DNA from: Akkermansia muciniphila | Lineage (GTDB): Bacteria > Verrucomicrobiota > Verrucomicrobiia > Verrucomicrobiales > V1-33 | Direction of reading: 5' to 3' | Length of the DNA: 64,000 nucleotides | Assembly (NCBI GenBank): GCA_943333275.1 | Contig: CALQSQ010000011.1 | Location: 1 to 64,000 of the forward strand | Shown here: positions 1-64,000 of the stretch, in pieces | How positions within the stretch are numbered: the stretch's first letter is position 1 | Layout of the letters: the number at the start of each line of letters is the position of its first letter | Translations under genes and position numbers: made by a program | The notes under the pieces: generated by a model | What the model was told of the DNA's origin: nothing | Databases searched by the model: none | The model's input: only the letters and a program-made list of their open reading frames with translations

Positions 1-85
1 CATCCAGCAAGGCCTCACGTTGAGGGGCGGGAGTCCGGATGCGGTGCCGGGTGTCGGTTTTGAGGATGGTTAATTCTTCGGTCAT
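1..85 (-). CDS. N-terminus of an IS66-type accessory protein (partial)
   Basis: Only 28 codons are in the window. The start ATG is at 85 on the minus strand and the frame stays open to the window edge. The predicted peptide contains RIRTPAPQREALLD, which matches from memory the pattern near the start of small IS66-associated proteins (a Lys-Thr-Asp stretch, then an Arg-Thr-Pro and an Arg-Glu-Ala-Leu-Leu-Asp motif), where a helix-turn-helix follows. The helix-turn-helix itself is not in view. It lies just inside the candidate element end at 147, which supports the call. It could be another small DNA-binding protein. Confidence 0.5.
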   Translation of the reverse strand, partial: MTEELTILKTDTRHRIRTPAPQREALLD

Positions 86-147
86 GATGCCGCCAAGCTA
101 ACCCAACGACTGGCCTCGCCGCTAGTGGTGCCGGGTGTGACGCTTAC
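1..147 (-). mobile_element. End of an IS66-like insertion element (partial)
   Basis: Read on the minus strand, the boundary at about 147 begins GTAAGCGTCAC, which resembles the GTAA-starting terminal inverted repeats of IS66-family elements. About 60 bases inside it begins a reading frame whose start resembles the small accessory protein of IS66 elements. The other end lies outside the window, so neither the inverted repeat partner nor a target duplication can be checked. The assignment rests on the combination of terminal sequence and reading frame. Confidence 0.5.
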
Positions 148-304
148 CGTCCGGTTCCATTTTGCACATTCATCACCGCTCCGCTTCGCAAGGGTGCGGG
201 CGATTCATTAGATTTTTGTGAAATTGCGAGACTTGTATATTAATTATTGAAGTTTCAAATTTTTATGGTATTTATGGCTCAATATTAACAAATCAAGGGG
301 CAAA

Positions 305-3300
305 ATGTTTATTTCCAAGCTAATTCGTTTAAGACCCAGGGGGTTCACACTAATCGAAATCCTTATCACTGTTGGGGTCATCGCCATCCTGGCTGGAGCG
401 GCCTTTTTTGCGCTGCAGTCCAACATCAACACCGTTTCGCAGAAAGCGAAACTGCCCCAGGACGTGGCCACCATGAACCGCGCAGTGGAAACGTATCTGG
501 CCTCGGGGGGATCGCTCGACGGGGTGACCTCTCCGGCGGCAGTTCTGGCTAAGCTCAAGACCCAGGCGGTGGACCGGCAACAAATCGCCGCCGCCAACGG
601 CTCGATGATCGATCTTCGAATTAACATCCAGACTGCAACAGGATCGGCCGAGGAAGTGGCCATCTGGGATGCCCAACAGAAAGTGTTCCGGATTGTCAAA
701 AGCACTGCCGTCCCCAGCGGGACGACCGCCATTTCTGAATTTAAGGTCGATCCCAACGCCAGCTTCGAAATCGCGACGGAGAACCGCCAGAACAATTATC
801 ACCTGGCTGCGGAAAGCAATTGGATCTGGGATTATGAAGACCAGTATGGCGGAGAGGTCAGCCGCACCCTGATCCGCCCGAGCACCACCAAGTCCACCAA
901 CCGCCAGGCCCCCGCAACCGTCGCGGCGGCGCGCCTCCTGCCACCCACCTTTTCCCTGACTCCTGGGACCTATGCGCTATCCCGCTTTCCGGCGTCCGTG
1001 CAGCTTGCCAACCCCAATGCGGGCGGCACGTCCACCCTTTGGTTTTCGCAAAATTCCGCCGAATGGGCCATGTACGACTCTGCGATGTCAGTGCTTCCAG
1101 GTGCCGGTATTCAGGCGTATGCAGCCACTCTGAATGATGAATTATTCTCGGACAGCCAGACCGCGTCGGCGCTCTACGAGGCAAGCAAGGTGACCATTCA
1201 GGTCGGCGACAACGTGAAATCCTCCTTCCGCTACGGCGAACTGGGCGGACCACTGGCCCCCGGCTCCATCACCCCGGCTCCACTGACTCCGGGCAAACTC
1301 CTGCTGATGAATGGAGCCGAATTCCCGGATTACTGGGAGAACCATGACACGTTTCAGTTTTTCTGGACCCTCGACGGTGGAGATCCCAAACTCAACGGGG
1401 CGGGCCGTCGGACCGGCAATGATACGTTCGTAACCAACTATCCCGGGGATGAGGTGGCGGTCGCGCTGTCGGATTTCTCGACCTCCCCCTCCATCAATCT
1501 GCAATATTATGCGCTGGCCAAAAATCCCAATGTGGCCATCAGCAGCAATGTCACGCCGAAGTTGATCAGCCGTTCGGCCACCCCTCTGCTCCCGCCCCTG
1601 ATCACTCCCGGAACCGGCAGTCTCGACGGGACGGACCCGGTGGCCATGGTTCTGGACCTCACCGGTGGACAAACGCCCGCAGGGGCGCGGATTTTTTATC
1701 GCTCGGATGGTGTCGATCCCGGGGCGGGTCAGGATCCAAACCCCGGAGCCGTCGAATACACTGGCACCTTCCTGCCCGCTCCAAATATTGGTCCGGTGGC
1801 GGCGATTGGAGCCCGGGTCTATCCACCCGTTGGCTACAAGGACTGGTTCGTCACCAGTCCCGTGGCGGTACGGACGTATTTCCTGCCTTACGCTGACAAG
1901 AACATCTATGCTGTCACCGGAACCGATACGAGCACCTACGTCGTGGATCCCAACTCCGGCACCACCCAGCTCATCAACAGCACGGCTCCCTTCAACATGC
2001 GCACCATGGCCCTGGATGCAAAAAACGCCGCCCTCTACTACACGGAAGCCGCCGGCAGTGGCTGGCGTTTGGGACGGTACAATATCATCAGCCAGACGCA
2101 TGCGATTCTCGGAAGCCTGAGCACCGGCCGGACCTACAATGCCACCCAACAACCGGAAAACCTGACCTTCTACAACAACAACCTCTACTACATCGCACGC
2201 CAGTCGGACGACCTCATCAAAATCTCCCTCTCCACCGCGGCGGTGCCCGCGATCACCACCGTCAGCAAACTGGCCGACATTACCACCAACACCACGAGCT
2301 TTGCAACCGTTGGTGACATGGCCGTGGACGATAATGGCTGGATGTTTTTTGACGATGACGTCAAGCGCCACTACCGCTTCAGCCTGATCACGCTTAGCGG
2401 ATACAAACGCATTGGCGATACCGAGCGTGTCAATGATGCCCTGGCAATTTACCAGGGACTCCTCTATGCCGGGGATGTGGGCACCGATGATATCCGGCGC
2501 ATTTCGCCAGCCATCGGCACCACCCTTTCGAAAGTCACCACCGCCCCGGTGAAGCGTTTCGCCGATTTCGGTTCCCCCACTTCCTCCAGTGCCACTCCGG
2601 CCAGTTCGTCCCTGTGGATGATTGTGGATCACTCGGATGGCCCGCATCTGCATCAACTCCGCAATTACCGCAGTCCGGTGATCGCTGCGGATGTGGACTT
2701 TGGCGTGCTCAATTATCTCAGCGGAACCACCGTCACCAGCATGAATGCCGTGGGACAGGGCTACATCAAGGCCATGTGCATCACCTCGGCCGGGATGATG
2801 TATTTCTGCCGGAATTTCAAGACCACCATCAGTGGGACGGACTACTACCGCCCGATCATGAAGCTGGACATCAGCAATCTCTCACCCGGCGACACTCTGG
2901 CTGCCACCTTTGTGGGTGACCTCAAAACCAGCCTGACCACCATTGCCGGCACGATCGATCCGGATGATGTCGTGACGGGCATCACCATCTCACCTGCCGG
3001 CCAGCTCTATGGCGTCCTGCGGGAGGGATTAAATTCGGGGGCAGGCGGGGAGGATTATCTCTTCCGCGTCACGCAGACCGTCGCCAGCATGGCGGGTCCA
3101 AATCTCCCCACCGTCCTGGTTGGCAGGTTGACCTCCCCCGTCGGTTCCTCCACCCAGTCCGAAGACCTCACCTTCGGGCCGGACGGCCGCCTCTACGTCA
3201 GTGACATTTCGGACGACACCATTTACACGGTCGATTCCACAACCGGTTCCATCCTCACCTCCTTCGGCACGCAGACGAATGGAAACTATCTTGCCCTGGC

Positions 3301-5614
3301 TGTCGATCCACTCGACTACCGGCTGATCGGCAGCAGCTCCAGTGCCAGCTCACCAGCCAATTCACTGATGAAAGTGGATGGAAGCAGTGGAAACGACGAC
3401 CAGTTGATCGATATGGCCTCGCTTTTCGGCTTCAGCAACGTCGAAGCCATGGCCTTCTTCCAGGGGACTTTCGTCCTCTCCCAGGGCGAACCGGATCTGT
3501 ATGCGGTGGACGGGACGGAAACCATTTACGGCGTGGACATCGACACCGGGGCCACCAGCCTCGTGACCGACGCGCCCTTCCGCCTCCGCGCCCTGGCCTA
3601 TGATTTCGTGAACCAGCGTCTTTTTTATCTGCGGAACAGTGCAGGCTCCATGACGATCGGCAGCTACAGCCTCATCACCAACACCCATACGACCCAGGGC
3701 ACCCTCCAAGATTGGTGGCACGGTTACACACCCACCGAACTGCCGGATAACCTGTGCTACTTCGGTGGATTCCTCTGGTATGTGCCACCACGCTCGGATG
3801 ATCTGGTGAAAATTCAGCTCGACTCCACCGGCGCGGTGGTCAACCAGACCAAGGCCGCCGAGCTGACCGCCAACAACTTGAAATTTGACCTCATTGGCGA
3901 CCTGGCCGTGGCACCGGATGGATGGATGTATTTCACCGCCACCAATTTTGAAGGCCAGCGGTTCTGCCGCTTCCGGCTCCCGGCGCTGGCAAATTTTGAA
4001 GTCCTCTCCGGTCCCTCGTTCCCGAATACCTCCGTTCCAGCATCCGATTTCACCGAGTTGTGGTTCGACGCCCTGGCCTTCCGAACCGTGGACGGCGCAG
4101 GCAACCGGCCACTCTACGGCACCTTCTCCGCTGCCTCGGCACCACTGCGCACCGTTTCAACGACGAACGGCAGCAGCACGTTGTACAAGCCTCTCAATCC
4201 ATCCCTCCAGGTGATCGATTTCTCCGACTACCATCCCGGCTCCATGGGTTCGACTTCCTGGATCAGCACTCCCGTTATCGCCATCAACAATCTGCGCACC
4301 GGCTACACCTATGCGAACGTGGGTGGCCCATTCCTCCCCGGCACGACCGCAGCTCCCGCCGTTTCCGCACCACCGAACATTGTCCTCGTAAACTCCAACC
4401 AGATTCCCCTGACCCAACAGAACAGCAGTACCTTCTCCATCCAGTGGACGTATGATGGATCCAATCCCCTGACGTCCACAGCCGCCATCCTCGGGACCAC
4501 CTTCACCAACGGGATGCCGTCAATGCCCGTAGCGGTCGATTTCGCCAAATGGGGCACCCGCACCACGCTGCCGCTCAGCGCCGCCGCCAAATCCAACAAT
4601 GCTCTGATCATGACCGACTCTCCCCGGGTATCGGTGAGCGCCCCCATCATCAAGACCCAGCTGCGCGATGCCGTCTTCACCCTGGTGACCACCGGCTTCG
4701 GAATGCGCACGCTGGAAATATCCGGCGATATCAATGCCGGCGACTGCCCGCCCGGCACCAGGATTTACTATACCACCGACGGAACCGACCCCGGACTGAC
4801 CACCGACGTTTCCGGAATGGAAGTCCCCTCATCAGCCTCGGCCCTGCTGTACACCGGAGCCATTACGCCTCCCAACACCGGAACCGTTGATTATGTCGTG
4901 ACCGCCCGCGTCTACCCCCCCCCGACCCTCGGTTCCTGGTTTAGCACCAGCATCAGTGATTACATCGCCGTTCCCGTCGGGATCGCTGGTGGTCACATGG
5001 ATCTGGACACCTCCCACCTGCTCTACGCGTTCCGCAAAGGCACCACCGACGGCCACGTTCACGAGTATGACAAGGTTTACAACGTCGTGGGTTCCTCCTT
5101 CTTCGGCTTCCTGGATTCGAAACTTAAAAACATCCCGACCTACGTCGCCAACAACGTTAAATTCAAAATCATCGTCGCCAACGCCAACCTGTCCCCCGGC
5201 GGCCGGCTTGTGATCAACAAGAATTACAACTCCTCCGATCCGACCACTTGGATTCCCGTCACCACCTATGACGAGATCGCCCTCTCAGCCCTGCCCATCT
5301 ACAGCCTCAATGGGATTGCCGGAACCACGCAGCTTACGAAACTCGGCATTTACTTTGACACCAACGTCATCGCCGCTGGCGGCCTTATCCCCACGGTAAC
5401 CAGTAATGTTAGAAACAACACGCCTGGGTTGCTAGGCGAATGGCGCAATGGCGCTCTGACCGTTCAACTCGTCCTGGTCAATTCCAACGGCACCAATGGC
5501 TTCACCACCAACCTTGGCTACAGTAACGGCGGCGTCCAGGGCGTCGCCACCAGCGGACTGCTTTGGGAATCCACCGTCTTCTACCACTGGAGTGGAGCCG
5601 CATATGGCCAGTAA
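305..5614 (+). CDS. Giant surface protein with type IV prepilin N-terminus, chitobiase-like and propeller repeats
   Basis: This 1769-residue protein opens with a basic leader and the prepilin motif RGFTLIEILITVGVIAIL (Gly13, Phe14, Glu18), so a prepilin peptidase should cut after Gly13 and the hydrophobic helix should anchor or assemble it. The rest is far larger than a pilin. FFWTLDGGDP lies near residue 350 and TYDGSNP near 1380. Modules like the chitobiase/hexosaminidase C-terminal domain occur near 460 (RIFYRSDGVDPG) and 1484 (RIYYTTDGTDPG). Two related propeller-like blocks cover about 533-695 and 1073-1230. The last 207 residues (from about 1563) form a separate domain with HVHEYD. The start is fixed by the leader and by CAAGGGG at 295-301. 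No partner pilus genes are adjacent. Export by a type II/IV pilus-like machine is inference. Confidence 0.85.
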   Translation: MFISKLIRLRPRGFTLIEILITVGVIAILAGAAFFALQSNINTVSQKAKLPQDVATMNRAVETYLASGGSLDGVTSPAAVLAKLKTQAVDRQQIAAANGSMIDLRINIQTATGSAEEVAIWDAQQKVFRIVKSTAVPSGTTAISEFKVDPNASFEIATENRQNNYHLAAESNWIWDYEDQYGGEVSRTLIRPSTTKSTNRQAPATVAAARLLPPTFSLTPGTYALSRFPASVQLANPNAGGTSTLWFSQNSAEWAMYDSAMSVLPGAGIQAYAATLNDELFSDSQTASALYEASKVTIQVGDNVKSSFRYGELGGPLAPGSITPAPLTPGKLLLMNGAEFPDYWENHDTFQFFWTLDGGDPKLNGAGRRTGNDTFVTNYPGDEVAVALSDFSTSPSINLQYYALAKNPNVAISSNVTPKLISRSATPLLPPLITPGTGSLDGTDPVAMVLDLTGGQTPAGARIFYRSDGVDPGAGQDPNPGAVEYTGTFLPAPNIGPVAAIGARVYPPVGYKDWFVTSPVAVRTYFLPYADKNIYAVTGTDTSTYVVDPNSGTTQLINSTAPFNMRTMALDAKNAALYYTEAAGSGWRLGRYNIISQTHAILGSLSTGRTYNATQQPENLTFYNNNLYYIARQSDDLIKISLSTAAVPAITTVSKLADITTNTTSFATVGDMAVDDNGWMFFDDDVKRHYRFSLITLSGYKRIGDTERVNDALAIYQGLLYAGDVGTDDIRRISPAIGTTLSKVTTAPVKRFADFGSPTSSSATPASSSLWMIVDHSDGPHLHQLRNYRSPVIAADVDFGVLNYLSGTTVTSMNAVGQGYIKAMCITSAGMMYFCRNFKTTISGTDYYRPIMKLDISNLSPGDTLAATFVGDLKTSLTTIAGTIDPDDVVTGITISPAGQLYGVLREGLNSGAGGEDYLFRVTQTVASMAGPNLPTVLVGRLTSPVGSSTQSEDLTFGPDGRLYVSDISDDTIYTVDSTTGSILTSFGTQTNGNYLALAVDPLDYRLIGSSSSASSPANSLMKVDGSSGNDDQLIDMASLFGFSNVEAMAFFQGTFVLSQGEPDLYAVDGTETIYGVDIDTGATSLVTDAPFRLRALAYDFVNQRLFYLRNSAGSMTIGSYSLITNTHTTQGTLQDWWHGYTPTELPDNLCYFGGFLWYVPPRSDDLVKIQLDSTGAVVNQTKAAELTANNLKFDLIGDLAVAPDGWMYFTATNFEGQRFCRFRLPALANFEVLSGPSFPNTSVPASDFTELWFDALAFRTVDGAGNRPLYGTFSAASAPLRTVSTTNGSSTLYKPLNPSLQVIDFSDYHPGSMGSTSWISTPVIAINNLRTGYTYANVGGPFLPGTTAAPAVSAPPNIVLVNSNQIPLTQQNSSTFSIQWTYDGSNPLTSTAAILGTTFTNGMPSMPVAVDFAKWGTRTTLPLSAAAKSNNALIMTDSPRVSVSAPIIKTQLRDAVFTLVTTGFGMRTLEISGDINAGDCPPGTRIYYTTDGTDPGLTTDVSGMEVPSSASALLYTGAITPPNTGTVDYVVTARVYPPPTLGSWFSTSISDYIAVPVGIAGGHMDLDTSHLLYAFRKGTTDGHVHEYDKVYNVVGSSFFGFLDSKLKNIPTYVANNVKFKIIVANANLSPGGRLVINKNYNSSDPTTWIPVTTYDEIALSALPIYSLNGIAGTTQLTKLGIYFDTNVIAAGGLIPTVTSNVRNNTPGLLGEWRNGALTVQLVLVNSNGTNGFTTNLGYSNGGVQGVATSGLLWESTVFYHWSGAAYGQ

Positions 5615-6379
5615 TGCCCACACTCTCCATGGGTAAACCAGGACATCATCCACCTGAGGGAGTGCTAATACCAGAGGGAATGGAAAACGGGTCTGTTTTG
5701 GATGGAAATTGAGGGGAACCTTCTCACCCCGAAATCCTCCACCCCTCGCAGACCGATGAGTTGGTTGTTCACCGAAGGGGGCATGAGAAAGCAGCCGGGG
5801 GGCAGAGGAGCGACCCCCCAGACCAGAAGCCTAATGTCCATCGTTCTGAGGGGACGAAAGAAATCAGCATTCGTGCGCAAAGCCAGATCCTCTCTCGTTC
5901 CCCTGCCCCGCTGGGGCGGAACGTCGTGGTGTTGATGTCCAGTCATTTCGCTTCGCTACTTGCCGGGCTGCTTTCCGTCCATCCCTCCGGGATTCAGAGG
6001 CCTGTTTTCCATGGCTTTCGTTAAAAGCGATCGGTTTTGACTGAACTCCCTCACGCCCCGGCGAGCGCATCCGGGTGTCCCTTTGGCCTGCGTGCCTTGA
6101 TGACCCAGCTTCCTGTCCATGCATTTCGGCCAGGGAGCCCAGCTGGTCTGGAATTCATGGAAACTCATCCGCCATGTCCCTCGGAATGATATCGGTCATC
6201 TCGACCGGAATTTTCCAGATGCGAGTGCTCATACCAATACTGCTGCCAAAATTTTTATAAATATTTTTGAGGATTTTCATCCTGCGCTGCAAGGCCAAAA
6301 TGACCGGAAATAATCGGGCTAACAATATTTAATTAACTAGTATTAATGAAATTTCCATTATTGAAACTGATTTACATAC
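5615..6379. other. Stretch without a recognisable gene
   Basis: Several overlapping frames of 60-90 codons are open on both strands, but none has a recognisable motif and they exclude one another. The G+C-rich part (about 5700-6180) has short inverted repeats such as CCCCGCTGGGG near 5907. The last 150 bases become A+T-rich towards the peptide gene. A 14-base near-repeat, GAGTGCTNATACCA, occurs at 5660 and 6223. It could be decayed mobile DNA or an untranslated region. Confidence 0.5.
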
Positions 6380-6438
6380 TTGACATTTTTACCAAAATAG
6401 CGAAACTGTGGAGCTTATTCCAAAAAAATTTGGAATAA
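6380..6438 (+). promoter_or_regulatory. Possible promoter and operator-like inverted repeat before the peptide gene
   Basis: A perfect TTGACA lies at 6380-6385, but no good -10 hexamer is seen at 16-18 bases, so the promoter is only a candidate. At 6415-6438 there is a perfect 10-base inverted repeat, TTATTCCAAA and TTTGGAATAA around AAAA, ending 35 bases before the chosen ATG at 6474. It could be an operator or a stem in the leader mRNA. It is not followed by a T-run, so it is not a plausible terminator. Confidence 0.35.
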
Positions 6439-6473
6439 ACAGAACAACAACCCTAAACAAGAAAACAACAACC

Positions 6474-6680
6474 ATGAGCAAAATCAGCATCCTTGAGAAA
6501 TTCGCCCAAGACGCCATTAACGCACCAGCCCTGGTGACCGGCGGTAAAAAATGCGGCGGCAGCAAGAAGAAGAGTCATAAGTCCAAGAGCCACAAATCAG
6601 GTGGCGGCAGCAAGGCCAAGAGCCGTAAATCCGGCGGCAGCAAAGGCAGTTGCTACGTGCCCCCTCCATGCAAGTACTAA
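6474..6680 (+). CDS. Double-glycine-leader secreted peptide with Ser-Lys/Ser-Arg repeats
   Basis: The 68-residue product has a 24-residue leader (ISILEKFAQDAINAPALVTGG at its end) finishing in Gly23-Gly24, the cleavage site used by C39 peptidases. The 44-residue remainder is very basic and serine-rich. It holds three Gly-Gly-Ser-Lys-type units separated by Ser-His-Lys and Ser-Arg-Lys repeats, and Cys27, Cys60 and Cys66 near its ends, finishing CYVPPPCKY. The frame is open upstream from a GTG at 6408, but ATG 6474 gives a normal leader length. A C39 exporter operon starts 246 bases downstream, behind a terminator. It is probably a bacteriocin-like or signalling peptide. The repeats resemble eukaryotic RS domains, and the kinase at the end of the following operon resembles SR-protein kinases. 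Activity and modification are unknown. Confidence 0.8.
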   Translation: MSKISILEKFAQDAINAPALVTGGKKCGGSKKKSHKSKSHKSGGGSKAKSRKSGGSKGSCYVPPPCKY

Positions 6681-6708
6681 GCTCCAGGCTTACTGCTTAG
6701 CTAAGACG

Positions 6709-6746
6709 ACAGGGAAGAGGGGAAACCTCTTCCCTGTTTTGTTGTT
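6709..6746 (+). terminator. Intrinsic terminator after the peptide gene
   Basis: The 12-base arms ACAGGGAAGAGG and CCTCTTCCCTGT pair perfectly around GGAAA and are followed by TTTGTTGTT. The hairpin begins 28 bases after the peptide stop codon. It should separate a short, possibly abundant, peptide transcript from the export operon, either fully or by partial read-through. Confidence 0.8.
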
Positions 6747-6925
6747 CAGGACCGCAAAGTTTGTCATGAACTCCGATGGCGCGTTCAGGGGGCGGTCTAG
6801 AAGGCCATGAGTTCAGGGAATTCACAAATTTTATTCTCATTTATGCTATTTTTGCAATTTATGCGATTTTTCCTTTACGGAATGGGATTTATGGTTTTTA
6901 CTATCAACCTAATTCCTTAAGATCC

Positions 6926-8461
6926 ATGAATTTCCAGAATCTCATCCGTTGGAGCGTTTTTTTCATCCTCCCCATTCTCCTCGGCAGTTGTGCGCTCACT
7001 GAGGAAAAGCTTCAGGCAGTGAGGAAACCTTCCAACAGTAACGAAATTCGCAGGGCCAGGATTGTGGGTGAGCCTGGGGAAACCGGACCGAAATTACCGG
7101 GAAGCGGGGGGCAGATCACAGTTGATGAATGTGTAGAATTTGCGCTGGAGAAAAATTTCTCGATCCGGCTCGCGAAAGCGGCGGAGAAGGCGGCGGTGGC
7201 GGATTTGACGCGGGCCAAAGCTGCGTTTGATCCGACGATTGGTGGCTCCGTGGTTACCAGTGACGCGGGGCAGGGGTGGAGTGGGGCAACCGGCAGCGGG
7301 GGGATTTCCAAGAAATTCGTCACAGGCACTGAGGTCAGGATGGAAGCGGGGGATGTCTATGGCAACAGCGGCGATTTCCGGGATGATTATTTAACGGGAC
7401 AGGCAACCTCGGATCTGACGGTGAGCGTCCGGCAGCCGCTGCTGCGCGGGGCGAACTGGGGGGTGAACCGCTCGGGAATCAAATTGGCGGAATTGCTGAA
7501 GGAGCAGGCCACGGCATCAAAGACTGCAGAGGTGTTGGATATGCTGCGGGCGGCGGAAACTGCCTATTGGACGGCAGCGGTGGCGCGGGAGGTGCTGGAG
7601 CGCCAAAAGACCAGCCTGCAACGCGCGGAGAAATTGCATGCCGATGTCAAGGCCCGTCTCGACGCAGGCGAGGCCTCGCAACTCGACGTACTGGAGGCGG
7701 ACGTCGCGCTGGCCGGAGCGCAGGAACGACTCGTGGCGGCCGAGCGCGCGGCGGCGGATCGGTTGGACGAAATGTGGTTTGTGCTGGGGGTGTCGGTGAA
7801 TCAGCGGCCTGAGAAAATAACCTTTCCAGCGATCGATGAAAAAGCGCTGCAAGCAGCCAAACCCAACGTGGCAGCCAGCACCACCAGTGCTCTGACGCAA
7901 TCCCCCGCCGCCGTGCTGCTGGTCAACGAAGTGCAGCGTCGCGAGATCGAACTGCGCAAGGCCCGCAACGGGCTGCTGCCGCAGGTCGATTTGGAATTCG
8001 ATGCCGATCACGTCAACAACCGCACTTCCAGCACGGGAAACAAATCCGGAGGATATGACGCGGTGGCCTTGATCCGTGTAAGCATGCCGCTGACTTTCCG
8101 GGCAGAGCGTGCGGACTTGGCGCGAGCCCAGGCGGAACTGGAGCGCAGCCAGGCCAGCCGGGAACAGGCGGAATTGCGGTTGCGCCAGCGTGTTGCGGAA
8201 TTGTGCCGCGCCTTGCTTTCAGGCAGCGAGACGCTGCGCGTGGCGAAACTGTCGCTCGCGGCGCGTCAGAAGAAAATTGAGGAGGAAGTCCGCCGTCATG
8301 CGGAAGGATTGCTTTCCACCCACGATTTGCGGATTGCCCAGGAGGAACTGGATGGAGCGGAACTCAATGAACTGCAGGCCCGCCTCTCGCTGTTAGGCAA
8401 TCAGGCATCGCTCGGCCAGTTGGACGGCAATCTGGCCGGTCGTCACGGCATTTCCCTGTAG
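6926..8461 (+). CDS. TolC-family outer-membrane efflux lipoprotein
   Basis: The 511-residue product starts with a lipoprotein signal whose lipobox is LGSC (Cys about residue 22). It continues with the OEP pattern of TolC-like proteins: VDECVEFALEKNFSIRLAKA near the N-terminus, long Ala/Glu/Arg-rich helices, and a second repeat with LRKARNGLLPQVDLEF. It should form the outer-membrane channel of a type I secretion system with the next two products. The ATG at 6926 is preferred over an upstream in-frame ATG at 6776 because it gives a clean signal peptide. The upstream 100 bases are very A+T-rich and probably hold the operon promoter. The next gene starts 12 bases after its stop. Confidence 0.9.
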   Translation: MNFQNLIRWSVFFILPILLGSCALTEEKLQAVRKPSNSNEIRRARIVGEPGETGPKLPGSGGQITVDECVEFALEKNFSIRLAKAAEKAAVADLTRAKAAFDPTIGGSVVTSDAGQGWSGATGSGGISKKFVTGTEVRMEAGDVYGNSGDFRDDYLTGQATSDLTVSVRQPLLRGANWGVNRSGIKLAELLKEQATASKTAEVLDMLRAAETAYWTAAVAREVLERQKTSLQRAEKLHADVKARLDAGEASQLDVLEADVALAGAQERLVAAERAAADRLDEMWFVLGVSVNQRPEKITFPAIDEKALQAAKPNVAASTTSALTQSPAAVLLVNEVQRREIELRKARNGLLPQVDLEFDADHVNNRTSSTGNKSGGYDAVALIRVSMPLTFRAERADLARAQAELERSQASREQAELRLRQRVAELCRALLSGSETLRVAKLSLAARQKKIEEEVRRHAEGLLSTHDLRIAQEELDGAELNELQARLSLLGNQASLGQLDGNLAGRHGISL

Positions 8462-8473
8462 GTCATTGCAACC

Positions 8474-10699
8474 ATGGCAAAATTTTCCCATTACCCCCAG
8501 CTGGATGCGATGGACTGCGGTCCCGCGTGTCTGCGGATGATTTGCTCGCATTATGGACGCGAGTTCAACCGGGCCCGGTTGCGGGACTTGTGTTTGATCG
8601 GCAAGGCGGGAGTTTCGATGCTGGGAATTTCGGATGCGGCTGAGAAATTGGGCCTGCGCAGTCTGCCGGTGAAACTTTCCTTCGAACGGTTGGTGAAGGA
8701 GGCCCCGCTGCCCTGCATTGCACATTGGAACCAGGATCACTTTGTCGTCGTTTATAAGATCACAAAGCGGGCGGTGCATGTGGCGGACCCCGCCATGGGA
8801 CTAATGACCTATACCCATGCGGAATTCCTGCATGGCGTCAATGGCGGGGCTCCGGGCAATCCTGATACCCAGGGTCTCTTTCTCCTGCTGGAGCCCACGC
8901 CCGCCTTCCACGAAACGCCCGCCAACCCCGGCCAGGAGCGCGATGAGACACGCCGCGGCCTGCTCTTTTTCGTCTCCTACCTGCGGCCCTACAAGAAACT
9001 GATGTGGCAACTGCTCATCGCCATGGTCGTGGGATTGATCCTGGAACTGATCCTGCCTTTTGTCGCGCAGGCGGTGGTGGATCACGGGATTGGCAACCTG
9101 GATTTAAATTTCATTTACGTTCTGCTGGCTGCGCAGCTGGTGCTCTCGCTCAGCCAAATGGCCGGGGATATGGTGCGCAGTTGGATCCTGCTCCACATAG
9201 GATCGCGCATCAGCGTGTCCATGGTCTCCGATTTCCTGACCAAGCTCCTGCGACTGCCGCTGGAGTTCTTCGACACCCGCACCGCCGGCGATATCATGCA
9301 GCGGATCGGCGATCACCGGCGGGTGAAAAGTTTCCTCATGTCCTCGTCCCTCGATGTGGCGTTTTCCACCCTGACTTTTCTAGTCTTCGGCGTGGTCCTG
9401 GCCATTTACTCGTGGGTGATTGTGCTCGTTTTTGCGGTCATGACCATCCTCAGCGCGTGCTGGCTGGTGTTGTTTTTGAAGCAACGGCGCATCATCGATC
9501 AGAAGCGTTTCATGATCGATGCCAGGGAGCGGGACAACCTTTATGAACTGGTGTCCGCGATGCAGGAAATCAAAATCCAGGGCATCCAGCGGCCCAAGCG
9601 TGGCGAGTGGGAGGACATCAGCGTGCGGGGATACAAGCTGGAGGCCAAAACGCTGGCGCTGCGGCAAATGGAGCGCATCGGCTTGTTCTTCATCAATAAT
9701 CTGCGCAATATTTTCATCACCTTCATTTCCGCCCGGGCGGTGATTCAGGGGGAAATGACGCTGGGCATGATGCTCGCGGCCCAATACATCGCCGGCCAGT
9801 TGAACTCGCCCGTGGTCCGGTTGATTGAGTTTGTGCATTCCGGTCAGGAAGCCCGATTGAGCCTGGAGCGGATGCAGGAAATCTACAGCCAGCCGGAGGA
9901 GGCGGAGGCAACCCAGCAAAAGCCCTGTTCCTTCCCGGCCTCGCGTGTGCTGACTTTGCAGGGGGTGAGTTTCCGCTATGCCGGAGCCGGTCAGCAGAAT
10001 GTGCTGACAAATGTGAACCTGCAAATTCCGGAAGGCCGCGTCACCGCTATTGTCGGCAGCAGCGGGAGTGGCAAAACCACCCTGCTCAAGCTGCTGCTGG
10101 GAATGTATCAACCCACCAGCGGCAACATTTACGTGGGTCATGTTCCGCTGCAGACGTTCGATGCCCATGCGTGGCGTCGCCGGTGCGGTGTGGTGATGCA
10201 GGATGGACACATTTTCTCCGCCACACTGGCCCGCAACATCGCTCCCGGAAATGAGCCGATCGATCCGCTCCGCTTGCAGGCTGCGATTCAGCTCGCGAGC
10301 CTTGGCGACTATGTCAACGGCCTGCCGCTGGGCGTGGAAACCAAACTGGGTGACGACGGCCAGGGCTTGTCCGGCGGGCAACGGCAGCGGGTGCTCATTG
10401 CCAGGGCCTTCTATCGCAATCCAGAATATTTACTGCTCGACGAAGCCACCAGCGCGCTGGATTCCAACAACGAATTTGTCATCCAACACCACCTTCGCCA
10501 GTTCGCCCAGGGTCGCACGGTGGTGGTGATCGCGCACCGCCTGAGTACGGTGAAAAATGCGGATCAAATTGTCGTGCTCCATCAGGGACAAATTGTGGAA
10601 ATCGGCGACCACAGCTCGCTGGTACAGCATCGCGGCGCCTATTACCAACTGGTGCATAACCAACTGGAACTCGAAACCTCCCTCAGCCATGCCGCGTAG
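8474..10699 (+). CDS. C39 peptidase-containing ABC exporter
   Basis: The 741-residue protein has the three parts of a bacteriocin-type processing exporter. The N-terminal C39 cysteine peptidase (about 1-130) has DCGPAC with Cys15, HF with His89 and DPAMG with Asp105 as the expected catalytic triad. A six-helix membrane domain covers about 165-460. The ATPase domain (about 490-741) has GSSGSGKTT at 528-536, LSGGQRQR from 632 and a YLLLDEAT Walker B. Such proteins cut the leader after Gly-Gly and export the peptide. The peptide encoded just upstream carries exactly such a site. The HlyD-type gene overlaps its end by 11 bases. Confidence 0.95.
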   Translation: MAKFSHYPQLDAMDCGPACLRMICSHYGREFNRARLRDLCLIGKAGVSMLGISDAAEKLGLRSLPVKLSFERLVKEAPLPCIAHWNQDHFVVVYKITKRAVHVADPAMGLMTYTHAEFLHGVNGGAPGNPDTQGLFLLLEPTPAFHETPANPGQERDETRRGLLFFVSYLRPYKKLMWQLLIAMVVGLILELILPFVAQAVVDHGIGNLDLNFIYVLLAAQLVLSLSQMAGDMVRSWILLHIGSRISVSMVSDFLTKLLRLPLEFFDTRTAGDIMQRIGDHRRVKSFLMSSSLDVAFSTLTFLVFGVVLAIYSWVIVLVFAVMTILSACWLVLFLKQRRIIDQKRFMIDARERDNLYELVSAMQEIKIQGIQRPKRGEWEDISVRGYKLEAKTLALRQMERIGLFFINNLRNIFITFISARAVIQGEMTLGMMLAAQYIAGQLNSPVVRLIEFVHSGQEARLSLERMQEIYSQPEEAEATQQKPCSFPASRVLTLQGVSFRYAGAGQQNVLTNVNLQIPEGRVTAIVGSSGSGKTTLLKLLLGMYQPTSGNIYVGHVPLQTFDAHAWRRRCGVVMQDGHIFSATLARNIAPGNEPIDPLRLQAAIQLASLGDYVNGLPLGVETKLGDDGQGLSGGQRQRVLIARAFYRNPEYLLLDEATSALDSNNEFVIQHHLRQFAQGRTVVVIAHRLSTVKNADQIVVLHQGQIVEIGDHSSLVQHRGAYYQLVHNQLELETSLSHAA

Positions 10700-12026
10700 C
10701 CTGCCATCGTCACAGCTCCCTTTGTCCCTGCAGATGCCCGGTGCCCTGGGCATGAGCGATACCGTGCGCGAACTGATGGGTCGTCCGCCCCATTGGCTGT
10801 TGCGCTCCGGCGCCACCATTCTGGCTTCTGTCATTTTGCTGATCCTCACCCTGAGCGCCATCATCAGTTATCCTGACATGATCACCAGTCGCCTGACCGT
10901 GACCGGCAGTCACTCCGTGGTTGAAGTCATGGCCCGGCAGTCCGGTCATTTGCAGTCGGTGAAAGTGAGGGAAAAACAAATGGTGAAGCAGGGCGAGGTG
11001 CTGGCGGTCCTCGAAAACCCGTGCGATGCCGAGGCCTTCCTCAGCCTGAGAACCCAGCTCGACAAGGTTTCCGCCATGCTCGTAAGCGATTCTGCCTTTG
11101 TGAAGGAGAAGTTTCCCGCCGAACCCAAACTGGGAAAACTGCAGGATTCATTTTCCGATTTCCTGGCCTCCTACACCAGGTTGCTCGCCATCTGGAACGA
11201 TGATCACATCACCAAAACCGCCGGGCTGCTCACGGCCCAGTTGGAAAGCAAACTCAGCCAGGTCGAGAACATGAAAGGACAGCAGTCCCTCATGGACCAG
11301 GAACTCAAGCTGGCGCAGGAAAAATACGACCGGATGAAGGCGCTCTTCGCCCGCGGCACCATCAGTGCCGCCCAGTTGAAGGACCACGAAACGCTGCTCC
11401 TCAACCAATCCCGCGAACATTCCTCCGTGGAAAAAAACATGTTGGAGGAACAGATCCTCGCCAGCCGCCTGGACAAGGAAATCCGCGATTTAAAACATGA
11501 ACGCACCGAAGCCATGCAGCTCGCGCGGGACCGCTTCCGTGTTTCCTATCAAAAGCTGCGGGCGGAAATGGACATCTGGGAAAGCGACTACGTGCTGAAA
11601 GCCCCCTCCGACGGCATGGTGGCCTTCTACGATTTCTGGAATGAACAACAATATGTGACCGCCGGACGCCAGGTGTTTATCATCGTTCCGGAAACGTCCA
11701 GCCTGCGCGGGCGCGTGACCATCAGCCAGGGCGGCACGGGAAAGATCAAACCCGGGCAGCTGGTGCGGATTAAATTTGATGATTATCCCTCCAAGGATTT
11801 TGGCATCGTGACCGGCCGCGTGCAATCCGTTTCCCTCGTTGCGAGGGAGGGATCCAATCAGGTCCTGGTCGATCTCGACTACCCGCTCATTTCCAGTTAT
11901 CACAAACCCCTCCATTTTAAACAGGAAATGGCGGGAGAGGCCAGCATCGTCACCGAAAACACCTCCCTCCTCGGGCGCATCTTCTATGAAATCCGCAGAG
12001 CTTTCCATCAAGGTTCCGATTCCTAA
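10689..12026 (+). CDS. HlyD-family periplasmic adaptor of the peptide exporter
   Basis: This 445-residue membrane-fusion protein has one membrane helix (about 37-59). It then has a lipoyl-like half (HLQSVKVREKQMVKQGEVLA), a long charged coiled coil (about 150-285), the second lipoyl half (YVLKAPSDGMVAFYDF) and a C-terminal barrel region. It would bridge the ABC exporter and the TolC-like channel. The start at 10689 overlaps the exporter stop by 11 bases, so translation is probably coupled. Another in-frame ATG follows at 10734. The kinase gene overlaps its 3' end by 41 bases. Confidence 0.9.
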   Translation: MPRSLPSSQLPLSLQMPGALGMSDTVRELMGRPPHWLLRSGATILASVILLILTLSAIISYPDMITSRLTVTGSHSVVEVMARQSGHLQSVKVREKQMVKQGEVLAVLENPCDAEAFLSLRTQLDKVSAMLVSDSAFVKEKFPAEPKLGKLQDSFSDFLASYTRLLAIWNDDHITKTAGLLTAQLESKLSQVENMKGQQSLMDQELKLAQEKYDRMKALFARGTISAAQLKDHETLLLNQSREHSSVEKNMLEEQILASRLDKEIRDLKHERTEAMQLARDRFRVSYQKLRAEMDIWESDYVLKAPSDGMVAFYDFWNEQQYVTAGRQVFIIVPETSSLRGRVTISQGGTGKIKPGQLVRIKFDDYPSKDFGIVTGRVQSVSLVAREGSNQVLVDLDYPLISSYHKPLHFKQEMAGEASIVTENTSLLGRIFYEIRRAFHQGSDS

Positions 12027-13263
12027 AACAGCACCGCCCCAACGCGTGGCTTTAAAGATTCAGCGTCGCTGCTACGGACGCGATGCCCTCACAGAAATTG
12101 GCATCCACCATTACCTGCGTCGGGATCACGGTCCATCACCCGATCTCATCGGCTTCCATGAAGCATTTTTTCATGACGGACATGTCTGCACATCCTACGA
12201 ACTGCATGGGCGCTCGCTCGACACTTTTGTGGATCGTGGACCGCTGCCCCTGAACGAAGTGCGCGCCATCACCCGCCAGCTCCTCGGAGGACTCGTCCGC
12301 ATGCACGAATATGGATTCGCCCACACCGATGTGAAACCCCAGAACATCCTCTACCGCCGCACGCCCAAGCCCCGGGCGCGGCTCAGTGATTTGGGAAATG
12401 CCGATAACATTCTCCGCCGGGGATCCAACCGCTGCACCCGCGATTACACCCCGCCGGAAGTGTTGTTAGGCAATCCGCTGGACCTGCGCCTCGACCTCTG
12501 GTCCCTTGCCTGCACCGTGTTCGAACTCGCCACCGGCCATGTCTTATTCGATCCTTACCAAGCCACCGGTCGCAAATACAAGGAGTTCAATCAGAAACTT
12601 CCCGAAACCGCCTACGATCCCTCCGTGGCCGCCGATGCCGCCGCAGAAGCCGCAGAACAATATCGCGCCGGCCACATTCTCAGTGGCAAATATCGCCTCG
12701 AATCCAAACTGGGCTCGGGAAAATTTGCCACCGTCTGGCGCGCCGCCGTTCTCAATTCAAATCCACTCGATGGCACCTATGACACCTTGTCCGCCAACTG
12801 TAAGGAAATCGAGGACGCGATCCCCAGCGACAACACTTCCACCGAAGACCCCGCCCGGTCCTGGCGCAAAGCCCGCGGGGCGCAGGACCTCCACGACCTC
12901 GTCCTCAACTACGAACACCTCGTCCTCATGCAGGAACTGCTCGGCCCCCCACCGCGCGAATGGGCCGCTTCCGGCAACTACGCCTCCGCCTATTGCACTC
13001 CTGACGGTCACTTCAAACACGACCCGGCACCAGCAAATCCAGTCACCCTGGAAACCCTCCTCCGCCACAGAAAACTCCGTGCCACCGACGCCAGAGAGCT
13101 GGCCGCATTTCTCATGCCCATGCTCACATGGAAACCAGCGGACCGCCCCATCGCCACCGCCTGCCTGGATCACCCATGGCTGCACACGCCGCTCAGGATA
13201 TCTCCTTTTCTCACGCGTCACCTCCCGCCTCATCGATCTCAAAAATCTGCCATACTCGCATAA
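11986..13263 (+). CDS. SR-protein-kinase-like protein kinase with displaced glycine-rich loop
   Basis: The 425-residue product has CMGC/SRPK-like kinase motifs in an abnormal order. First come VALK (Lys24), a helix-C Glu (Glu37), the catalytic loop HTDVKPQN (113-120), DLGN in place of DFG (135-138), TRDYTPPEVLLG and DLWSLACTVFELATG. Only then comes KLGSGKFATVWRA (glycine-rich loop, 243-251), normally N-terminal. It is followed by ELLGPPPREW, GHFKH and FLMPML...LDHPWL, all close to SRPK landmarks. The start at 11986 overlaps the HlyD-type gene by 41 bases, leaving no room for a normal N-lobe. Proposed role: phosphorylating the Ser-rich peptide, an exporter part or an immunity target. It could be an active permuted kinase, a pseudokinase or the result of misassembly. 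Confidence 0.75.
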   Translation: MKSAELSIKVPIPKTAPPQRVALKIQRRCYGRDALTEIGIHHYLRRDHGPSPDLIGFHEAFFHDGHVCTSYELHGRSLDTFVDRGPLPLNEVRAITRQLLGGLVRMHEYGFAHTDVKPQNILYRRTPKPRARLSDLGNADNILRRGSNRCTRDYTPPEVLLGNPLDLRLDLWSLACTVFELATGHVLFDPYQATGRKYKEFNQKLPETAYDPSVAADAAAEAAEQYRAGHILSGKYRLESKLGSGKFATVWRAAVLNSNPLDGTYDTLSANCKEIEDAIPSDNTSTEDPARSWRKARGAQDLHDLVLNYEHLVLMQELLGPPPREWAASGNYASAYCTPDGHFKHDPAPANPVTLETLLRHRKLRATDARELAAFLMPMLTWKPADRPIATACLDHPWLHTPLRISPFLTRHLPPHRSQKSAILA

Positions 13264-13403
13264 GTTGGTGGGTATTGGTTGCCAACGCGATGAAGCAGCA
13301 CAGCCCCAGAATTTGATTGCTGCTTGACGCGAAGGGCTGAGCGTTGCAGGTAGACCGCCCTTTCGTCCCTCCGCCTCCTACCAACAGCAACCCCAGCCCA
13401 GCC

Positions 13404-15200
13404 ATGAGCGATCCCAAGAGCAAAGAAGTCCCCCTGATGGAAAAAATCACCAGTCTGTGCAAACGGCGGGGATTCATTTTCCAGTCATCGGAAATCTACG
13501 GCGGGATTGGTGGCTTCTGGGACTACGGCCCACTGGGGGCTGATCTGAAGCGCAATCTGCGCGAAGCCTGGTGGCGGACGATGACGCGGGAGCGCGAGGA
13601 TGTGCTGGGGCTGGATGCCTCCATCATCATGCACCCGGCGATCTGGAAGGCCTCGGGTCACGTGGATACGTTTGCCGATCTCATGCGCGAGTGCATGCTC
13701 ACCAACAAGCGCGTCCGCGCCGACCATGTGGAGCCGCAGGACGGCACCGTGCTGCATTACGAGGGGGCGGAGGCGCCGAATGGCTGGAAAATGTCCCGGC
13801 CCTTCCATGCGCTGCTCCGCAAGGGCGAGCACATTGAGAGCTTTCGCAAGCGCGTGCGCACCCTGCTGCGGCTCAACGCCGGCGAGGCTGCCGGGGACGT
13901 GGAATCGATCGTCCTGCTGGGTGAGGCCAAAAGCGAGACGCTGGAGGCGACGGTGGATTTCCATCCGGAGACAAGCGGCGGGCTGACCGATGCCAAGCCA
14001 TTCAATCTGATGCTCAGCACGCTGGTGGGCCCGACGGCCACGGAGGAGAACCGCGCCTACCTGCGCCCGGAAACCGCCCAGGCCATTTTTGTGCAGTTTA
14101 AAAATGTCTTCGACTCCAGCCGGGTGAAAATCCCGTTTGGCATCTGCCAGATCGGCAAAGCCTTCCGCAATGAAGTGACACCGAAGAATTACACGTTCCG
14201 CTCACGGGAGTTCGAGCAGATGGAGCTGGAATTTTTCATCGCACCGGATGAGGCCATCCGGCTTGTCCATGGGAGCGTCGCCGTCTGGTCGGAAGGCGCG
14301 GACCTCTCCACACCTCAGCCGAACTGGGGCTGGCAGATGTGGCATCGTTACTGGGTGGATCAGCGGACGAAATTTTACGCCACCATCGGGCTGGGCCCGG
14401 ACGTGCTGGATTACTACTGGCAGACGAGTGCGGACCTCGCCCACTATGCCCGGGCCTGCGTGGATATTCTTTTCAAATTCCCCTTCGGAACCGAGGAACT
14501 CGAAGGCATCGCCGCCCGGGGAAATTTCGACCTCACGCAGCATCAGGTCCATTCAGGAAAATCGCTCGAAGTCTTTGACGACGAACTCCGCACCGCCGCC
14601 GCCGCGCTCAGCGATGCCGAGAAGGAGGCGTTCACGGATACCGTCATCAAGGAATGGGTGGCTGACTACACCGCCAAGGGAAAATCCGAAGTCGAGGCGC
14701 GCACCGCCGCCATCCCCTTCTGCGAGAAACTGCTCAAGGGCAATTACCTGCCGCACGTCATCGAACCCTCCGCGGGCCTGGATCGTCTGGCGCTCGCCGT
14801 GCTCAGCCTCGCCTACACCGAGGAGGAGAAGACCGATGTGAATGGCAAGAAAGAACAGCGGACGCTGATGAAAATCCATCCGAGCATCGCCCCGATCAAG
14901 TGCGGGGTGTTTCCGTTGCTCAAGAACCGCCCCGAACTCGTCAACAAAGCGCGCGAAGTTTATGCTCTGCTGAAAAAACATTTCAACTGCTTCTACGACG
15001 AGAGCGCCGCCATCGGGCGCCGTTACGCACGGCAGGATGAAGTTGGCACCCCTTACGGCGTGACGATTGATTTCGAAACGCTCGGCGAGAAGGGCCCCGA
15101 ACTCGCCGACACCGTGACGGTGCGTGAGCGGGATTCCGGCGCGCAGGAGCGGGTGAAAATTGCCGATCTGCCGGCGTATCTCCTGGCCAGACTGGCTTGA
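13404..15200 (+). CDS. glyQS: Glycyl-tRNA synthetase, single-chain class II type
   Basis: The 598-residue enzyme charges tRNA-Gly in the cytoplasm. The class II signatures are visible: GFWDYGPLG near residue 36, motif 2 FRNEVTPKNYTFRSREFEQ from residue 254, and motif 3 EPSAGLDRLALA with Arg461. The C-terminus has the anticodon-binding region (APIKCGVFPLLKN to the end). It is the homodimeric form also found in Gram-positives and eukaryotes, not the alpha2-beta2 form. ATG 13404 is chosen over an upstream in-frame start because homology begins just after it. Confidence 0.95.
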   Translation: MSDPKSKEVPLMEKITSLCKRRGFIFQSSEIYGGIGGFWDYGPLGADLKRNLREAWWRTMTREREDVLGLDASIIMHPAIWKASGHVDTFADLMRECMLTNKRVRADHVEPQDGTVLHYEGAEAPNGWKMSRPFHALLRKGEHIESFRKRVRTLLRLNAGEAAGDVESIVLLGEAKSETLEATVDFHPETSGGLTDAKPFNLMLSTLVGPTATEENRAYLRPETAQAIFVQFKNVFDSSRVKIPFGICQIGKAFRNEVTPKNYTFRSREFEQMELEFFIAPDEAIRLVHGSVAVWSEGADLSTPQPNWGWQMWHRYWVDQRTKFYATIGLGPDVLDYYWQTSADLAHYARACVDILFKFPFGTEELEGIAARGNFDLTQHQVHSGKSLEVFDDELRTAAAALSDAEKEAFTDTVIKEWVADYTAKGKSEVEARTAAIPFCEKLLKGNYLPHVIEPSAGLDRLALAVLSLAYTEEEKTDVNGKKEQRTLMKIHPSIAPIKCGVFPLLKNRPELVNKAREVYALLKKHFNCFYDESAAIGRRYARQDEVGTPYGVTIDFETLGEKGPELADTVTVRERDSGAQERVKIADLPAYLLARLA

Positions 15201-15219
15201 GTTGGTGCGATTCCTCAGG

Positions 15220-16110
15220 CTACGGCGAGGCCCTGGTCTCCACTGCCTTCGGATGGATGTTTTCCCACATGACCCGCTCCTCGGGGTTCAGGTGTCCGGG
15301 CAGCGGCGTGTGGAAGAAAATGTAAAATTTCACAATCATCACGGAGACAAACAATGCCAGCGCCAGCGTCACCCCGATGGCGGAGACGGGGCGCTGCTCC
15401 ACATTCAATCCGCGGGCCGCATCCCAGGATGTGCGTCCGGTCTGGCGCAGTCTGGACATGGCCAGAAGTTTCGCAATCCAGCTCACCATTGGCGCCTCCA
15501 ATCCGCAGCCAAAGAACCAGACGTCGAATGCACGGTTGAGCGAGATTTTAAACGTCAGTTTTTTACCATCTTCACTGACCACCCGCAGCCCCAGCAGGGC
15601 CTTGCCCGGTGTGGCACCCCATCGGTAAATAAACACCGCATCGACGAGAACCCACAACAGCGGCACCGCCATCATGACGGGAAAGCGCGGGAGGATCATT
15701 TCACCGGGATCAATCCAACCCGCCAGCGCGCCACCCCCCAGCGCCAGCAATCCAAACCAGAGCAAATCAAGCGTCCGGGCCAGAAATCGCTGCCACCCCA
15801 CCGCATGTAGCCGCCGCGCCTCCATGGATCTCCGCAATCCCGTCTCAGAGTGCCGCACCATCTGCGAATTCATCGCCTCGATGAATTCCGGGGTCTCGAC
15901 ATCGGAGGAAACCTCCCCGGGTGGGGATTTTTCCGTGGATTCCTTCAGCGACTGGAGCGCGTTGATTTTCGAAATCGGCAACCATTCCGTCATGCCATCG
16001 TGCCAGCCGAGGTCGTCAGAGGTCAGTTCGCCGGATTCGAGCAGATCCCGAACCCTGAAGACTGACAGGGGGCCAAGATTCCGGCCGCCTTTTCTGAAGT
16101 AAAATTCCAT
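15220..16110 (-). CDS. GYF_2 and RDD domain membrane protein
   Basis: The 296-residue product begins with a GYF_2-like domain (FYFRKGGRNLGPLSVFRVRDL to about residue 60), a short domain common in front of membrane domains in this phylum. From about residue 105 it has an RDD domain: RFLARTLDLLWF with the Arg and Asp residues, several membrane helices, and WGATPGKALLGLRV. The function of RDD proteins is mostly unknown; some are linked to ion transport. It converges on the tRNA synthetase gene with only 19 bases between stops. Confidence 0.85.
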   Translation of the reverse strand: MEFYFRKGGRNLGPLSVFRVRDLLESGELTSDDLGWHDGMTEWLPISKINALQSLKESTEKSPPGEVSSDVETPEFIEAMNSQMVRHSETGLRRSMEARRLHAVGWQRFLARTLDLLWFGLLALGGGALAGWIDPGEMILPRFPVMMAVPLLWVLVDAVFIYRWGATPGKALLGLRVVSEDGKKLTFKISLNRAFDVWFFGCGLEAPMVSWIAKLLAMSRLRQTGRTSWDAARGLNVEQRPVSAIGVTLALALFVSVMIVKFYIFFHTPLPGHLNPEERVMWENIHPKAVETRASP

Positions 16111-16185
16111 GAGCTACAGGAACCGGAAGCGAGGCCTGCGGCAAGGAGAAATGCATCAAGCAATTATAACGTAAGGACAAGGTCG

Positions 16186-16887
16186 ATGGATTGGAGAATT
16201 GACAAGCAACCGGAAAAGGAGTGCTATGGGTGCGTGGCCTCCTTACTCTTCAAACTTATCCTCCGCCGGGTGGTACTTTTCCTCCCCTTCGCGATGTCCG
16301 CCTGCATATTAACGAAGCCCTCCAGCGATTCCAACGCCAACACCGGACCGCTCAAACTCAGTGCGCCCAGGATGCGCTCGGACCAGAAAGTGGAACGTGA
16401 AAAATGGATCACCCTGAAATCAGAAGAAGGCCAGGCCTTCGCCCAGGCCAAGGATGGCATGGACGATGTCGTTTCCCTGTCCGCCACGGAATCGCCCCCC
16501 GGCCAGTCCATCACCACCTTGGAGGCTGCGGAAGCTTCCCTGCGTGGAAGGAATCCCTCCCCGCTTTTAAAAGTACGACGCTCGGAAATCCTGGGTGAAG
16601 CTTGCGTGCGGTTTGAACAAAAAGTCGAGTCCTCGGCTTCAGAAAATGATGGCTTGCGAACGTCCCTGGGTGCCCACGGACGCACTATGCCAGGACCCTT
16701 CGTTTCCCGCACCCTCGGGGCCGTGTTTCTGCATCCAACCAAGCGTGGACAGTATGTCACCCTGCTCTGCAACCGCACCAGCTATCATGGGGAAATCGGC
16801 GATTACTATGAGGAATTGTTCGATGATTTCCTCTATGCTTTTGTGGCCGAAAATTACATGAAGGCAACCCCTTACGGCAATCTCTAA
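16186..16887 (+). CDS. Predicted lipoprotein of unknown function
   Basis: The 233-residue product has a hydrophobic segment (about 19-40) ending in a lipobox-like MSAC, so it is probably lipid-anchored. An in-frame GTG about 16 codons in would give a more typical signal length. The body is hydrophilic, with a region around FVSRTLGAVFLHPTKRGQYV and a C-terminal YEELFDDFLYAFVAENY. No family is recognised. The lipid kinase starts one base after its stop, so the two are probably cotranscribed. Confidence 0.65.
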   Translation: MDWRIDKQPEKECYGCVASLLFKLILRRVVLFLPFAMSACILTKPSSDSNANTGPLKLSAPRMRSDQKVEREKWITLKSEEGQAFAQAKDGMDDVVSLSATESPPGQSITTLEAAEASLRGRNPSPLLKVRRSEILGEACVRFEQKVESSASENDGLRTSLGAHGRTMPGPFVSRTLGAVFLHPTKRGQYVTLLCNRTSYHGEIGDYYEELFDDFLYAFVAENYMKATPYGNL

Positions 16888-16888
16888 C

Positions 16889-17764
16889 GTGGAGGACATC
16901 CCCGTCATCTTTAATCCCGCAGCCAGGAGCGCCCGCGCCTCCGAGCGCGTGGAGGCGATTGCGGAGCTTTCTTCCAGGATTCGTCTCTGTCCCACCGCCG
17001 GTCCGGGCGATGCGCGGCGCATGGCGTGCGAACTGGCTCGCGCCGGAGTGCGCACGATTGTCGCCGCAGGGGGAGACGGAACCATCAACGAAGTCGTCAA
17101 TGGTCTGCACGATGCGGGACCGGAATCCACCACCTCGCTGGGGCTGCTGCCATCCGGGACGATGAATGTCTTTTCCGTGGAACTAGGCATCCCCACGCGC
17201 AGCCTGGTGGATTGCTGGCGGGTGATCGAGCGTGGCCAGAGCCGCAGCATTGATCTCTGGGAATTGAATGGCCATGCCTTCATGCAACTCGCGGGAGTGG
17301 GCATCGACGCGGAGATCATCCGGGAGACAACCTGGGAGAGCAAAAAGGCGCTCGGCCCGTTGAGCTATGTCATTTCCGCAGCCCAGCTCCTCGGCAAACA
17401 AGCCCCGCTCCTCACCATCCGCTCGCCGGAGCGTGATCCCATGGAGGGTTCAGTGGTGCTGGTTGGCAATGGCAAACGCTACGGCGGTCCGCTGAAAGTT
17501 TTTGCCCAGGCCGACAATCAGGATGGGCTGCTCGATGTGATTGTCCTGCGCAGCCACGGCTACGGCCAGATCTTCTCCGCGCTTTTTTCACTTTTCCTCA
17601 GCGGCGATGGCCGGCACAGCAAGGAGATGGAGTATTTCCAGACGAGGGAATTGACCATTGAATCCGATCAGGAAATCCCCGTGGAGGCCGATGGGGAACT
17701 CATTCCCACCTCCATGCCCATCGTTTTTAAGAAAGCGGAAAAAAAACTCACCGTGCTCGTCTAG
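16889..17764 (+). CDS. Diacylglycerol kinase-family lipid kinase
   Basis: The 291-residue protein matches the YegS/DgkB-type lipid kinase family. It has an N-terminal nucleotide-binding half with VIFNPAA at the start and GGDGTINEVVNGL at 61-73, LGLLPSGTMNVFS as the second conserved loop, and a C-terminal beta-rich half ending with VEADGELI. It would phosphorylate diacylglycerol or a related lipid at the membrane face. The start is a GTG at 16889, one base after the preceding stop. The substrate cannot be told from sequence. Confidence 0.9.
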   Translation: MEDIPVIFNPAARSARASERVEAIAELSSRIRLCPTAGPGDARRMACELARAGVRTIVAAGGDGTINEVVNGLHDAGPESTTSLGLLPSGTMNVFSVELGIPTRSLVDCWRVIERGQSRSIDLWELNGHAFMQLAGVGIDAEIIRETTWESKKALGPLSYVISAAQLLGKQAPLLTIRSPERDPMEGSVVLVGNGKRYGGPLKVFAQADNQDGLLDVIVLRSHGYGQIFSALFSLFLSGDGRHSKEMEYFQTRELTIESDQEIPVEADGELIPTSMPIVFKKAEKKLTVLV

Positions 17765-17988
17765 GGGTTTCGCAGCAGGCCAGGTTACATTGATTCGGTA
17801 GTTGCCTGAACAAATTCCTTCGGCAGATCTATGTTGCATCTGCGTCTTGAGAACCCGTAATCGGGGTGCTTCGTCAATCTGTCTGCATCCCGCGAAATAG
17901 CGTCATCTCCGGAAAAATTCAGGTTTTCAAACGAATCCCTTGGTTATGGTGATGGTCTGAATCCTTTTCGTGAAACTCCACAACAACC

Positions 17989-19329
17989 ATGAATACCTAT
18001 CACCCCCAGCGGCCAACGCGCCGTGATTTCCTTAAGACCGGTGCCAAGACCACTGTCGCCGCCCTCGGCTTCCCCACGATTATCAGGAGCAGTGCGCTCG
18101 GAGCAGATGGGGCCACGGCACCAAGCAACCGCATTACCATGGGCGTCGCCGGATGGGGCATGCAGGCTCCTGGAAATACCGGGCAGTTTCTCAACAATCC
18201 CTCCGTTCAGGTGATTGCTGCGTGCAATGTGGATCAGAAACACATGGAGGCCGCCCTCGGTTCCATCAACGGAAAATACGGCAACAAGGATTGCCGGGCC
18301 TACAAGGACTACCGCGAGATGATGGCGCAAAAGGACATCGATTCCGTGATGCTCGCGGTGCCGGACAACTGGCACGGGCTCATGTCCGTGGAGGCCGCCA
18401 ACAACAAGAAGGATATCTACGGCGAAAAACCCCTCGCCCGCACCATCCGTGAGCAGCAGGCTATCGTCAAAGCCGCCCATGCCAACAACATCATCTGGCA
18501 AACCGGATCCTGGCAGCGCAGCACGGGGAATTTCCTGAAGGCAGCGGAAATGGTTCGCAGTGGACTCATCGGCAAGGTCACCGCGGTGGAAGTGGGTCTG
18601 CCCGCCGGGCATAACGATTTCGCTGGCACCAAGGACAAAATGCAGGCCACGCCGCCGCCTCCGGAACTCGATTACGAAATGTGGATCGGACCTGCGCAGA
18701 TGCAGCCCTACATCGCCGGCCGCCTGCATATGAACTGGCGCTGGGACTACAATATCGGTGGCGGCCAGCTGCTCGATTGGATCGGCCACCATTGCGACAT
18801 CGCGCATTGGGGCATGGACTGGGACAACAGCGGCCCCACGGACATTACCCCCATCCAGGTGGACATGCCTCCGCGCACGGACGTTTGGAATACCGCCACG
18901 AAATATCGCGCCGAACTCACCTATCCCGGCGGCGTCAAAATGACGATCGCCGGTGGTCATGGCGACATCCGCGGCGGCACCAAATGGATCGGCGAAAATG
19001 GCTGGATCTGGGTGGACCGCGGTGGATTCGACGGCTCCAACCCGGACTGGAAAAAATTCAGCCGCCTGCCGGAAACCGACCGCAAGGTCCCCCTCTATTA
19101 CAGCGGGGACCATTTCAAGAACTTCATCGACTGCGTCAAGAGCCGCGAGCCCACCATCACCCCGGTCGCCACCGCGCACCACAGCGCCCTGCCCGGACAT
19201 CTCGCCCTCATTTCCTTCATGGTGAACCGCCCCCTCAAATGGGACGCCGCCAAGGAGGAAATCATCGGCGATGCCGAGGCCACCAAACTCATGGGCCGCG
19301 AGTTCCGCGGACCATGGAAACTGGCCTAG
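17989..19329 (+). CDS. Tat-exported Gfo/Idh/MocA-family oxidoreductase
   Basis: The 446-residue protein has a twin-arginine signal (TRRDFLKTGAKTTVAALGF, Arg11-Arg12). A Rossmann domain follows (ITMGVAGWGMQAPG), with the family EKP motif at 146-148, and then a C-terminal beta-sheet domain with GGGQLLDWIGHHCDIAHW. Relatives are NAD(P)-dependent sugar or glycoside oxidoreductases, and Tat-exported forms are abundant in Planctomycetes and Verrucomicrobia. The substrate is unknown. A second, only distantly similar paralogue is at 43060-44346. A small cytochrome c gene follows 164 bases downstream. Confidence 0.93.
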   Translation: MNTYHPQRPTRRDFLKTGAKTTVAALGFPTIIRSSALGADGATAPSNRITMGVAGWGMQAPGNTGQFLNNPSVQVIAACNVDQKHMEAALGSINGKYGNKDCRAYKDYREMMAQKDIDSVMLAVPDNWHGLMSVEAANNKKDIYGEKPLARTIREQQAIVKAAHANNIIWQTGSWQRSTGNFLKAAEMVRSGLIGKVTAVEVGLPAGHNDFAGTKDKMQATPPPPELDYEMWIGPAQMQPYIAGRLHMNWRWDYNIGGGQLLDWIGHHCDIAHWGMDWDNSGPTDITPIQVDMPPRTDVWNTATKYRAELTYPGGVKMTIAGGHGDIRGGTKWIGENGWIWVDRGGFDGSNPDWKKFSRLPETDRKVPLYYSGDHFKNFIDCVKSREPTITPVATAHHSALPGHLALISFMVNRPLKWDAAKEEIIGDAEATKLMGREFRGPWKLA

Positions 19330-19493
19330 GGCTGGAAGGCCCCCCCCGTCGCTAAGCTGCGTGGCCGCCCCGGCCCCTCACTTACGTCGTTCAAACAATT
19401 CCATCGCCAAGTGTGCCATCCGGGCTCATATTGGCGGAGGTGGTGCATTACTTTCGCCACCCTTCTCATCCCATTGCCATCGAAACTACCAAC

Positions 19494-19955
19494 ATGAAAA
19501 AACTGCGCCTATTTCTCATCCTTCCCACCATGCTTGTTTCGTGCCTTGCGGGACTTGTTGCTGCTGAACCCGCTGAAAATGGCTTCCGTTTTCCCGGAGG
19601 TGACCCCGAGGCCGGCCGCGAGGCCTTCATCAAACTGAACTGCATTCAATGCCACTCAGTGACCAATGTGGACCTTGGCAATCTCAAGTCCGCCCGGCGG
19701 CTGGAACTCGCCCTCGCCAGCAAGCTGCGTTTCGTCAAGAAGACGGAAAATATCATCACCGCCATCACCAATCCCAAGCACGTCATCACCCAGCAGTACA
19801 AGGACATCCTGTCCAAAACCGAACAGCAGGGCAGCATCGAACCCCTCATGCCGGACCTGACCAAGGACATGAGCGTCCGTCAACTCATGGACATCGTGGC
19901 TTTCCTGGACGAGGCCTACCGCAAGGCGGTGCCGGAATACGGCGGTGCCAAATGA
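19494..19955 (+). CDS. Small secreted c-type cytochrome
   Basis: The 153-residue product has a signal peptide (cleavage near Ala24), one haem attachment motif CIQCH (50-54) and a later LMPDL with a candidate axial Met, so it looks like a monohaem cytochrome c acting outside the inner membrane. ATG 19494 is chosen because it gives a normal signal peptide; the frame is open further upstream. It follows the Tat oxidoreductase and may belong with it as an electron carrier, which is inference. Confidence 0.9.
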   Translation: MKKLRLFLILPTMLVSCLAGLVAAEPAENGFRFPGGDPEAGREAFIKLNCIQCHSVTNVDLGNLKSARRLELALASKLRFVKKTENIITAITNPKHVITQQYKDILSKTEQQGSIEPLMPDLTKDMSVRQLMDIVAFLDEAYRKAVPEYGGAK

Positions 19956-19979
19956 GTTGAACACGAACGGCGTTGATCG

Positions 19980-20196
19980 CTAATCACCCTGCGTTTTTCC
20001 AATCGCGGCCTTGAGCAGGTAGGTGGACACCCCCGCCAGCGCTAGGCTGAAAAGAGGTATCAGCACCTCATAAAATTTGGGGGGATTGCCTGTGGCGGTA
20101 GGCAGCATCCGGAGCAGGGGGGGAACCACAATGGCCAGCATCCAGACCACGAGGTTCAGCACGATGAATTTTTTTGGCTTGAACGGTTGTCATCAT
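19980..20196 (-). pseudogene. Small two-helix membrane protein with apparent frameshift
   Basis: From 20162 to 19980 an open frame encodes two membrane helices (LVVWMLAIVVPPLLRML and VLIPLFSLALAGVSTYLLKA). It has only a GTG at 20162 to start. A better start, ATG at 20193 or 20196, is in another frame, and the two join if one base is removed from a run of seven T (seven A on the coding strand) at 20169-20175. The joined protein would be about 72 residues, beginning MTTVQAKKFIVLN. This is either a real frameshift, slippage or a sequencing error. No family is recognised. Confidence 0.4.
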
Positions 20197-20232
20197 TTTG
20201 GTTTGAGTTCGAGTTGAGTAAATCGGGTAAAT

Positions 20233-20712
20233 TCAGTCGGACTGTATCCCGTTCGAAACTTTAAGCGTTCCAGAACTCAGAATCTTCGCCCGCAGCCCTC
20301 CCCGTCCGCGCATCGCCTCCTCCGCGCCCGGACAGAACGCTTGCTCCATCCAATGGCACGGGGTGCATTCGCACACGCCCAAAAATTTCACCCCCTGCAG
20401 CGTGAACTCCCTGCCAATCAGGGTGTTCAGGTCCACGCCCCGGACAATGATATTCCTCCGGAACACCTCCGGCCCACGGTCACTGACCTTGAATCGGGCG
20501 CACAAATCCCCGTGCACCTCCGCGCAAAAGAACGTCACCTGCCCGCGATAATCCGCTTTGTAGTTAAAAAAACGATCCCCCACCAATCCACTCCCGGCCA
20601 CACATTCCACTGACTGCAGGGACGTAACGGGCGTCTCCCCGGGAGGCTGCTCGTGGTGGCCGTAATAATTGTGCTCGGGGGAAATGAAAATATGTTCCAC
20701 CTGGATGCTCAT
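20233..20712 (-). CDS. MOSC-domain protein
   Basis: The 159-residue protein has MOSC-domain features: GLVGDRFFNYKADYRGQVTFF, then FRRNIIVRGVDLNTLIGREF, the Cys-containing CECTPCHWMEQ and RGGLRAKILSSG near the end. MOSC domains bind sulfur carriers or molybdenum cofactor, and small stand-alone members have mostly unknown or reductase-linked roles. The start at 20712 (MSIQVEHIFISPEHNYYGHH) is chosen over a frame open to 20802 because homology begins there. The gene is divergent from the SAF-domain oxidoreductase. Confidence 0.85.
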   Translation of the reverse strand: MSIQVEHIFISPEHNYYGHHEQPPGETPVTSLQSVECVAGSGLVGDRFFNYKADYRGQVTFFCAEVHGDLCARFKVSDRGPEVFRRNIIVRGVDLNTLIGREFTLQGVKFLGVCECTPCHWMEQAFCPGAEEAMRGRGGLRAKILSSGTLKVSNGIQSD

Positions 20713-20847
20713 GATACAACTCAGTGATACCGCCGACGGGATATTCGTCAAGCACGGCATCCCCCGCTTGCATCCCCGGATTTTCCTGTTCATAATTGCC
20801 ACTCCCTGCGAATTTCAGGGAAGATTCACACTAACTAATAACGAGCT

Positions 20848-22149
20848 TTGATTTACAAACTGAACAAACTTAAGGCCGAGGGCGGGCGCATTGGCGTCGG
20901 GGTCATCGGATGTGGAGCCATGGGAGTGGGTGTCGCCTACCAGTGTGCGCGGGCTCCCGCAATGGACTTGGTCTTCGTCGCCGATGTGGATGAAACCGCC
21001 GCCCAGCGCGCCATCACCGCCACGGGCAAAAAACCACTCCGCATCACCGATCCATCCAGCCTGCCCGCCCGCGTTGCCTTTGAGGAAACCTACCTCATCG
21101 TCGGCCCCACCGAGTTTATCTTGGAAGCTCTGAAGAATTCCGACATCCAGGCGATGGCGGAATGTTCCAACCGCGTCTACGAGGCCTACCTCTACTGTGA
21201 GGCAGCCATCGCCAACAAGGCCCACGTGATTTTGATGAACGCGGAGGTCGATCTCATTCTGGGCACCGCCCTCGCCCATCAGGCCAAAAAGCAAGGCGTG
21301 GTCATCACCTCGGACGCCGGCGACCAGCACGGCGTGCTGGCCACGATGGCGGACGAAATCATGCTCTGGGGATTCAAGATCGTGCAGGCCGGAAACATGA
21401 AGGGATTCCTCAACCGTTACGGTAATTCCGAATCCTCCAGGGTCTGGGCGGAAAAACAAAAGCTCAGTCTCGTGCAAACGGTCTCCTACACGGATGGCAC
21501 CAAGATGAATATCGAACAGGCGCTGATTGGCAATTACCTCGGCCTCACCCCCACCAAACCCGGCATGGAAGGCCCCAAGTGTGCCGACATCCGGGAGGTG
21601 CTGGAGAAATTTGATTTCGAAAAATACAACGGTGAAGGCCGCGTGGACTACACGGTGGGCGTGCCCTGGCCGGGTGGGGGCGTTTACATCGTCGGCGAGA
21701 GCCATGACGATCAGCAGCATTTCCTGCTGGATTATTACAAGGTCTCCCACAAGCGCCCCTATTACCTGTTCTTCAGACCCTACCACCTGTGCCACCTGGA
21801 AACGCCGCGCGCCATTGCCCAGGCTTATTTCGACGCCCGTCCGGTCATCGCCCCACCCTTGGGACGCAAAACCAACGACGTCTACGCCTATGCCAAGACG
21901 GACCTCGCTCCCGGCACCGTCATTCACCACGCCATCGGCGGAGACGAAATTTATGGTCTCGTGAATGCGACCGCCAAAGCGGAGGCAGACCAGAACGTGC
22001 CCGTGGCCTGGTTCGAATCCTTGGAAGGCAAATATGCCACCGTCAATGTGGCCAAGGCCAAGGATGAACCCCTGCGCTGGGCGGATGTCACCATCCCCGA
22101 CACCAAGTTCCACCGCCTGCTCAAGGAGCAGCAGGCGCTCGTTGGCTAA
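20848..22149 (+). CDS. NAD(P)-dependent oxidoreductase with C-terminal SAF-like domain
   Basis: The 433-residue product starts at a TTG and has a Rossmann fold (IGVGVIGCGAMGVGVAYQCA) like homoserine dehydrogenases. A middle catalytic-like domain follows (DAGDQHGVLATMADEIMLWG), then a C-terminal SAF-like segment (TDLAPGTVIHHAIGGDEIYGLV). Proteins of this arrangement are usually annotated only as SAF-domain or homoserine-dehydrogenase-like; the reaction is unknown. Its stop overlaps that of the facing phosphodiesterase gene by four bases. It is not one of the usual ebo genes. Confidence 0.8.
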   Translation: MIYKLNKLKAEGGRIGVGVIGCGAMGVGVAYQCARAPAMDLVFVADVDETAAQRAITATGKKPLRITDPSSLPARVAFEETYLIVGPTEFILEALKNSDIQAMAECSNRVYEAYLYCEAAIANKAHVILMNAEVDLILGTALAHQAKKQGVVITSDAGDQHGVLATMADEIMLWGFKIVQAGNMKGFLNRYGNSESSRVWAEKQKLSLVQTVSYTDGTKMNIEQALIGNYLGLTPTKPGMEGPKCADIREVLEKFDFEKYNGEGRVDYTVGVPWPGGGVYIVGESHDDQQHFLLDYYKVSHKRPYYLFFRPYHLCHLETPRAIAQAYFDARPVIAPPLGRKTNDVYAYAKTDLAPGTVIHHAIGGDEIYGLVNATAKAEADQNVPVAWFESLEGKYATVNVAKAKDEPLRWADVTIPDTKFHRLLKEQQALVG

Positions 22150-23537
22150 CCCTCCCCCACTCCCTTGCGGAGCATCGCCTGCAGCAGGCCGTAAACTTCG
22201 GTGGCCGCGATTTTTTCGCGGTTCACCAGCGATGGGAAATCGCCCACCAGCAGCGGCCAGTCCTGCACGTCCTCCGGCACGCGCCCATGGCTGCCCTTGA
22301 TGAGACTGGCATCCAGCGGAATCACGTCCATCAGCATGCGGAAACCCATTTTCTTTTTCGCCAGTTTCCCCGCCAGAACCATCTTCGGATTCTTGAGCGC
22401 GGGGTCGAGAAAGAGTTCCACAGGATCGTAACCGGGTTTGCGATGGATGTCCACGCAGCGGGCGAAATCCGGGGCCCGGGCATCGTCCATCCAGTAATAG
22501 TAGGTGAACCAGCTGGTGGCATCACTCACCACCACGAAGTCGCCGGATCGCACATGATCAAGCCCCAGCGAGGCCTTCCAGACGGGATCGATCACACTTT
22601 GGACGCCGGGTGTGTTTTCCAGCAGGGCTTTGACCTCCCCCATGATCGTGTGGTCGTTTACATAAACGTGCGCCACCTGGTGATCTGCCACCGCAAAGGC
22701 CCGGCAGGCTCCGCAGTCCAGGATTTCCAGTCCCAGTTCATCGCGAATCGCAATCCAACCCCGCTCGCGGAAGAGCCGGTTCAAGTGTATGGGATGGTCC
22801 ACGGCGGTGATGCCGTATTCGGAAAGGAGCGTGACCTTGACCGCCTGCTGTTTATAAAAATCGATGAGGTCCCCCACAATTTCGTCAATCTCCGCCACGT
22901 CCTGCCAGATCGCCGGATCATTGGGGCCCAGGCGCTGCAAATTGTAATCGAGATGGGGCAGATAAACGACCTGGAGGTTCGGCAGGTATTTCGTCTCGAT
23001 CCATTTGGCGGAATCCGCAATCCATCTTGTGGAGGGCAGGCCAGCCATCGGGCCCCAGAACGAGGGAAATGGAAAATCCCCCAGATCCTGCTTGATCTCC
23101 TCGCGCATCTCCGGCGGATGCGTATAGACATCAAAAACCTTCCGGCCATCCGCAGGATACATCGGCCGGGGCGTGATGGAATAGTCGGCGGTGGAATACA
23201 TGTTATACCACCAGAAGGTCTTGGCCACGGTGTAGCCGGGATACTCGCGCCGCAGGGCGTCCCAGAATTTCTCGCCCCTGATCAGGTGATTGCTCTGTTT
23301 CCACATCTGCACTTCAGCCAGCTCACGGTTATACCAGCCATTGGCCACGATCCCGTGCTCGCTGGCGCGCCGACCGGTGAGATAAGTCGCCTGCATGGAA
23401 CAGGTGACTGCCGGGATCAGCGGTTGGATGACACTGCCCTGCTTGCGTTTCATCCAGCTGTAAATGCGCGGCGTTCGCTCCTCGCTGATGAGACGTGGCG
23501 TCAGACCCACGACATTGAGAACGGCGGATCGACTCAT
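22146..23537 (-). CDS. eboF: Alkaline phosphatase/phosphodiesterase-superfamily protein, EboF-like
   Basis: The 463-residue protein belongs to the type I phosphodiesterase/nucleotide pyrophosphatase group. It has the start MSRSAVLNVVGLTPRLI, metal-ligand regions around PAVTCSMQATYLTGR (nucleophile Thr/Ser), VVYLPHLDYNLQ, LLSEYGITAVDHPIHLNRL and KGSHGRVPED. It overlaps the upstream dehydroquinate-synthase-like gene by four bases (ATGA), which in turn follows a UbiA gene. That order matches part of the ebo gene set, in which EboF is this kind of protein. The substrate is unknown. The symbol is by context. Confidence 0.8.
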   Translation of the reverse strand: MSRSAVLNVVGLTPRLISEERTPRIYSWMKRKQGSVIQPLIPAVTCSMQATYLTGRRASEHGIVANGWYNRELAEVQMWKQSNHLIRGEKFWDALRREYPGYTVAKTFWWYNMYSTADYSITPRPMYPADGRKVFDVYTHPPEMREEIKQDLGDFPFPSFWGPMAGLPSTRWIADSAKWIETKYLPNLQVVYLPHLDYNLQRLGPNDPAIWQDVAEIDEIVGDLIDFYKQQAVKVTLLSEYGITAVDHPIHLNRLFRERGWIAIRDELGLEILDCGACRAFAVADHQVAHVYVNDHTIMGEVKALLENTPGVQSVIDPVWKASLGLDHVRSGDFVVVSDATSWFTYYYWMDDARAPDFARCVDIHRKPGYDPVELFLDPALKNPKMVLAGKLAKKKMGFRMLMDVIPLDASLIKGSHGRVPEDVQDWPLLVGDFPSLVNREKIAATEVYGLLQAMLRKGVGEG

Positions 23538-24724
23538 AAGCTCAGGGCCACATCCGCGGCGAGCGCTCGAGCCTGCAGTTTTTCAATGGCCCGCCGGACC
23601 AACTTCTCGTCCATTTCCCGAACCTCCACGGCCTGCCCGATATCAATGACCAGCGTGATGCACAGAGCCCCGCCGAGGTGTTCGCGAAATTCCTCCAGAC
23701 CTTGGAGCACCAGCAGTCGCTTTTCCTCTGTCGAGACGCTTTGCAGCAGCGCCGGATGCCAGAGCTTGAAGCCCAAATCCTCCAGCAACTGCAGGATCCT
23801 TTCACAAACTGGCCCGGCCAGCATGCCCGCCAGATTGGCATAGATCAAATCCACCGCAATTCCCAGCGCCACCGCCTCGCCATGACTCACCGCAAAATGC
23901 GTCATCTGCTCGAGCTTATGCGCCACCCAATGCCCGAAATCCAGCGGCCGCGCGCTTCCCAACTCAAAGGGATCGCCCCCGGTCGCAATGTGCCGCACAT
24001 GAAGTTCCGCACTGCGTTCGATGACCCGCCGCAGCATGGCAGGTTCGAAATCCTGCATCGCCGTGACATTCGCCGCCATTTCCTCAAAAAAAGTGGCATC
24101 GCGAATCAACGCCACCTTGACGGCCTCGATGTATCCGGAGCGTTTCTCCGCCAGCGGCAGATGATCCAGAAATCTCACATCATTGATCACCGCAAACGGA
24201 ATGGAAAACGTGCCCACCCAGTTTTTTTTGCCAAAATAATTCACACCATTCTTCACGCCCACTCCCCCGTCACCCTGGCTCAGCGTTGTCGTCGGAAGCC
24301 GCACCAGCCGGATGCCCCGGTGGGCCGTGGCCGCCGCCAGCCCGACCAGATCGAGGACAGCCCCTCCTCCCAACACCAGCACGTACGAATGCCTATCAAG
24401 GCCGGCATCGTGAATGGTGCTCCAGATCTGATGGACCTGATTCCAATCATTCTTGCAGGACTCCCCACCCGGCACCGGCACGGGAGCCGCGCGCAGATCA
24501 AACATGCCTGTGCGCCGCACAAACCATCCGGAAATATGTCCGGGCAGCGCCGGATCCGCCTCAATCAAACCCTCGTCCACAAAAATAAGGACCCGCGCCC
24601 GCTGGCGCAGGACCGCGGGGACCAGCGTCAGCACTTCAGCCAGCACATTATTTTCCTGATCGAACACACCATCCGTGAAGATCACGCGATGCTGGTAGGT
24701 CAGGGAAATGGGAAACTCGATCAT
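23534..24724 (-). CDS. eboD: 3-dehydroquinate synthase-family protein, EboD-like
   Basis: The 396-residue product has the 3-dehydroquinate synthase fold signatures: LVLGGGAVLDLVGLAAATAHRGIRL (nucleotide loop), RLPTTTLSQGDGGVGVKNGVN, and metal/substrate motifs around RPLDFGHWVAHKLE and SHGEAVALGIAVDL. It lies between UbiA and phosphodiesterase genes, as EboD does in ebo clusters, so it is probably not the shikimate-pathway AroB. Its product is unknown. The start at 24724 lies 21 bases after the UbiA stop. Confidence 0.85.
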   Translation of the reverse strand: MIEFPISLTYQHRVIFTDGVFDQENNVLAEVLTLVPAVLRQRARVLIFVDEGLIEADPALPGHISGWFVRRTGMFDLRAAPVPVPGGESCKNDWNQVHQIWSTIHDAGLDRHSYVLVLGGGAVLDLVGLAAATAHRGIRLVRLPTTTLSQGDGGVGVKNGVNYFGKKNWVGTFSIPFAVINDVRFLDHLPLAEKRSGYIEAVKVALIRDATFFEEMAANVTAMQDFEPAMLRRVIERSAELHVRHIATGGDPFELGSARPLDFGHWVAHKLEQMTHFAVSHGEAVALGIAVDLIYANLAGMLAGPVCERILQLLEDLGFKLWHPALLQSVSTEEKRLLVLQGLEEFREHLGGALCITLVIDIGQAVEVREMDEKLVRRAIEKLQARALAADVALSL

Positions 24725-24745
24725 TGAGAAAAGGGTGGTGAGACA

Positions 24746-25618
24746 TCAGGTGGCCGCAATCCGGCGCTGGAGCAACAGACAAAGTGGCCAGAAGCAAGCC
24801 ACCGACAAGCCCCACCATCCCCACCCGAGACACGCAAACGCTGAATCCCCCAGCGCGATTCCCGCGAGGGCATTGCCGACAAATCCGCCGATTCCCGCCT
24901 TGCCACGCTTCTCCATGTCGCGCCGGGCCAGCCAAAACCATCCCGCGAACGCCCCAAAGGCCAACCCCGCCGCCAGCCAGGCCTGCCAGAAAACTTTCAG
25001 CCAGACAGCCGTGCCTGTGAGCAGAAGGAAACCCCATGACAGCACCCAGGAATGCGGACGTTTCGCCCGCCCTTCCTCGGCGCGGCTTTCCGATCTCGCC
25101 GTCAGGCTGACTCCCAAAATGTAAAGAAACAACGCCAGCGCAAATCCCGATGCTTTGATCGGATGCGGTGCCGCCAGCGCCGCAGTGAACACCCACTGCG
25201 CCCGGCACCATCCCATCAGCAATACCGACCAGGCGGATTGTTTATGCCACCAGTCATACAGCACAATGGCCACCGCCACCACCACCCCGGAGCCCACCAC
25301 CGTCCATCCAAAATGCGTCAGTATCAGCAACCCTCCCAGAATTTCCAAGGTTCCCACCAGCCAGACTTCCAACGCCGACAACGCGCCGCTCGGAATGGGG
25401 CGCTCTGGCCGGTGCTGCTTGTCCCAGGCCGCATCAAATGCATCATTCAACGTGCAGCCACCCGCATATAACAGACTCCCCGACAGTGCCAGCAATCCCA
25501 GCGTCCGAGGATCCCACCCCCCACCCCCCAGCGCCCACGCCGCGCAGGCATTGCTCCAAACCGTGGGCAGGTTGGAAGCGCGGGCGAGACTGAGATACCA
25601 GGAGAGGCGGCGGAACAT
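24746..25618 (-). CDS. eboC: UbiA-family prenyltransferase, EboC-like
   Basis: The 290-residue integral membrane protein has the first Asp-rich UbiA motif NDAFDAAWD (58-66), then RPERPIPSGALS, a second motif region around VLYDWWHKQ, and about eight membrane helices. It should transfer a prenyl chain to an acceptor in the membrane. It is the first gene of the three-gene run with the dehydroquinate-synthase-like and phosphodiesterase genes, the order seen in ebo loci. No EboA, EboB (TatD-like) or EboE (TIM-barrel) gene is nearby. Confidence 0.88.
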   Translation of the reverse strand: MFRRLSWYLSLARASNLPTVWSNACAAWALGGGGWDPRTLGLLALSGSLLYAGGCTLNDAFDAAWDKQHRPERPIPSGALSALEVWLVGTLEILGGLLILTHFGWTVVGSGVVVAVAIVLYDWWHKQSAWSVLLMGWCRAQWVFTAALAAPHPIKASGFALALFLYILGVSLTARSESRAEEGRAKRPHSWVLSWGFLLLTGTAVWLKVFWQAWLAAGLAFGAFAGWFWLARRDMEKRGKAGIGGFVGNALAGIALGDSAFACLGWGWWGLSVACFWPLCLLLQRRIAAT

Positions 25619-25672
25619 TTTCCATCACCATGATAGCAGGACCAGCCATTTCAAGTCCCCTGGTTCAGGTTA

Positions 25673-27310
25673 TTATTGCACCAACAGCACATCCGCAGTG
25701 GTTCTGTCCTGGTTCTTTTTATAGAACGGCTTGTCGAGTCGCGCGACGCGCACAACATCAGGAACAAGCGCACTCCAAACAATCACGAGAAAGACCACCA
25801 GAAGTGGTTTTCCAAGCCTCAATCTTCGACGCATCCTTGAAATCAGGCCCGCTTTGGATTTCCACCCCAAATCCTCCCAACTCAACCTGCCAAGCGACCA
25901 GAAAATTACGATTCCCATCAACACCAGCAGCGGCATATACTGCGTGAGGAAAAACCGATTGCGACTGGAGATCTGGGCCCACCAAGCGTACAGAACAAAG
26001 TTACCCAGGATGGTTCCCATGGCGAATACTAGCGCGATGGCATTCTCCTTCAGCTGGAAAATAAACTCCGCACGTTTCAGGACGAACATGAGTCCCGCTC
26101 CCACCAAAGCCGCGCTGCCGAACACGATAAGATACCAGAAATATCCGTCGCGGTGGGTCGCATTGCGGTAAATCATGCCGGTTTCCTCACTGAAAAACCC
26201 ATTCCAAAACCGATCCACCGCATCCTTGAAGTTGTGATGTCGGATCCAATATTTGGAAGTGGGAAGAATATCCCACTCGCCTTCCAAAGTTACCCGGCCC
26301 TGCGTTTCAACCAATTTCAACAATTCCGCCCGGCGGATTGGATCCGGAAGCCACTTTTCGGCCAGATAATATTGCAGAGAAGGATTGGAAATGTTGCGGC
26401 GATTGAATTCCGGTTTGCGTTCAGATACCTCCAGATCCTGCATCGCAAACATTTCATCATCGCTGTCGGCCCAGAAATAGTAGGTCGTGTTTGGCTCATA
26501 GATCGCCTTGCCGTAGTAATCGTAGGACCGGTAAAGATAGACCCCGGTCACCAACAAAAAACCCAGCAGAAATAGCAACGGAGCCGCCAGGGGCTTAAGG
26601 CAGCTTGTCAGAGACACCACGGTCGCGCGCCTGTTTTTCCATGCTGTCGTCAGGCTCTTGAAGACCAGGAGTAATAAATAGAGACCCGCCATGGGAAGGC
26701 ACGAACCTTTCAGGAAATAGACACCCCCCGTCAGCAACCCCAGCAGGATCATTTGTTTGCGCTTCGGATCACGGAGACTGCGAATCATGACCAGAAACAA
26801 CCAGAGATAGAGAAAGTAAAAAGTAACCTCAGGCTGAACCAGCACCGCTTTGAACAGGTAAACGGTAAAAGCGGTAATAGCGGTGATCGTCCACCCCAAT
26901 GCGCACCCCACTCTGCGAGTGGCGACCATCCCCAGGCCGATCAAAGCAAGCGCGCTAAGTCCAATATTTAATCTCTTGTAAATGTCGAATTGCGCCTCCT
27001 CTGTTCGGCCTTCATCGTAAAACAGGGACATCAAAAAAGGGTAGAATGGCATTCTGCTGCGGGCCAGTGCCGTGGGATCCCCTCCATCACCAACCGCCAT
27101 CGTCCATGCACGATTGACGTAGGCAACCTGATCGTAGGTCTTCTTAGTCCCATCCGCTCCCCAGTGCGGATTCGCTGGCCACATCAGTTTGCAGCCATAT
27201 AAATACCAAGCCAGTCCAACGACGACCGCAAGGAGCAACAGCACTTTGCCGAATGGGGACTTGGGAAGTTGGGTCGGTAGCATGAGTGGAAAAGCGCTTT
27301 CACCAAGCAC
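25673..27310 (-). CDS. Polytopic membrane protein, possible GT-C glycosyltransferase
   Basis: The 545-residue product has about 11-12 predicted membrane helices, with a large soluble loop between about 270 and 370 containing YEPNTTYYFWADSDDEMF. The first extracytoplasmic loop has DGTKKTYDQVAYVNRA and RSRMPFYPFLMS. This resembles mannosyl- and aminoarabinosyl-transferase-like GT-C proteins, whose first loop holds an acidic residue and which often have RMPFYP-like patterns. The sugar donor and acceptor are unknown. It lies on the same strand as, and 38 bases downstream of, the MFS/spermidine-synthase-like gene. Confidence 0.65.
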   Translation of the reverse strand: MLGESAFPLMLPTQLPKSPFGKVLLLLAVVVGLAWYLYGCKLMWPANPHWGADGTKKTYDQVAYVNRAWTMAVGDGGDPTALARSRMPFYPFLMSLFYDEGRTEEAQFDIYKRLNIGLSALALIGLGMVATRRVGCALGWTITAITAFTVYLFKAVLVQPEVTFYFLYLWLFLVMIRSLRDPKRKQMILLGLLTGGVYFLKGSCLPMAGLYLLLLVFKSLTTAWKNRRATVVSLTSCLKPLAAPLLFLLGFLLVTGVYLYRSYDYYGKAIYEPNTTYYFWADSDDEMFAMQDLEVSERKPEFNRRNISNPSLQYYLAEKWLPDPIRRAELLKLVETQGRVTLEGEWDILPTSKYWIRHHNFKDAVDRFWNGFFSEETGMIYRNATHRDGYFWYLIVFGSAALVGAGLMFVLKRAEFIFQLKENAIALVFAMGTILGNFVLYAWWAQISSRNRFFLTQYMPLLVLMGIVIFWSLGRLSWEDLGWKSKAGLISRMRRRLRLGKPLLVVFLVIVWSALVPDVVRVARLDKPFYKKNQDRTTADVLLVQ

Positions 27311-27348
27311 ACCAATAATTCGCCGGTTTTGCCGTGGTCACCCGTCGT

Positions 27349-29436
27349 TTAATTCTTGTACAATATCTGAAACAGATTGTGGGCATGATCCGTCCACAAC
27401 GGGACGTCCTGATCCACCACGACCTCGGGCAGCACCGGAGGATGAGCCTTGATGAATTCCTCGTCCTTGCTCAGCAGCATGTAATCCGGCCGATAATGCC
27501 CCGCAGCATCCCCCGGATCCACGCACAGGCGCGTGGTCAAATACCCGAATTCCCTGGCCAGCCGCGCCACCACCGGAGCCAGATTGAGATAGTGATTGGT
27601 GATGTGCACGGCGATCACCCCCTTGGGCTGAAGGTGGCGCCCGTAGATCGTAAATGCCTCCTTGGTCAACAGGTGCACCGGAACAGAATCGCCACTGAAA
27701 GCATCCAGCACGAGGGCGTCGAAATGTTGATCCGGCTCACGATTAAGCATGAGCCTGGCATCCCCCGTCGCCAGTTCGTATTTTGCTCCGCGAGCCTGCA
27801 GATCAGCAATGAAAGTGAAATGCTGTTTGGCGATGCGTTCGACCTCCGGATTGATTTCGTAGAAACGATACGTCTGCCCGGGTTCGGCGTAACACGCCAG
27901 CGTGGCTGTGCCCATGCCAATCACGCCAACCTTCGCATCCGGCTTGTCTTTCAGGCCCGTCAGCAGCTGGCCGACAGCCGTTTCCTTTCCATAGTACGTC
28001 AGGGGCTCGCGGCGCAGTTCCGGAGAGAGGAATTGCTGACCATGCTTGGTTCCACTGCACCAGAGTGCGTGATACTTTTCGGGATTTCCTCCGGTTTCCT
28101 TGGGATCGGTTGCGTCTTGAGTAACGACCAGCGTTCCATAAAAATTCCGAACCCGTTCCACCGTTGGCTCGAAATCAAGCTTCCAGCGTTGAATAAAAAA
28201 CAACCCGGCGACAACCAAGACCATGGTCCCCACCGCCAGCCCCTGACGGAAGGATTGAGAGCACCCCTTTGATAGGCCCCTGTATGCGACCCCCCCCGCG
28301 AGAGCAAAACCAACGAGTAACGAAAGCGGCCACTCTAGGAACGATTTGAAAACCATGGGCGCTATGAGACTGACCGCCAAGCCCCCCAGCGCGCCGCCTG
28401 CGGACATGAGCAGATAATACTCCGTGAGATGAGAGGTGCCGGGTTTGAGCCTCGCCAATTCGCCGTGACACACCATGCAAATGAGAAACAAGGCCATGAA
28501 ATTAATCGTAATTTCTGCGATGAAATTTGGGTCCCACTCGCCCGGCCACGGAATTCTGAATAATCCCGCCGTCACAAAAATAACCACCATCGCAGGCACC
28601 GCCCACACCGCCCGTTTATACCAGCGTGGGTGATCAAAGCAGATGATGAATGTCACGAGGTAGAGGGCCAGCGGGATCACCCAGAGAAACGGGATCACCG
28701 CCACATCCTGACAGACGTGATTCGTGGTGGCGAGCAGCATGACGGAGGCAAAGGCGGGGAGGATCACCCAGGTGAGTCGCCGCCAGAGGGTGGGCCCGGG
28801 CAATTTTGCATCCTTCGCTTCCTCAGCGTGCAGTTTCTCCTCCGCTTCCGAACTGCCGCGTTTCCATTCACCCAGGGCGCAGGCCGCCATGAAAATGGCG
28901 AATACCACGAATCCGGCAGACCAAATCCACGCCTGCTTGACCACATCCCAGCGGGTTTCAATGAGGATGGGATAACTCAGCAGGGCGGTGAGCGATCCAA
29001 TATTCGACAGCGAATACAGCCGGAAAGGTGAACGGTGCGGATAGACGCGGCCATACCAGACCTGCACCAGCGGACTGGTGGCGGAGAGCACGAAATAGGG
29101 CAGTCCAACGGTCGCCAGCAGCAGCAGGAAAATATGCCAGGACGGACTGGAGGAATCGACCGGTTTCATCGTTTCCCTCGGCACGATCGGAAGAATTACC
29201 GCCGCCGCGATGAGCAGCGCCACATGAAAAAGCGCCTGGGTGGCGGCTTTGCGGCGCGTCAGGATGTGGGCGTAGCTGTAACCACCAAAGAGGATGATTT
29301 GAAAAAACAGCATGCACGTCGTCCACACGCCGGGACTGCCGCCAAACCATGGCAGGATGAATTTGCTGATCATCGGCTGCACCTGGAAAAGAAGGAAGGC
29401 GCCGAGCAGGCTGACGAGACAGAAGATGTAGTTCAT
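27349..29436 (-). CDS. Membrane protein fused to a spermidine-synthase-like domain
   Basis: The 695-residue product has an N-terminal set of about 11-12 membrane helices (starting FCLVSLLGAFLLFQVQPMISK). Its C-terminal methyltransferase-fold domain has KVGVIGMGTATLACYAEPG as the nucleotide loop, RFYEINPEVERIAKQHF, and FDALVLDAFSGDSVPVHLLT like polyamine synthases. The family is usually annotated as fused MFS/spermidine synthase; its biochemical role is unproven. It follows the DUF1854 gene (29446) by 9 bases on the same strand, so it may be read from the same transcript. Confidence 0.85.
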   Translation of the reverse strand: MNYIFCLVSLLGAFLLFQVQPMISKFILPWFGGSPGVWTTCMLFFQIILFGGYSYAHILTRRKAATQALFHVALLIAAAVILPIVPRETMKPVDSSSPSWHIFLLLLATVGLPYFVLSATSPLVQVWYGRVYPHRSPFRLYSLSNIGSLTALLSYPILIETRWDVVKQAWIWSAGFVVFAIFMAACALGEWKRGSSEAEEKLHAEEAKDAKLPGPTLWRRLTWVILPAFASVMLLATTNHVCQDVAVIPFLWVIPLALYLVTFIICFDHPRWYKRAVWAVPAMVVIFVTAGLFRIPWPGEWDPNFIAEITINFMALFLICMVCHGELARLKPGTSHLTEYYLLMSAGGALGGLAVSLIAPMVFKSFLEWPLSLLVGFALAGGVAYRGLSKGCSQSFRQGLAVGTMVLVVAGLFFIQRWKLDFEPTVERVRNFYGTLVVTQDATDPKETGGNPEKYHALWCSGTKHGQQFLSPELRREPLTYYGKETAVGQLLTGLKDKPDAKVGVIGMGTATLACYAEPGQTYRFYEINPEVERIAKQHFTFIADLQARGAKYELATGDARLMLNREPDQHFDALVLDAFSGDSVPVHLLTKEAFTIYGRHLQPKGVIAVHITNHYLNLAPVVARLAREFGYLTTRLCVDPGDAAGHYRPDYMLLSKDEEFIKAHPPVLPEVVVDQDVPLWTDHAHNLFQILYKN

Positions 29437-29445
29437 GAGTGGGGG

Positions 29446-29922
29446 CTAATAATAACGTTCCAACCGCTGGCGGCTTTTCGCGTCGAGGGCGTTGACATCG
29501 GGGATCAGGTAACGGGTGTTGCGGGCATCGATGACCACCAGCCGGGACCCTCCCAACTGCTGGATGCTCTCATCGCTTTCCGTCTGAAAAATGGTTTCCC
29601 CGCGGTCGGTCACGACCGTCCAGGCATGGCCGGTGGGGGCGCGGGTCACACTCTTGATACTGCGGATCACTGGAACGAAATCGCGATTCGCCAGCGCCTT
29701 GAGCAGCATTTCCCTCAGGGCATCCGGCAGAGTGTCGATCTGCTTCACACACGCCAGTTCCTGGCCCTGGGCGTTGACAATGCTGATCCAGGCCGACGGA
29801 TCCGTCAGCGGAAAAAGCCGGACCGGGCGGGCCTTCTCGTGACGGACGCCGGCGGCATCGATCAACGTGAGGTTGCACTCGTTGTCCATTTCCAGCGTAA
29901 AGTTGGTGGCCACCTCACTCAT
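29446..29922 (-). CDS. DUF1854 protein linked to cyanophycin ABC transporter
   Basis: The 158-residue product resembles DUF1854 proteins: LTLIDAAGVRHEKARPVRLFPLTDP near the start, then VPVIRSIKSV and WTVVTDRGETIF, ending in RLVVIDARNTRYLIPDVNAL. Such proteins are annotated as cyanophycin-metabolism associated because they are found beside a specific ABC transporter and cyanophycin synthetase, which is the arrangement here. Its start overlaps the ABC stop by four bases. Its molecular role is unknown. Confidence 0.8.
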   Translation of the reverse strand: MSEVATNFTLEMDNECNLTLIDAAGVRHEKARPVRLFPLTDPSAWISIVNAQGQELACVKQIDTLPDALREMLLKALANRDFVPVIRSIKSVTRAPTGHAWTVVTDRGETIFQTESDESIQQLGGSRLVVIDARNTRYLIPDVNALDAKSRQRLERYY

Positions 29923-32144
29923 CCGTTCGTTACCTCCATCATGGCTTGGTGCAGTCGGGAATAGGTGCCGCTCGATTTCAGCAGCTCCTCGTGCGATCCA
30001 ATTTCAGAAATCCGGCCGTCATCCATGACCACAAGTCGATTGGCTCGGCGCAGCGTGCCCAATCGGTGCGCAATGGCGATGGTGGTCCGGCCGGTGATCA
30101 AGTTTTCGAGCGCCGCCTGGATTTCCCGTTCGGTCTCGGTGTCGACGGACGAAGTGGCCTCATCCAGAATCAAAATGGCGGGATTGATGAGCAGCGCGCG
30201 GGCAATGCTGATGCGCTGGCGCTCGCCGCCGGAGAGTTGCTGACCACGCTCACCCACCATCGAATCATATCCATCCTGCAACCGCATGATGAATTCATGA
30301 GCGCGGGCCGCACGCGCTGCGGCGATCACCTCGGCGCGGGTGGCGTCCTGCTTTCCGTAGGCAATATTTTCCAAAATGGTGCCGTAAAACAAATACGGTT
30401 CCTGCAAAACGAGGCCGAGGTTTTTCCGGTAGTCCTCCACGTTGAGTTCCCGCAGGTCGATGCCATCTACTAAAATCGCCCCCTCGGAGACTTCAAAGAA
30501 CCGGCACGCCAGATTCACCAGTGTCGTCTTTCCCGCGCCGCTGGGACCCACCAGTCCGATCATTTCCCCCGGGGCAATTTTGAGGCTGACGCCGCGCATG
30601 ATCTGGCGCGCTCCATAACGGAATTTCACATCGCGAAATTCAATCTCCCCCTGCAATCTGCCAATGTGCTTGGTGGACATCGTGTTGGGCATGTCCGGTT
30701 TGACATCCAGAACATCGAAGACCCGGTGCGCACTGGCGGCGGCACGCTGCACCGCGGCCAGCATCCGGCTCATGGAGTCCAACCGCCCGTAAAATCTGCC
30801 AATATAAGCAATGAAGCCGGTCAGAATCCCCACCGTGATCTGGTGGTGGGCCACGCTCCAGGCCCCGATTCCCCAGACCACCAGCAGACCGGTGTCCGAA
30901 AGCAGCACGATCATCGGTTCAAAGAACGACCAAGTCTTGTTGACGCGATCGTTGGCGTCCACGACCTGCTGATCCGCGGCGCGGAAACGCTCGACCTCCC
31001 GCCGCTCCTGGGCAAAAGCCTTCACCACCCGCACCCCGGGAATCGTGTCCGCCAGCACACTGGTCATCTGGCTCCAGGCACGGCTGCCCGCCGCGAATCC
31101 TCCCCGAAGCAGCTCCCGCACGCGTTGCACCAGCCAGGCCACAATCGGCAGCGGTGCCAGAGCGCAGATTGCCATGATGGGATCGATGGTAAAAAGGATG
31201 GCCGCCGTGAACACGATCATCAGCACATCGTCTGCGAATCCGATCAGGTTCACCGAGATGAAATAACAGATCTCATCCGTGTCCGAACTGATTCGCGAAA
31301 TCAGGTCACCGGTCCGTTTCTTGTTAAAGTAGGTAAGGGAAAGCTCCTGAATGTGGTTGAACGTCTGACGGCGCAATTGACTGGCAACGCGTTCGCTGAC
31401 GCGTGCCAGAATGTAGGTTTTCGCCCAGTTGAGTGCCCAGGCCAGAATTGCGGCGCCTGCCAGCGCAGCAATGTAGTAATAGACCAGATGAGGATTTACA
31501 TTGGGCTTACCCTCGTGCAGCGGAATCAGCACCTTGTCCACCAGCGGCATGGTCAGCCCGGGCCAGATCATACTCGCCCCCGTGCTCGCCAGCGTGAGCA
31601 GGGTGGCAATGGCCATTTGCTTCCGCCAAGGTTTGACGAACTTCCACAGGCGCACCATCGCCTGACGTGGTGGCAGGACGACCTCCTTTTCGGCGCCATC
31701 CACTTCACTCTCGTCGAGTTTCGTGGGTGGATCGAACGGGGTGATGGAAAGCACGACCTTGCGCTGGGCCTTGAATTTCGAGAGCAGCGTATCCGCTTCG
31801 CGGACGCGACCGCCCGTCGTCCGCCATTGGTAGGAACTGGCGGACCCCTGCATGAGATGGATGGTGGCGGTGGCGCCAAATTCCTCCAGGACGAGATCGT
31901 CAATCTCCGCGATCGGCCAGGCCTTCATCTGCACAGCGCCGCCCTTGGTGGATTCCACGTGCATCAGCCGCTGGCTGGTCAGCACAATCATGCCCTGGTG
32001 GAAATTGAGGTCGGCGTTCAGATCGGTTTGAAAGCGCGCCAAGACCCGTTCACTATTGACGAGTTTTCCGTCAGCATAGGAAATGAGGGCTTGGGCGCGT
32101 TCAGTTGGGGCGAGGCGGGACAATTTGGGTGATCGGTTTGCCAC
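29919..32144 (-). CDS. ABC exporter with N-terminal PH-like domain, cyanophycin-associated
   Basis: The 741-residue protein starts with a soluble region (about 1-130) that looks like a PH-type domain (LTSQRLMHVESTKGG, WPIAEIDDLVLEEFG). A six-helix transporter domain (about 170-470) and an ATPase domain follow, with GPSGAGKTTLVN, LSGGERQRIS and ILILDEATSSVD. The extra N-terminal domain is unusual for ABC exporters but fits the cyanophycin-associated transporter described by annotation databases. It is divergent from the cyanophycin synthetase gene and overlaps DUF1854 by four bases. What it transports is unknown. Confidence 0.88.
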   Translation of the reverse strand: MANRSPKLSRLAPTERAQALISYADGKLVNSERVLARFQTDLNADLNFHQGMIVLTSQRLMHVESTKGGAVQMKAWPIAEIDDLVLEEFGATATIHLMQGSASSYQWRTTGGRVREADTLLSKFKAQRKVVLSITPFDPPTKLDESEVDGAEKEVVLPPRQAMVRLWKFVKPWRKQMAIATLLTLASTGASMIWPGLTMPLVDKVLIPLHEGKPNVNPHLVYYYIAALAGAAILAWALNWAKTYILARVSERVASQLRRQTFNHIQELSLTYFNKKRTGDLISRISSDTDEICYFISVNLIGFADDVLMIVFTAAILFTIDPIMAICALAPLPIVAWLVQRVRELLRGGFAAGSRAWSQMTSVLADTIPGVRVVKAFAQERREVERFRAADQQVVDANDRVNKTWSFFEPMIVLLSDTGLLVVWGIGAWSVAHHQITVGILTGFIAYIGRFYGRLDSMSRMLAAVQRAAASAHRVFDVLDVKPDMPNTMSTKHIGRLQGEIEFRDVKFRYGARQIMRGVSLKIAPGEMIGLVGPSGAGKTTLVNLACRFFEVSEGAILVDGIDLRELNVEDYRKNLGLVLQEPYLFYGTILENIAYGKQDATRAEVIAAARAARAHEFIMRLQDGYDSMVGERGQQLSGGERQRISIARALLINPAILILDEATSSVDTETEREIQAALENLITGRTTIAIAHRLGTLRRANRLVVMDDGRISEIGSHEELLKSSGTYSRLHQAMMEVTNG

Positions 32145-32199
32145 TTGCTCTAGAGATCACATTTGCCTATGCGCCAAGGATATTTTTATAAAACCGTTG

Positions 32200-34911
32200 A
32201 TGTTCCCCGTAGATACGCGGAATTTTGACCTTGTCGGGTTTCCATTTCCCGCGATATCCAGATTTTTCCACCACCCACCGCACCGGCCACCCGCCACCCA
32301 CCGTTTGTCCCAGCTTCCTTCAACTCTTGAAATCCGCACCTCCCGGGTCCAGAAAGCCCTGACGCTTCGCGGCCCCAATCTCTGGTCCAAACTCACCGTG
32401 CTGGACTGCTGGACGGAAATCCCGCCGCTGCCCAATCCCGCACCAAACTGGAAACACGCCCTGATCGCCTCGCTGCCCTCCTTTGAGCCCTGGCTGTTCG
32501 AAGCACCGGACCAGCCAACCCAGTTGGAGATCGGCGTGCTCCTGCAAAACCTCACCCTGCAGCTGCAATCCCAGTTCGGCGCCCCCGTCGATTTTGGCCG
32601 CGTCGTCGACACCGGTGAGACGGAGACCTTTCGCATCGTCTGCCAATACGATGCGGAATCGGTGGGACACGCGGCTTTCCAATTGGGACGCAGAATGCTC
32701 GACGCTGCGCTCTGCGGGGAAACGGTCAATTTCAAGGAGGATCTGGAAACGCTTTCCCATCTCACCAACGACGTCTGCCTGGGCCCCAGCACCCGGGCCA
32801 TGGTCAATGCGGCCCTGGCCCGCGGCATCCCTTATTACCGGCTGACGGAAGGCAGTCTGGTGCAGTTGGGATTCGGCAGCCGGCAGCGGAAAATCCTCGC
32901 CGCCGCCACCAGCCAGACCAGCGCCATTTCCGAGGACATCGTGCAGGACAAGGATCTCACGCGGCGACTGCTGCTCGAGGTCGGACTGCCCGCGCCCGCC
33001 GGCCGGCCGGTTTCCTCTGCGGAGGATGCCTGGGCCGCCGCCCAGGAAATTGGCCTTCCGGTTGTCGTCAAGCCACGCGACGGAAACCAGGGTCGCGGGG
33101 TGGCGATCAATCTCTTCACCCGCGAGCAGGTCATGGCGGCCTACGTCGCGGCCTACGATGAAAGCACTTCCGTCATCACCGAACAATTTGCCGCCGGCCT
33201 CGACTACCGCCTGCTGGTGATCGGCCGGGTGCTTGTCGCCGCCTCGCGCCGCCAGCCCGCACAAGTTCGTGGCGACGGCGTGCATACGATCAATGAACTC
33301 ATCGCCATTGAAAATACGGACCCGCGCCGCGCCAGCGACCACGCCGCGGCCCTGAGCAAAATCAAAATTGACGCCGTCGCCCTCGGGGTGCTGGCCGAAC
33401 AGGAACTCACTCCCGACTCCATTCCCGCCGAAGACCGCATGGTCTTCATCCGCCGCAATGCCAACCTCAGCACCGGCGGCACCGCCGTGGATGTGACGGA
33501 TGAGGTGCATCCCACGATCCGCGATGCCTGCATCGAGGCCGCACAAACCGTCGGCCTAGATGTCTGCGGCATCGATCTCGTGGCCCACGACATCAGCCAG
33601 CCGCTCAGCAAGCGCAACGGCTGGATCATCGAACTCAACGCCCGCCCAGGCCTGCGCATGCATCTTTACCCTTCCGAAGGGAAATCCCGCCCCGTCGGCG
33701 AGGCCGTGATCGACATGATGTTCCCACCGGGCGACACCGGCCGCATCCCCATCGTCGCTGTCACCGGCGTCAACGGCAAGACCACCACCGCGCGCTTCAC
33801 CGCCCATTTGCTGGAGCAGACGGGACAGACCGTGGGTCTCACCAGCACCGATGGTGTCTTTGTTGGCAGACGCCAGTTGGACGATGGCGACTGCAGCGGC
33901 CCCAAGAGCGCCCGCATGCTGCTCAGCAATGCCACGGTCAACGCCGCCGTGCTGGAAACCGCCCGCGGCGGCATCCTCCGCGAAGGTCTCGCCTTCGACC
34001 AATGCGACGTCGCCATCATCACCAACATCGGCGAAGGCGACCACCTCGGCATCGCCGGCGTCAATACCGTCAAGGATCTGGCAAATGTAAAATCCTGCAT
34101 CCTCAACACCCTCGCCCCGCACGGCCACGCCGTCCTCAATGCAGGAGACCCCCTCGTGGTGGACATGGCCGGCAAACACCTTCCCCGGACGATCTTTTTC
34201 TCCCTGCAAGCCACCCACCCGGTCATCCGCACCCATCTGGCCTACGGTGGCAAGGCCATTTTCCCGCGGGATGGCGCGATCATTCTCGCTGAAAAGGATT
34301 CGGAAATTTACCTCATGCCCCTGACCGAAGTCCCGCTGACTCACGGTGGCCGCGTAGGTTTCCAAGTGGAAAATACCCTCGCCGCCGTGGCTGCCGCCTG
34401 GGCGCTGGGCATTCCGGAGGAATTGATCCGGCAGGGTGCTCGATCCTTCAAACCCACGCTCGATCAAAATGCCGGTCGCTTCAACACCCTGGAACTGCGC
34501 GGCCTCACCGTTATCGTCGACTATGGGCACAACCCCTCCGCCCTGCGGAAATTGATTGAGGCCCTCGACAACTATCCGCAGCAGCAACGCATTTCCGTTT
34601 ACTCCGCTCCGGGAGACCGGCGCAACGAGGACATCCTCGAACAAGGCAAACTTCTCGGCGCCGCCTTTGACACCGTCTGGCTATATGAGGGCGATTACTG
34701 TCGCGGTCGTGAGTCGGGCGATATTATCCGACTCCTCTCCCAGGGGCTGGAAGGAGCCGCCCGCACCCGCCGCATCGAACCCGTCACCGGTGCCCTCAAG
34801 GCCATCGATGACGCCATCGCCGCCGCCGAGCCCGGCAGTCTGCTGGTGATTCAAGCTGACACCGCAGACGAAACCGTGCAGCATCTCAAGGCAAACTATG
34901 GCGCCACCTAA
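32200..34911 (+). CDS. cphA: Cyanophycin synthetase
   Basis: The enzyme makes multi-L-arginyl-poly-L-aspartate, a nitrogen reserve, from Asp, Arg and ATP. Numbered from ATG 32200 (903 residues), it has the N-terminal LTLRGPNLWS motif, an ATP-grasp domain (VVKPRDGNQGRGVAINL, IIELNARPGLRMHL) and a Mur-ligase-like domain from about 515 with VTGVNGKTTTARF at 521. It also has LETARGGILREGLAFD and the C-terminal VIVDYGHNPSAL. The start is uncertain: TTG at 32305 gives 868 residues, closer to known enzymes, and residues before it look non-homologous. No cyanophycinase is in the window. Confidence 0.92.
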   Translation: MFPVDTRNFDLVGFPFPAISRFFHHPPHRPPATHRLSQLPSTLEIRTSRVQKALTLRGPNLWSKLTVLDCWTEIPPLPNPAPNWKHALIASLPSFEPWLFEAPDQPTQLEIGVLLQNLTLQLQSQFGAPVDFGRVVDTGETETFRIVCQYDAESVGHAAFQLGRRMLDAALCGETVNFKEDLETLSHLTNDVCLGPSTRAMVNAALARGIPYYRLTEGSLVQLGFGSRQRKILAAATSQTSAISEDIVQDKDLTRRLLLEVGLPAPAGRPVSSAEDAWAAAQEIGLPVVVKPRDGNQGRGVAINLFTREQVMAAYVAAYDESTSVITEQFAAGLDYRLLVIGRVLVAASRRQPAQVRGDGVHTINELIAIENTDPRRASDHAAALSKIKIDAVALGVLAEQELTPDSIPAEDRMVFIRRNANLSTGGTAVDVTDEVHPTIRDACIEAAQTVGLDVCGIDLVAHDISQPLSKRNGWIIELNARPGLRMHLYPSEGKSRPVGEAVIDMMFPPGDTGRIPIVAVTGVNGKTTTARFTAHLLEQTGQTVGLTSTDGVFVGRRQLDDGDCSGPKSARMLLSNATVNAAVLETARGGILREGLAFDQCDVAIITNIGEGDHLGIAGVNTVKDLANVKSCILNTLAPHGHAVLNAGDPLVVDMAGKHLPRTIFFSLQATHPVIRTHLAYGGKAIFPRDGAIILAEKDSEIYLMPLTEVPLTHGGRVGFQVENTLAAVAAAWALGIPEELIRQGARSFKPTLDQNAGRFNTLELRGLTVIVDYGHNPSALRKLIEALDNYPQQQRISVYSAPGDRRNEDILEQGKLLGAAFDTVWLYEGDYCRGRESGDIIRLLSQGLEGAARTRRIEPVTGALKAIDDAIAAAEPGSLLVIQADTADETVQHLKANYGAT

Positions 34912-36097
34912 CGATGCCGCTGTCACGGAACGTCCCGCGAGGCTCACCTCCCTGGACGCCCTGCGCGGCTTCGTCATGTTTCTCATGGGGGTGGAGTTGC
35001 TGCAGCTGGACGAGGTGGCGAAAAAATTTCCCGACAGCACGCTCTGGCAGACCATCGGCTACCATGCCTGGCACGCCCCATGGACCGGCTGCTCACTGCA
35101 TGATCTCATCCATCCCGCCTTCGCCTTCATGGTCGGCGTCGCCCTGCCGTTCTCGCTGGCCAGCCGCAGGGCCCGCGGCCAGGCCCTGCGGGAAATGAGC
35201 CTCCATGCGGGATGGCGCTCGTTCCTGCTCATTGTCCTCGGCATTTTCGTCCACAGCCTCGGCCGCTCCATCACCAACTGGACGTTCGAGGACACGCTCA
35301 CGCAAATGGGCCTCGGCTACCCGTTTCTTTTTATCCTCGCCTTCGCCAGACAACGCACGCGCTGGATCGCTCTGGCCGGCATCCTCGTCGGCTACTGGCT
35401 GCTCTTCGTCAGCTATCCCATTCTTCCCACCAACATCACCAACGACGATTTCAACATCCCCGAAGGCTGGCCCCACCACGCCACCGGCTTCTTCGCCCAC
35501 TGGAACCTCAACCGCAATATCGCCTGGTCATTCGATACCTGGTTCCTCAACCTCTTCCCCAGAAACCGACCCTTCGTCGGATATCTGGGCGGCTACAACA
35601 CCCTCAATTTCATCCCCACGCTCGGCACCATGATCCTCGGCCTCATCGCGGGAACCTGGCTCCGTGAAGACACCACCAGCACCATTGTGAAACACCTCCT
35701 CATCGCCGGCCTCGCCTGCATGGGACTCGGCTGGGGATTGGAAATCGCCGGCATCTGCCCGATCATCAAGAAAATCTGGACCCCCGCCTGGACGCTCTAC
35801 AGCGGCGGCTGGTCGTTTCTCCTCATGGCCGCCTTCTATTTCGTCATGGATGTCAAAAAACTCCGCGCCTGGGCCTTCCCCTTCGTCGTCATCGGCATGA
35901 ACTCCATCGCCATGTACCTCCTCTTCCACACCATCGATGAATTCCTCGCCGAGACCCTCGAACAACACCTCACCCCCAATGCCTTCCTCCTCCTCGGCCC
36001 CAACCTCCAACCCGTCCTCCTCGGCTCCGCCGTCCTGCTCACCCTCTGGCTCATCCTCCTGTGGATGCATAAAGGAAAAATTTACCTCCGCGTCTGA
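34898..36097 (+). CDS. DUF5009/heparan-acetyltransferase-like membrane protein
   Basis: The 399-residue polytopic protein has the start RLTSLDALRGFVMFLMGVE and the segment HDLIHPAFAFMVGVALPFSL. These match the family of membrane acyltransferases related to heparan-alpha-glucosaminide N-acetyltransferase (DUF5009/DUF1624). It has about ten membrane helices and ends in a basic tail. Its ATG overlaps the cyanophycin synthetase stop by 14 bases, so the genes are probably translated together. A link to cyanophycin is only positional. Confidence 0.8.
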   Translation: MAPPNDAAVTERPARLTSLDALRGFVMFLMGVELLQLDEVAKKFPDSTLWQTIGYHAWHAPWTGCSLHDLIHPAFAFMVGVALPFSLASRRARGQALREMSLHAGWRSFLLIVLGIFVHSLGRSITNWTFEDTLTQMGLGYPFLFILAFARQRTRWIALAGILVGYWLLFVSYPILPTNITNDDFNIPEGWPHHATGFFAHWNLNRNIAWSFDTWFLNLFPRNRPFVGYLGGYNTLNFIPTLGTMILGLIAGTWLREDTTSTIVKHLLIAGLACMGLGWGLEIAGICPIIKKIWTPAWTLYSGGWSFLLMAAFYFVMDVKKLRAWAFPFVVIGMNSIAMYLLFHTIDEFLAETLEQHLTPNAFLLLGPNLQPVLLGSAVLLTLWLILLWMHKGKIYLRV

Positions 36098-36269
36098 CCG
36101 GGCAAAGAAACGCACGCGTCGATACTTCAGCGCCGCGCGTGACCTAATGATTGCGGTCAAAAACGGACTGGGATCGAAAGATTTTGCCGGTGTCAGTCAC
36201 GTGTCAAATTAACCTCCCCGAGGATCGACCGCCGCTTCACCATCACCTGCGCCACCGCCATCCACATCT

Positions 36270-36738
36270 CCAGATTTGGAGCGGAAACGACAATGGTTTC
36301 CCGCGCCGTAACTGGGATTCCCACGAGGATATTCAGCGCGACCATGGTCCGCTTTCCAATGGCATGGCCCGTGGCACCGCAGCGCTCATCTCAGATCTCA
36401 AACAACGCGGCATGCTGGACGATACCATTATCCTCTGGACCACCGAATTCGGTCGCATGCCCAGTTCCCAGGGTGGCAAAGGCCGCGACCACAACCCCTT
36501 CGTCTTCACCAACTGGCTCTGCGGCCGCGGCATCAAAGGCGGCACCATCGCGGGCGAAAGCGACCAGTGGGGATACAAACCGCTGGACCGCAGCAATCCC
36601 ACCACCGTTTACGACATCCACGCCACCATCCTGCACCAACTGGGCATCGACCACACCAAACTCACCTTCCGCAACAACGGCATCGACCGCCGCCTGACGG
36701 ATGTGCACGGGCATGTGATCAAGAGTCTGCTCGCTTGA
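36270..36738 (+). pseudogene. C-terminal remnant of a DUF1501 protein
   Basis: From about QIWSGNDNGFPRRNWDSHED the frame matches the C-terminal third of DUF1501 (sulfatase-like) proteins. It has LKQRGMLDDTIILWTTEFGR, GKGRDHNPFVFTNWLCGRG and a normal-looking end VIKSLLA. Upstream the frame continues to an ATG at 36151, but that part does not look like DUF1501, and the N-terminal two thirds and Tat signal are missing. It is probably a leftover after deletion. A partner DUF1549/DUF1553 gene is not present. Confidence 0.75.
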
Positions 36739-36918
36739 CCTCAATGGGGGAGGCTGGCTGTGATTTCGACCTGGGCGTGATTGCTGACAACAAAGCGTAT
36801 GACGAGATCATTAGGCGTTGGTGGGTCGCGGTAGGTGAGGCAACGCGGGGCAAGCATCACGGGGTAGCATCCATCAATTCTCCTTGCAGCCATCGTCCTG
36901 GAAGCTAGGATTCTATCC

Positions 36919-37113
36919 ATGAAACAGAGAATGCGAGCCTTTCCTAAACCTCGACGCAGTGCCAGTGCCGCACGTGCACTGCAGGCGGAAATCGAACGCG
37001 TGAAAAACATGAGTATCTGCGAGCGCGTGGAACTGGCACTCTCTCTGCGCAGCCTGCACGCATGGTTGCCAGTTGACCGTCCACTTGAAGACCCCCATGC
37101 CTCCGCAAAATGA
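36919..37113 (+). CDS. Small helical protein upstream of a nucleotidyltransferase
   Basis: The 64-residue basic product is rich in helix formers (SASAARALQAEIERVKNMSICERVELALSL). No family is recognised with confidence; the ERVELALSLR stretch resembles small partner proteins found next to nucleotidyltransferase toxins. The next gene begins 17 bases before its stop, so the pair is probably translationally coupled. An internal ATG at 36931 is an alternative start. Confidence 0.5.
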   Translation: MKQRMRAFPKPRRSASAARALQAEIERVKNMSICERVELALSLRSLHAWLPVDRPLEDPHASAK

Positions 37114-37657
37114 TCTCCTGGCCACTGCTGAGCGTGTTGCAGCACTTTTGGCCGAAAACGGAGTCCCAGCGTTAGTGATTGGAGCCATCGCGTTAGCCGC
37201 CCACCGCTACATCCGCTTTACCCAGGATATTGATCTCGGGGTTGATGCCGATTTGGGTGTGATGAGAAATTGCACCCTCGCATTGTCCAAGGCTGGGTAT
37301 CAGGCAGTATTGCATGAACCTGATGCGGACGACCCGCTCGGTGGAGTCATTGACATCACTGGATCATTCGGCCTGGTGCAAATTATCAGCTTTGCCGACC
37401 GATTTCCTGATGCCATTAACGACTCTTTCGCCAGCAGTCAGTTGAGCCTCTACCCTGGCAGCCCTCTCCGCTTGATCCCGATCCCTCAACTTGTGGCGTT
37501 GAAACTTTACGCCGGAGGCCACAAGGCAAAAGCAGACATTATTGAAATGCTCAAACGCAATCCAGAGCAAGATCGAGCAGAGATCACCCGCACCATCAAA
37601 CGTTATCGGCTGCGGGGACTCAATCAAATTTGGCAGGAACTCGACCAAAACGCCTGA
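37097..37657 (+). CDS. AbiEii/MenT-like nucleotidyltransferase
   Basis: The 186-residue protein has a nucleotidyltransferase pattern: VIGAIALAAHRYIRFTQDIDLGVD (degenerate Gly-Gly/Ser position, then Thr-Gln-Asp-Ile-Asp), followed by LIPIPQLVALKLYAGGHKAKADI, typical of the AbiEii/DUF6036-like group. The usual two metal-binding Asp residues would be those of DID. It overlaps a small upstream gene by 17 bases, suggesting a two-gene toxin-antitoxin or nucleotidyltransferase/partner module. The expected Gly-Gly-Ser loop is altered (GAIALAAH), so activity is uncertain. Confidence 0.75.
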   Translation: MPPQNDLLATAERVAALLAENGVPALVIGAIALAAHRYIRFTQDIDLGVDADLGVMRNCTLALSKAGYQAVLHEPDADDPLGGVIDITGSFGLVQIISFADRFPDAINDSFASSQLSLYPGSPLRLIPIPQLVALKLYAGGHKAKADIIEMLKRNPEQDRAEITRTIKRYRLRGLNQIWQELDQNA

Positions 37658-37821
37658 TGCCCCGCACCGCATGAAAGCGGAACTCATAACTATCCAACAC
37701 GGCCAGGGACGTGGCGTTTGCTACACCCGCCTATGAACTGCTTGGCACACCTCATTTCCCCTATTCCCCGATACCATTGGTTCGACCCCATTTCCGTGCA
37801 ACGATACAATTTCAACCCCGC

Positions 37822-39114
37822 ATGAACCATTCCCATAAATTTATCGCATCCTTCACGATCGGATCGTTAGCGGGCTTAATGCTTGGAGCCGTGCTTTGGA
37901 GGACTTCTGCGGGTGGTCTGAAGATGCCGCAGGAAACTGGGAGTTTGCTAGCAGATGGCGCATCCAACCATACGATGACCAAAGCAAAGGATCTCAAGAG
38001 CCCGGCGGATCCTCAGTCCCCGCCTTCAAAAAGTGATCGGATCGCCCAAGCGAAAGAGGCGTTTCTGGGTCTGGGTAAACTTGGTTCCTCGAACTGGAGT
38101 AGTATCACGGGCGGACCAGCGTTCACGAAGGCCATGATGGGGTTAAGCGGCTTCACTAGCAGTGATTACGCAGCGTTGTTTGCGGAGTTGTCTGCGGGGG
38201 GATTGCGTGATGAGGCGATGGTATCTCCACTCATCGCTTGGGCCACGATTGATGCGAAGGCTGCTTTGGAATTTGCGATGGCGGACAAGGAATTGCAGAC
38301 CAAAGGAAAAGTCCTAGCCATGATTCTGCATGAACTCGCCAAGACCGATGTAGCCGCTGCCAGAGTTGTCCTGGATAAACTGGAAGGCAGAGACAAGGCC
38401 CAGTGCGAAATGGGGATTGTGGCGGCGTTATTTGAAACGGATCGTCCCGCAGCAGTTCGATTGGCAGAGGAATTCGGAGATTCCAACACATCCTCCAAGC
38501 TTTACCAAAATTGGGCTGAGGAAGATCTTGCTGCCGCCACCGCTTCATTTGGTCACGGACATCCAGGGCAGGAGGAAATTGCTTGGGAGCTGGCTCGCAC
38601 CGTGTTGGCCAAAAATCCCGCCGGCTATAAAGCTTGGGTGGATAGTTTGCAGGGCACCGTCGCCAGTGCGGCCCATGCACGGGTCGTGCTGAGCTTGATC
38701 GAGACAGATGCCGCCAGCGGAGCCCGGGCATTGGAACGCATCTTGAAAGAGTATCCTAACGCGGACAAGTTCATTCGCGACCGTGGAATAGCCCCTTCGG
38801 TGGTGAACCAATGGTGGAAATCCGGCCAACCACAAGAGATTGCGGCTTGGGCCTCGTCCCTAACAGGCGAGGTGCAGGCCCAAGCTGTGGGTGATGTCGC
38901 CAAGGCATGGACTAGCAAAAACTCAGTGGAGGCATCCGTGTGGATTAAATCACTTCCCATCGGCAACGCACGCGATGCAGCTGTAACGCATCTGATCAAC
39001 GCCATCCGGGAAGAGTTTCCAGCAGACGCCATGGAGTGGGCGCAGAGTATTTCCAATCCAGAAGAACAAGCCAAGGCTTTGAAATCCATCAAACCCCCGA
39101 CCGCTAATAACTAA
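37822..39114 (+). CDS. Membrane-anchored protein with repeated Ala-rich helices
   Basis: The 430-residue product begins with a membrane helix or uncleaved signal (about 8-27, FIASFTIGSLAGLMLGAVLW). After a low-complexity linker it has a run of roughly 30-residue helical units with recurring WA-x-x-DAKAAL and EFGD patterns. It looks like a helical-repeat (HEAT/TPR-like) scaffold on the outside of the cytoplasmic membrane. Similar proteins are frequent in Verrucomicrobia, but no function is known to me. ATG 37822 is preferred over an earlier frame opening at 37711. Confidence 0.7.
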   Translation: MNHSHKFIASFTIGSLAGLMLGAVLWRTSAGGLKMPQETGSLLADGASNHTMTKAKDLKSPADPQSPPSKSDRIAQAKEAFLGLGKLGSSNWSSITGGPAFTKAMMGLSGFTSSDYAALFAELSAGGLRDEAMVSPLIAWATIDAKAALEFAMADKELQTKGKVLAMILHELAKTDVAAARVVLDKLEGRDKAQCEMGIVAALFETDRPAAVRLAEEFGDSNTSSKLYQNWAEEDLAAATASFGHGHPGQEEIAWELARTVLAKNPAGYKAWVDSLQGTVASAAHARVVLSLIETDAASGARALERILKEYPNADKFIRDRGIAPSVVNQWWKSGQPQEIAAWASSLTGEVQAQAVGDVAKAWTSKNSVEASVWIKSLPIGNARDAAVTHLINAIREEFPADAMEWAQSISNPEEQAKALKSIKPPTANN

Positions 39115-39150
39115 AGCGTGAAGTGGCCGGGCTTGCAAAATCCTAAAAAG

Positions 39151-39180
39151 AGGTCAGGAAAAAATCCTGACAAATTGGAA
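39151..39180. terminator. Possible bidirectional hairpin between convergent genes
   Basis: GTCAGGA (39153-39159) and TCCTGAC (39165-39171) pair around five A. On the minus strand the stem is followed by CTCTTTTTAGG, which suits termination of leftward transcription. For the rightward gene the following bases are A-rich rather than T-rich, so its role there is doubtful. The 218-base gap between the two stops otherwise shows no gene. Confidence 0.45.
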
Positions 39181-39332
39181 TGGCACTCAAACGTGCCGAA
39201 TCTAACGAAATCCGTTGATTTCAATGAACCAAATTTTCAAGAATTGGCTCCTGCCCACCGTTTGCATGCTCACCAGTGGACAGTCTGGGACGGCGTGTGT
39301 TGCCGCGTATTTAAAAAGAAACTTTCGAGGCG

Positions 39333-41126
39333 TTATTTTGCGACTGGAGTCTCCAAGGGCTTTCCGCCCAGCCAGGTGGTCAAAACCTTGGTGTTGCGAA
39401 TTTGCCCGGCGGGGCAGGAGAGGACATCGCGATCGAGGAGAATCATATCGGCAAGTTTCCCCTTTTCCAATGAGCCGGTTTCCGATTCAAGAAAGAGCAG
39501 GCGGGCGTTGTTGATGGTGTAGAGGCGGATGGCCTCTGGGCGGGTGAGGGCATTTTCTGGGTGGAGGGGAGCATCGAGGTTTTTGGCCATGCGGGTGACG
39601 GCGGTTTGAATACCCAGCCATGGATTGTAGGCGTTTACCGAACGGAAGGAGCCGATTTTCTGCATGTGATCGCTGCCGCCACCCACGGTAATGTTTCTAT
39701 CAAAGAGGGCGCGCAGTGGTTGGAAGCGGCTCAGGCGCTCGTTGCCGAATTGCTGCATGAGCGTGGCTCCATCAAGGTGCAGCCAGATGGGCTGCATGTC
39801 GATGGTGATGCCAAGTCGGGCGGCTTTCTCAATACTCTCCGGCGTCATGAAGTTGCAGTGGGTGATGGAGGATCGGCTGTCGCGGATGGGAAATTCACGG
39901 TTCACGTCCTCATAGACATCAACGAGCGTTTGCACGGCTGCATCGCCCACGGAATGCGCAGTGAATTGGAGGCCAGATTTGACGACTTTGACCACGAGTT
40001 GGCGGAGTCGATCGGTGGGGATTTTCTGCTCGCCGCGGTAGGTGGGATCGGTGATGCCGTAGATTTTGCTGACACCCCAGGGATCGATCATGAAGGCGCT
40101 GCCGGTCAGCATGCCGCCATCGAGATAACATTTGGTGCCGATGATCTGGAGCAGCAGGTCCGGTTTGCGAAGGGGGTGGTTGATGATTTTATCAATGGCC
40201 TTCTCGGTGATCGGCCAGAGGCCGAGCGGCGGAATGCCCATGGAAACTCTCATGCGGACAGTCAGATCTCCCTGCTCCCGCATTTTCTGATAAAGCGCGA
40301 CGGCATCCTCATTGGAATCGCGATCGCAAACGGTGGTGAGACCGACGGAATTGTAGTCGCGGAAAAGTTCTGCCGTGCGGCGATAAATGTCTTCCGGGGT
40401 GGGAGATTTCACCGATTGGCCGGCCTTCACATTGACACCGAGGCCGCGCAGCAAGCCGGTGGGTTCGCCGGTGGATGGATCCGTTTCGACTTTGCCTGGC
40501 TGGCCTTCGGGGACAATGAATTCGCGATCAATCCCCGCCAGGTTCATGGCGAGACTGTTGAGCATGGAGTCCGGGCCGGTGGAGAAAATGACGGGATTCG
40601 CCGGTGCCGCGCCGTCGAGTTCCGCAAGCGTGGGGTAGCGACGCTCCGCAAGCCTCGTGATGAAAACCTGCCGCACCGTGATCAGGTCGCCCGGCTGCGA
40701 TGCCCTGGCCCGGCTGGAAACGTACGCGAGCACATCGGCGATGGTTTCCATGACGGGAATTTCGTGATCAAATTCGGTCATGGCAGCGGACGGATGAACG
40801 TGGGAATCCATGAGTCCTGGCAGCAGCATTTTACCTTCAAGGTCGATGACCTTCGTTTCCGGGCGCTGGAGCGAAAGCATCTCGTCGTTTCCGCCAACGG
40901 CAAGGATCCTCTCCCCGGATACCGCAATGGCCTCAACGATGGAGAACGCAGCGTCAACCGTGACGATCTTTCCGTGGTGAAGAATCAGTGTCGCTGACGG
41001 TTCAGCGAAGGCGGAGACGCTGGTGATGAGGAGAATGGATCCAAGGCAGGAAAGCATGCGTTTTCTGCGGTTGTTTCCGGAAGCATTTCCGAAGCACGGC
41101 TCCTCAGGGGTTTCCATAGTCTTCAA
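39333..41126 (-). CDS. Secreted YtcJ-like amidohydrolase
   Basis: The 597-residue product has a signal segment (MLSCLGSILLITSVSAFA) followed by the amidohydrolase_3 pattern. This includes LILHHGKIVTVDAAFSIVEAIAV, the metal motif LLPGLMDSHVHPSAA, the catalytic ITHCNFMTPESIEKA region and GGGSDHMQ near the end, followed by a C-terminal beta strand region ending LGGKPLETPVAK. It should hydrolyse an amide or related bond outside the cytoplasm; the substrate is unknown. The start at 41126 overlaps the upstream gene by 23 bases. ATG 41057 would remove the overlap but leave a signal without a basic start. Confidence 0.88.
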   Translation of the reverse strand: MKTMETPEEPCFGNASGNNRRKRMLSCLGSILLITSVSAFAEPSATLILHHGKIVTVDAAFSIVEAIAVSGERILAVGGNDEMLSLQRPETKVIDLEGKMLLPGLMDSHVHPSAAMTEFDHEIPVMETIADVLAYVSSRARASQPGDLITVRQVFITRLAERRYPTLAELDGAAPANPVIFSTGPDSMLNSLAMNLAGIDREFIVPEGQPGKVETDPSTGEPTGLLRGLGVNVKAGQSVKSPTPEDIYRRTAELFRDYNSVGLTTVCDRDSNEDAVALYQKMREQGDLTVRMRVSMGIPPLGLWPITEKAIDKIINHPLRKPDLLLQIIGTKCYLDGGMLTGSAFMIDPWGVSKIYGITDPTYRGEQKIPTDRLRQLVVKVVKSGLQFTAHSVGDAAVQTLVDVYEDVNREFPIRDSRSSITHCNFMTPESIEKAARLGITIDMQPIWLHLDGATLMQQFGNERLSRFQPLRALFDRNITVGGGSDHMQKIGSFRSVNAYNPWLGIQTAVTRMAKNLDAPLHPENALTRPEAIRLYTINNARLLFLESETGSLEKGKLADMILLDRDVLSCPAGQIRNTKVLTTWLGGKPLETPVAK

Positions 41127-42075
41127 GGTATTGCTCGACGATCACTTTTAGTTCCGGCGGATGCGGCAGCCCGATACCCAGAGCGCGTGTGCCATCCACG
41201 TCCTGCGGCCAGGTATCAACAATGCCCTGGATGCGGGCATCGAAGGCATCGTCGATCGGTCCCAGGCTTAGTCCGCGCTCCGAGGCGATTTGTTGGAGCA
41301 CATTTTCGGCAAGCCGGGGAGTGACGCGATGCGCCGGCAGGACGTAGGCACGGTCTTTGCCGAGTTGGTCTGCGGGCAGCTCGCAGAGGTGGATGAGGGA
41401 ATCGATGACGGTGCGGTATCCGGTCATCGCGTGAGCGTGATCGCGGTGGATGGGCAGCATGCAGGGTTCGCCTTTGAGGGGTTCGCGGAACATGCCGCTG
41501 GCCCAACCGGAGGCAGCGGCGTTGGGTTTTCCGGGGCGGACGATGACGGTGGGAAGACGTGCGGAGCGTCCGTCGAAATGGCCTTTGCGGGTGTGGTCGT
41601 TGATGAGCATTTCGCAAATGGCCTTGGTCATGCCGTAGGTGGTCTGCGGGAGTTGCTTGGTGAGATCCGACATTTTCCCGCTCATATCCAGCCCTCCATA
41701 ACAGGCGATGCTGCTGGCGAAAACCACGCGCGGTAATCCGGAGCATTTCCGCGCCGCCTCAAAAACGTGGCGGCCGCCGTCGAGGTTCACGCGCAGTGCA
41801 TCATCGAATCGTTCCTCGCATTCTCCGCTGACCATGGACGCGAGATGGAAAATGGCGGTGTCCGGATCATTTCCGATGGTTGAAAAAACGGTGTCTCGGT
41901 CGCTGATGTCGCCGATGACCTGCTTTGTCCTTGGATCGGCGGAGGGCTTGTGAAAGAAGGCGTCGAGCAGAATGATTCCCTTAATTTCCTGTCCGCAGAG
42001 CGAGTTGCGTTGGAGCAGTTGATCGCAGAGTCGGGATCCGAGGAATCCGCCGCCGCCGGTGATGATGATTTTCAT
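41104..42075 (-). CDS. denD: NAD-dependent epimerase/dehydratase, D-erythronate dehydrogenase-like
   Basis: The 323-residue short-chain dehydrogenase has TGGGGFLGSRLCDQLL at the start, DISDRD, FHLASMVSGECEERFDDALRVN, and the catalytic TTYGMTKAICEMLI with the Tyr-x3-Lys pair. The C-terminal RTVIDSLIHLCELP and the overall pattern resemble D-erythronate dehydrogenase. It could be another sugar-acid dehydrogenase. It is divergent from a hydroxyisobutyrate-dehydrogenase-family gene, a pairing reported in tetronate catabolism loci; that use here is inference. ATG 42075 is chosen over 42102. Confidence 0.8.
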   Translation of the reverse strand: MKIIITGGGGFLGSRLCDQLLQRNSLCGQEIKGIILLDAFFHKPSADPRTKQVIGDISDRDTVFSTIGNDPDTAIFHLASMVSGECEERFDDALRVNLDGGRHVFEAARKCSGLPRVVFASSIACYGGLDMSGKMSDLTKQLPQTTYGMTKAICEMLINDHTRKGHFDGRSARLPTVIVRPGKPNAAASGWASGMFREPLKGEPCMLPIHRDHAHAMTGYRTVIDSLIHLCELPADQLGKDRAYVLPAHRVTPRLAENVLQQIASERGLSLGPIDDAFDARIQGIVDTWPQDVDGTRALGIGLPHPPELKVIVEQYLEDYGNP

Positions 42076-42132
42076 GGGTGTTAATGGGAAGGATGATTGC
42101 AATCAGCCGCAGCCTGATGTGAATTCCGCATC

Positions 42133-43032
42133 ATGGACAAACCTCTCACCGGACACAAGATCGGATTCGTCGGACTCGGCAATATGGGCCGTGCGAATGC
42201 GCGGCATTTGCACGAGGCCGGAGCGGAGGTGGTGGTGTGGAATCGCAGCGACGCCCCGGCGGCGGCTGCGGTTGCTCTGGGAATGCGGCGGGTGGCATCG
42301 CTTCCAGAGTTGGCGAAAGAGATTGGCGATGGTGTCATTTGCATCAATTTGACGATGACGGAGGTGGTTGAGAAAATTGTCTTTGGCGAGGGCGGACTGA
42401 TTGAAGGACTAAGCGAAGGAGCGATGATCATTGATTTTGGAACCACAGGTGTGCCGGAAACCAAGGCCTTTGCCCAAGGCGTCTCGTGGGTGGATGCTCC
42501 GGTGTCCGGAGGTCAGGTCGGGGCGGAGGCGGGCAATCTTACGATCATGGCCGGAGGCACGGAGGAGGCATTCCAACGTGCCCTTCCGATCCTTAAGGTG
42601 GTGGGTGAACGGATCACGCACATGGGGCCGGCAGGCTCGGGACAGGTTACGAAGCTGGCCAATCAGCTCATTGTCGCACAAACGATTGATGCCGTGGCGC
42701 AGGCACTGCGGTTGGCCGAACTGGCTGGAGTGGACGCGGCCCTTGCCCGGCAGGCCTTGCTGGGAGGCTTTGCGGAGAGCCGCATTCTGAATCTGCACGG
42801 CGACCGCATGGTGCGGCGCGATTTTAAGCCGGGTGGTCGATCGACACTGCAACTCAAGGACGTGCGATTGATCTGCGAGCTGGCGGAGTCGCTGGGATTT
42901 CAGTCCCCGACGCTCGATAACTGCCGGGCGCAGTGGGAGAAATTCGTCAATGAAATGGGGTGTGGTGAGCTGGATCACTCGGGGTTGTTTCGGATGTATG
43001 AAAGTGGGGCCTCCATTGCAGCCAAGTCTTGA
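42133..43032 (+). CDS. 3-hydroxyisobutyrate dehydrogenase-family oxidoreductase
   Basis: The 299-residue protein has the family order. It starts with GFVGLGNMGRANARHL (nucleotide loop), then has FVDAPVSGG as WVDAPVSGGQVGAEAGNLTIMAGG, then GSGQVTKLANQLIVAQTIDAV with the catalytic Lys, and later KDVRLICELAESLG. Family members reduce or oxidise hydroxy acids such as 3-hydroxyisobutyrate, tartronate semialdehyde and L-threonate. The divergent denD-like gene, 57 bases away, suggests a tetronate substrate, without proof. Confidence 0.9.
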   Translation: MDKPLTGHKIGFVGLGNMGRANARHLHEAGAEVVVWNRSDAPAAAAVALGMRRVASLPELAKEIGDGVICINLTMTEVVEKIVFGEGGLIEGLSEGAMIIDFGTTGVPETKAFAQGVSWVDAPVSGGQVGAEAGNLTIMAGGTEEAFQRALPILKVVGERITHMGPAGSGQVTKLANQLIVAQTIDAVAQALRLAELAGVDAALARQALLGGFAESRILNLHGDRMVRRDFKPGGRSTLQLKDVRLICELAESLGFQSPTLDNCRAQWEKFVNEMGCGELDHSGLFRMYESGASIAAKS

Positions 43033-43059
43033 GGGGCGTGGTGCCGGGCCGGCTTCCGG

Positions 43060-44346
43060 TCATACCCTGACCTCCCAGCCCGGACGATAGGCGTCCCGGC
43101 CCCATAGTTTCAGGGCTGCGGGGTTGTCGAGCATTTTACCGGTTTTGGGATCGCATTGCACAACGGTGTTGGTGCGGTAGGCGATGTTGCCCAGGTGGCA
43201 GAGCATGGTGCTTTTTTGACCTTCAACGATGGGGCTGTTGAGTTTGGTGCCCATGCGGATTGCGTCGATGAAATTGGAAATGTGCGAGACGTCGCCGGAG
43301 CCCGCGTTGCCAGCCTTGCCCTGGCTGACGACTTTACCTTTGGGATCGAAAATCGTCCAGGAACCGCTGGCGATGGCCATGGTGCCGTCCTTGCCATAGA
43401 AGACAATTTCGCCCGGCGGCTTCTCCGCCTCACGCGGGTGGCAACTGCTTTGCACCCATTCGCAACCGGAGGTGCCAAAGTCGTAGGCAGCGGTGGCCGT
43501 GTCCGGGGTCTGCTGTTTGTCATCGTGGTAAAAGCGTCCGCCGGTGTAGCTGACCCGCAGAGCGTAGTCGACCTTCAATCCCCAGCGCAGGATATCCAGA
43601 AAATGCACGCCGTTGTTGCCCAGTTCGCCATTTCCCCAATGCCACAGCCAATGCCAGTCGTAATGAATGAAGCTGCGCATGTCGTGATCCGCATCATCCG
43701 GCACCGGTCCCTGCCAGAGGTTGAGATCAAGATCTGCGGGCGCCTTCAGGTCTCCCTTGCCGATGGCCGGACGCAAGGCGTAATAAAAGGCACGGCCGAA
43801 ATGCACCTCGCCGATGGCGCCGCCATGCAGGGCTTCGATGGCATCCTTCATCCAGGTGCGGCGCTGGTTGCCCATCTGCACCAGACGTCCATATTTTTGC
43901 GAAGCCTCGACGATCATTTCCGCCTCCCGGGGATTCTGGCTGCCGGGCTTTTCCACATAAACGTGCTTGCCGGCCTGCAGCGCCAACAGGGCTGCGGGCG
44001 TGTGCCAGAAGTTGGGCAGGGCAATGAACACGGCATCGAGCGATTTATCCTCCAAGCCCTTCCGGAAATCGGTAAGTCCCAGACACGGGGCCTGCTGTTT
44101 ATCAGCCACCGCCTTCATGGCTGCAGCGAGGCGGTTCGGGTCCACCTCCGCCAGCCAGGCGATTTCCACATTGGGAATCTGCAACAGCGCGCTCACATGA
44201 GCCAGGCCGCGTCCGAGTCCAACCACCGCGACGCGCAATTTTTGCAGGGCCGCGTCCGCCGCGCGAAGCCTGGGTGGAAAAATAGTGGAGGCCCCAAGCG
44301 CGAGCAGGGCTTGAGATTTCAAGGCGGAGCGGCGGGAGATATTCAT
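43060..44346 (-). CDS. Tat-exported Gfo/Idh/MocA-family oxidoreductase (second copy type)
   Basis: The 428-residue product starts at ATG 44346 with a twin-arginine-like signal (SRRSALKSQALLALGAS), then a Rossmann loop (RVAVVGLGRGLAHVSALLQ), the EKPGSQNPREAEM motif and the C-terminal HWLWHWGNGELGNNGVHFLDILRWGL. It belongs to the same broad family as the protein at 17989 but the two differ throughout. The frame is open to 44598, but the signal fixes the start. The substrate is unknown. Its 3' end faces the hydroxyisobutyrate-dehydrogenase-family gene. Confidence 0.93.
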   Translation of the reverse strand: MNISRRSALKSQALLALGASTIFPPRLRAADAALQKLRVAVVGLGRGLAHVSALLQIPNVEIAWLAEVDPNRLAAAMKAVADKQQAPCLGLTDFRKGLEDKSLDAVFIALPNFWHTPAALLALQAGKHVYVEKPGSQNPREAEMIVEASQKYGRLVQMGNQRRTWMKDAIEALHGGAIGEVHFGRAFYYALRPAIGKGDLKAPADLDLNLWQGPVPDDADHDMRSFIHYDWHWLWHWGNGELGNNGVHFLDILRWGLKVDYALRVSYTGGRFYHDDKQQTPDTATAAYDFGTSGCEWVQSSCHPREAEKPPGEIVFYGKDGTMAIASGSWTIFDPKGKVVSQGKAGNAGSGDVSHISNFIDAIRMGTKLNSPIVEGQKSTMLCHLGNIAYRTNTVVQCDPKTGKMLDNPAALKLWGRDAYRPGWEVRV

Positions 44347-44410
44347 GCCGCAGCATGATGGAAAGCCGCCGTAAGGGAAACCGCGCGAGTGCGGAATCGG
44401 AGCCGGGTGA

Positions 44411-44632
44411 TCAGGCCAGGGGCAGATCGGACGAAACCGGTGGGGTAATTTTCTCCAGCAACACCGCGCCTTTGATAAGCCGGCAGAATTCCTTCTTGGT
44501 GACCTGATGGCGTTCACCCTCCTTGGATTCGGGGTCGGTGGTGATGCGGTAATCGATGGCCATGCGCTCCCACTTGACGATGCGGAGATAATCCCCACCC
44601 TGTTTCCAAATCTGCCCTTGTTCCAATTTCAT
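44411..44632 (-). CDS. Small conserved protein of unknown function
   Basis: The 73-residue product starts MKLEQGQIWKQGGDYLRIVKWERMAIDYR and ends PPVSSDLPLA. It has no signal or membrane helix. Short proteins with this start (a basic Gln-Ile-Trp-Lys-Gln-Gly block) are recalled from other Verrucomicrobia but have no known role. It sits between the Tat oxidoreductase and the divergent carA gene; a longer reading frame upstream in the same frame is antisense to carA and is rejected. Confidence 0.65.
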   Translation of the reverse strand: MKLEQGQIWKQGGDYLRIVKWERMAIDYRITTDPESKEGERHQVTKKEFCRLIKGAVLLEKITPPVSSDLPLA

Positions 44633-44800
44633 GCGTCTCCCTAGCCCCCGGATGCGAACCGCGCCAAGGAAATATGAAGCAGCCTGCTGAATCGGGGACT
44701 GAGGGTGGTTTTGGCGTGGCAGGGAGCGCGAAAACGACCCGCATTCACGAAACGTTCTTGCATCCCGGGAAGTTTCAGCAGAAGGAGCGTGAATTCCTCC

Positions 44801-45949
44801 ATGCCTATGCAAGCCATTCTCGCTCTTGAAGACGGTAAATTTTTTATTGGTGAATCGTTCGGTGCCCGGGGCACCGCGACGGGGGAGTCCTGTTTCAACA
44901 CCTCCATGACCGGATACCAGGAAGTGCTGACGGATCCCTCCTACCGCGGGCAGATCGTGGCCATGACGCAGCCGCTGATTGGAAATTACGGCATCAATGC
45001 CGAGGACGATGAGAGCAGCCAGCCGCACGTCCGGGGATTTGTGATCGAGGAACTTTGTGAGGTTCCCAGCAACTGGCGCAGCCGCGAATCGCTTCACGAT
45101 TATCTGCTCCGCAACAACATCCCCGGCATCCAGGGAATCGATACCCGCGCGCTCACCAAGCATCTGCGGACGCGCGGGGCCATGCGGTCCGTTTTGACCA
45201 CGGAAATTCTTGACCCCTCCGAGGCGGTGGCGGCCGCTGCAGGCAGTCCGGGAATGGTGGGCATGGACTATGTAAAGGAGGTCAGCACGCCCGGAACCTA
45301 CCTCTGGGATCCGACCGGGGCCCAAAGTGCGGAATGGCTGCTGCCAAACCATTCCAGGCCTGAAGCCGGCCCTTTGACGCCGCCCAAATACCGGATCGTG
45401 GCCTATGATTTCGGCATCAAATACAACATCCTGCGGAGACTGCGGCAGGAGGGATTCGAGTGCCAGGTGGTCAATGCCCGCACCACGGCGGAAGAAGTGC
45501 TGGCGTTGAAACCGGATGGGATTTTTCTCTCCAATGGACCGGGGGACCCGGCGGCGCTGGATTATGTCCATCGCGAAGTGCGCAAACTTACCGGCAAAAA
45601 ACCGATATTTGCCATCTGCCTCGGGCATCAAATGCTTGGGCATGCGTTTGGTGGCAAGACTTTCAAACTGAAATTCGGGCATCGGGGCGGCAACCAGCCC
45701 GTTCAGGATCTGCGGACCGGAACGGTGGCCATCACCAGTCAGAATCACGGTTTCGCCGTGGATCCGGACTCACTGCCATCCAACGTGGAGGTCACGCACA
45801 TCAATCTCAACGATGGCACGGTGGAGGGACTGCGACACAAGGAGGCACCGGTCTTCAGTGTGCAATACCACCCCGAGGCGGCGCCCGGACCCAATGATGC
45901 ACGCTATTTCTTCACGGAATTCCGCGACCTTATTGAATCCACGCGGTAA
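44801..45949 (+). CDS. carA: Carbamoyl-phosphate synthase small subunit
   Basis: The 382-residue protein supplies ammonia from glutamine to carbamoyl-phosphate synthesis for arginine and pyrimidines. The N-terminal domain has [20 protein letters not shown]. The C-terminal class I glutamine amidotransferase domain has [14 protein letters not shown] with catalytic Cys273, and [13 protein letters not shown] with the His and Glu. AAGGAG at 44782-44787 lies 13 bases before the ATG. carB is not adjacent. Confidence 0.96.
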
Positions 45950-46026
45950 ACGCCCTCCATATTTCACATTGCCTTTGCTGCCATTGTTGGGAATAATCGG
46001 TCGGGATTAAATTCTGACCCAAACCC

Positions 46027-46968
46027 ATGGATCGCCCCCCTCCCCAATCATCACGACTCAAACCAGCTGACTATGTCCTGGCTGGGCTGAGCGTGGTCGT
46101 GATTCTGCTCTTCTATGCGTTCCTGCCCCTGTTTAAAGTGGTCACAGATTGCAGTGCGCTATACGTGCTGGCCAAATCCTGGAATGGAGAGACGGGATGG
46201 GAGCATGGGTGGTTCATCATTCCGGCGGTCATCGGCATCGTCGTGAAAAACTGGCCGAAAATCAAACTCGCACCGGTGGCCCCGAGCAATCTGGGGCTTG
46301 TTCTGGTGGCCGTAGCGCTGGCGTTGTACATCATCTCCGTCCGCACCCATCTCTGGCGCATCGCGATCGGGGCGCTGCCCATTTTGATTTACGGAATGAT
46401 TGTCTACCTCTGGGGTTGGAAGCGGGCGGGGTATTTCCTCTTTCCGCTTGGTTTGTTTTACTTCTGCCTGCCGCTGCCAGGTATGATCCAGGCGACCAAC
46501 TCGCTGCAGCTATTCGTCACGAAATGCGCCGCCAAGCTGGCAATGTTGTGTGGCGTGGTGATTGATGTGACCGGCAACAAGGTGTTTTTGCTGGGCAAGG
46601 GGGATTTCGATGTGGATGAAGGCTGCAGCGGCATCCGGTCACTCATGGCCCTCCTGCTCATCGCGTTTGTTTACGGATATTTCATTCATCCCGAACGATG
46701 GAAGCGAACGGTGATCTTTCTGTCGGCCATTCCGCTGGCCATCGTGGCCAACATCCTGCGCATCTTCTCCATCCTCATCGTGGCGGACAAAATCAGCGTG
46801 GATTTCGCCCAGACCATTTACCATGACAAGGTCGGCTTCTTCAGTTTCGCCATTGCCCTTGGGTTGCTGCTGTTGCTGAGCAAACTCCTGGCCACCGGAT
46901 GGAAACGCGGACCGCGCACCATTACCAAAAAGTCCGGTGGTTCCCCCCTTGACCAAGTGACACCATGA
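46027..46968 (+). CDS. Exosortase
   Basis: The 313-residue membrane protein with about eight helices has the three conserved exosortase residues: Cys200 in VDEGCSGIRSL, Arg245 in VANILRIFSI and His266 in IYHDKVGFFSF. Exosortases cut and modify C-terminally tagged surface proteins and are usually linked to polysaccharide loci. EpsI follows with a four-base overlap. No PEP-CTERM-like substrate gene is seen in the window, so targets must lie elsewhere. Confidence 0.93.
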   Translation: MDRPPPQSSRLKPADYVLAGLSVVVILLFYAFLPLFKVVTDCSALYVLAKSWNGETGWEHGWFIIPAVIGIVVKNWPKIKLAPVAPSNLGLVLVAVALALYIISVRTHLWRIAIGALPILIYGMIVYLWGWKRAGYFLFPLGLFYFCLPLPGMIQATNSLQLFVTKCAAKLAMLCGVVIDVTGNKVFLLGKGDFDVDEGCSGIRSLMALLLIAFVYGYFIHPERWKRTVIFLSAIPLAIVANILRIFSILIVADKISVDFAQTIYHDKVGFFSFAIALGLLLLLSKLLATGWKRGPRTITKKSGGSPLDQVTP

Positions 46969-47855
46969 CCAGACGTCTTTTCCTTCTCATGCTGGTGCTC
47001 GCGGCGGGCTTCTGCAGCATTTTTGCGCTGCCCAAGTCCTATGCCACGCGGATTTCCGCGCTGCCGGGCAATCTGGTGTCCCCGGATCGCAATTTCGAAC
47101 TGCCGAATCTGATCGGATACTGGAGCGGGGGCTCGGACCGGAAGCCTTCGGACAAGGAATTGAAAATCCTCGCGGAGGACACCGTTTTCCACAAAAAAAA
47201 CTACCTGCGCGCCAACTCGAGTGTGGCTCCCCGTTCAGTGAAATCCGATGCCACGGATCTGGAACGCCTTGCCGCCGTAACGCCCTATGAGGAAGTGGAG
47301 GTCTCCATCGTCACTTCCAATTCCGACATGGGAAACAGCATCCATCGTCCGGAGCGCTGCCTCACGGCCCAGGGATTCAATGTGGAGCGCGAAAAGAAAT
47401 TCATCGTCAAGGTTCGCGGCAGGGACCTTCCGGTCAAAAAGCTTTCCACCGTGCAGCACATCAAGGACGAGGCCTCCGGAAATGTGCAGCATCTCCGCAA
47501 TGTCACCTATTACTGGTTTGTAGGTCACGATACCCTCACCAACGACCACTACACCCGCACCTTGCAGGACATGAAAGACCGGCTACTGCGGGGATTCGAT
47601 CAGCAGTGGGCCTATGCCACGGTGGGCATGATGCTCGCCCCTCATGCTGCCATCAACGAGGAGCTTGCGAAGGACCCGGACGCCAAGGGTCAGGCCGTCC
47701 TCACCCGCGCCATCGACGATGACGCGCTGGATGCCGGGGGACTCACCGAAGCGGACCGGATCGTGCAGGAATTCATTGCCGACCTCTCCAAAGAAATTAT
47801 TGATCGCAAAATGATCGCAGACTGGAATGCATCCGGTTCTGCGCGCGAGAAATAA
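46965..47855 (+). CDS. EpsI-family exosortase-associated protein
   Basis: The 296-residue product has an N-terminal membrane helix or signal (RLFLLMLVLAAGFCSIFALP) and the family motif HRPERCL (His127 to Cys132), with RNVTYYWFVGHDTLTNDHYTR later. EpsI proteins are almost always next to or fused to exosortases, and their exact role is unclear. It overlaps the exosortase stop by four bases. The C-terminal tail (about 250-296) is acidic. Confidence 0.88.
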   Translation: MTRRLFLLMLVLAAGFCSIFALPKSYATRISALPGNLVSPDRNFELPNLIGYWSGGSDRKPSDKELKILAEDTVFHKKNYLRANSSVAPRSVKSDATDLERLAAVTPYEEVEVSIVTSNSDMGNSIHRPERCLTAQGFNVEREKKFIVKVRGRDLPVKKLSTVQHIKDEASGNVQHLRNVTYYWFVGHDTLTNDHYTRTLQDMKDRLLRGFDQQWAYATVGMMLAPHAAINEELAKDPDAKGQAVLTRAIDDDALDAGGLTEADRIVQEFIADLSKEIIDRKMIADWNASGSAREK

Positions 47856-47936
47856 GCGACTTTCCACGCGGCGGAAATGGTGAATTTCCGCATGAAAGTG
47901 CATGCGGATTGATTGGCATTGGTGATGTTGCCATTG

Positions 47937-48860
47937 ATGTCTGTTCCAACCATTGTCGACGTTATTACCCGAACAAAAAATCGGCCATTGCTTTTACGGC
48001 GTTGTCTCGAAAGCTTGTTATCGCAAAACCACGTCCATTGGCACTGGGTGGTGGTGAACAATGGTGAGGCCGGACCGGTGGAATCGCTGCTCAGGGAGAA
48101 CGCGGAGGCCCTGGCCGGAAGGGTGACATTGATTGCCTTTTTGGATCGAGGATTGCTGGGCAAGCTTACGAATGTGGGAATTGCCGGATCGGGGAATCCG
48201 CTGATCACCCTGCTGGATGATGATGACACCTGGCATCCGAGGTTCCTTGAAGCCACCGTGCCGCGGCTGACCTCGGACCGGTTGCATGACAGCGTGCGCG
48301 GTGTCTGCACGCTTTCCAACTGCATTCATGAGAAGGTGGATGCGGACGGCCGCATTTCGGTCATCAAGGAATACCCCTTCAATCCCCACCTGCGCAACAT
48401 CCATCTGGCAAGCCTTGCGGCGGTGAACCAGTTTCCTCCTAATGCCTTCGTCTATGAACGGCGTGCGCTCGGCGAAGTTGGTGGCTACAACGAAGATTTG
48501 CCGGTGTTGGATGACTGGGATTTCAACCTCCGGTTCAACTTCAAGTTTAACATTGATGTCGTTTACGATGAACTGTCCAATTACCACATGCGCCCGGACA
48601 CTAAGGTGGGGGAGATGGCCAACACCGTCACGGCCAAGGAGAACCTGCACCGATTTTACGAGGGCGTGATCCTGAATCAGCATTTGCGCGCGGATCTGGC
48701 CCAGGGACGGATGGGATTGGGAACTCTGCTGGCCATCGCCAACACGAGACGCGTGGCCGAATCATTGCTGCACACTCAACGCAAAAAATTGGAGCACATG
48801 AGCGATAAGATCGGAAAAATCAATGCGCGGACCCAGATGATAAAAAGCAAGCTGCCGTGA
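47937..48860 (+). CDS. GT2-family glycosyltransferase
   Basis: The 307-residue protein has a GT-A fold start (TIVDVITRTKNRPLLLRRCLESLLSQ), the metal-binding LLDDDDTWHP, then EVGGYNEDLPVLDDWDFNLR and a basic C-terminal tail with IGKINARTQMIKSKLP. It would transfer a sugar in polysaccharide or glycan synthesis. ATG 47937 is chosen because the fold starts right after; a TTG frame opens at 47913 and ATG 47925 is another option. It is followed by a PP-loop gene with a four-base GTGA overlap. Confidence 0.9.
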   Translation: MSVPTIVDVITRTKNRPLLLRRCLESLLSQNHVHWHWVVVNNGEAGPVESLLRENAEALAGRVTLIAFLDRGLLGKLTNVGIAGSGNPLITLLDDDDTWHPRFLEATVPRLTSDRLHDSVRGVCTLSNCIHEKVDADGRISVIKEYPFNPHLRNIHLASLAAVNQFPPNAFVYERRALGEVGGYNEDLPVLDDWDFNLRFNFKFNIDVVYDELSNYHMRPDTKVGEMANTVTAKENLHRFYEGVILNQHLRADLAQGRMGLGTLLAIANTRRVAESLLHTQRKKLEHMSDKIGKINARTQMIKSKLP

Positions 48861-50095
48861 CTGCATCCCTGGAGCCCGCCATCCTGACTGATAAAATCGA
48901 GCATCAACGCTTGGTTCATGGCGAACGCATCACAGCACGTGTCGCCAAAAAGGAGTTATGGATGGAACTGGAAGGGGGGTCAATGTCCATCGAACCTGCG
49001 ATTTGGGCATCTTTTTGTCTGATTCCGGCCATGGAACAGGGCGTGGATATCACCCTAAAAGGGATTCATGCGCCGGATTCAACCTGGATGAGGAATTTCG
49101 GGAAGATCGCGGAGATTTTCCAGAGCTGGTGGGGAGGGCGTATCCCGCAGGTGACGGCCACCGGGCGCACCCCATGGAGGCAACGATGGCGCCTGCTCCG
49201 TCCTGCTGCCGGGCGGGCGGTATTTTTCTCCGGGGGAGTGGATTCATTTCATGCGCTGCTGATTTTAATCCAGCAGGGGACGCCGCCCCATGCCTTGATT
49301 TTTGTGGAGGGCTTTGATTTTGATCATCGTGATACCGGACGCATCGAAGCCTACCTGCCCGCCGTGCGGAAAATTTGCGCCCATCACCGGATGAAATTGC
49401 TGCGGGTCCGCACGAATCTGCGCCGCCTGCCCTTCTTCCGGGAATCCCTTTGGCCGCATACGCATGGACTGGCGATGGCTGGGGTGGCGCACAGTCTGCG
49501 GGACTACGGCCATATTTACATCGCCTCCTCCTTTCAGGAGCGGGGCCTGCAATCCTACGGCAGTCGCTGGGATGTTGATCCTTGTTTCAGTTCGGCAACG
49601 CATCGGTTTTACCATGTGGGGGATGAAGTTGGGCGTCATCAAAAGCTGGACCTCCTGGCCTCCGATCCATTGGTGCGCGAGCATTTGAGGGTGTGCTGGC
49701 AGGATGGCTCCGGACAATTAAACTGCGGTGTCTGTGAAAAATGTCTGCGCACGGAACTCTCGCTGCAGCTCCTTGGGGTGAGGGATCAGTTTCCGGGCTT
49801 CGCCCGGAAGGAATCGCTGGAGGACCGACTGGGTCGCCTCAACCCCGACATTGAGGCAGCGTTGGAAATGTGGCTGGTCATCAGGGGGCAGCACCTGCCG
49901 CCCGCGATGGAAACGGCCTTGCGTTCCCTGTTTCTGCGGGCCTATGAGCACGGGGAGGCCCTGCCTGCGGACTACCGGGGCAGTGCGTCCATCCTCGCGG
50001 CCATGGCGGAATTTTGCGGCTACCGGGAGGCGATCATTTTTCAGGAACCGCCCAGCGCCTCAATGCATTCGCGGACCAAGGCCGGTCCGGAATAA
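48857..50095 (+). CDS. QueC-like PP-loop ATPase
   Basis: The 412-residue product starts at a GTG overlapping the previous stop. It has a PP-loop (SGGVDS, 125-130) like adenine-nucleotide alpha hydrolases and a NCGVCEKC cluster (289-296) similar to the zinc site of 7-cyano-7-deazaguanine synthase. It is much longer than QueC (about 230 residues), with about 110 extra N-terminal residues and a C-terminal 100-residue helical part, and it sits in a glycan-type run. A role in deazapurine synthesis is therefore doubtful. Its 3' end overlaps the convergent pyrD by 55 bases. Confidence 0.75.
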   Translation: MTASLEPAILTDKIEHQRLVHGERITARVAKKELWMELEGGSMSIEPAIWASFCLIPAMEQGVDITLKGIHAPDSTWMRNFGKIAEIFQSWWGGRIPQVTATGRTPWRQRWRLLRPAAGRAVFFSGGVDSFHALLILIQQGTPPHALIFVEGFDFDHRDTGRIEAYLPAVRKICAHHRMKLLRVRTNLRRLPFFRESLWPHTHGLAMAGVAHSLRDYGHIYIASSFQERGLQSYGSRWDVDPCFSSATHRFYHVGDEVGRHQKLDLLASDPLVREHLRVCWQDGSGQLNCGVCEKCLRTELSLQLLGVRDQFPGFARKESLEDRLGRLNPDIEAALEMWLVIRGQHLPPAMETALRSLFLRAYEHGEALPADYRGSASILAAMAEFCGYREAIIFQEPPSASMHSRTKAGPE

Positions 50096-51084
50096 ACCAG
50101 GCCGCTGTAAAGCTGCACCAGCGCGGCCCCCGCCTGGATTTTCTCCACCGCATCCGCCGCCGTCATGATGCCCCCGACTCCAATGATGGGCATGCTTCCC
50201 TGCAGTTGCTGCGCCAGCGAGGCGATGGTTTCCGTGGCGCGCCGCGTGAGGGGGGCTCCACTCAGCCCACCAGTTTCCGAGCCATGCTTCAAGCCTTCGA
50301 CATGTTCCCGGCTCAGGGTGGTATTGGTGGCGATGACTCCCTCAAGCTTCTCCTCCATGAAGACCCGCGTGAGGGACTCGCGCTGCGGGGGCGTGAGGTC
50401 CGGGGCGATCTTGATCCAGATGGGGACATGTTTTTGCCAGCGCTGGCGGAGGATTTCCTGCTCGGCATGCAATGCCCGGATCAGTGCCCGGGCGCTTTCC
50501 GCCTCCTGCAAATCACGCAGTCCCTTGGTGTTCGGGCTGGATAAATTCACAACCACATAATCGGCCTCACGCCAGGCTCCCCGTAGTCCCGCCAGATAAT
50601 CATCGGTGGCACGCTCATTGGGAGTGAAGAAATTTTTCCCCAGATTCACTCCCAGCATTCCGCGGTATTTCCGTCCCTTCACATTCGCCATGCCGGCTTC
50701 GATTCCTGGATTATTGAAGCCCATCCGATTGATGATCCCCTGGCGGGAAACAACCCGGAACAGCCTGGGAGCGGGATTTCCTGCCTGGGCGACGGGGGTC
50801 AGCGTGCCCACCTCCACGAAACCAAAGCCCAGCGCTCCAAAGCCATCCACGGCATCGCCAGCCTTGTCCATGCCGGCGGCGAGACCGACCCGGTTGGGAA
50901 ATTTCAGGCCGCAGACTTCCACGGGATTCACCACGGGTGGCTCCCCCGCCAGCAATCCGCAGCGCGCGCCCAGGCGCATCCCTGCGAGCGTCCAATGGTG
51001 GGCGGTCTCGGCCTCCAGTTCAAATAACCACGGCCGCAACAGCGGGTAACTCATCTCGACCAATTTCTGACGCCAGGCACTCAT
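50041..51084 (-). CDS. pyrD: Dihydroorotate dehydrogenase, quinone-dependent type
   Basis: The 347-residue enzyme oxidises dihydroorotate to orotate in pyrimidine synthesis. It has the N-terminal helix region typical of class 2, then FPNRVGLAAGMDKAGDAVDGF, NRMGFNNPGIEAG, GVNLGKNFFTPNE, VVNLSSPNTKGL with the catalytic Ser, and GVGGIMTAADAVEKIQAGA. It is convergent with and overlaps the PP-loop ATPase gene by 55 bases. Confidence 0.96.
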   Translation of the reverse strand: MSAWRQKLVEMSYPLLRPWLFELEAETAHHWTLAGMRLGARCGLLAGEPPVVNPVEVCGLKFPNRVGLAAGMDKAGDAVDGFGALGFGFVEVGTLTPVAQAGNPAPRLFRVVSRQGIINRMGFNNPGIEAGMANVKGRKYRGMLGVNLGKNFFTPNERATDDYLAGLRGAWREADYVVVNLSSPNTKGLRDLQEAESARALIRALHAEQEILRQRWQKHVPIWIKIAPDLTPPQRESLTRVFMEEKLEGVIATNTTLSREHVEGLKHGSETGGLSGAPLTRRATETIASLAQQLQGSMPIIGVGGIMTAADAVEKIQAGAALVQLYSGLVYSGPALVRECIEALGGS

Positions 51085-51209
51085 GCCGCCTCTTCAACTC
51101 TGCAATGCCCGCGGCTGCAATCAAAATTTCCCGCCGCAAATCCCCAAATCCTGATTTGACTCGCCTCAGCTTCCCCCCCAATCATAGGGGTTTCCCTCAA
51201 CCAACCATC

Positions 51210-51926
51210 ATGAAGCTCATTTACGAAGGCAAAGCCAAGCGGCTCTACGAAACCGAAGAACCCAACGAAGTCCTCATGGAATTCAAGGACGATGCCACGG
51301 CATTCAACGGCGCCAAGAAAGCGTCCTTTGCCGACAAGGGACGGATCAACAAGACCCTCAGCGTGCTGCTCTATGAAATGCTGGAGAACGAGGGCGTGCC
51401 CACCCATTTTCTGCGGGATCATGGCGAGAACTCCATCATCGTCCGGCGTGTGGAAATTGTGCAGATTGAGCTCGTGATGCGCAACATCGTGGCCGGCAGC
51501 CTGGCCAAGCGCACCGGGCTCCCGGAAGGTCAGAAGCTCCGCCAGCCCATCATCGAAACCTATTACAAGGACGACCAGCTGGGGGATCCGCTCGTGACTG
51601 ACGAACACATCCGCGAACTCAATCTCGCCCGTCCTGACGAGTTGGAAAAAATCAAGCGCTCCGGCCTCAAGGTGAACAACATTCTCACCCGTTTCTTTGG
51701 CAAAGCCGGATTGACGCTGGTCGATTTCAAACTGGAATACGGCCGCCTCTTCCCCAACAAGCACAACATCGTCCTCGCCGATGAAATTTCACCCGACACC
51801 TGCCGGCTTTGGGACGCCGCCACCGGTGCCAAGATGGACAAGGATCTCTTCCGCCAGGACTTGGGAGATTTGATCACCGGCTACTCTGAAATTCTCACCC
51901 GCGTTCAAAATGCTCTTGCAAGCTGA
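51210..51926 (+). CDS. purC: SAICAR synthetase
   Basis: The 238-residue enzyme joins aspartate to CAIR in purine synthesis. It has YEGKAKRLYET at the start, DDATAFNGAKKASFADKGRINK, EIVMRNIVAGSL as ELVMRNIVAGSL, and KLEYGRLFPNKHNIVLADEISPDTCRLWD, all typical. ATG 51210 is chosen because the family starts with MKLIYEGKAKR. The next small gene overlaps its stop by 17 bases. Confidence 0.96.
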   Translation: MKLIYEGKAKRLYETEEPNEVLMEFKDDATAFNGAKKASFADKGRINKTLSVLLYEMLENEGVPTHFLRDHGENSIIVRRVEIVQIELVMRNIVAGSLAKRTGLPEGQKLRQPIIETYYKDDQLGDPLVTDEHIRELNLARPDELEKIKRSGLKVNNILTRFFGKAGLTLVDFKLEYGRLFPNKHNIVLADEISPDTCRLWDAATGAKMDKDLFRQDLGDLITGYSEILTRVQNALAS

Positions 51927-52368
51927 AGTCATTGGAAAATACGACCGCGCCGCCGATGCCAGTCATCTGCTGTATGCTCCGCTGGCGCAGTCACTCACCT
52001 TCCGTGAGACCCGCCGCTACACCCTTGAATACACGGGTTCGGCGGAGGCCTGCGACGAATTTTTGAAACGGGTGCTGAGTGATTCCACCAGCCATGAACT
52101 GCACCTTGGCCCACAGGCAGCGCTGTCCGGGCAGAGCTTCATTCTCGACTACGGAATGAAGCCGGGGGCGCTGGATTTGGAAAAGGAAGCCATTCTGGGT
52201 TATTTCCGCGGCCTCGAGAAACCGCAATTTTCCCTGCAGAGCTTGAAAATCCAGCGGCGCGTCTACCTCTTCGGTGCCGGCGCTGCGGAGGTGCCGGCGC
52301 TCAGCGCGCGGTTCGTGAAAGACATCGTCAATCCGGCCGTCCACCATTTCACCGTTCTCGCCGCATAA
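51910..52368 (+). CDS. Small unknown protein coupled to purC
   Basis: The 152-residue soluble product has no motif I recognise with confidence. Features are LLYAPLAQSLTFRETRRYTLEY, FLKRVLSDSTSHELHLG and a C-terminal VKDIVNPAVHHFTVLAA. Its place directly after purC, overlapping it by 17 bases, and the C-terminal NP-x-V pattern make a PurS/FGAM-synthase-related domain possible, but this is a guess. A Fur-family gene follows after three bases. Confidence 0.65.
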   Translation: MLLQAEVIGKYDRAADASHLLYAPLAQSLTFRETRRYTLEYTGSAEACDEFLKRVLSDSTSHELHLGPQAALSGQSFILDYGMKPGALDLEKEAILGYFRGLEKPQFSLQSLKIQRRVYLFGAGAAEVPALSARFVKDIVNPAVHHFTVLAA

Positions 52369-52371
52369 CTC

Positions 52372-52851
52372 ATGGCCCGCCGTCTTGATCCAGCCCTGCA
52401 ACAGCGTGTGGACGCCTTCCTCGACGCAAAGGGTCTGCGCAGGACGAAACAGCGGGAGGTCATCATCCACGCCGCGCTCACCACCACCGAGCATTTTACG
52501 GCGGATGAACTTTGGGAAATGGCGCGCAAGATCGACCGCACCACCTCCCGGGCCACGCTCTACCGGACGCTGAGTCTGCTCGTCGAATCCAAGCTGCTGC
52601 GGGAGATCGACCTAGGCCGGGATCAGACGGTCTATGACCCGAATTTCAACGAAAGCCCCAACCACAACCACCTCATCTGCCTCGACTGCCAGCGGATCGT
52701 GGAATTCGAGGACACCCACATCAGTCTGCTTGAGGACTGCATCACGCGCAGGCTTGGCTTCCAGCCTGCCAGCAAGTCCATCCGCATCGAGGCCAACTGT
52801 CAGGAACTCAAAAAAACCGGCACCTGCAAAGCCCGCAAGGGCCATGCCTGA
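52372..52851 (+). CDS. Fur-family transcriptional regulator
   Basis: The 159-residue DNA-binding protein has the Fur winged-helix pattern: GLRRTKQREVIIHAAL, HFTADELWEMARK, RATLYRTLSLLVESKLLREIDL, then HNHLICLDCQRIVEFED with metal-binding His and Cys. The C-terminal second Cys pair is reduced to a single Cys. It could sense iron, zinc, manganese or peroxide; the sequence does not decide. It is the third gene of a purC run. Confidence 0.9.
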   Translation: MARRLDPALQQRVDAFLDAKGLRRTKQREVIIHAALTTTEHFTADELWEMARKIDRTTSRATLYRTLSLLVESKLLREIDLGRDQTVYDPNFNESPNHNHLICLDCQRIVEFEDTHISLLEDCITRRLGFQPASKSIRIEANCQELKKTGTCKARKGHA

Positions 52852-52941
52852 GTTTCATTCGCCGACTCCGGGCGTTTCTTCTTGCATCGGAGAATTCCCG
52901 CTACATGGAATGGCTCCCTTCCCTGAAATTTATCCCCACCC

Positions 52942-54159
52942 ATGGCCACCATTGTCCAGAAATACGGAGGCACCTCCGTCGGCAGTCCCGAGCGCATTTG
53001 CAATGTCGCCAACCGGGTCCTGGAGACGCAGCGTCAGGGCAACAAGGTCGTCGTGGTGGTCTCGGCCATGTCCGGGGTCACCGATGGCCTGATCAAACTC
53101 TCCAAGGAAGTCGCAGCCGAGCCCACCGAGCGGGAAATGGATGTGCTGTTGTCCACTGGTGAACAGACGACGATCGCCCTCCTGGCCATGGCCATCAACG
53201 CCCGTGGCGGAGAGGCCGTCTCCCTGACCGGAGCGCAGGCGGGCATCGTGACGGATGGCGTTCACACCAAGGCGCGCATTTCCAACATCACTCCCACGGA
53301 GGTGCAGGAAATGCTCGATGCCGGCAGGATCGTGGTGCTCGCAGGATTCCAGGGACGCACCGCCGATGGTCAGATCACCACACTCGGTCGCGGCGGCAGC
53401 GACCTCACCGCCATCGCCATGGCCGCCGCCATCAAGGCGGACGTCTGCCAGATTTTCACGGATGTGGACGGCGTCTACACCTGCGATCCCCGGATCGTGA
53501 AGGATGCCAAGAAGATCCCGCTCATTTCCTACGAGGAGATGCTGGAAATGGCCAGCAGCGGGAGCAAGGTCATGCAAAGCCGCAGTGTGGAATTTGCCAA
53601 TAAATTTGGCGTGCCCTTTGAGGTGCGCAGCAGTTTGAATCACAACCCAGGAACTCTCGTCACTCAAGAAACCATGAACATGGAATCCGTTGTCATCCGC
53701 GGCATCAGCCTCGAACGCGATCAAGCCAAAGTCACCATCCAGGGGCTTCCGGATGTGCCCGGCGTGGCCAGTCGCGTCTTCGGGGTCATTGGCACCACCA
53801 ACGTGAACGTCGATATGATCGTGCAAAACGTGGGCCAGGATGGCAGGGCGCGGATTTCCTTTACCGTTCACAAAAACGAACTGGCCAAGGCGCTCGCCGG
53901 CCTCGAAGCGCTCGCGGCGGAGATTGGCGAAAATGTGCAGGTGAGCAGCGATGATGGCATCGCCAAACTCAGTGCGGTGGGCATCGGCATGCGCAGCCAC
54001 AGTGGAGTCGCGGCGACGATGTTTACCGCACTCGGGGAGGCCGGGATTAATATCCAAATGATTTCCACCTCTGAAATCAAGATCACCGTGACCATCGAAC
54101 AGTCCTCCGCCGATGAGGCCGCCCGCGTGGTCCACCGGGCCTTCAGGCTCCACGAATAA
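52942..54159 (+). CDS. lysC: Aspartate kinase
   Basis: The 405-residue enzyme phosphorylates aspartate, the first step to lysine, threonine and methionine. It has IVQKYGGTSVGSPERI at the start, VVVSAMSGVTDGLIKL, TLGRGGSDLTAIAMAAA, DVDGVYTCDPRIV and two C-terminal ACT domains (VTIQGLPDVPGVASRVFG and SAVGIGMRSHSGVAATMF). An in-frame internal ATG near 53674-53683 could give a beta-type short subunit, as in some bacteria, but this is not shown. Confidence 0.96.
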   Translation: MATIVQKYGGTSVGSPERICNVANRVLETQRQGNKVVVVVSAMSGVTDGLIKLSKEVAAEPTEREMDVLLSTGEQTTIALLAMAINARGGEAVSLTGAQAGIVTDGVHTKARISNITPTEVQEMLDAGRIVVLAGFQGRTADGQITTLGRGGSDLTAIAMAAAIKADVCQIFTDVDGVYTCDPRIVKDAKKIPLISYEEMLEMASSGSKVMQSRSVEFANKFGVPFEVRSSLNHNPGTLVTQETMNMESVVIRGISLERDQAKVTIQGLPDVPGVASRVFGVIGTTNVNVDMIVQNVGQDGRARISFTVHKNELAKALAGLEALAAEIGENVQVSSDDGIAKLSAVGIGMRSHSGVAATMFTALGEAGINIQMISTSEIKITVTIEQSSADEAARVVHRAFRLHE

Positions 54160-54167
54160 TCGCAGGG

Positions 54168-54866
54168 CTATTTTTGCCCGTAATAGGCCCCGGGACCGTG
54201 CTTGCGCAGGAAGTGCTTGATGAGCAAATGCTTGGGGAGCGGCGTGAGCGAGGGATTGATGCTGGTGCCAAGCAGGGCCATTTGGGCGCACATTTCCAGC
54301 GCGATGGAATTATCCACGGCCTCAAGGGGCGATTTCCCCCACGTGAAGGGAGCATGGTAGGCCTGCAGCACCGCGGGGACCTGCAGGGGATCGATGTTCT
54401 GACTGTGAAAGCAATCCACGATGGCTTCGCCCGTGATGCCCTCGTAATCCCGGCCCACCTCCTCCTGGGTCAGGGTGCGGCAAATGGGGACTTCGCCAAA
54501 GAAGTGGTCGGCATGTGTGGTCCCAAAGCAGGGCAGCGGACAGCCCGCCTGGGCAAAAGCCGTGGCATGGGTGCTGTGGGTGTGGCAGACTCCGGCGATG
54601 CCCGGAAAGGCACGGTAGAGGGCGAGGTGCGTGGGAGTGTCCGATGACGGGCGGAGTGATCCCTCAAGAACCCGGCCATCCAGACTGAGCACCACCAGGT
54701 CATCATCGCGCAGGCGATCATAGGGAACTCCGCTGGGTTTGATAATCACCCGCTTGGAATCTGGATCGTAACCGCTGACATTTCCCCAGGTCAGTTTGGC
54801 GAGCCCAACGGCGGCGATGCGGTGGTTTGCTTCCAGAACGTGGATTTTGAGATCGTTGAAATTCAT
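54168..54866 (-). CDS. araD: L-ribulose-5-phosphate 4-epimerase
   Basis: The 232-residue enzyme interconverts L-ribulose 5-phosphate and D-xylulose 5-phosphate. It has LTWGNVSGYDPDSKRVIIKPSG, SSDTPTHLALYRAF, the zinc-binding HTHSTHATAFA, THADHFFGEVP and AYHAPFTWGKSP. It follows araB by 18 bases on the same strand. It belongs to the class II aldolase fold; L-arabinose isomerase is not in the window. Confidence 0.95.
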   Translation of the reverse strand: MNFNDLKIHVLEANHRIAAVGLAKLTWGNVSGYDPDSKRVIIKPSGVPYDRLRDDDLVVLSLDGRVLEGSLRPSSDTPTHLALYRAFPGIAGVCHTHSTHATAFAQAGCPLPCFGTTHADHFFGEVPICRTLTQEEVGRDYEGITGEAIVDCFHSQNIDPLQVPAVLQAYHAPFTWGKSPLEAVDNSIALEMCAQMALLGTSINPSLTPLPKHLLIKHFLRKHGPGAYYGQK

Positions 54867-54884
54867 GGGGTGGAGATTTGGATT

Positions 54885-56564
54885 TTAGGACTGGCGCAAA
54901 TCCAAAAGGCGTTTCATGACATGCGAGAGCTGCCCGCTCCATTCCCTGGTGCCAAAGGCATCGTGCAGCGTGCGGTAGAGTGCATTGAGTTCACGGTACA
55001 CTGCCACAGCGGCTGGCTGGGGGTGATAGACGGTGGGACGAAGGCCACAGAGTGCCTTTTGAGCGGAAGCAATATCCGGAAAGGCACCGGCGGCCACTGC
55101 GGCGCAGAGGGCGGCCCCGAGCGCGCAGGTCTGGTCGCTGCGGGAAATTTTCATCGGCCGGTTGAGCACGTCGGCGTAGATTTGCATCAAGGCGGCATTT
55201 TTCACGGCGAGGCCGCCTGTGGTGACGACCTCCGCGACGGCGACGCCATATTCCTCCAGTCGATTAATGATGGTGAGCGCGCCGAAGGCGGTGGCTTCGA
55301 TCAGGGCGCGGTAAATTTCATGAGCCTCCGTGTGCACGGTCTGGCCCAGCAGCAGGCCGGTCAGGCGGGTGTCCACCAGCACAGTGCGGTTGCCGTTGTT
55401 CCAATCCAGCGCCATGAGTCCGGTGGCACCCGGCTTCATGGCCGCGAGCGCTTTTTCCATGGCGGTGAATTTCGCATCCACAGTGGAGCCGTAGCTTTCC
55501 GGCACGAGGTGATTGACGAACCAGAGGAAAATATCCCCGACGGCACTCTGACCGGCCTCCAATCCGAAATATCCCGGCAGCACAGAACCTTCCACGATGC
55601 CACAAAGGCCGGGAATATCCGGGAGAGCGCGGGTGGTGGGCGCGACCATGAGATCGCACGTGCTGGTGCCAAGAATTTTGACCAGCGTGCCTTCCTGGAT
55701 GCCCGCGCCCACGGCTCCCAAATGGGCATCGAACGCGCCCACGGTGACCGTGATGCCCTCCGGCAGTCCAAGTTTCCGCGCCCATTCTGCCGTGAGACTG
55801 CCGGCAGGCTGATCGGTGGAATGGGCGGTGTTGAATAATCGCGAGCGCAGCGGTCCAAGGGCCGGGTGCAGCTCGGCCAGAAATTCCGCGCAAGGCAATC
55901 CCCCCCAGCTCGGATGGAACATGGCTTTGTGTCCCGCAGCACAGACGCTGCGTTTGATTTGTTCCGGGGCCGTGGTCCCGGTGAGAACGGCTGGAATCCA
56001 GTCGCAATGCTCCACGAAACTATGCGCGGCGGAAAAAACATCCGGAGCAATCCGGGCGAGGCGCAGGATTTTGCTCCACCACCATTCAGACGAGTAAATG
56101 CCGCCGCATTTGGCGAGATATTCAGGGTGGGTTCTGGCCGCGAGCGCGGTGATCTCCGCCGCCTCGGCGTGGGCGGTGTGGTCCTTCCAAAGCCAGACGG
56201 AGGCATTCAGATTGCCGCGAAATTCAGGAGTCAGCGCCAGCGGTGTGCCGGCGGCATTGACGGGAATGGGTGTGCTGCCAGTGGTGTCCACGCCGATGCC
56301 GACGATGCGCGCGGCATCGAAACCGGGGTCGGCCGCCCTGGCCTGCGCGACCACGCTTGTGATGGTGGCCACCAGACCGTCGAGGTAATCCTGCGGGTTC
56401 TGCCGCGCAACATGCGCGTCGCTGGGATCTAGCAAAATGCCATGTTCACCACTGGGGTAGGGAAAGACCGCCGTCGCCAACTCATTTCCATCCGCCAAAT
56501 CCACCAGCAGCGCGCGGCAGGAATTGGTCCCGTAATCAATGCCAAGAGAGAACTGTGAAGACAT
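54885..56564 (-). CDS. araB: Ribulokinase
   Basis: The 559-residue FGGY-family kinase phosphorylates L-ribulose. It has GIDYGTNSCRALLVD at the start, GIGVDTTGSTPIPV, KILRLARIAPDVFSAA, GAFDAHLGAVGAGIQEGTLVK, GLMALDWNNGNRTVLVD and VVTTGGLAVKNAALMQIYADV near the end. It forms a two-gene unit with araD downstream. Lack of araA suggests that ribulose comes from another source or that araA is elsewhere. Confidence 0.95.
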   Translation of the reverse strand: MSSQFSLGIDYGTNSCRALLVDLADGNELATAVFPYPSGEHGILLDPSDAHVARQNPQDYLDGLVATITSVVAQARAADPGFDAARIVGIGVDTTGSTPIPVNAAGTPLALTPEFRGNLNASVWLWKDHTAHAEAAEITALAARTHPEYLAKCGGIYSSEWWWSKILRLARIAPDVFSAAHSFVEHCDWIPAVLTGTTAPEQIKRSVCAAGHKAMFHPSWGGLPCAEFLAELHPALGPLRSRLFNTAHSTDQPAGSLTAEWARKLGLPEGITVTVGAFDAHLGAVGAGIQEGTLVKILGTSTCDLMVAPTTRALPDIPGLCGIVEGSVLPGYFGLEAGQSAVGDIFLWFVNHLVPESYGSTVDAKFTAMEKALAAMKPGATGLMALDWNNGNRTVLVDTRLTGLLLGQTVHTEAHEIYRALIEATAFGALTIINRLEEYGVAVAEVVTTGGLAVKNAALMQIYADVLNRPMKISRSDQTCALGAALCAAVAAGAFPDIASAQKALCGLRPTVYHPQPAAVAVYRELNALYRTLHDAFGTREWSGQLSHVMKRLLDLRQS

Positions 56565-56614
56565 GGGGGACCATGTGGACCACTTTTGCTGACAGGCAAT
56601 GGGATTTTGCCAAA

Positions 56615-58207
56615 TCAGCGTGTCAATTGCGGCCGTTCTGGACGCAGGGGACGCCGGGATCCCTCATTGAGGTAGGGCTGGGAGCGATTGCGCAGCGAGG
56701 TTCGGGGTGCCGTCGCCTGCGCCGCCCGCTTTTCCTGGTATTCCTTCTCAGCATGATAAACCATGAGGGCGAGCACGATCCCCATGTAAAAATAAAGATA
56801 GAAATTCACCGGGTAGTTCATCAAAGCCGCCCCGTTGTGGGTCACCCCCATAAAAATCCCAACGGCACAACCCAGCGAGGCTGCTGCGAGGGTGGCGGAT
56901 AGGCCGTCTGGCTGTCGGAGAATAAAGCGATGCATTCCTCGAACGAAGAGGAATATCAAAAAGAAGGCGATTCCTAGGGGAACGAAGCCAACCTTTAGTA
57001 GCGCCAACGAAAAGGCATCGTGGAAGGACCGGCCCGCGAAGACTTGTTCAACGTTTTTTCCAGCCAACTTCAGGCCGAAAGGCGTCCACAATGATGAATC
57101 GGTTATCAGATAGGTGAATCCTTCCAAGCGCGCGTTGAATGTGGCCAGATTAGTTGCTTGGTGGAGTTCATTGGAGCCATCCGCCCCAGCGATGTCCTGC
57201 GACCATTCGTTGAGCAACTTATGTTTCATCACGTACTCCGACGACAGCACCACTATGAGAATGAGAGCAGCCATGGTTCCGTAGGCGGCCTTCGTTAGCA
57301 GGCGACTTCTAAAGGCCAGGAAACACGCTGCTGCCAGTAATCCCTGAATCCACCCCGCCCGACTGAATGTCCGATAGGCCGCCCAGGCGAAGAAATAGGT
57401 GAGAAAGAGGCGGGCAATCAGTGAGGCGTGCTTGCGTTTGCCGGAGTCATCCTTGTATTTCCAAAATCCTCCAAAAACCAGCAGCGCCACATGCATGGCA
57501 TAAATCACTACCGCGGCCCCGGCTCCGTTCATCGTTCCGAAGACCCGCGGGATGCGTTCCCCCAGCTGACGCACTTCGATGGTGTATCCGCGGATCATGT
57601 ATTCATATTCCCACCAGGTGAACCCTGCATAGGTCTGGTAGAGATAATAAGCCACAGATGGAATGAAGATCAGGATCGAAACCTTCATGATGTGACGGAG
57701 TTCCTCTGGGGTGCGGAACATGATCGGCATTACGAACAACAGGCCAAGGTAGACCACGCTATTGACCATGTCCCCCACGGCCCGGAATCCCCCTCCCAGC
57801 GCGGCATAAGCGGAAATACCCATTACGGCCAGCGAGCAGACCATGATGCGTCCCTCATATCTGCGCGGGTGAATGCCGCCGATGACAAACTGGTAAATCA
57901 GGGAGGCACAGATGCCCGCGAGGGTGGCCGGGGCGATGCCCAGAACGTAATACAAATCGTACTGACTGAGACCCGAGTCCAGAATCATGAGGCGTTTGAA
58001 ATAGTCCAGGTAACCCGTCAGAAAAAGCAGCAGGTAAAACCCCTTTCTGGGTGCGCAGAGGCCGATGAGGCCCCCGGAGATCAGAATGTATTTGTAAAAT
58101 TGCCCGATGGCGTTGGCCCGCGACCCAAATACATCCGACGTGACCCACAACGCCAGAATCATGATGGCGAAGGTGACGATGATGCGTGTGAAGGCGGAGG
58201 AATTCAT
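56615..58207 (-). CDS. O-antigen polymerase/ligase-like membrane protein
   Basis: The 530-residue product has about 12 predicted membrane helices. A large periplasmic loop (about 330-410) and RTFSRAGWIQGLLAAACFLAF, a pattern common in O-antigen ligases and polymerases, support the call. The loop holds GRSFHDAFSLALLKVG, similar to the HNxYL region of the family. The C-terminal tail is basic. It probably joins polysaccharide repeats on the outer face of the membrane. No other glycan genes are adjacent; the exosortase run is 6.5 kb away. Confidence 0.75.
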   Translation of the reverse strand: MNSSAFTRIIVTFAIMILALWVTSDVFGSRANAIGQFYKYILISGGLIGLCAPRKGFYLLLFLTGYLDYFKRLMILDSGLSQYDLYYVLGIAPATLAGICASLIYQFVIGGIHPRRYEGRIMVCSLAVMGISAYAALGGGFRAVGDMVNSVVYLGLLFVMPIMFRTPEELRHIMKVSILIFIPSVAYYLYQTYAGFTWWEYEYMIRGYTIEVRQLGERIPRVFGTMNGAGAAVVIYAMHVALLVFGGFWKYKDDSGKRKHASLIARLFLTYFFAWAAYRTFSRAGWIQGLLAAACFLAFRSRLLTKAAYGTMAALILIVVLSSEYVMKHKLLNEWSQDIAGADGSNELHQATNLATFNARLEGFTYLITDSSLWTPFGLKLAGKNVEQVFAGRSFHDAFSLALLKVGFVPLGIAFFLIFLFVRGMHRFILRQPDGLSATLAAASLGCAVGIFMGVTHNGAALMNYPVNFYLYFYMGIVLALMVYHAEKEYQEKRAAQATAPRTSLRNRSQPYLNEGSRRPLRPERPQLTR

Positions 58208-58275
58208 GCGGGCGGTCTGGGGAAGATGATCTGGGGTGCGGGGATCAGACCATCACAATGGCCGGAGGTTCAGGA

Positions 58276-59517
58276 TTATCCCTTCACATCGTAACAATGA
58301 ATGATCTCCTGGTCGCGTAGGTAGAGTTTTCCGTTCACAATCACAGGGTGGGTCCAGACGCGCCCATCCTTCTTTCGTTTCTGGGTCTGGGGGCTGAGCT
58401 TGAAGCGGCCGGTCTCCTCCCAGCCTTTAGGTGAGGCTGCGATCAGCGCCACGGTGCCGTCGTTTTCATCCACGCAATAAAAATGCCCGTCGGCGTAGGC
58501 GATGGCCCCCTTGCCGAGCTTGCCTTCCTGCCAGAGGATTTTGCCGTCGTCGAAATTTTGACAGGTCCATCCGCCCGCGTCGCTGTGGCCATAGAGTTTG
58601 CCATCCAGCAGGATCACTCCGCCGTGGTGATTGACGATTCCCTTGCCCTCCATGTCGTAGTCGGTCGTGACACTCATATCATTGCCGATGGTGACCTTCT
58701 TGCAGCCCGCACCATAACCCGATGTGATGTAAACGGAGGAGCCGGAAATAATCGGAGTGGGAATGACGGCGACTCCGCCACGCCAAGGGGTCTTCCAGAG
58801 CACGGCCCCGTCCTTGGAGGAGACGGCGAAAAGATTGCCGTGCACGAGCTGCACATACTGGCGCTTGCCATGGAACTCGGCCACAACCGGGGAGGAATAC
58901 CAGGCTTCCTCCTTCAGGTCGGCAGACTGCCATTTCAGCTCGCCGGTTTTTTTATCGAGGGCGGCCACGGCACCCTTGTCACCACCGGGGGTGCAGATCA
59001 CGAGGTCGCCATCCACGAGGACACTCTCGGTGTAGCCCCAGCCGGGCAGTTTCCCGCCCAGTTCCTCCACCATCTTTTTCTTCCAGACCTGCTTGCCATC
59101 CTTGAGGGCAACGCAGACCAGGTGCCCTTTGGCGCTCATGGCGTAGATCATGTCACCGTCCACGGTGGGAGTGGCGCGTGGTCCATCGCCCCAGTTGTTC
59201 TGCAACACCGGTCCCAATTCCGCGGACCAGAGTTCCTTGCCGGTCATCGCATCCAGACAGATGATCTGCTCCACATCCTCCCGGGCTCCCATAGTGTAAA
59301 GTTTCCCGCCGACGATGGCCGGTCCGGAATATCCGATGCCCGCATCCTTGAACACCCAGGCGGCCTTGGGGCCATCTGCGAGCCAGCTTTTGAGCAGGCC
59401 CTTTTCAGAGGAGGAATCATCTCGCTTGGCTCCCCGCCATGCCGGCCAGTCTTCCGCATGCAGTGCGGGAACGAGAGCGAAGAGCGAGGCACAGAGCAGG
59501 GGATACGATAATTTCAT
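58276..59517 (-). CDS. Secreted PQQ-like beta-propeller protein
   Basis: The 413-residue product has a signal peptide (MKLSYPLLCASLFALVPALHA) followed by DWPAWRGAKRD, a typical start for PQQ-propeller proteins of this phylum, and several blades with the pattern YAMSAKGHLVCVALKDGKQ or GAVAALDKKTGELKW. No dehydrogenase catalytic residues are recognised, so it is likely a structural or binding propeller. ATG 59517 is chosen over a frame open to 59583 because it gives the signal. Confidence 0.88.
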   Translation of the reverse strand: MKLSYPLLCASLFALVPALHAEDWPAWRGAKRDDSSSEKGLLKSWLADGPKAAWVFKDAGIGYSGPAIVGGKLYTMGAREDVEQIICLDAMTGKELWSAELGPVLQNNWGDGPRATPTVDGDMIYAMSAKGHLVCVALKDGKQVWKKKMVEELGGKLPGWGYTESVLVDGDLVICTPGGDKGAVAALDKKTGELKWQSADLKEEAWYSSPVVAEFHGKRQYVQLVHGNLFAVSSKDGAVLWKTPWRGGVAVIPTPIISGSSVYITSGYGAGCKKVTIGNDMSVTTDYDMEGKGIVNHHGGVILLDGKLYGHSDAGGWTCQNFDDGKILWQEGKLGKGAIAYADGHFYCVDENDGTVALIAASPKGWEETGRFKLSPQTQKRKKDGRVWTHPVIVNGKLYLRDQEIIHCYDVKG

Positions 59518-59693
59518 GGGCAATGGTGGTTGTTGAAGGCGGATAGGAAGCCGGAGACTACACCCAAACGCCGGGAGCGACAAGCATCATGCTCCATAAA
59601 TTTCCGGTTTGATGGATTCCCATGCTTTTCCGTTTCGCTTCCACGGCGCTATGCTACGATGGCTGTCTTTGTTTCCCAAGTTGCCTGCAAACC

Positions 59694-62207
59694 ATGACCG
59701 ATCTGGAACCCATCCCCCCCGCCAGCGACCTTCCCGTCCTCCCGGCTGCGCCCCCCGCCGAGGCAGGTGCACCGGAGGTCTCGACAAATTTTCCTGCTGC
59801 CCTCACGGGGCTGGCCGGCCTGGTGGTGGGTGGATTGCTGCTGGGAAAAAAAGGCGGCCTGCTGGCGGGATTGGTCGGCGTGGGTGCCAGGGTGCTGTTG
59901 GACAAGGAGCGCGCCGCCCGCCCGCCCCATCCAGCCGATCCCGCCCCCGAAACTCCCGCTCCAGCCGCGGAAATACCCGCGCCAACCAATCTGCCTGAAG
60001 CCAGCGAAACGCCCGTCCAAGAAAGCGCGGAGACCCCGCCACCAACAATCATCGCGCCTCCAGTCGCCGTCGCTGCGCCGGAGTCGGAGGTGGCATCCCC
60101 ATCGCCCGCCAGTGAGTTGCCGCCACCGGAACCAGTCCTTACCGAGCCCGCCCACGCTACTGCAGAGCAGAGTCCGGCCGAGATACCAATCCCTGCTGCG
60201 GAATCCACCTTCCCTGCGGGCTCCGAGGTTCCCGTTCAGAAAATGCCACCGCCGGAAATAATCACATCCCAACCCGAGCCACCACTGGTTGCTGATCCAG
60301 TGATGGCTGCGGAGGTGCCATGCGATTCCGGCATCAAGCGAGAGGAACTGGAAACCCCGGCCACCATCAACAAGTCAGATGCAACCGAATCCCGGCATGT
60401 GCTTAGCGATCCCTTGGATGAAGCTTTGGAGCACAGCGAGGGGTTTCGCAACCTGGGGGAAACCTGGAGACAGCGGCCCGCCAGCCCCGTCGACATTGCG
60501 CCCCCCGCAACACTCCTCGCCCCCCCTCCATCGGTCCCGCAGGAGGCGGCCCCGGTCTTTTCCTCCATGCCGGAGGCGGAACTGAGCCTTCCCCCAAATT
60601 TCGTCCAGTGGCCGAGTTCCGCAACCACCACAGAACCGACCTCGGCAACCTCTGCCGACCCTGTCTTTGAGAATTATCTGGCCTCAATGTTCAAGGAGGC
60701 CGCCAGCGAACTGTCGCCCCCCGTTCCGGTGCCTGCTCCTCCCGTCAGGGAACCCTTGGCCGCGCCCACAAATGATGACGACCTAGCGGCTTTCCCATCG
60801 CTGCCCAATCTGACCCCCGAGGACATCTGGCGTCTCGCTGCGGAGACTCCCGATTCCCTGCAGAAAATTTCAACCCCCTCAACTCCTGCCCAGACCACCC
60901 CCCATGCTGAGCCCACCCCTGCTCCAGCCTCGTCCCCGGATTCATTGGTGAAAATGTTGGGCATCACCTCCGAAGGATCCCCCACCCCCCCGCTGCCGCC
61001 TGCACCCAAGGCCGCCAAGCCAGCGATCAGGGTGCAGGGGGCGCCGACCTTCGAGGATCCGGAATTGCAACCGATGGAGGCTCCCCCGCTAAGTCCCTTT
61101 GCGGCTCCCTACCAACCGCCCCCGGTCGTTGTCCCGCCGCTGAGCTTTCCCCCGCGCACCATCCAACTGGTTGATCCGGGGACGACCGCCAGGAAGCGTC
61201 GAATCCGTTACGATAAATTTGCAAATTTTCTGCTGATTCTCGGTCTGCTGTATGTCGCCTACGTCTTCCGTGCCCCGCTGATAAAGCAATGGAACGGAAC
61301 GACATCCGAGCCTGAACCTGCAGCCTCTTCCACCCGGCCCGCCCCTCCCTCGCCACCCGCCTCCGTGGTGATCAAGCCTCCTGTAGAGGAAACACCACCG
61401 CCTCCACCCGCGCCGGAGCCAGTCTCTACAACCCCGGAACCTGCCGTTGTCCTCCCGGATGCCCCGAAGATTGAGGTCCGGCCCGCCGCCAGTCTCCCAG
61501 AACTCCCCGCCGAGCCGGATTCGACCCCGGAGCCTCCCAATGCCCAGGCATCGCCCGAGGACGCCGCCCGCCGGGAGGCCGAGGGAGTAGTGAAAAAATT
61601 TCTCACCTCCACGAATGTCGGGGCGCTCCTGCCGCTCATTTTAAATTCGGATAAACTGGGTGAGACGGTGCGGAAATATTACGTCAGTGACGCCGTTCCT
61701 CCCACCCCTTTCGATAACATCGTCATGGATTCCGGGGCTCGTGTGCCCGAGACCAATACCCGAGCGTTTCTTTTCCGGGTTCGATCGCCGAAACGCCCGC
61801 AGGGATTTCCCGTTTGCACGGAGGAGACCCCCCAGGGCTTCAAGATTGAATGGGAGGCGTTTGTCCAATGCCGCGACCGTACCCAGGCCACCTTTTGGAA
61901 ATCTGCCGATGCCACGCCCACGCGCCTCTTCGTCGTTCTCAAGCGCAGTCATTATTTCGAGGAGGACGTCCCCAACCTTGAGGATTACGACTGCTTTTCC
62001 ATCAGTTCGCCAAATCCCGACGAAGACCCCGTCTATGCCTTCGCGAAAAAGAACTCCGCCTTCACCCAGAAATTCCGCTCCCGGCTCACCTGGGAAGCCA
62101 GTTATTTTATCGTGGCCACCTTCAGCCATGTGAAATCCAGCAATGGATCCTCCCATGTGGAAATTGAGGATATTGAGCGATTCAGCTGGCGCAATCTGGG
62201 AAACTAG
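59694..62207 (+). CDS. Proline-rich single-pass membrane protein
   Basis: The 837-residue protein starts with a short soluble part and a Gly/Leu-rich hydrophobic block (LAGLVVGGLLLGKKGGLLAGL). About 400 residues rich in Pro, Ala and Glu follow, with one membrane helix near 507-525 (FANFLLILGLLYVAYVF), a second Pro-rich linker, and a compact C-terminal domain (about 620-837). That domain has VVKKFLTSTNVGALLPLILNS and ends FSWRNLGN. It looks like a low-complexity spacer holding a folded extracytoplasmic domain. No function is recognised. ATG 59694 is chosen over 59622. Confidence 0.75.
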   Translation: MTDLEPIPPASDLPVLPAAPPAEAGAPEVSTNFPAALTGLAGLVVGGLLLGKKGGLLAGLVGVGARVLLDKERAARPPHPADPAPETPAPAAEIPAPTNLPEASETPVQESAETPPPTIIAPPVAVAAPESEVASPSPASELPPPEPVLTEPAHATAEQSPAEIPIPAAESTFPAGSEVPVQKMPPPEIITSQPEPPLVADPVMAAEVPCDSGIKREELETPATINKSDATESRHVLSDPLDEALEHSEGFRNLGETWRQRPASPVDIAPPATLLAPPPSVPQEAAPVFSSMPEAELSLPPNFVQWPSSATTTEPTSATSADPVFENYLASMFKEAASELSPPVPVPAPPVREPLAAPTNDDDLAAFPSLPNLTPEDIWRLAAETPDSLQKISTPSTPAQTTPHAEPTPAPASSPDSLVKMLGITSEGSPTPPLPPAPKAAKPAIRVQGAPTFEDPELQPMEAPPLSPFAAPYQPPPVVVPPLSFPPRTIQLVDPGTTARKRRIRYDKFANFLLILGLLYVAYVFRAPLIKQWNGTTSEPEPAASSTRPAPPSPPASVVIKPPVEETPPPPPAPEPVSTTPEPAVVLPDAPKIEVRPAASLPELPAEPDSTPEPPNAQASPEDAARREAEGVVKKFLTSTNVGALLPLILNSDKLGETVRKYYVSDAVPPTPFDNIVMDSGARVPETNTRAFLFRVRSPKRPQGFPVCTEETPQGFKIEWEAFVQCRDRTQATFWKSADATPTRLFVVLKRSHYFEEDVPNLEDYDCFSISSPNPDEDPVYAFAKKNSAFTQKFRSRLTWEASYFIVATFSHVKSSNGSSHVEIEDIERFSWRNLGN

Positions 62208-62242
62208 TGGCACTTGCGCCCCCGCTGAATCCTCCCCACTCC

Positions 62243-63436
62243 ATGTCCCTGCCCCGTCTCAAACTGCGCCTCACGAAAAGCGCCGAACTCGCCATCCGCA
62301 AAGGGCACCCGTGGGCGTTCGCCGACCGCATCAAGCATCAGAACCGCCCGGGTGCATGTGGCGAGATGGCAGTCGTGTATGATGCGGAGAATAAATTTCT
62401 CGCCGTCGGCCTTTACGATCCCCAGTCACCCATCGCCCTGCGCGTGCTGCATGTCGGCGAACCTCTCACCATCGATCAACCATGGTGGGCGGCCCATCTC
62501 GCAGCCACGCTGGCCAGGCGCGCCTTCGGACCCGAGACCAATGGCTACCGCTGCATCAACGGCGAGAGCGATGGATGGCCCGGCCTTGTGCTGGACCGCT
62601 ATGCCAGCCATTTCGTCCTGAAACTTTACTCCGCCGCCTGGCTGCCCTGGCTCACGCTGCTCGTCGATTTAATCAAGGAGCAACTGCACCCAGAATCCCT
62701 CACCCTCCGCCTCAGCCGCAACGCCAAGACCCTGGCCAGTGAGAAATTCTCCCTCACCGAGGGGCCGCTGCTGGGAACTCCGCCCACCCCGGTGATTTTT
62801 TCCGAAAATGGCCTGCTCTTTGAAGCGGACGTCATTCACGGGCAGAAGACGGGATTCTTCCTGGACCAGCGTGAAAATCGCCTGCGCGTCAGCCAACTTT
62901 CGTCCGGGCGCGATGTCCTCAATGCCTTTTCCTTCTCCGGCGGATTCTCGCTTTACGCCGCCCTGGGGGGCGCTGCGCGTGTCACCGATCTGGACATCAG
63001 CCCTCACGCTCTGGAAAGTGCCCAGCGCAATTTTGATCTCAACCGCCGGCAGCCCCGCATCGCCAACGTTCAGCGCCAGAGCATCTGCGCGGATGCCTTT
63101 CAGTGGATGGAAACCGGCCCCCGCCGGATGTTCGATCTCATCATCTGCGATCCTCCCTCGCTGGCCCTTCGCGAGGATCAGCGGGCCAATGCCATTGTCT
63201 CCTACCAGCGGCTCAACGCCCATGCCCTGGCGCGGCTGAAGCGCGGTGGCATTCTCGTGGCCGCCTCCTGCTCCGCGCATGTCACCTCGGAGGAATTTTT
63301 CACCGCCGTGCGCCGCGCCGTTCACCAGCAGGGCGTGCGGCACCAGGAACTCTGGCTCACCGGTCATGCCACGGACCACCCGGCCACCATTCCCGAGGCT
63401 CGATATTTAAAGTGCATCGCGCTGCAAATCGCCTAG
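62243..63436 (+). CDS. RlmI-like class I SAM-dependent RNA methyltransferase
   Basis: The 397-residue product has an N-terminal PUA-like domain (RKGHPWAFADRIK), a central RCINGESDGWPGLVLDRY and a methyltransferase core with GQKTGFFLDQRENR, VLNAFSFSGGFSLYAALGGA and the catalytic DLIICDPPSLA motif. It resembles the 23S rRNA cytosine-5 methyltransferase RlmI family; the exact target base cannot be assigned from sequence. Confidence 0.92.
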   Translation: MSLPRLKLRLTKSAELAIRKGHPWAFADRIKHQNRPGACGEMAVVYDAENKFLAVGLYDPQSPIALRVLHVGEPLTIDQPWWAAHLAATLARRAFGPETNGYRCINGESDGWPGLVLDRYASHFVLKLYSAAWLPWLTLLVDLIKEQLHPESLTLRLSRNAKTLASEKFSLTEGPLLGTPPTPVIFSENGLLFEADVIHGQKTGFFLDQRENRLRVSQLSSGRDVLNAFSFSGGFSLYAALGGAARVTDLDISPHALESAQRNFDLNRRQPRIANVQRQSICADAFQWMETGPRRMFDLIICDPPSLALREDQRANAIVSYQRLNAHALARLKRGGILVAASCSAHVTSEEFFTAVRRAVHQQGVRHQELWLTGHATDHPATIPEARYLKCIALQIA

Positions 63437-63459
63437 AATCACGCTCCACATTCCTCCCC

Positions 63460-64000
63460 ATGGTCATCTCCGCCCCCTTTCCACGCGCCCGCCGGCAGGC
63501 TTTCACCCTGGTCGAAATCATGGTGACGGTTGCCATCATCTCGGTGCTGGCATTGATCTCCGTGGGTGCCTACACAAAATACCTCGCCTACGCCGACAAC
63601 GCCGCATGCATCATGCGCATGAAGGACGTGGGTGCGGGCCTCGCAAACTACACGCTCTCCCGCGGGGAATGGCCGCAGTTTCCGGAAAGCCTCGAGAATG
63701 TCGAGGAGGAGAAAGTCTGGGAATGGTGGATCAACAAGCTGGAACCCTACGGCGTGGCCCCGGTTGCCTGGCTTTGCCCCGCAGATGAACGGATGCGCAA
63801 GCAGGCGTTCAAAAGAGATGGCACCCCGCGTGAAAAATATGAAGGCACCTACATCCCCACCTACTTCGATACTGGAGCGGACACTCCGTTCAAATGGACG
63901 ACCCCCTGGCTTGTGGAGCGAGGGGCCTACCATCCCAATGGACAAAATATTCTTCTGTCCAACCGATCCATCGTTCCCTTCAAGAATCCCGTCAGCAGAC
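63460..64000 (+). CDS. Type IV prepilin-like protein (truncated at window end)
   Basis: The visible 180 residues start with a short basic leader and FTLVEIMVTVAIISVLALI (Phe15, Glu19). The residue before the cut site is Ala14 (RRQA then FTLVE) instead of the usual Gly, which prepilin peptidases tolerate only partly. The rest includes WLCPADE and HPNGQNILLSN. The frame runs off the window. It is the second prepilin-like gene, 58 kb from the giant one at 305. Confidence 0.82.
   Translation, partial: MVISAPFPRARRQAFTLVEIMVTVAIISVLALISVGAYTKYLAYADNAACIMRMKDVGAGLANYTLSRGEWPQFPESLENVEEEKVWEWWINKLEPYGVAPVAWLCPADERMRKQAFKRDGTPREKYEGTYIPTYFDTGADTPFKWTTPWLVERGAYHPNGQNILLSNRSIVPFKNPVSR

Follow-up and report, generated by a model that had tools for sequence, protein, structure and literature searches.

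An SRPK-type kinase with a relocated glycine loop in a bacterial C39 export locus for a Ser-basic peptide: a candidate route to phosphorylated secreted peptides

Introduction

In the case of class III and IV lanthipeptides, the serines of the precursor are phosphorylated by the kinase of the synthetase (LanKC or LanL). The SR-protein kinases (SRPKs) phosphorylate Ser residues in Arg-Ser repeats, Arg-Ser being preferred. Two other groups of kinase-modified ribosomal peptides, the paeninodin-type lasso peptides (PMC9266682) and the linear polyphosphorylated peptides or LPPs (PMC13381572), make use of HprK-like kinases. Diatoms secrete silaffins, Ser-Lys-rich peptides whose serines are phosphorylated, and the silaffin kinase tpSTK1 prefers basic substrates (PMC4557024).

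The present analysis deals with a stretch of 64,000 nucleotides of Akkermansia muciniphila DNA (the window), located at the start of contig 11 within a genome of 5.8 Mb. Judged from its sequence, the locus described here looks like an undescribed route to phosphorylated secreted peptides.

Organization of the locus

The region 6474-13263 was predicted to contain a double-glycine-leader peptide followed by TolC, C39-ABC, HlyD and kinase genes, and all these parts were recovered in that order. The features of the locus and of its upstream neighbour are the following:

305..5614, +, large prepilin-like protein with N-methylation motif; its C-terminal domain family neighbours four of the six kinase loci
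6474..6680, +, precursor peptide of 68 aa; leader MSKISILEKFAQDAINAPALVTGG, core KKCGGSKKKSHKSKSHKSGGGSKAKSRKSGGSKGSCYVPPPCKY
6708..6738, +, strong terminator-like hairpin of the intrinsic type; 13 pairs, T-rich tail
6926..8461, +, TolC-like outer membrane factor (OEP 2.8e-45)
8474..10699, +, C39 peptidase-ABC exporter (Peptidase_C39 3e-33, ABC_tran 7e-32)
10689..12026, +, HlyD-type membrane fusion protein; 11 nt shared with the ABC gene
11986..13263, +, SRPK-like protein kinase of 425 aa with relocated glycine loop; 41 nt shared with the HlyD gene
12046..12069, +, strand 3 of the kinase, VALKIQRR; ATP lysine K24
12589..12669, +, linker 1, in the helix F-G loop; precedes the relocated glycine loop
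12670..12744, +, relocated strand1-glycine loop-strand2, GHILSGKYRLESKLGSGKFATVWRA

The last three genes of the locus overlap. The reported overlap of the kinase with the last exporter gene amounts to 41 nt when counted from ATG 11986, which is probably the genuine start, the listed TTG at 11839 giving an overlong ORF. The leader ends in Gly-Gly and is adjacent to a C39-ABC exporter gene with its HlyD partner, as in double-glycine-leader peptides secreted by C39 exporters. The terminator-like hairpin sits between the peptide gene and the exporter genes, right after the former, and probably lets the level of peptide mRNA surpass that of exporter mRNA. The C39-ABC exporter of the window is 57-67% identical to the exporters at three other kinase loci.

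The kinase is related to SRPKs

Pfam assigns the window kinase to Pkinase, with a match starting only at profile position 43, and the PADLOC and NCBIfam profiles gave generic kinase matches, with no defence or lanthipeptide membership. A profile of the kinase family compared with the PDB scored Sky1 at 200 bits (E 5e-58), SRPK2 at 195, SRPK1 at 189 and CLK2 at 154 (5e-44), Sky1 and SRPK1/2 being well ahead of CLK, DYRK, PRP4 and HIPK. AlphaFold2 models were built from four-row alignments of the window and related-locus sequences, with pTM values of 0.58 for the window kinase and 0.73 for that of G176, a relative at the end of its contig. In Foldseek, the top 22 matches of the first model and the top 23 of the second were all SRPK1, SRPK2 or Sky1. 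The SR-protein-kinase-like character proposed in the original prediction is thus borne out by sequence and by fold, SRPKs being the nearest kinases of solved structure in both respects. Its four landmarks, HTDVKPQN, DLGN, ELLGPPPREW and LDHPWL, are all present and align with SRPK1.

All catalytic residues are kept in the six kinases of this family (ATP lysine, helix C glutamate, catalytic Asp, Lys and Asn, DLG Asp and APE Glu), and G243/G245, V250, W251, K24, E37, D115, K117, N120 and D135 are invariant. The last third, carrying the SRPK docking region, reaches 57 bits to Sky1 with the family profile, and this SRPK-type C-lobe part found no match in the ordinary kinase frames of the collected loci. 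D564 is a docking residue of SRPK1 (PMC11211491), and its position is occupied by Glu in all six kinases. At the other docking positions, E571 is Glu in three of the six, D548 is acidic in two and K615 corresponds to a His of the window kinase; only D564, among these four, corresponds to an acid throughout. The large spacer typical of SRPKs is missing, the catalytic loop lying about 22 residues ahead of DLG, and the insert is found in the helix F-G loop.

The glycine loop is located in the C-lobe

The fold of the window kinase starts at strand 3, and strands 1 and 2 are not found upstream of it. In six of six kinases, the N-terminus lacks the strand1-glycine loop-strand2 hairpin, which is found beyond DLG and helix F, within the F-G loop, so that the canonical SRPK order with an N-terminal glycine loop is not observed. 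In phmmer comparisons, the segment AGHILSGKYRLESKLGSGKFATVWRA, which corresponds to this hairpin, maps on SRPK1 residues ahead of all others; in the window protein, the catalytic loop, DLG and helix F all precede it. In the alignment of the family profile, Sky1 20-44 is matched by segment 234-258, and the N-terminal part, starting at 18, corresponds to Sky1 residues 46 onwards, which places the cut at the turn joining strands 2 and 3. About 36 other bacterial kinases match the same profile segment before strand 3 and then the catalytic part, that is, in the ordinary order. When the segment was put back in its normal position, the score rose from 106.5 to 116.3 bits for SRPK1 and from 65.8 to 74.4 bits for CLK2. 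The rearranged order is common to six assemblies, the relatives being 35-41% identical to the window kinase.

The linkers on the two sides of the relocated hairpin measure 24-42 and 44-69 residues, and the net charge of the first is -3 in the window kinase and between -11 and -17 in its five relatives. The modelled hairpin has a pLDDT of about 70-83, a value indicative of strand formation only. To complete the N-lobe, the hairpin would have to reach back, either in cis or in a dimer. As regards the kinase, the motifs of the original prediction stand; the absence of an N-terminal glycine loop and its placement in the C-lobe had escaped it.

The Ser-basic peptides

The core of the window peptide is mainly composed of Ser, Lys, Arg, His and Gly, with 10 Ser, 16 Lys/Arg/His, 3 Cys and neither Asp nor Glu. 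The peptide family, leader included, was found again in other genomes at 41-57% identity. The copies at kinase loci are the following:

G028, L051:11656-11862, Ser-basic peptide
G050, L053:6138-6305, Ser-basic peptide
G084, L055:15150-15344, Ser-basic peptide
G168, L164:3558-3719, Ser-basic peptide

In six of six SK/SR peptides, Ser is adjacent to Lys, Arg or His above the level of the shuffled own core (p <0.0002 to 0.014), and the same shuffle test revealed no such excess in three control double-glycine peptides. The recurrence of the peptide with its leader and a Ser-basic adjacency beyond that of shuffles indicate that the pattern is more than chance, in agreement with the Ser-Lys/Ser-Arg/Ser-His repeats initially described. 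The cores are mostly Lys-Ser, not Arg-Ser. Peptide-profile matches better than 1e-15 occur only in kinase genomes, a restriction that is partly circular because the profile was made from these same peptides.

G050 also carries a second, orphan double-glycine peptide (L149:1333-1641, minus strand) with a TGGGCKSYCPPPPC core which is Pro- and Cys-rich and not Ser-basic. No exporter gene was found nearby in the stretch read, and this peptide is probably exported in trans.

Distribution of the locus

Among 387 genomes of the order, six contain a full-length relative of the kinase; they belong to three families and have a single copy each, and 388 genomes sampled from the phylum yielded no further one. 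All six kinases lie in the exporter locus described here; five are accompanied by a Ser-basic peptide and the sixth (G176) is at a contig end within HlyD. The expected co-occurrence of leader peptide, exporter and SRPK-like kinase is therefore supported by a kinase that is always within the exporter locus, and widespread kinase homologues devoid of peptide or exporter were not seen among the 387 genomes. In a scan of 84,980 species, the G176, G050 and G084 loci, all from Verrucomicrobia, were among the matches listed, the others listed being generic kinases. Viral contigs contained no kinase relative, and plasmids and phages gave only generic kinase matches, each covering less than half of the query.

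The order peptide-TolC-ABC-HlyD-kinase, with the kinase overlapping HlyD, is shared by the window, G028 and G084, and the order in G050 is kinase-peptide-ABC-HlyD. In G168, L164 carries the peptide and TolC genes together with the greater part of the ABC gene, and L054 carries the end of the ABC gene and the kinase, both contigs breaking within the ABC gene.

Close relatives of the exporter occur in 8 of 240 genomes, and the exporter clade is present in 5 of the 6 kinase genomes versus these 8/240 overall (hypergeometric 5e-8). Within the exporter clade alone, the association between peptide and kinase is weak (Fisher 0.11). Two related C39 exporters are adjacent to peptides of another kind, a Tyr/Gly/Ser-rich double-glycine peptide in G031 (L163:7732-8043) and a peptide without Ser-basic repeats in G023 (L162:4229-4414), and no kinase of the window type was found in these two genomes. 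G054 possesses an SR/SK-rich peptide and an exporter. No kinase was detected in this genome, in which the contig ends at the peptide, and the kinase gene may possibly be on a missing contig.

In the congener G024, glyS, the gene downstream of the locus, is kept, the cluster that lies beside it is absent and there is no kinase; the cluster is thus an accessory unit. A shared insertion site is not supported, glyS and the cluster of G028 being on different contigs.

The prepilin-like neighbour

Copies of the prepilin-like protein were found in the window (305-5614), in G000:C109:503-1648, in L051, in L052 (two copies) and in L053, and its conserved C-terminal domain ends with SNGGVQGVATSGLLWE..FWHW. 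The protein occurs in 16 of 240 genomes of the order and is adjacent to four of the six kinase loci (co-occurrence p 2e-4). In the other loci read, its genes are away from exporters, and it is absent from G084, which has the complete kinase-peptide-exporter set. For these reasons, it was rejected as an obligate part of the locus; it is a possible partner.

Discussion

The reading that we favour, with a probability of about two in three, is a multiple phosphorylation of the peptide core by the kinase prior to leader cleavage and export. The precursor is translated with its double-glycine leader, and the SRPK-like kinase of the same operon would bind the basic core and phosphorylate many of its serines, by analogy with SRPKs and Arg-Ser repeats. 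The acidic linker ahead of the relocated glycine loop may help to hold the basic peptide. According to the functions of their families, the C39 domain would then cut after Gly-Gly and the ABC-HlyD-TolC channel would export the core. The exported phosphopeptide would be zwitterionic and contain cysteine; perhaps it acts in a silaffin-like manner, in a matrix, in adhesion or in mineral binding, or else it is an antimicrobial silenced by phosphate. The Lys-Ser nature of the cores, the single docking residue fully kept, the G054 locus without kinase, the weak peptide-kinase association within the exporter clade, the example of PIM-1L, bound by SRPK1 through its SR/SH-rich domain but left unphosphorylated (PMC11809128), and the small number of six genomes were counted against phosphorylation.

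The kinase could instead have the exporter, the prepilin-like neighbour or some other cell protein as its target and so regulate secretion, the core being a plain cationic secreted peptide. Such a target would fit with a kinase gene that overlaps HlyD and, in the window, stands at a long distance from that of the peptide, and with the frequent vicinity of the prepilin-like protein (4/6, p 2e-4). However, related exporters with other peptides have no kinase, the kinase is of the type acting on SR repeats and G084 has the full set in the absence of the prepilin-like protein, which makes this explanation rather unlikely. We give still less credit to a chaperone or immunity factor that would dock the peptide without phosphorylating it, the relocated loop resulting in a poor or dead enzyme. 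SRPK1 is indeed bound and inactivated by the SR/SH-rich domain of PIM-1L, which stays unphosphorylated (PMC11809128), but glycine-loop and catalytic residues invariant in six diverged kinases are unexpected for a pseudokinase.

That the displaced loop could result from an error of assembly or reading frame, or that the resemblance of the internal segment could be fortuitous, is hardly credible, as nothing except the oddity itself was found in favour of this idea, whereas the same order is present in six diverged assemblies, the SRPK1 score increases after un-permutation and ordinary kinases match the segment immediately ahead of strand 3. Starting from phosphorylation of the core, a broader proposal can be formulated, for which we consider the chances to be evenly balanced: a new class of exported bacterial peptides that receive several phosphates from an SRPK-type kinase whose descent is eukaryote-like. 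The natural transplantation of the glycine loop into its C-lobe would have left this kinase functional, and the basic substrate would possibly close or activate it via the acidic linker.

In the literature searched, whose coverage left most subscription papers outside, there was no precedent for permuted kinases or for SRPKs with RiPPs, and no description of an SRPK-type kinase with a C39 exporter and a Ser-basic peptide or of the rearranged kinase. Kinase-modified exported peptides are already known; the rearranged kinase architecture is possibly new. If the kinase acts on the peptide, a simple bacterial operon would employ, for building a phosphopeptide destined for secretion, a logic of SR-repeat phosphorylation that is known elsewhere from splicing control in eukaryotes. 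With its displaced glycine loop, the kinase would show, as a natural experiment, to what extent the fold of an active protein kinase tolerates rewiring, and one kinase and one short peptide suffice for testing both points.

Compared with the SRPKs (Sky1, SRPK1, SRPK2), the window-type kinase shares DLGN, the TR-Y activation segment, the SRPK-type C-lobe, a W after the glycine-loop Val and an acidic residue at the D564 position. It differs from them by being bacterial and within an export operon, by the absence of the long spacer between catalytic loop and DLG and by the presence of strand1-glycine loop-strand2 in the helix F-G loop. The window kinase weakly matches the LanL kinase, and it has a Pkinase domain only, with no lyase or cyclase domain and no cyclase gene at the locus. 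In the LPPs and the paeninodin-type peptides, a kinase encoded in the cluster of the peptide itself phosphorylates Ser of a ribosomal product (PMC13381572, PMC9266682), as would be the case here. Their systems comprise HprK-like kinases, RREs, other peptidases and phosphates on one Ser, whereas the present locus combines a kinase of the Pkinase/SRPK type, a C39 exporter and a repeated Ser-basic core, and no RRE or SpI peptidase was seen there. With silaffins and tpSTK1, which are eukaryotic and belong to the secretory pathway, and whose peptides are polyamine-modified, only the composition is shared. The RaxST-RaxABC system, according to its model (PMC4216712), similarly has one modifying enzyme whose operon also encodes a type I exporter of the C39 type, serving a peptide made with a leader; the enzyme is there a sulfotransferase responsible for tyrosine sulfation, in contrast to the Ser phosphorylation proposed here.

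Follow-up and report, generated by a model that had tools for sequence, protein, structure and literature searches.

A permuted SRPK-like protein kinase whose glycine loop is displaced, encoded beside a putative peptide exporter in Verrucomicrobiota

Introduction

A bacterial protein kinase encoded in a 64,000-nucleotide stretch of Akkermansia muciniphila DNA (the window) carries its glycine loop behind the catalytic and activation loops. We found the same order, namely β3 to αF, then a linker with the β1-β2 glycine loop, and then αG to the C-terminus, in all seven full-length homologues (the window kinase included). Judged from sequence alone, this order is a natural permutation and not a duplication. 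The kinase resembles the SRPK family most closely, and its gene lies in a cluster for peptide export that is headed by a small serine-rich peptide with a double-glycine leader. With moderate confidence, we propose that an active SRPK-like kinase of this permuted order modifies the exported peptide, an account in which docking of the displaced hairpin, activity, substrate and timing are all inferred.

Results

The kinase gene (11986-13263) is open throughout and encodes a protein of 425 residues (P0001), in agreement with the first-pass annotation, which had noted a frame without internal stop. The first motifs of the protein are VALK (21-24), E37, HTDVKPQN (113-120), DLGN (135-138) and TRDYTPPE (151-158). 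They are followed by DLWS (170-173), LFDP (187-190), GKYRLESKLGSGKFATVWRA (234-253) and an SRPK-like C-terminal segment (308-400). The motif order that had been proposed in that annotation, with the glycine loop behind the catalytic and activation loops, is thus borne out residue by residue. The Pfam Pkinase profile matches P0001 at 5.2e-31, with its best stretch running from profile position 43 onward, indicating that β1-β2 are absent from the N-terminal end of the protein. The kinase ATG at 11986 lies ahead of the hlyD stop codon (12024-12026), giving an overlap of 41 bases. This overlap had been held to leave no space for a normal N-lobe. It is real, but it did not shape the order, because the kinase of one relative (G053) is permuted although its gene lies upstream of the ABC gene and not behind hlyD.

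Table 1. Coordinates of the kinase, its parts and the neighbouring genes in the window
Feature	Position	Strand	Remarks
Proposed substrate peptide	6474..6680	+	68 aa; GG leader MSKISILEKFAQDAINAPALVTGG; Ser/Lys-rich core KKCGGSKKKSHKSKSHKSGGGSKAKSRKSGGSKGSCYVPPPCKY
TolC-like outer-membrane protein	6776..8461	+	named by reading; start codon uncertain
ABC exporter with N-terminal C39 peptidase	8474..10699	+	Pfam PF03412 (E 3.3e-33), PF00005, PF00664
HlyD-family adaptor	10557..12026	+	true start probably within ORF; Pfam HlyD_3 (E 3.9e-15)
Permuted SRPK-like protein kinase	11986..13263	+	425 aa, P0001; order kept in 7/7 homologues
Block B: β3 VALK/K24, αC E37, β4-β5, HTDVKPQN, DLG, TPPE, αF, LFDP end	12040..12555	+	residues 19-190
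Linker with KYxE motif, mostly acidic among homologues	12556..12669	+	residues 191-228
Displaced block A: β1-glycine loop-β2	12670..12744	+	residues 229-253; GHILSGKYRLESKLGSGKFATVWRA
Second linker	12745..12909	+	residues 254-308
Block C: SRPK-type αG to C-lobe end	12910..13185	+	residues 309-400; Sky1p 248-338, 61.4 bits

Next, we compared the protein with kinases of known structure. Against the family profile, Sky1p aligned in three pieces: residues 20-41 fell on 235-256, 45-239 (block B) on 18-190, and 248-338 on 309-399, with a total E of 5.8e-61. Each core block is therefore present once, in the order B-A-C as opposed to the A-B-C of Sky1p. This alignment also upholds two earlier suggestions, that all pieces of the kinase are kept and that its C-terminal part is SRPK-like. 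In a single-sequence search of the PDB, the best relatives of P0001 were SRPK1, SRPK2 and Sky1p, and the alignments to SRPK1 and SRPK2 were split into four separate pieces. With phmmer, residues 227-253 were matched to SRPK1 at its N-terminal glycine loop with 7.4 bits, a score that is weak on its own. A profile of the 45-residue segment (A4), cut by motif from all seven homologues and run against all PDB chains, gave 296 matches at E<=1. The best 60 of these 296 were all protein kinases, SRPK1 was the top match (4.6e-5), and the alignments shown lay on the N-terminal strand-loop-strand of kinases.

A kinase that had simply lost β1-β2, and in which GSGKFATVW merely arose by chance or is an unrelated glycine-rich motif within an insert, might seem compatible with Pfam searches of single 45-residue segments, in which the window segment had no match at E<=10 and only one of the seven had a weak kinase match (E 0.093). 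However, the seven-row profile does retrieve kinase glycine loops, and the match spans β1, the loop and β2 and points to the same kinase family as the remainder of the protein. MAFFT, run without constraint, also placed canonical β1-β2 fragments of unrelated kinases onto the displaced segment. Furthermore, the segment equals the catalytic region in conservation: mean pairwise identity is 0.56 for the hairpin, the highest of the compared regions, versus 0.53 from the catalytic loop to FDP, and it is 0.28 and 0.20 in the linkers (203-226 and 254-300). We consider a chance motif very improbable. As far as sequence comparison can tell, the displaced piece is homologous to the kinase glycine loop, is single and, by its conservation, is under selection. 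The identification of residues 243-251 as a nucleotide loop, made in the first-pass annotation, receives concordant support from the segment profile, the three-block Sky1p alignment and the unforced MAFFT placement.

A six-frame search of about 3 kb around the seven loci (less at contig ends) revealed no second copy of the glycine loop. The segment occurred once per locus at E<=1e-22, and the sole other match had an E of 0.5. With a single glycine loop per locus, duplication is unsupported, and of the "duplication or internal permutation" envisaged initially only the permutation remains. Across the homologues, the linkers on the two sides of the hairpin measure 41-59 and 44-69 residues, and the N-terminal ones contain 6-20 D/E versus 2-7 K/R each. 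From these lengths, we infer that the linkers could span the kinase domain.

The seven kinase genomes (the window genome, G007, G053, G168, G434, G490 and G495) all belong to Verrucomicrobiota. The homologues are single open frames in separately assembled genomes, with about 33-42% identity to the window kinase. Searching 57 genomes (its own and relatives) with P0001 produced two more long matches, in G007 (44%) and G053 (42%), both of them permuted. In profile searches, 386 genomes of the order yielded six that carry the gene, one extra member (G168) appeared among 384 genomes of the class, and no further member was found among 387 genomes of the phylum. These three sets overlap, and only up to four first-look candidates were scored per genome. 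At E<=1e-25, kinase profile A1 retrieved nothing but permuted genes over the same sets. A search of 207 + 68 further genomes with profile A2 yielded no new permuted member; permuted genes scored 528-584 bits, and others reached at most 96 bits, in block B only. A canonical-order SRPK-like kinase was not found in the searched Verrucomicrobiota genomes. A plasmid search for the permuted kinase returned generic kinases only, and viral contigs gave no match with profile A1 and only partial kinase matches with profile A2. Beyond the phylum, GTDB 220 was searched with two peptide patterns only, which matched just G007 and G053. Comparison with homologues had been suggested at the outset as a check on the order, and it returned the permuted order in seven of seven and the normal order in none found. 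Although the window genome is a draft of 215 contigs, an assembly artefact (a chimera or misassembly that displaced the glycine loop) carries practically no weight and is ruled out by the recurrence of the same order at matching cut points in the six other, diverged assemblies.

We also inspected the active site. All seven proteins share K24, E37, H113, D115, K117, N120, D135, G137, G243, G245 and V250 without exception, and the criteria for an active eukaryotic-type kinase (VAxK lysine, αC glutamate, HxDxKxxN, DxG and GxG....V) are met in every one. The window kinase is very probably catalytically active, an inference from its residues without biochemical evidence. Its closest relatives are Sky1p, SRPK1 and SRPK2 (PDB profile search, 5.8e-61 to 2.6e-51), with CLK2 next at 3.4e-46. 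In SRPKs the glycine loop is N-terminal to VAxK, whereas it lies behind αF in all seven members of the present family. SRPKs also possess a large spacer that splits the catalytic core (PMC5293202). By contrast, the window kinase lacks such a spacer, HTDVKPQN and DLGN being 14 residues apart. Canonical order and spacer were thus both tested and not met, and we refer to the protein as SRPK-like and not as an SRPK. It further differs from SRPKs in being bacterial and in residing within a peptide-export cluster.

The fold was predicted with AlphaFold from an alignment of 44 rows (A7), comprising three near-full proteins, 19 canonical block-B fragments and 22 canonical block-A fragments; motif filters had left 19 of 24 and 22 of 24 of these fragments, respectively. 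The model has an SRPK-like fold with a mean pLDDT of 88.1 and a pTM of 0.89, and with only 3 rows the pLDDT was 40.0. Because canonical β1-β2 fragments entered the 44-row input in rows of their own, this input aids recognition of the kinase. The displaced hairpin is modelled as two strands (236-244 and 248-255), with ten-residue blocks mostly averaging 93-96. SRPK2, SRPK1 and Sky1p are the nearest structures (Z 28-31, rmsd ~2 over ~272 residues, ~34-35% identity), SRPK2 giving a Z of 30.8 and an rmsd of 1.9 over 272 residues at 35% identity. The structural alignment starts with β3, the model's first strand, and a sequential alignment of this kind is unable to reveal a displaced hairpin. Docking of the hairpin in cis on β3, raised in the first-pass annotation as packing of 230-255 onto 18-40, is likely in our judgement, but it is inferred without any contact measurement.

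Upstream of the kinase lie genes for peptide export (Table 1). Neither this exporter setting nor the peptide had been remarked on in the first-pass annotation. The best NCBIfam match of the C39-ABC protein is TIGR03796 at 446 bits, under the cut-off of 853. An hlyD gene accompanies the kinase in all seven loci and a C39-ABC gene in six, the contig of the seventh (G495) ending inside hlyD. TolC-like relatives lie beside the kinase in loci L053, L055 and L058 and also occur on contig C407 of G490. The usual gene order is TolC-like, ABC, HlyD and kinase, and the kinase is directly 3' of hlyD in six of seven loci. In the exception, G053, the kinase gene comes first, directly 5' of the peptide gene and away from hlyD. 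A related HlyD was detected in 9 of 366 genomes of the order, that is, in six kinase genomes and in G056, G032 and G038; in these last three the permuted kinase was found neither beside the related HlyD nor elsewhere. Neither a lyase nor a cyclase gene was observed beside that of the kinase. HlyD proteins of the superphylum have been described in a different type of locus, in a paper that makes no use of the word "kinase" (PMC4452313). Four of the seven kinase loci, but none of the three kinase-less ones, also encode a large pilin-like protein nearby; it is a possible alternative cargo or partner.

The small peptides of these clusters escaped a regex scan for GG leaders but were detected by a composition scan for small, basic, serine-rich ORFs. 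The latter placed a peptide upstream of TolC or ABC in the window, L053, L054, L055 and L058. By a peptide profile search, one more was found in G490, ahead of TolC and ABC on contig C407. A GG-leader Ser-Lys/Arg peptide is thereby present in six of seven kinase genomes and heads the exporter genes in all six. In G495, which has the kinase but whose contig ends inside hlyD, the profile search found no such peptide. The six cores contain 69 Ser/basic dipeptides, compared with 36.5 +/- 4.6 in shuffled cores, and none of 5000 shuffles reached 69. Five peptides were scanned against NCBIfam without a match at E<=0.1, and Ser-Lys/Arg peptides were not found in plasmids. The criterion of a C39-processed system, a GG-leader peptide next to a C39-domain ABC exporter, is met, and from the leader and the PF03412 match the leader is predicted to be cleaved after GG during export.

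The kinase-less genomes bear on the pairing of kinase and peptide. In G032 and G038, no Ser-Lys/Arg peptide was seen in the frames read before the exporters, and G038 has Gly/Ser/Tyr-rich peptides there instead. By contrast, G056 encodes two Ser-Arg-rich peptides, one upstream of TolC and cut short by the end of its contig, the other on contig C3. Possessing such peptides and a related exporter with no kinase found, it counts as the main evidence against a strict kinase-peptide pairing, although a kinase could lie in an assembly gap beside the contig-end peptide.

Discussion

We propose that the B-A-C form arose from an ancestral A-B-C kinase (A, N-terminal extension plus β1-β2; B, β3 to αF; C, αG to αI) that was cut in the β2-β3 turn and in the loop between αF and αG. 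Tethered by two linkers, each some 40-70 residues long, the A hairpin would most likely fold back in the same chain onto β3, completing the N-lobe and the ATP site. The kinase would then be the enzyme that modifies a small exported peptide: it would bind the basic Ser-Lys/Arg-repeat core of the neighbouring peptide and phosphorylate its serines. Subsequently, the C39 ABC exporter would cut off the leader, and the phosphopeptide would leave via HlyD and TolC. The acidic linkers that most homologues have near the glycine loop are as expected for gripping a basic substrate. The richness of the window peptide in Ser-Lys/Arg is a likeness to the substrates of SRPKs, which are Arg/Ser-dipeptide proteins (PMC5293202). 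We lean toward the peptide being the substrate, an inference for which there is no biochemical evidence, and regard it as an even question whether phosphorylation precedes export.

Three other readings deserve attention. The kinase might regulate the exporter (HlyD or ABC) or act on the large pilin-like protein, and not on the peptide. Its usual position directly behind hlyD and the restriction of the pilin-like protein to kinase loci would suit this possibility, which we consider unlikely but by no means negligible. The Ser-Lys/Arg peptide, however, is found in six of the seven kinase genomes and has the composition of substrates of the closest known kinases, and the G053 kinase stands directly before the peptide gene and distant from hlyD. 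More doubtful is a domain-swapped, obligate dimer, in which each N-lobe would be completed by the hairpin of the partner molecule. The hairpin does leave the C-lobe on long linkers, and ABC exporters function as dimers; there is no direct evidence for a swap, however, and the single-chain model is confident, its inter-domain contacts being uninspected. Finally, permutation could have harmed ATP binding and left an inactive pseudokinase retained as a peptide scaffold, but the invariance of all canonical catalytic residues makes this improbable.

The present system shares features with several known ones. As in bacteriocin and NHLP-type systems, a leader ending in GG occurs together with a C39-ABC protein, HlyD and a TolC-like protein; it differs from them in its Ser-Lys/Arg repeat core and in that a standalone kinase is the additional conserved gene detected. 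LanL/LanKC lanthipeptide synthetases and TOMM kinase-cyclases likewise employ kinase domains in peptide maturation. They are fused multidomain enzymes with a normal kinase order, and NCBIfam matches of these types in the kinase region of P0001 were weak and far under cut-off. Diatom silaffins, secreted Lys/Ser-rich phosphopeptides, are similar in composition to the window peptide, but they are eukaryotic, with different leaders and kinases. Rearranged kinase-like proteins have a known precedent in DUF2252 of the Pfam PKinase clan, whose lobes are noted to be flipped (PMC9758233). There, whole lobes are exchanged, whereas in the window kinase only β1-β2 have moved and the remainder is collinear. 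DUF2252 was absent among the Pfam matches of P0001 at E<=1, in a search in which HMMER filters discard most weak matches. Among the top matches in open-licence literature, we found none that describes a eukaryotic-type protein kinase in which the glycine loop is displaced, or a kinase-modified C39/GG peptide of this type, and nothing on SRPK in Verrucomicrobia or Planctomycetes that describes either feature.

The protein kinase fold is among the most studied, and motif order is used for its definition. A natural, conserved family with the glycine loop placed behind the catalytic and activation loops suggests the following: 1) motif order is not required for the kinase fold; 2) the permuted family offers a test of how assembly of the N-lobe limits activity; and 3) automatic annotation can miss permuted kinases, which are taken for N-terminally truncated ones. 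The pairing of kinase and peptide provides a concrete guess at the substrate and opens to direct test what may be a new class of phosphopeptide secreted by bacteria. More tentatively, and with slightly less than even confidence, we suggest an undescribed form of peptide maturation, in which a permuted kinase multiply phosphorylates GG-leader Ser-Lys/Arg repeats and a C39 exporter secretes a zwitterionic, heavily phosphorylated peptide. If true, bacteria would have an equivalent of SR-protein phosphorylation, and the ATP lid, brought in from the C-lobe by linkers that are mostly acidic, might close only once a basic substrate engages these linkers.

Neighbors and peptides of exporter loci

Features with coordinates
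Feature	Position	Description
Large pilin-like protein	window 305-5614	1768 aa; prepilin-type N-terminus, chitobiase C-terminal domain
Ser-Arg-repeat peptides of G056 (n=2)	L069:15600-16302; L172:1429-1791	
Two Gly/Ser/Tyr-rich peptides	L071:5700-6560	GG leaders; ahead of kinase-less G038 exporter

The N-terminus of the pilin-like protein carries GFTLIE (Pfam N_methyl, 3.2e-6). Relatives of this protein adjoin the exporter-kinase cluster at L053, L054 and L056, the last having two copies, and none was found at the three kinase-less loci examined.

In G053, a kinase-carrying genome, a peptide-family match confined to the leader region (contig C434, L173; E 4.5e-5) is possibly a second family member, judged from sequence alone. 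Both G056 peptides, one of them cut by a contig end, contain literal Ser-Arg repeats; despite their presence, a search of the G056 genome for the permuted kinase did not find it. The Gly/Ser/Tyr-rich GG-leader peptides that precede the G038 exporter suggest that peptides of other types, too, are served by this one exporter family.
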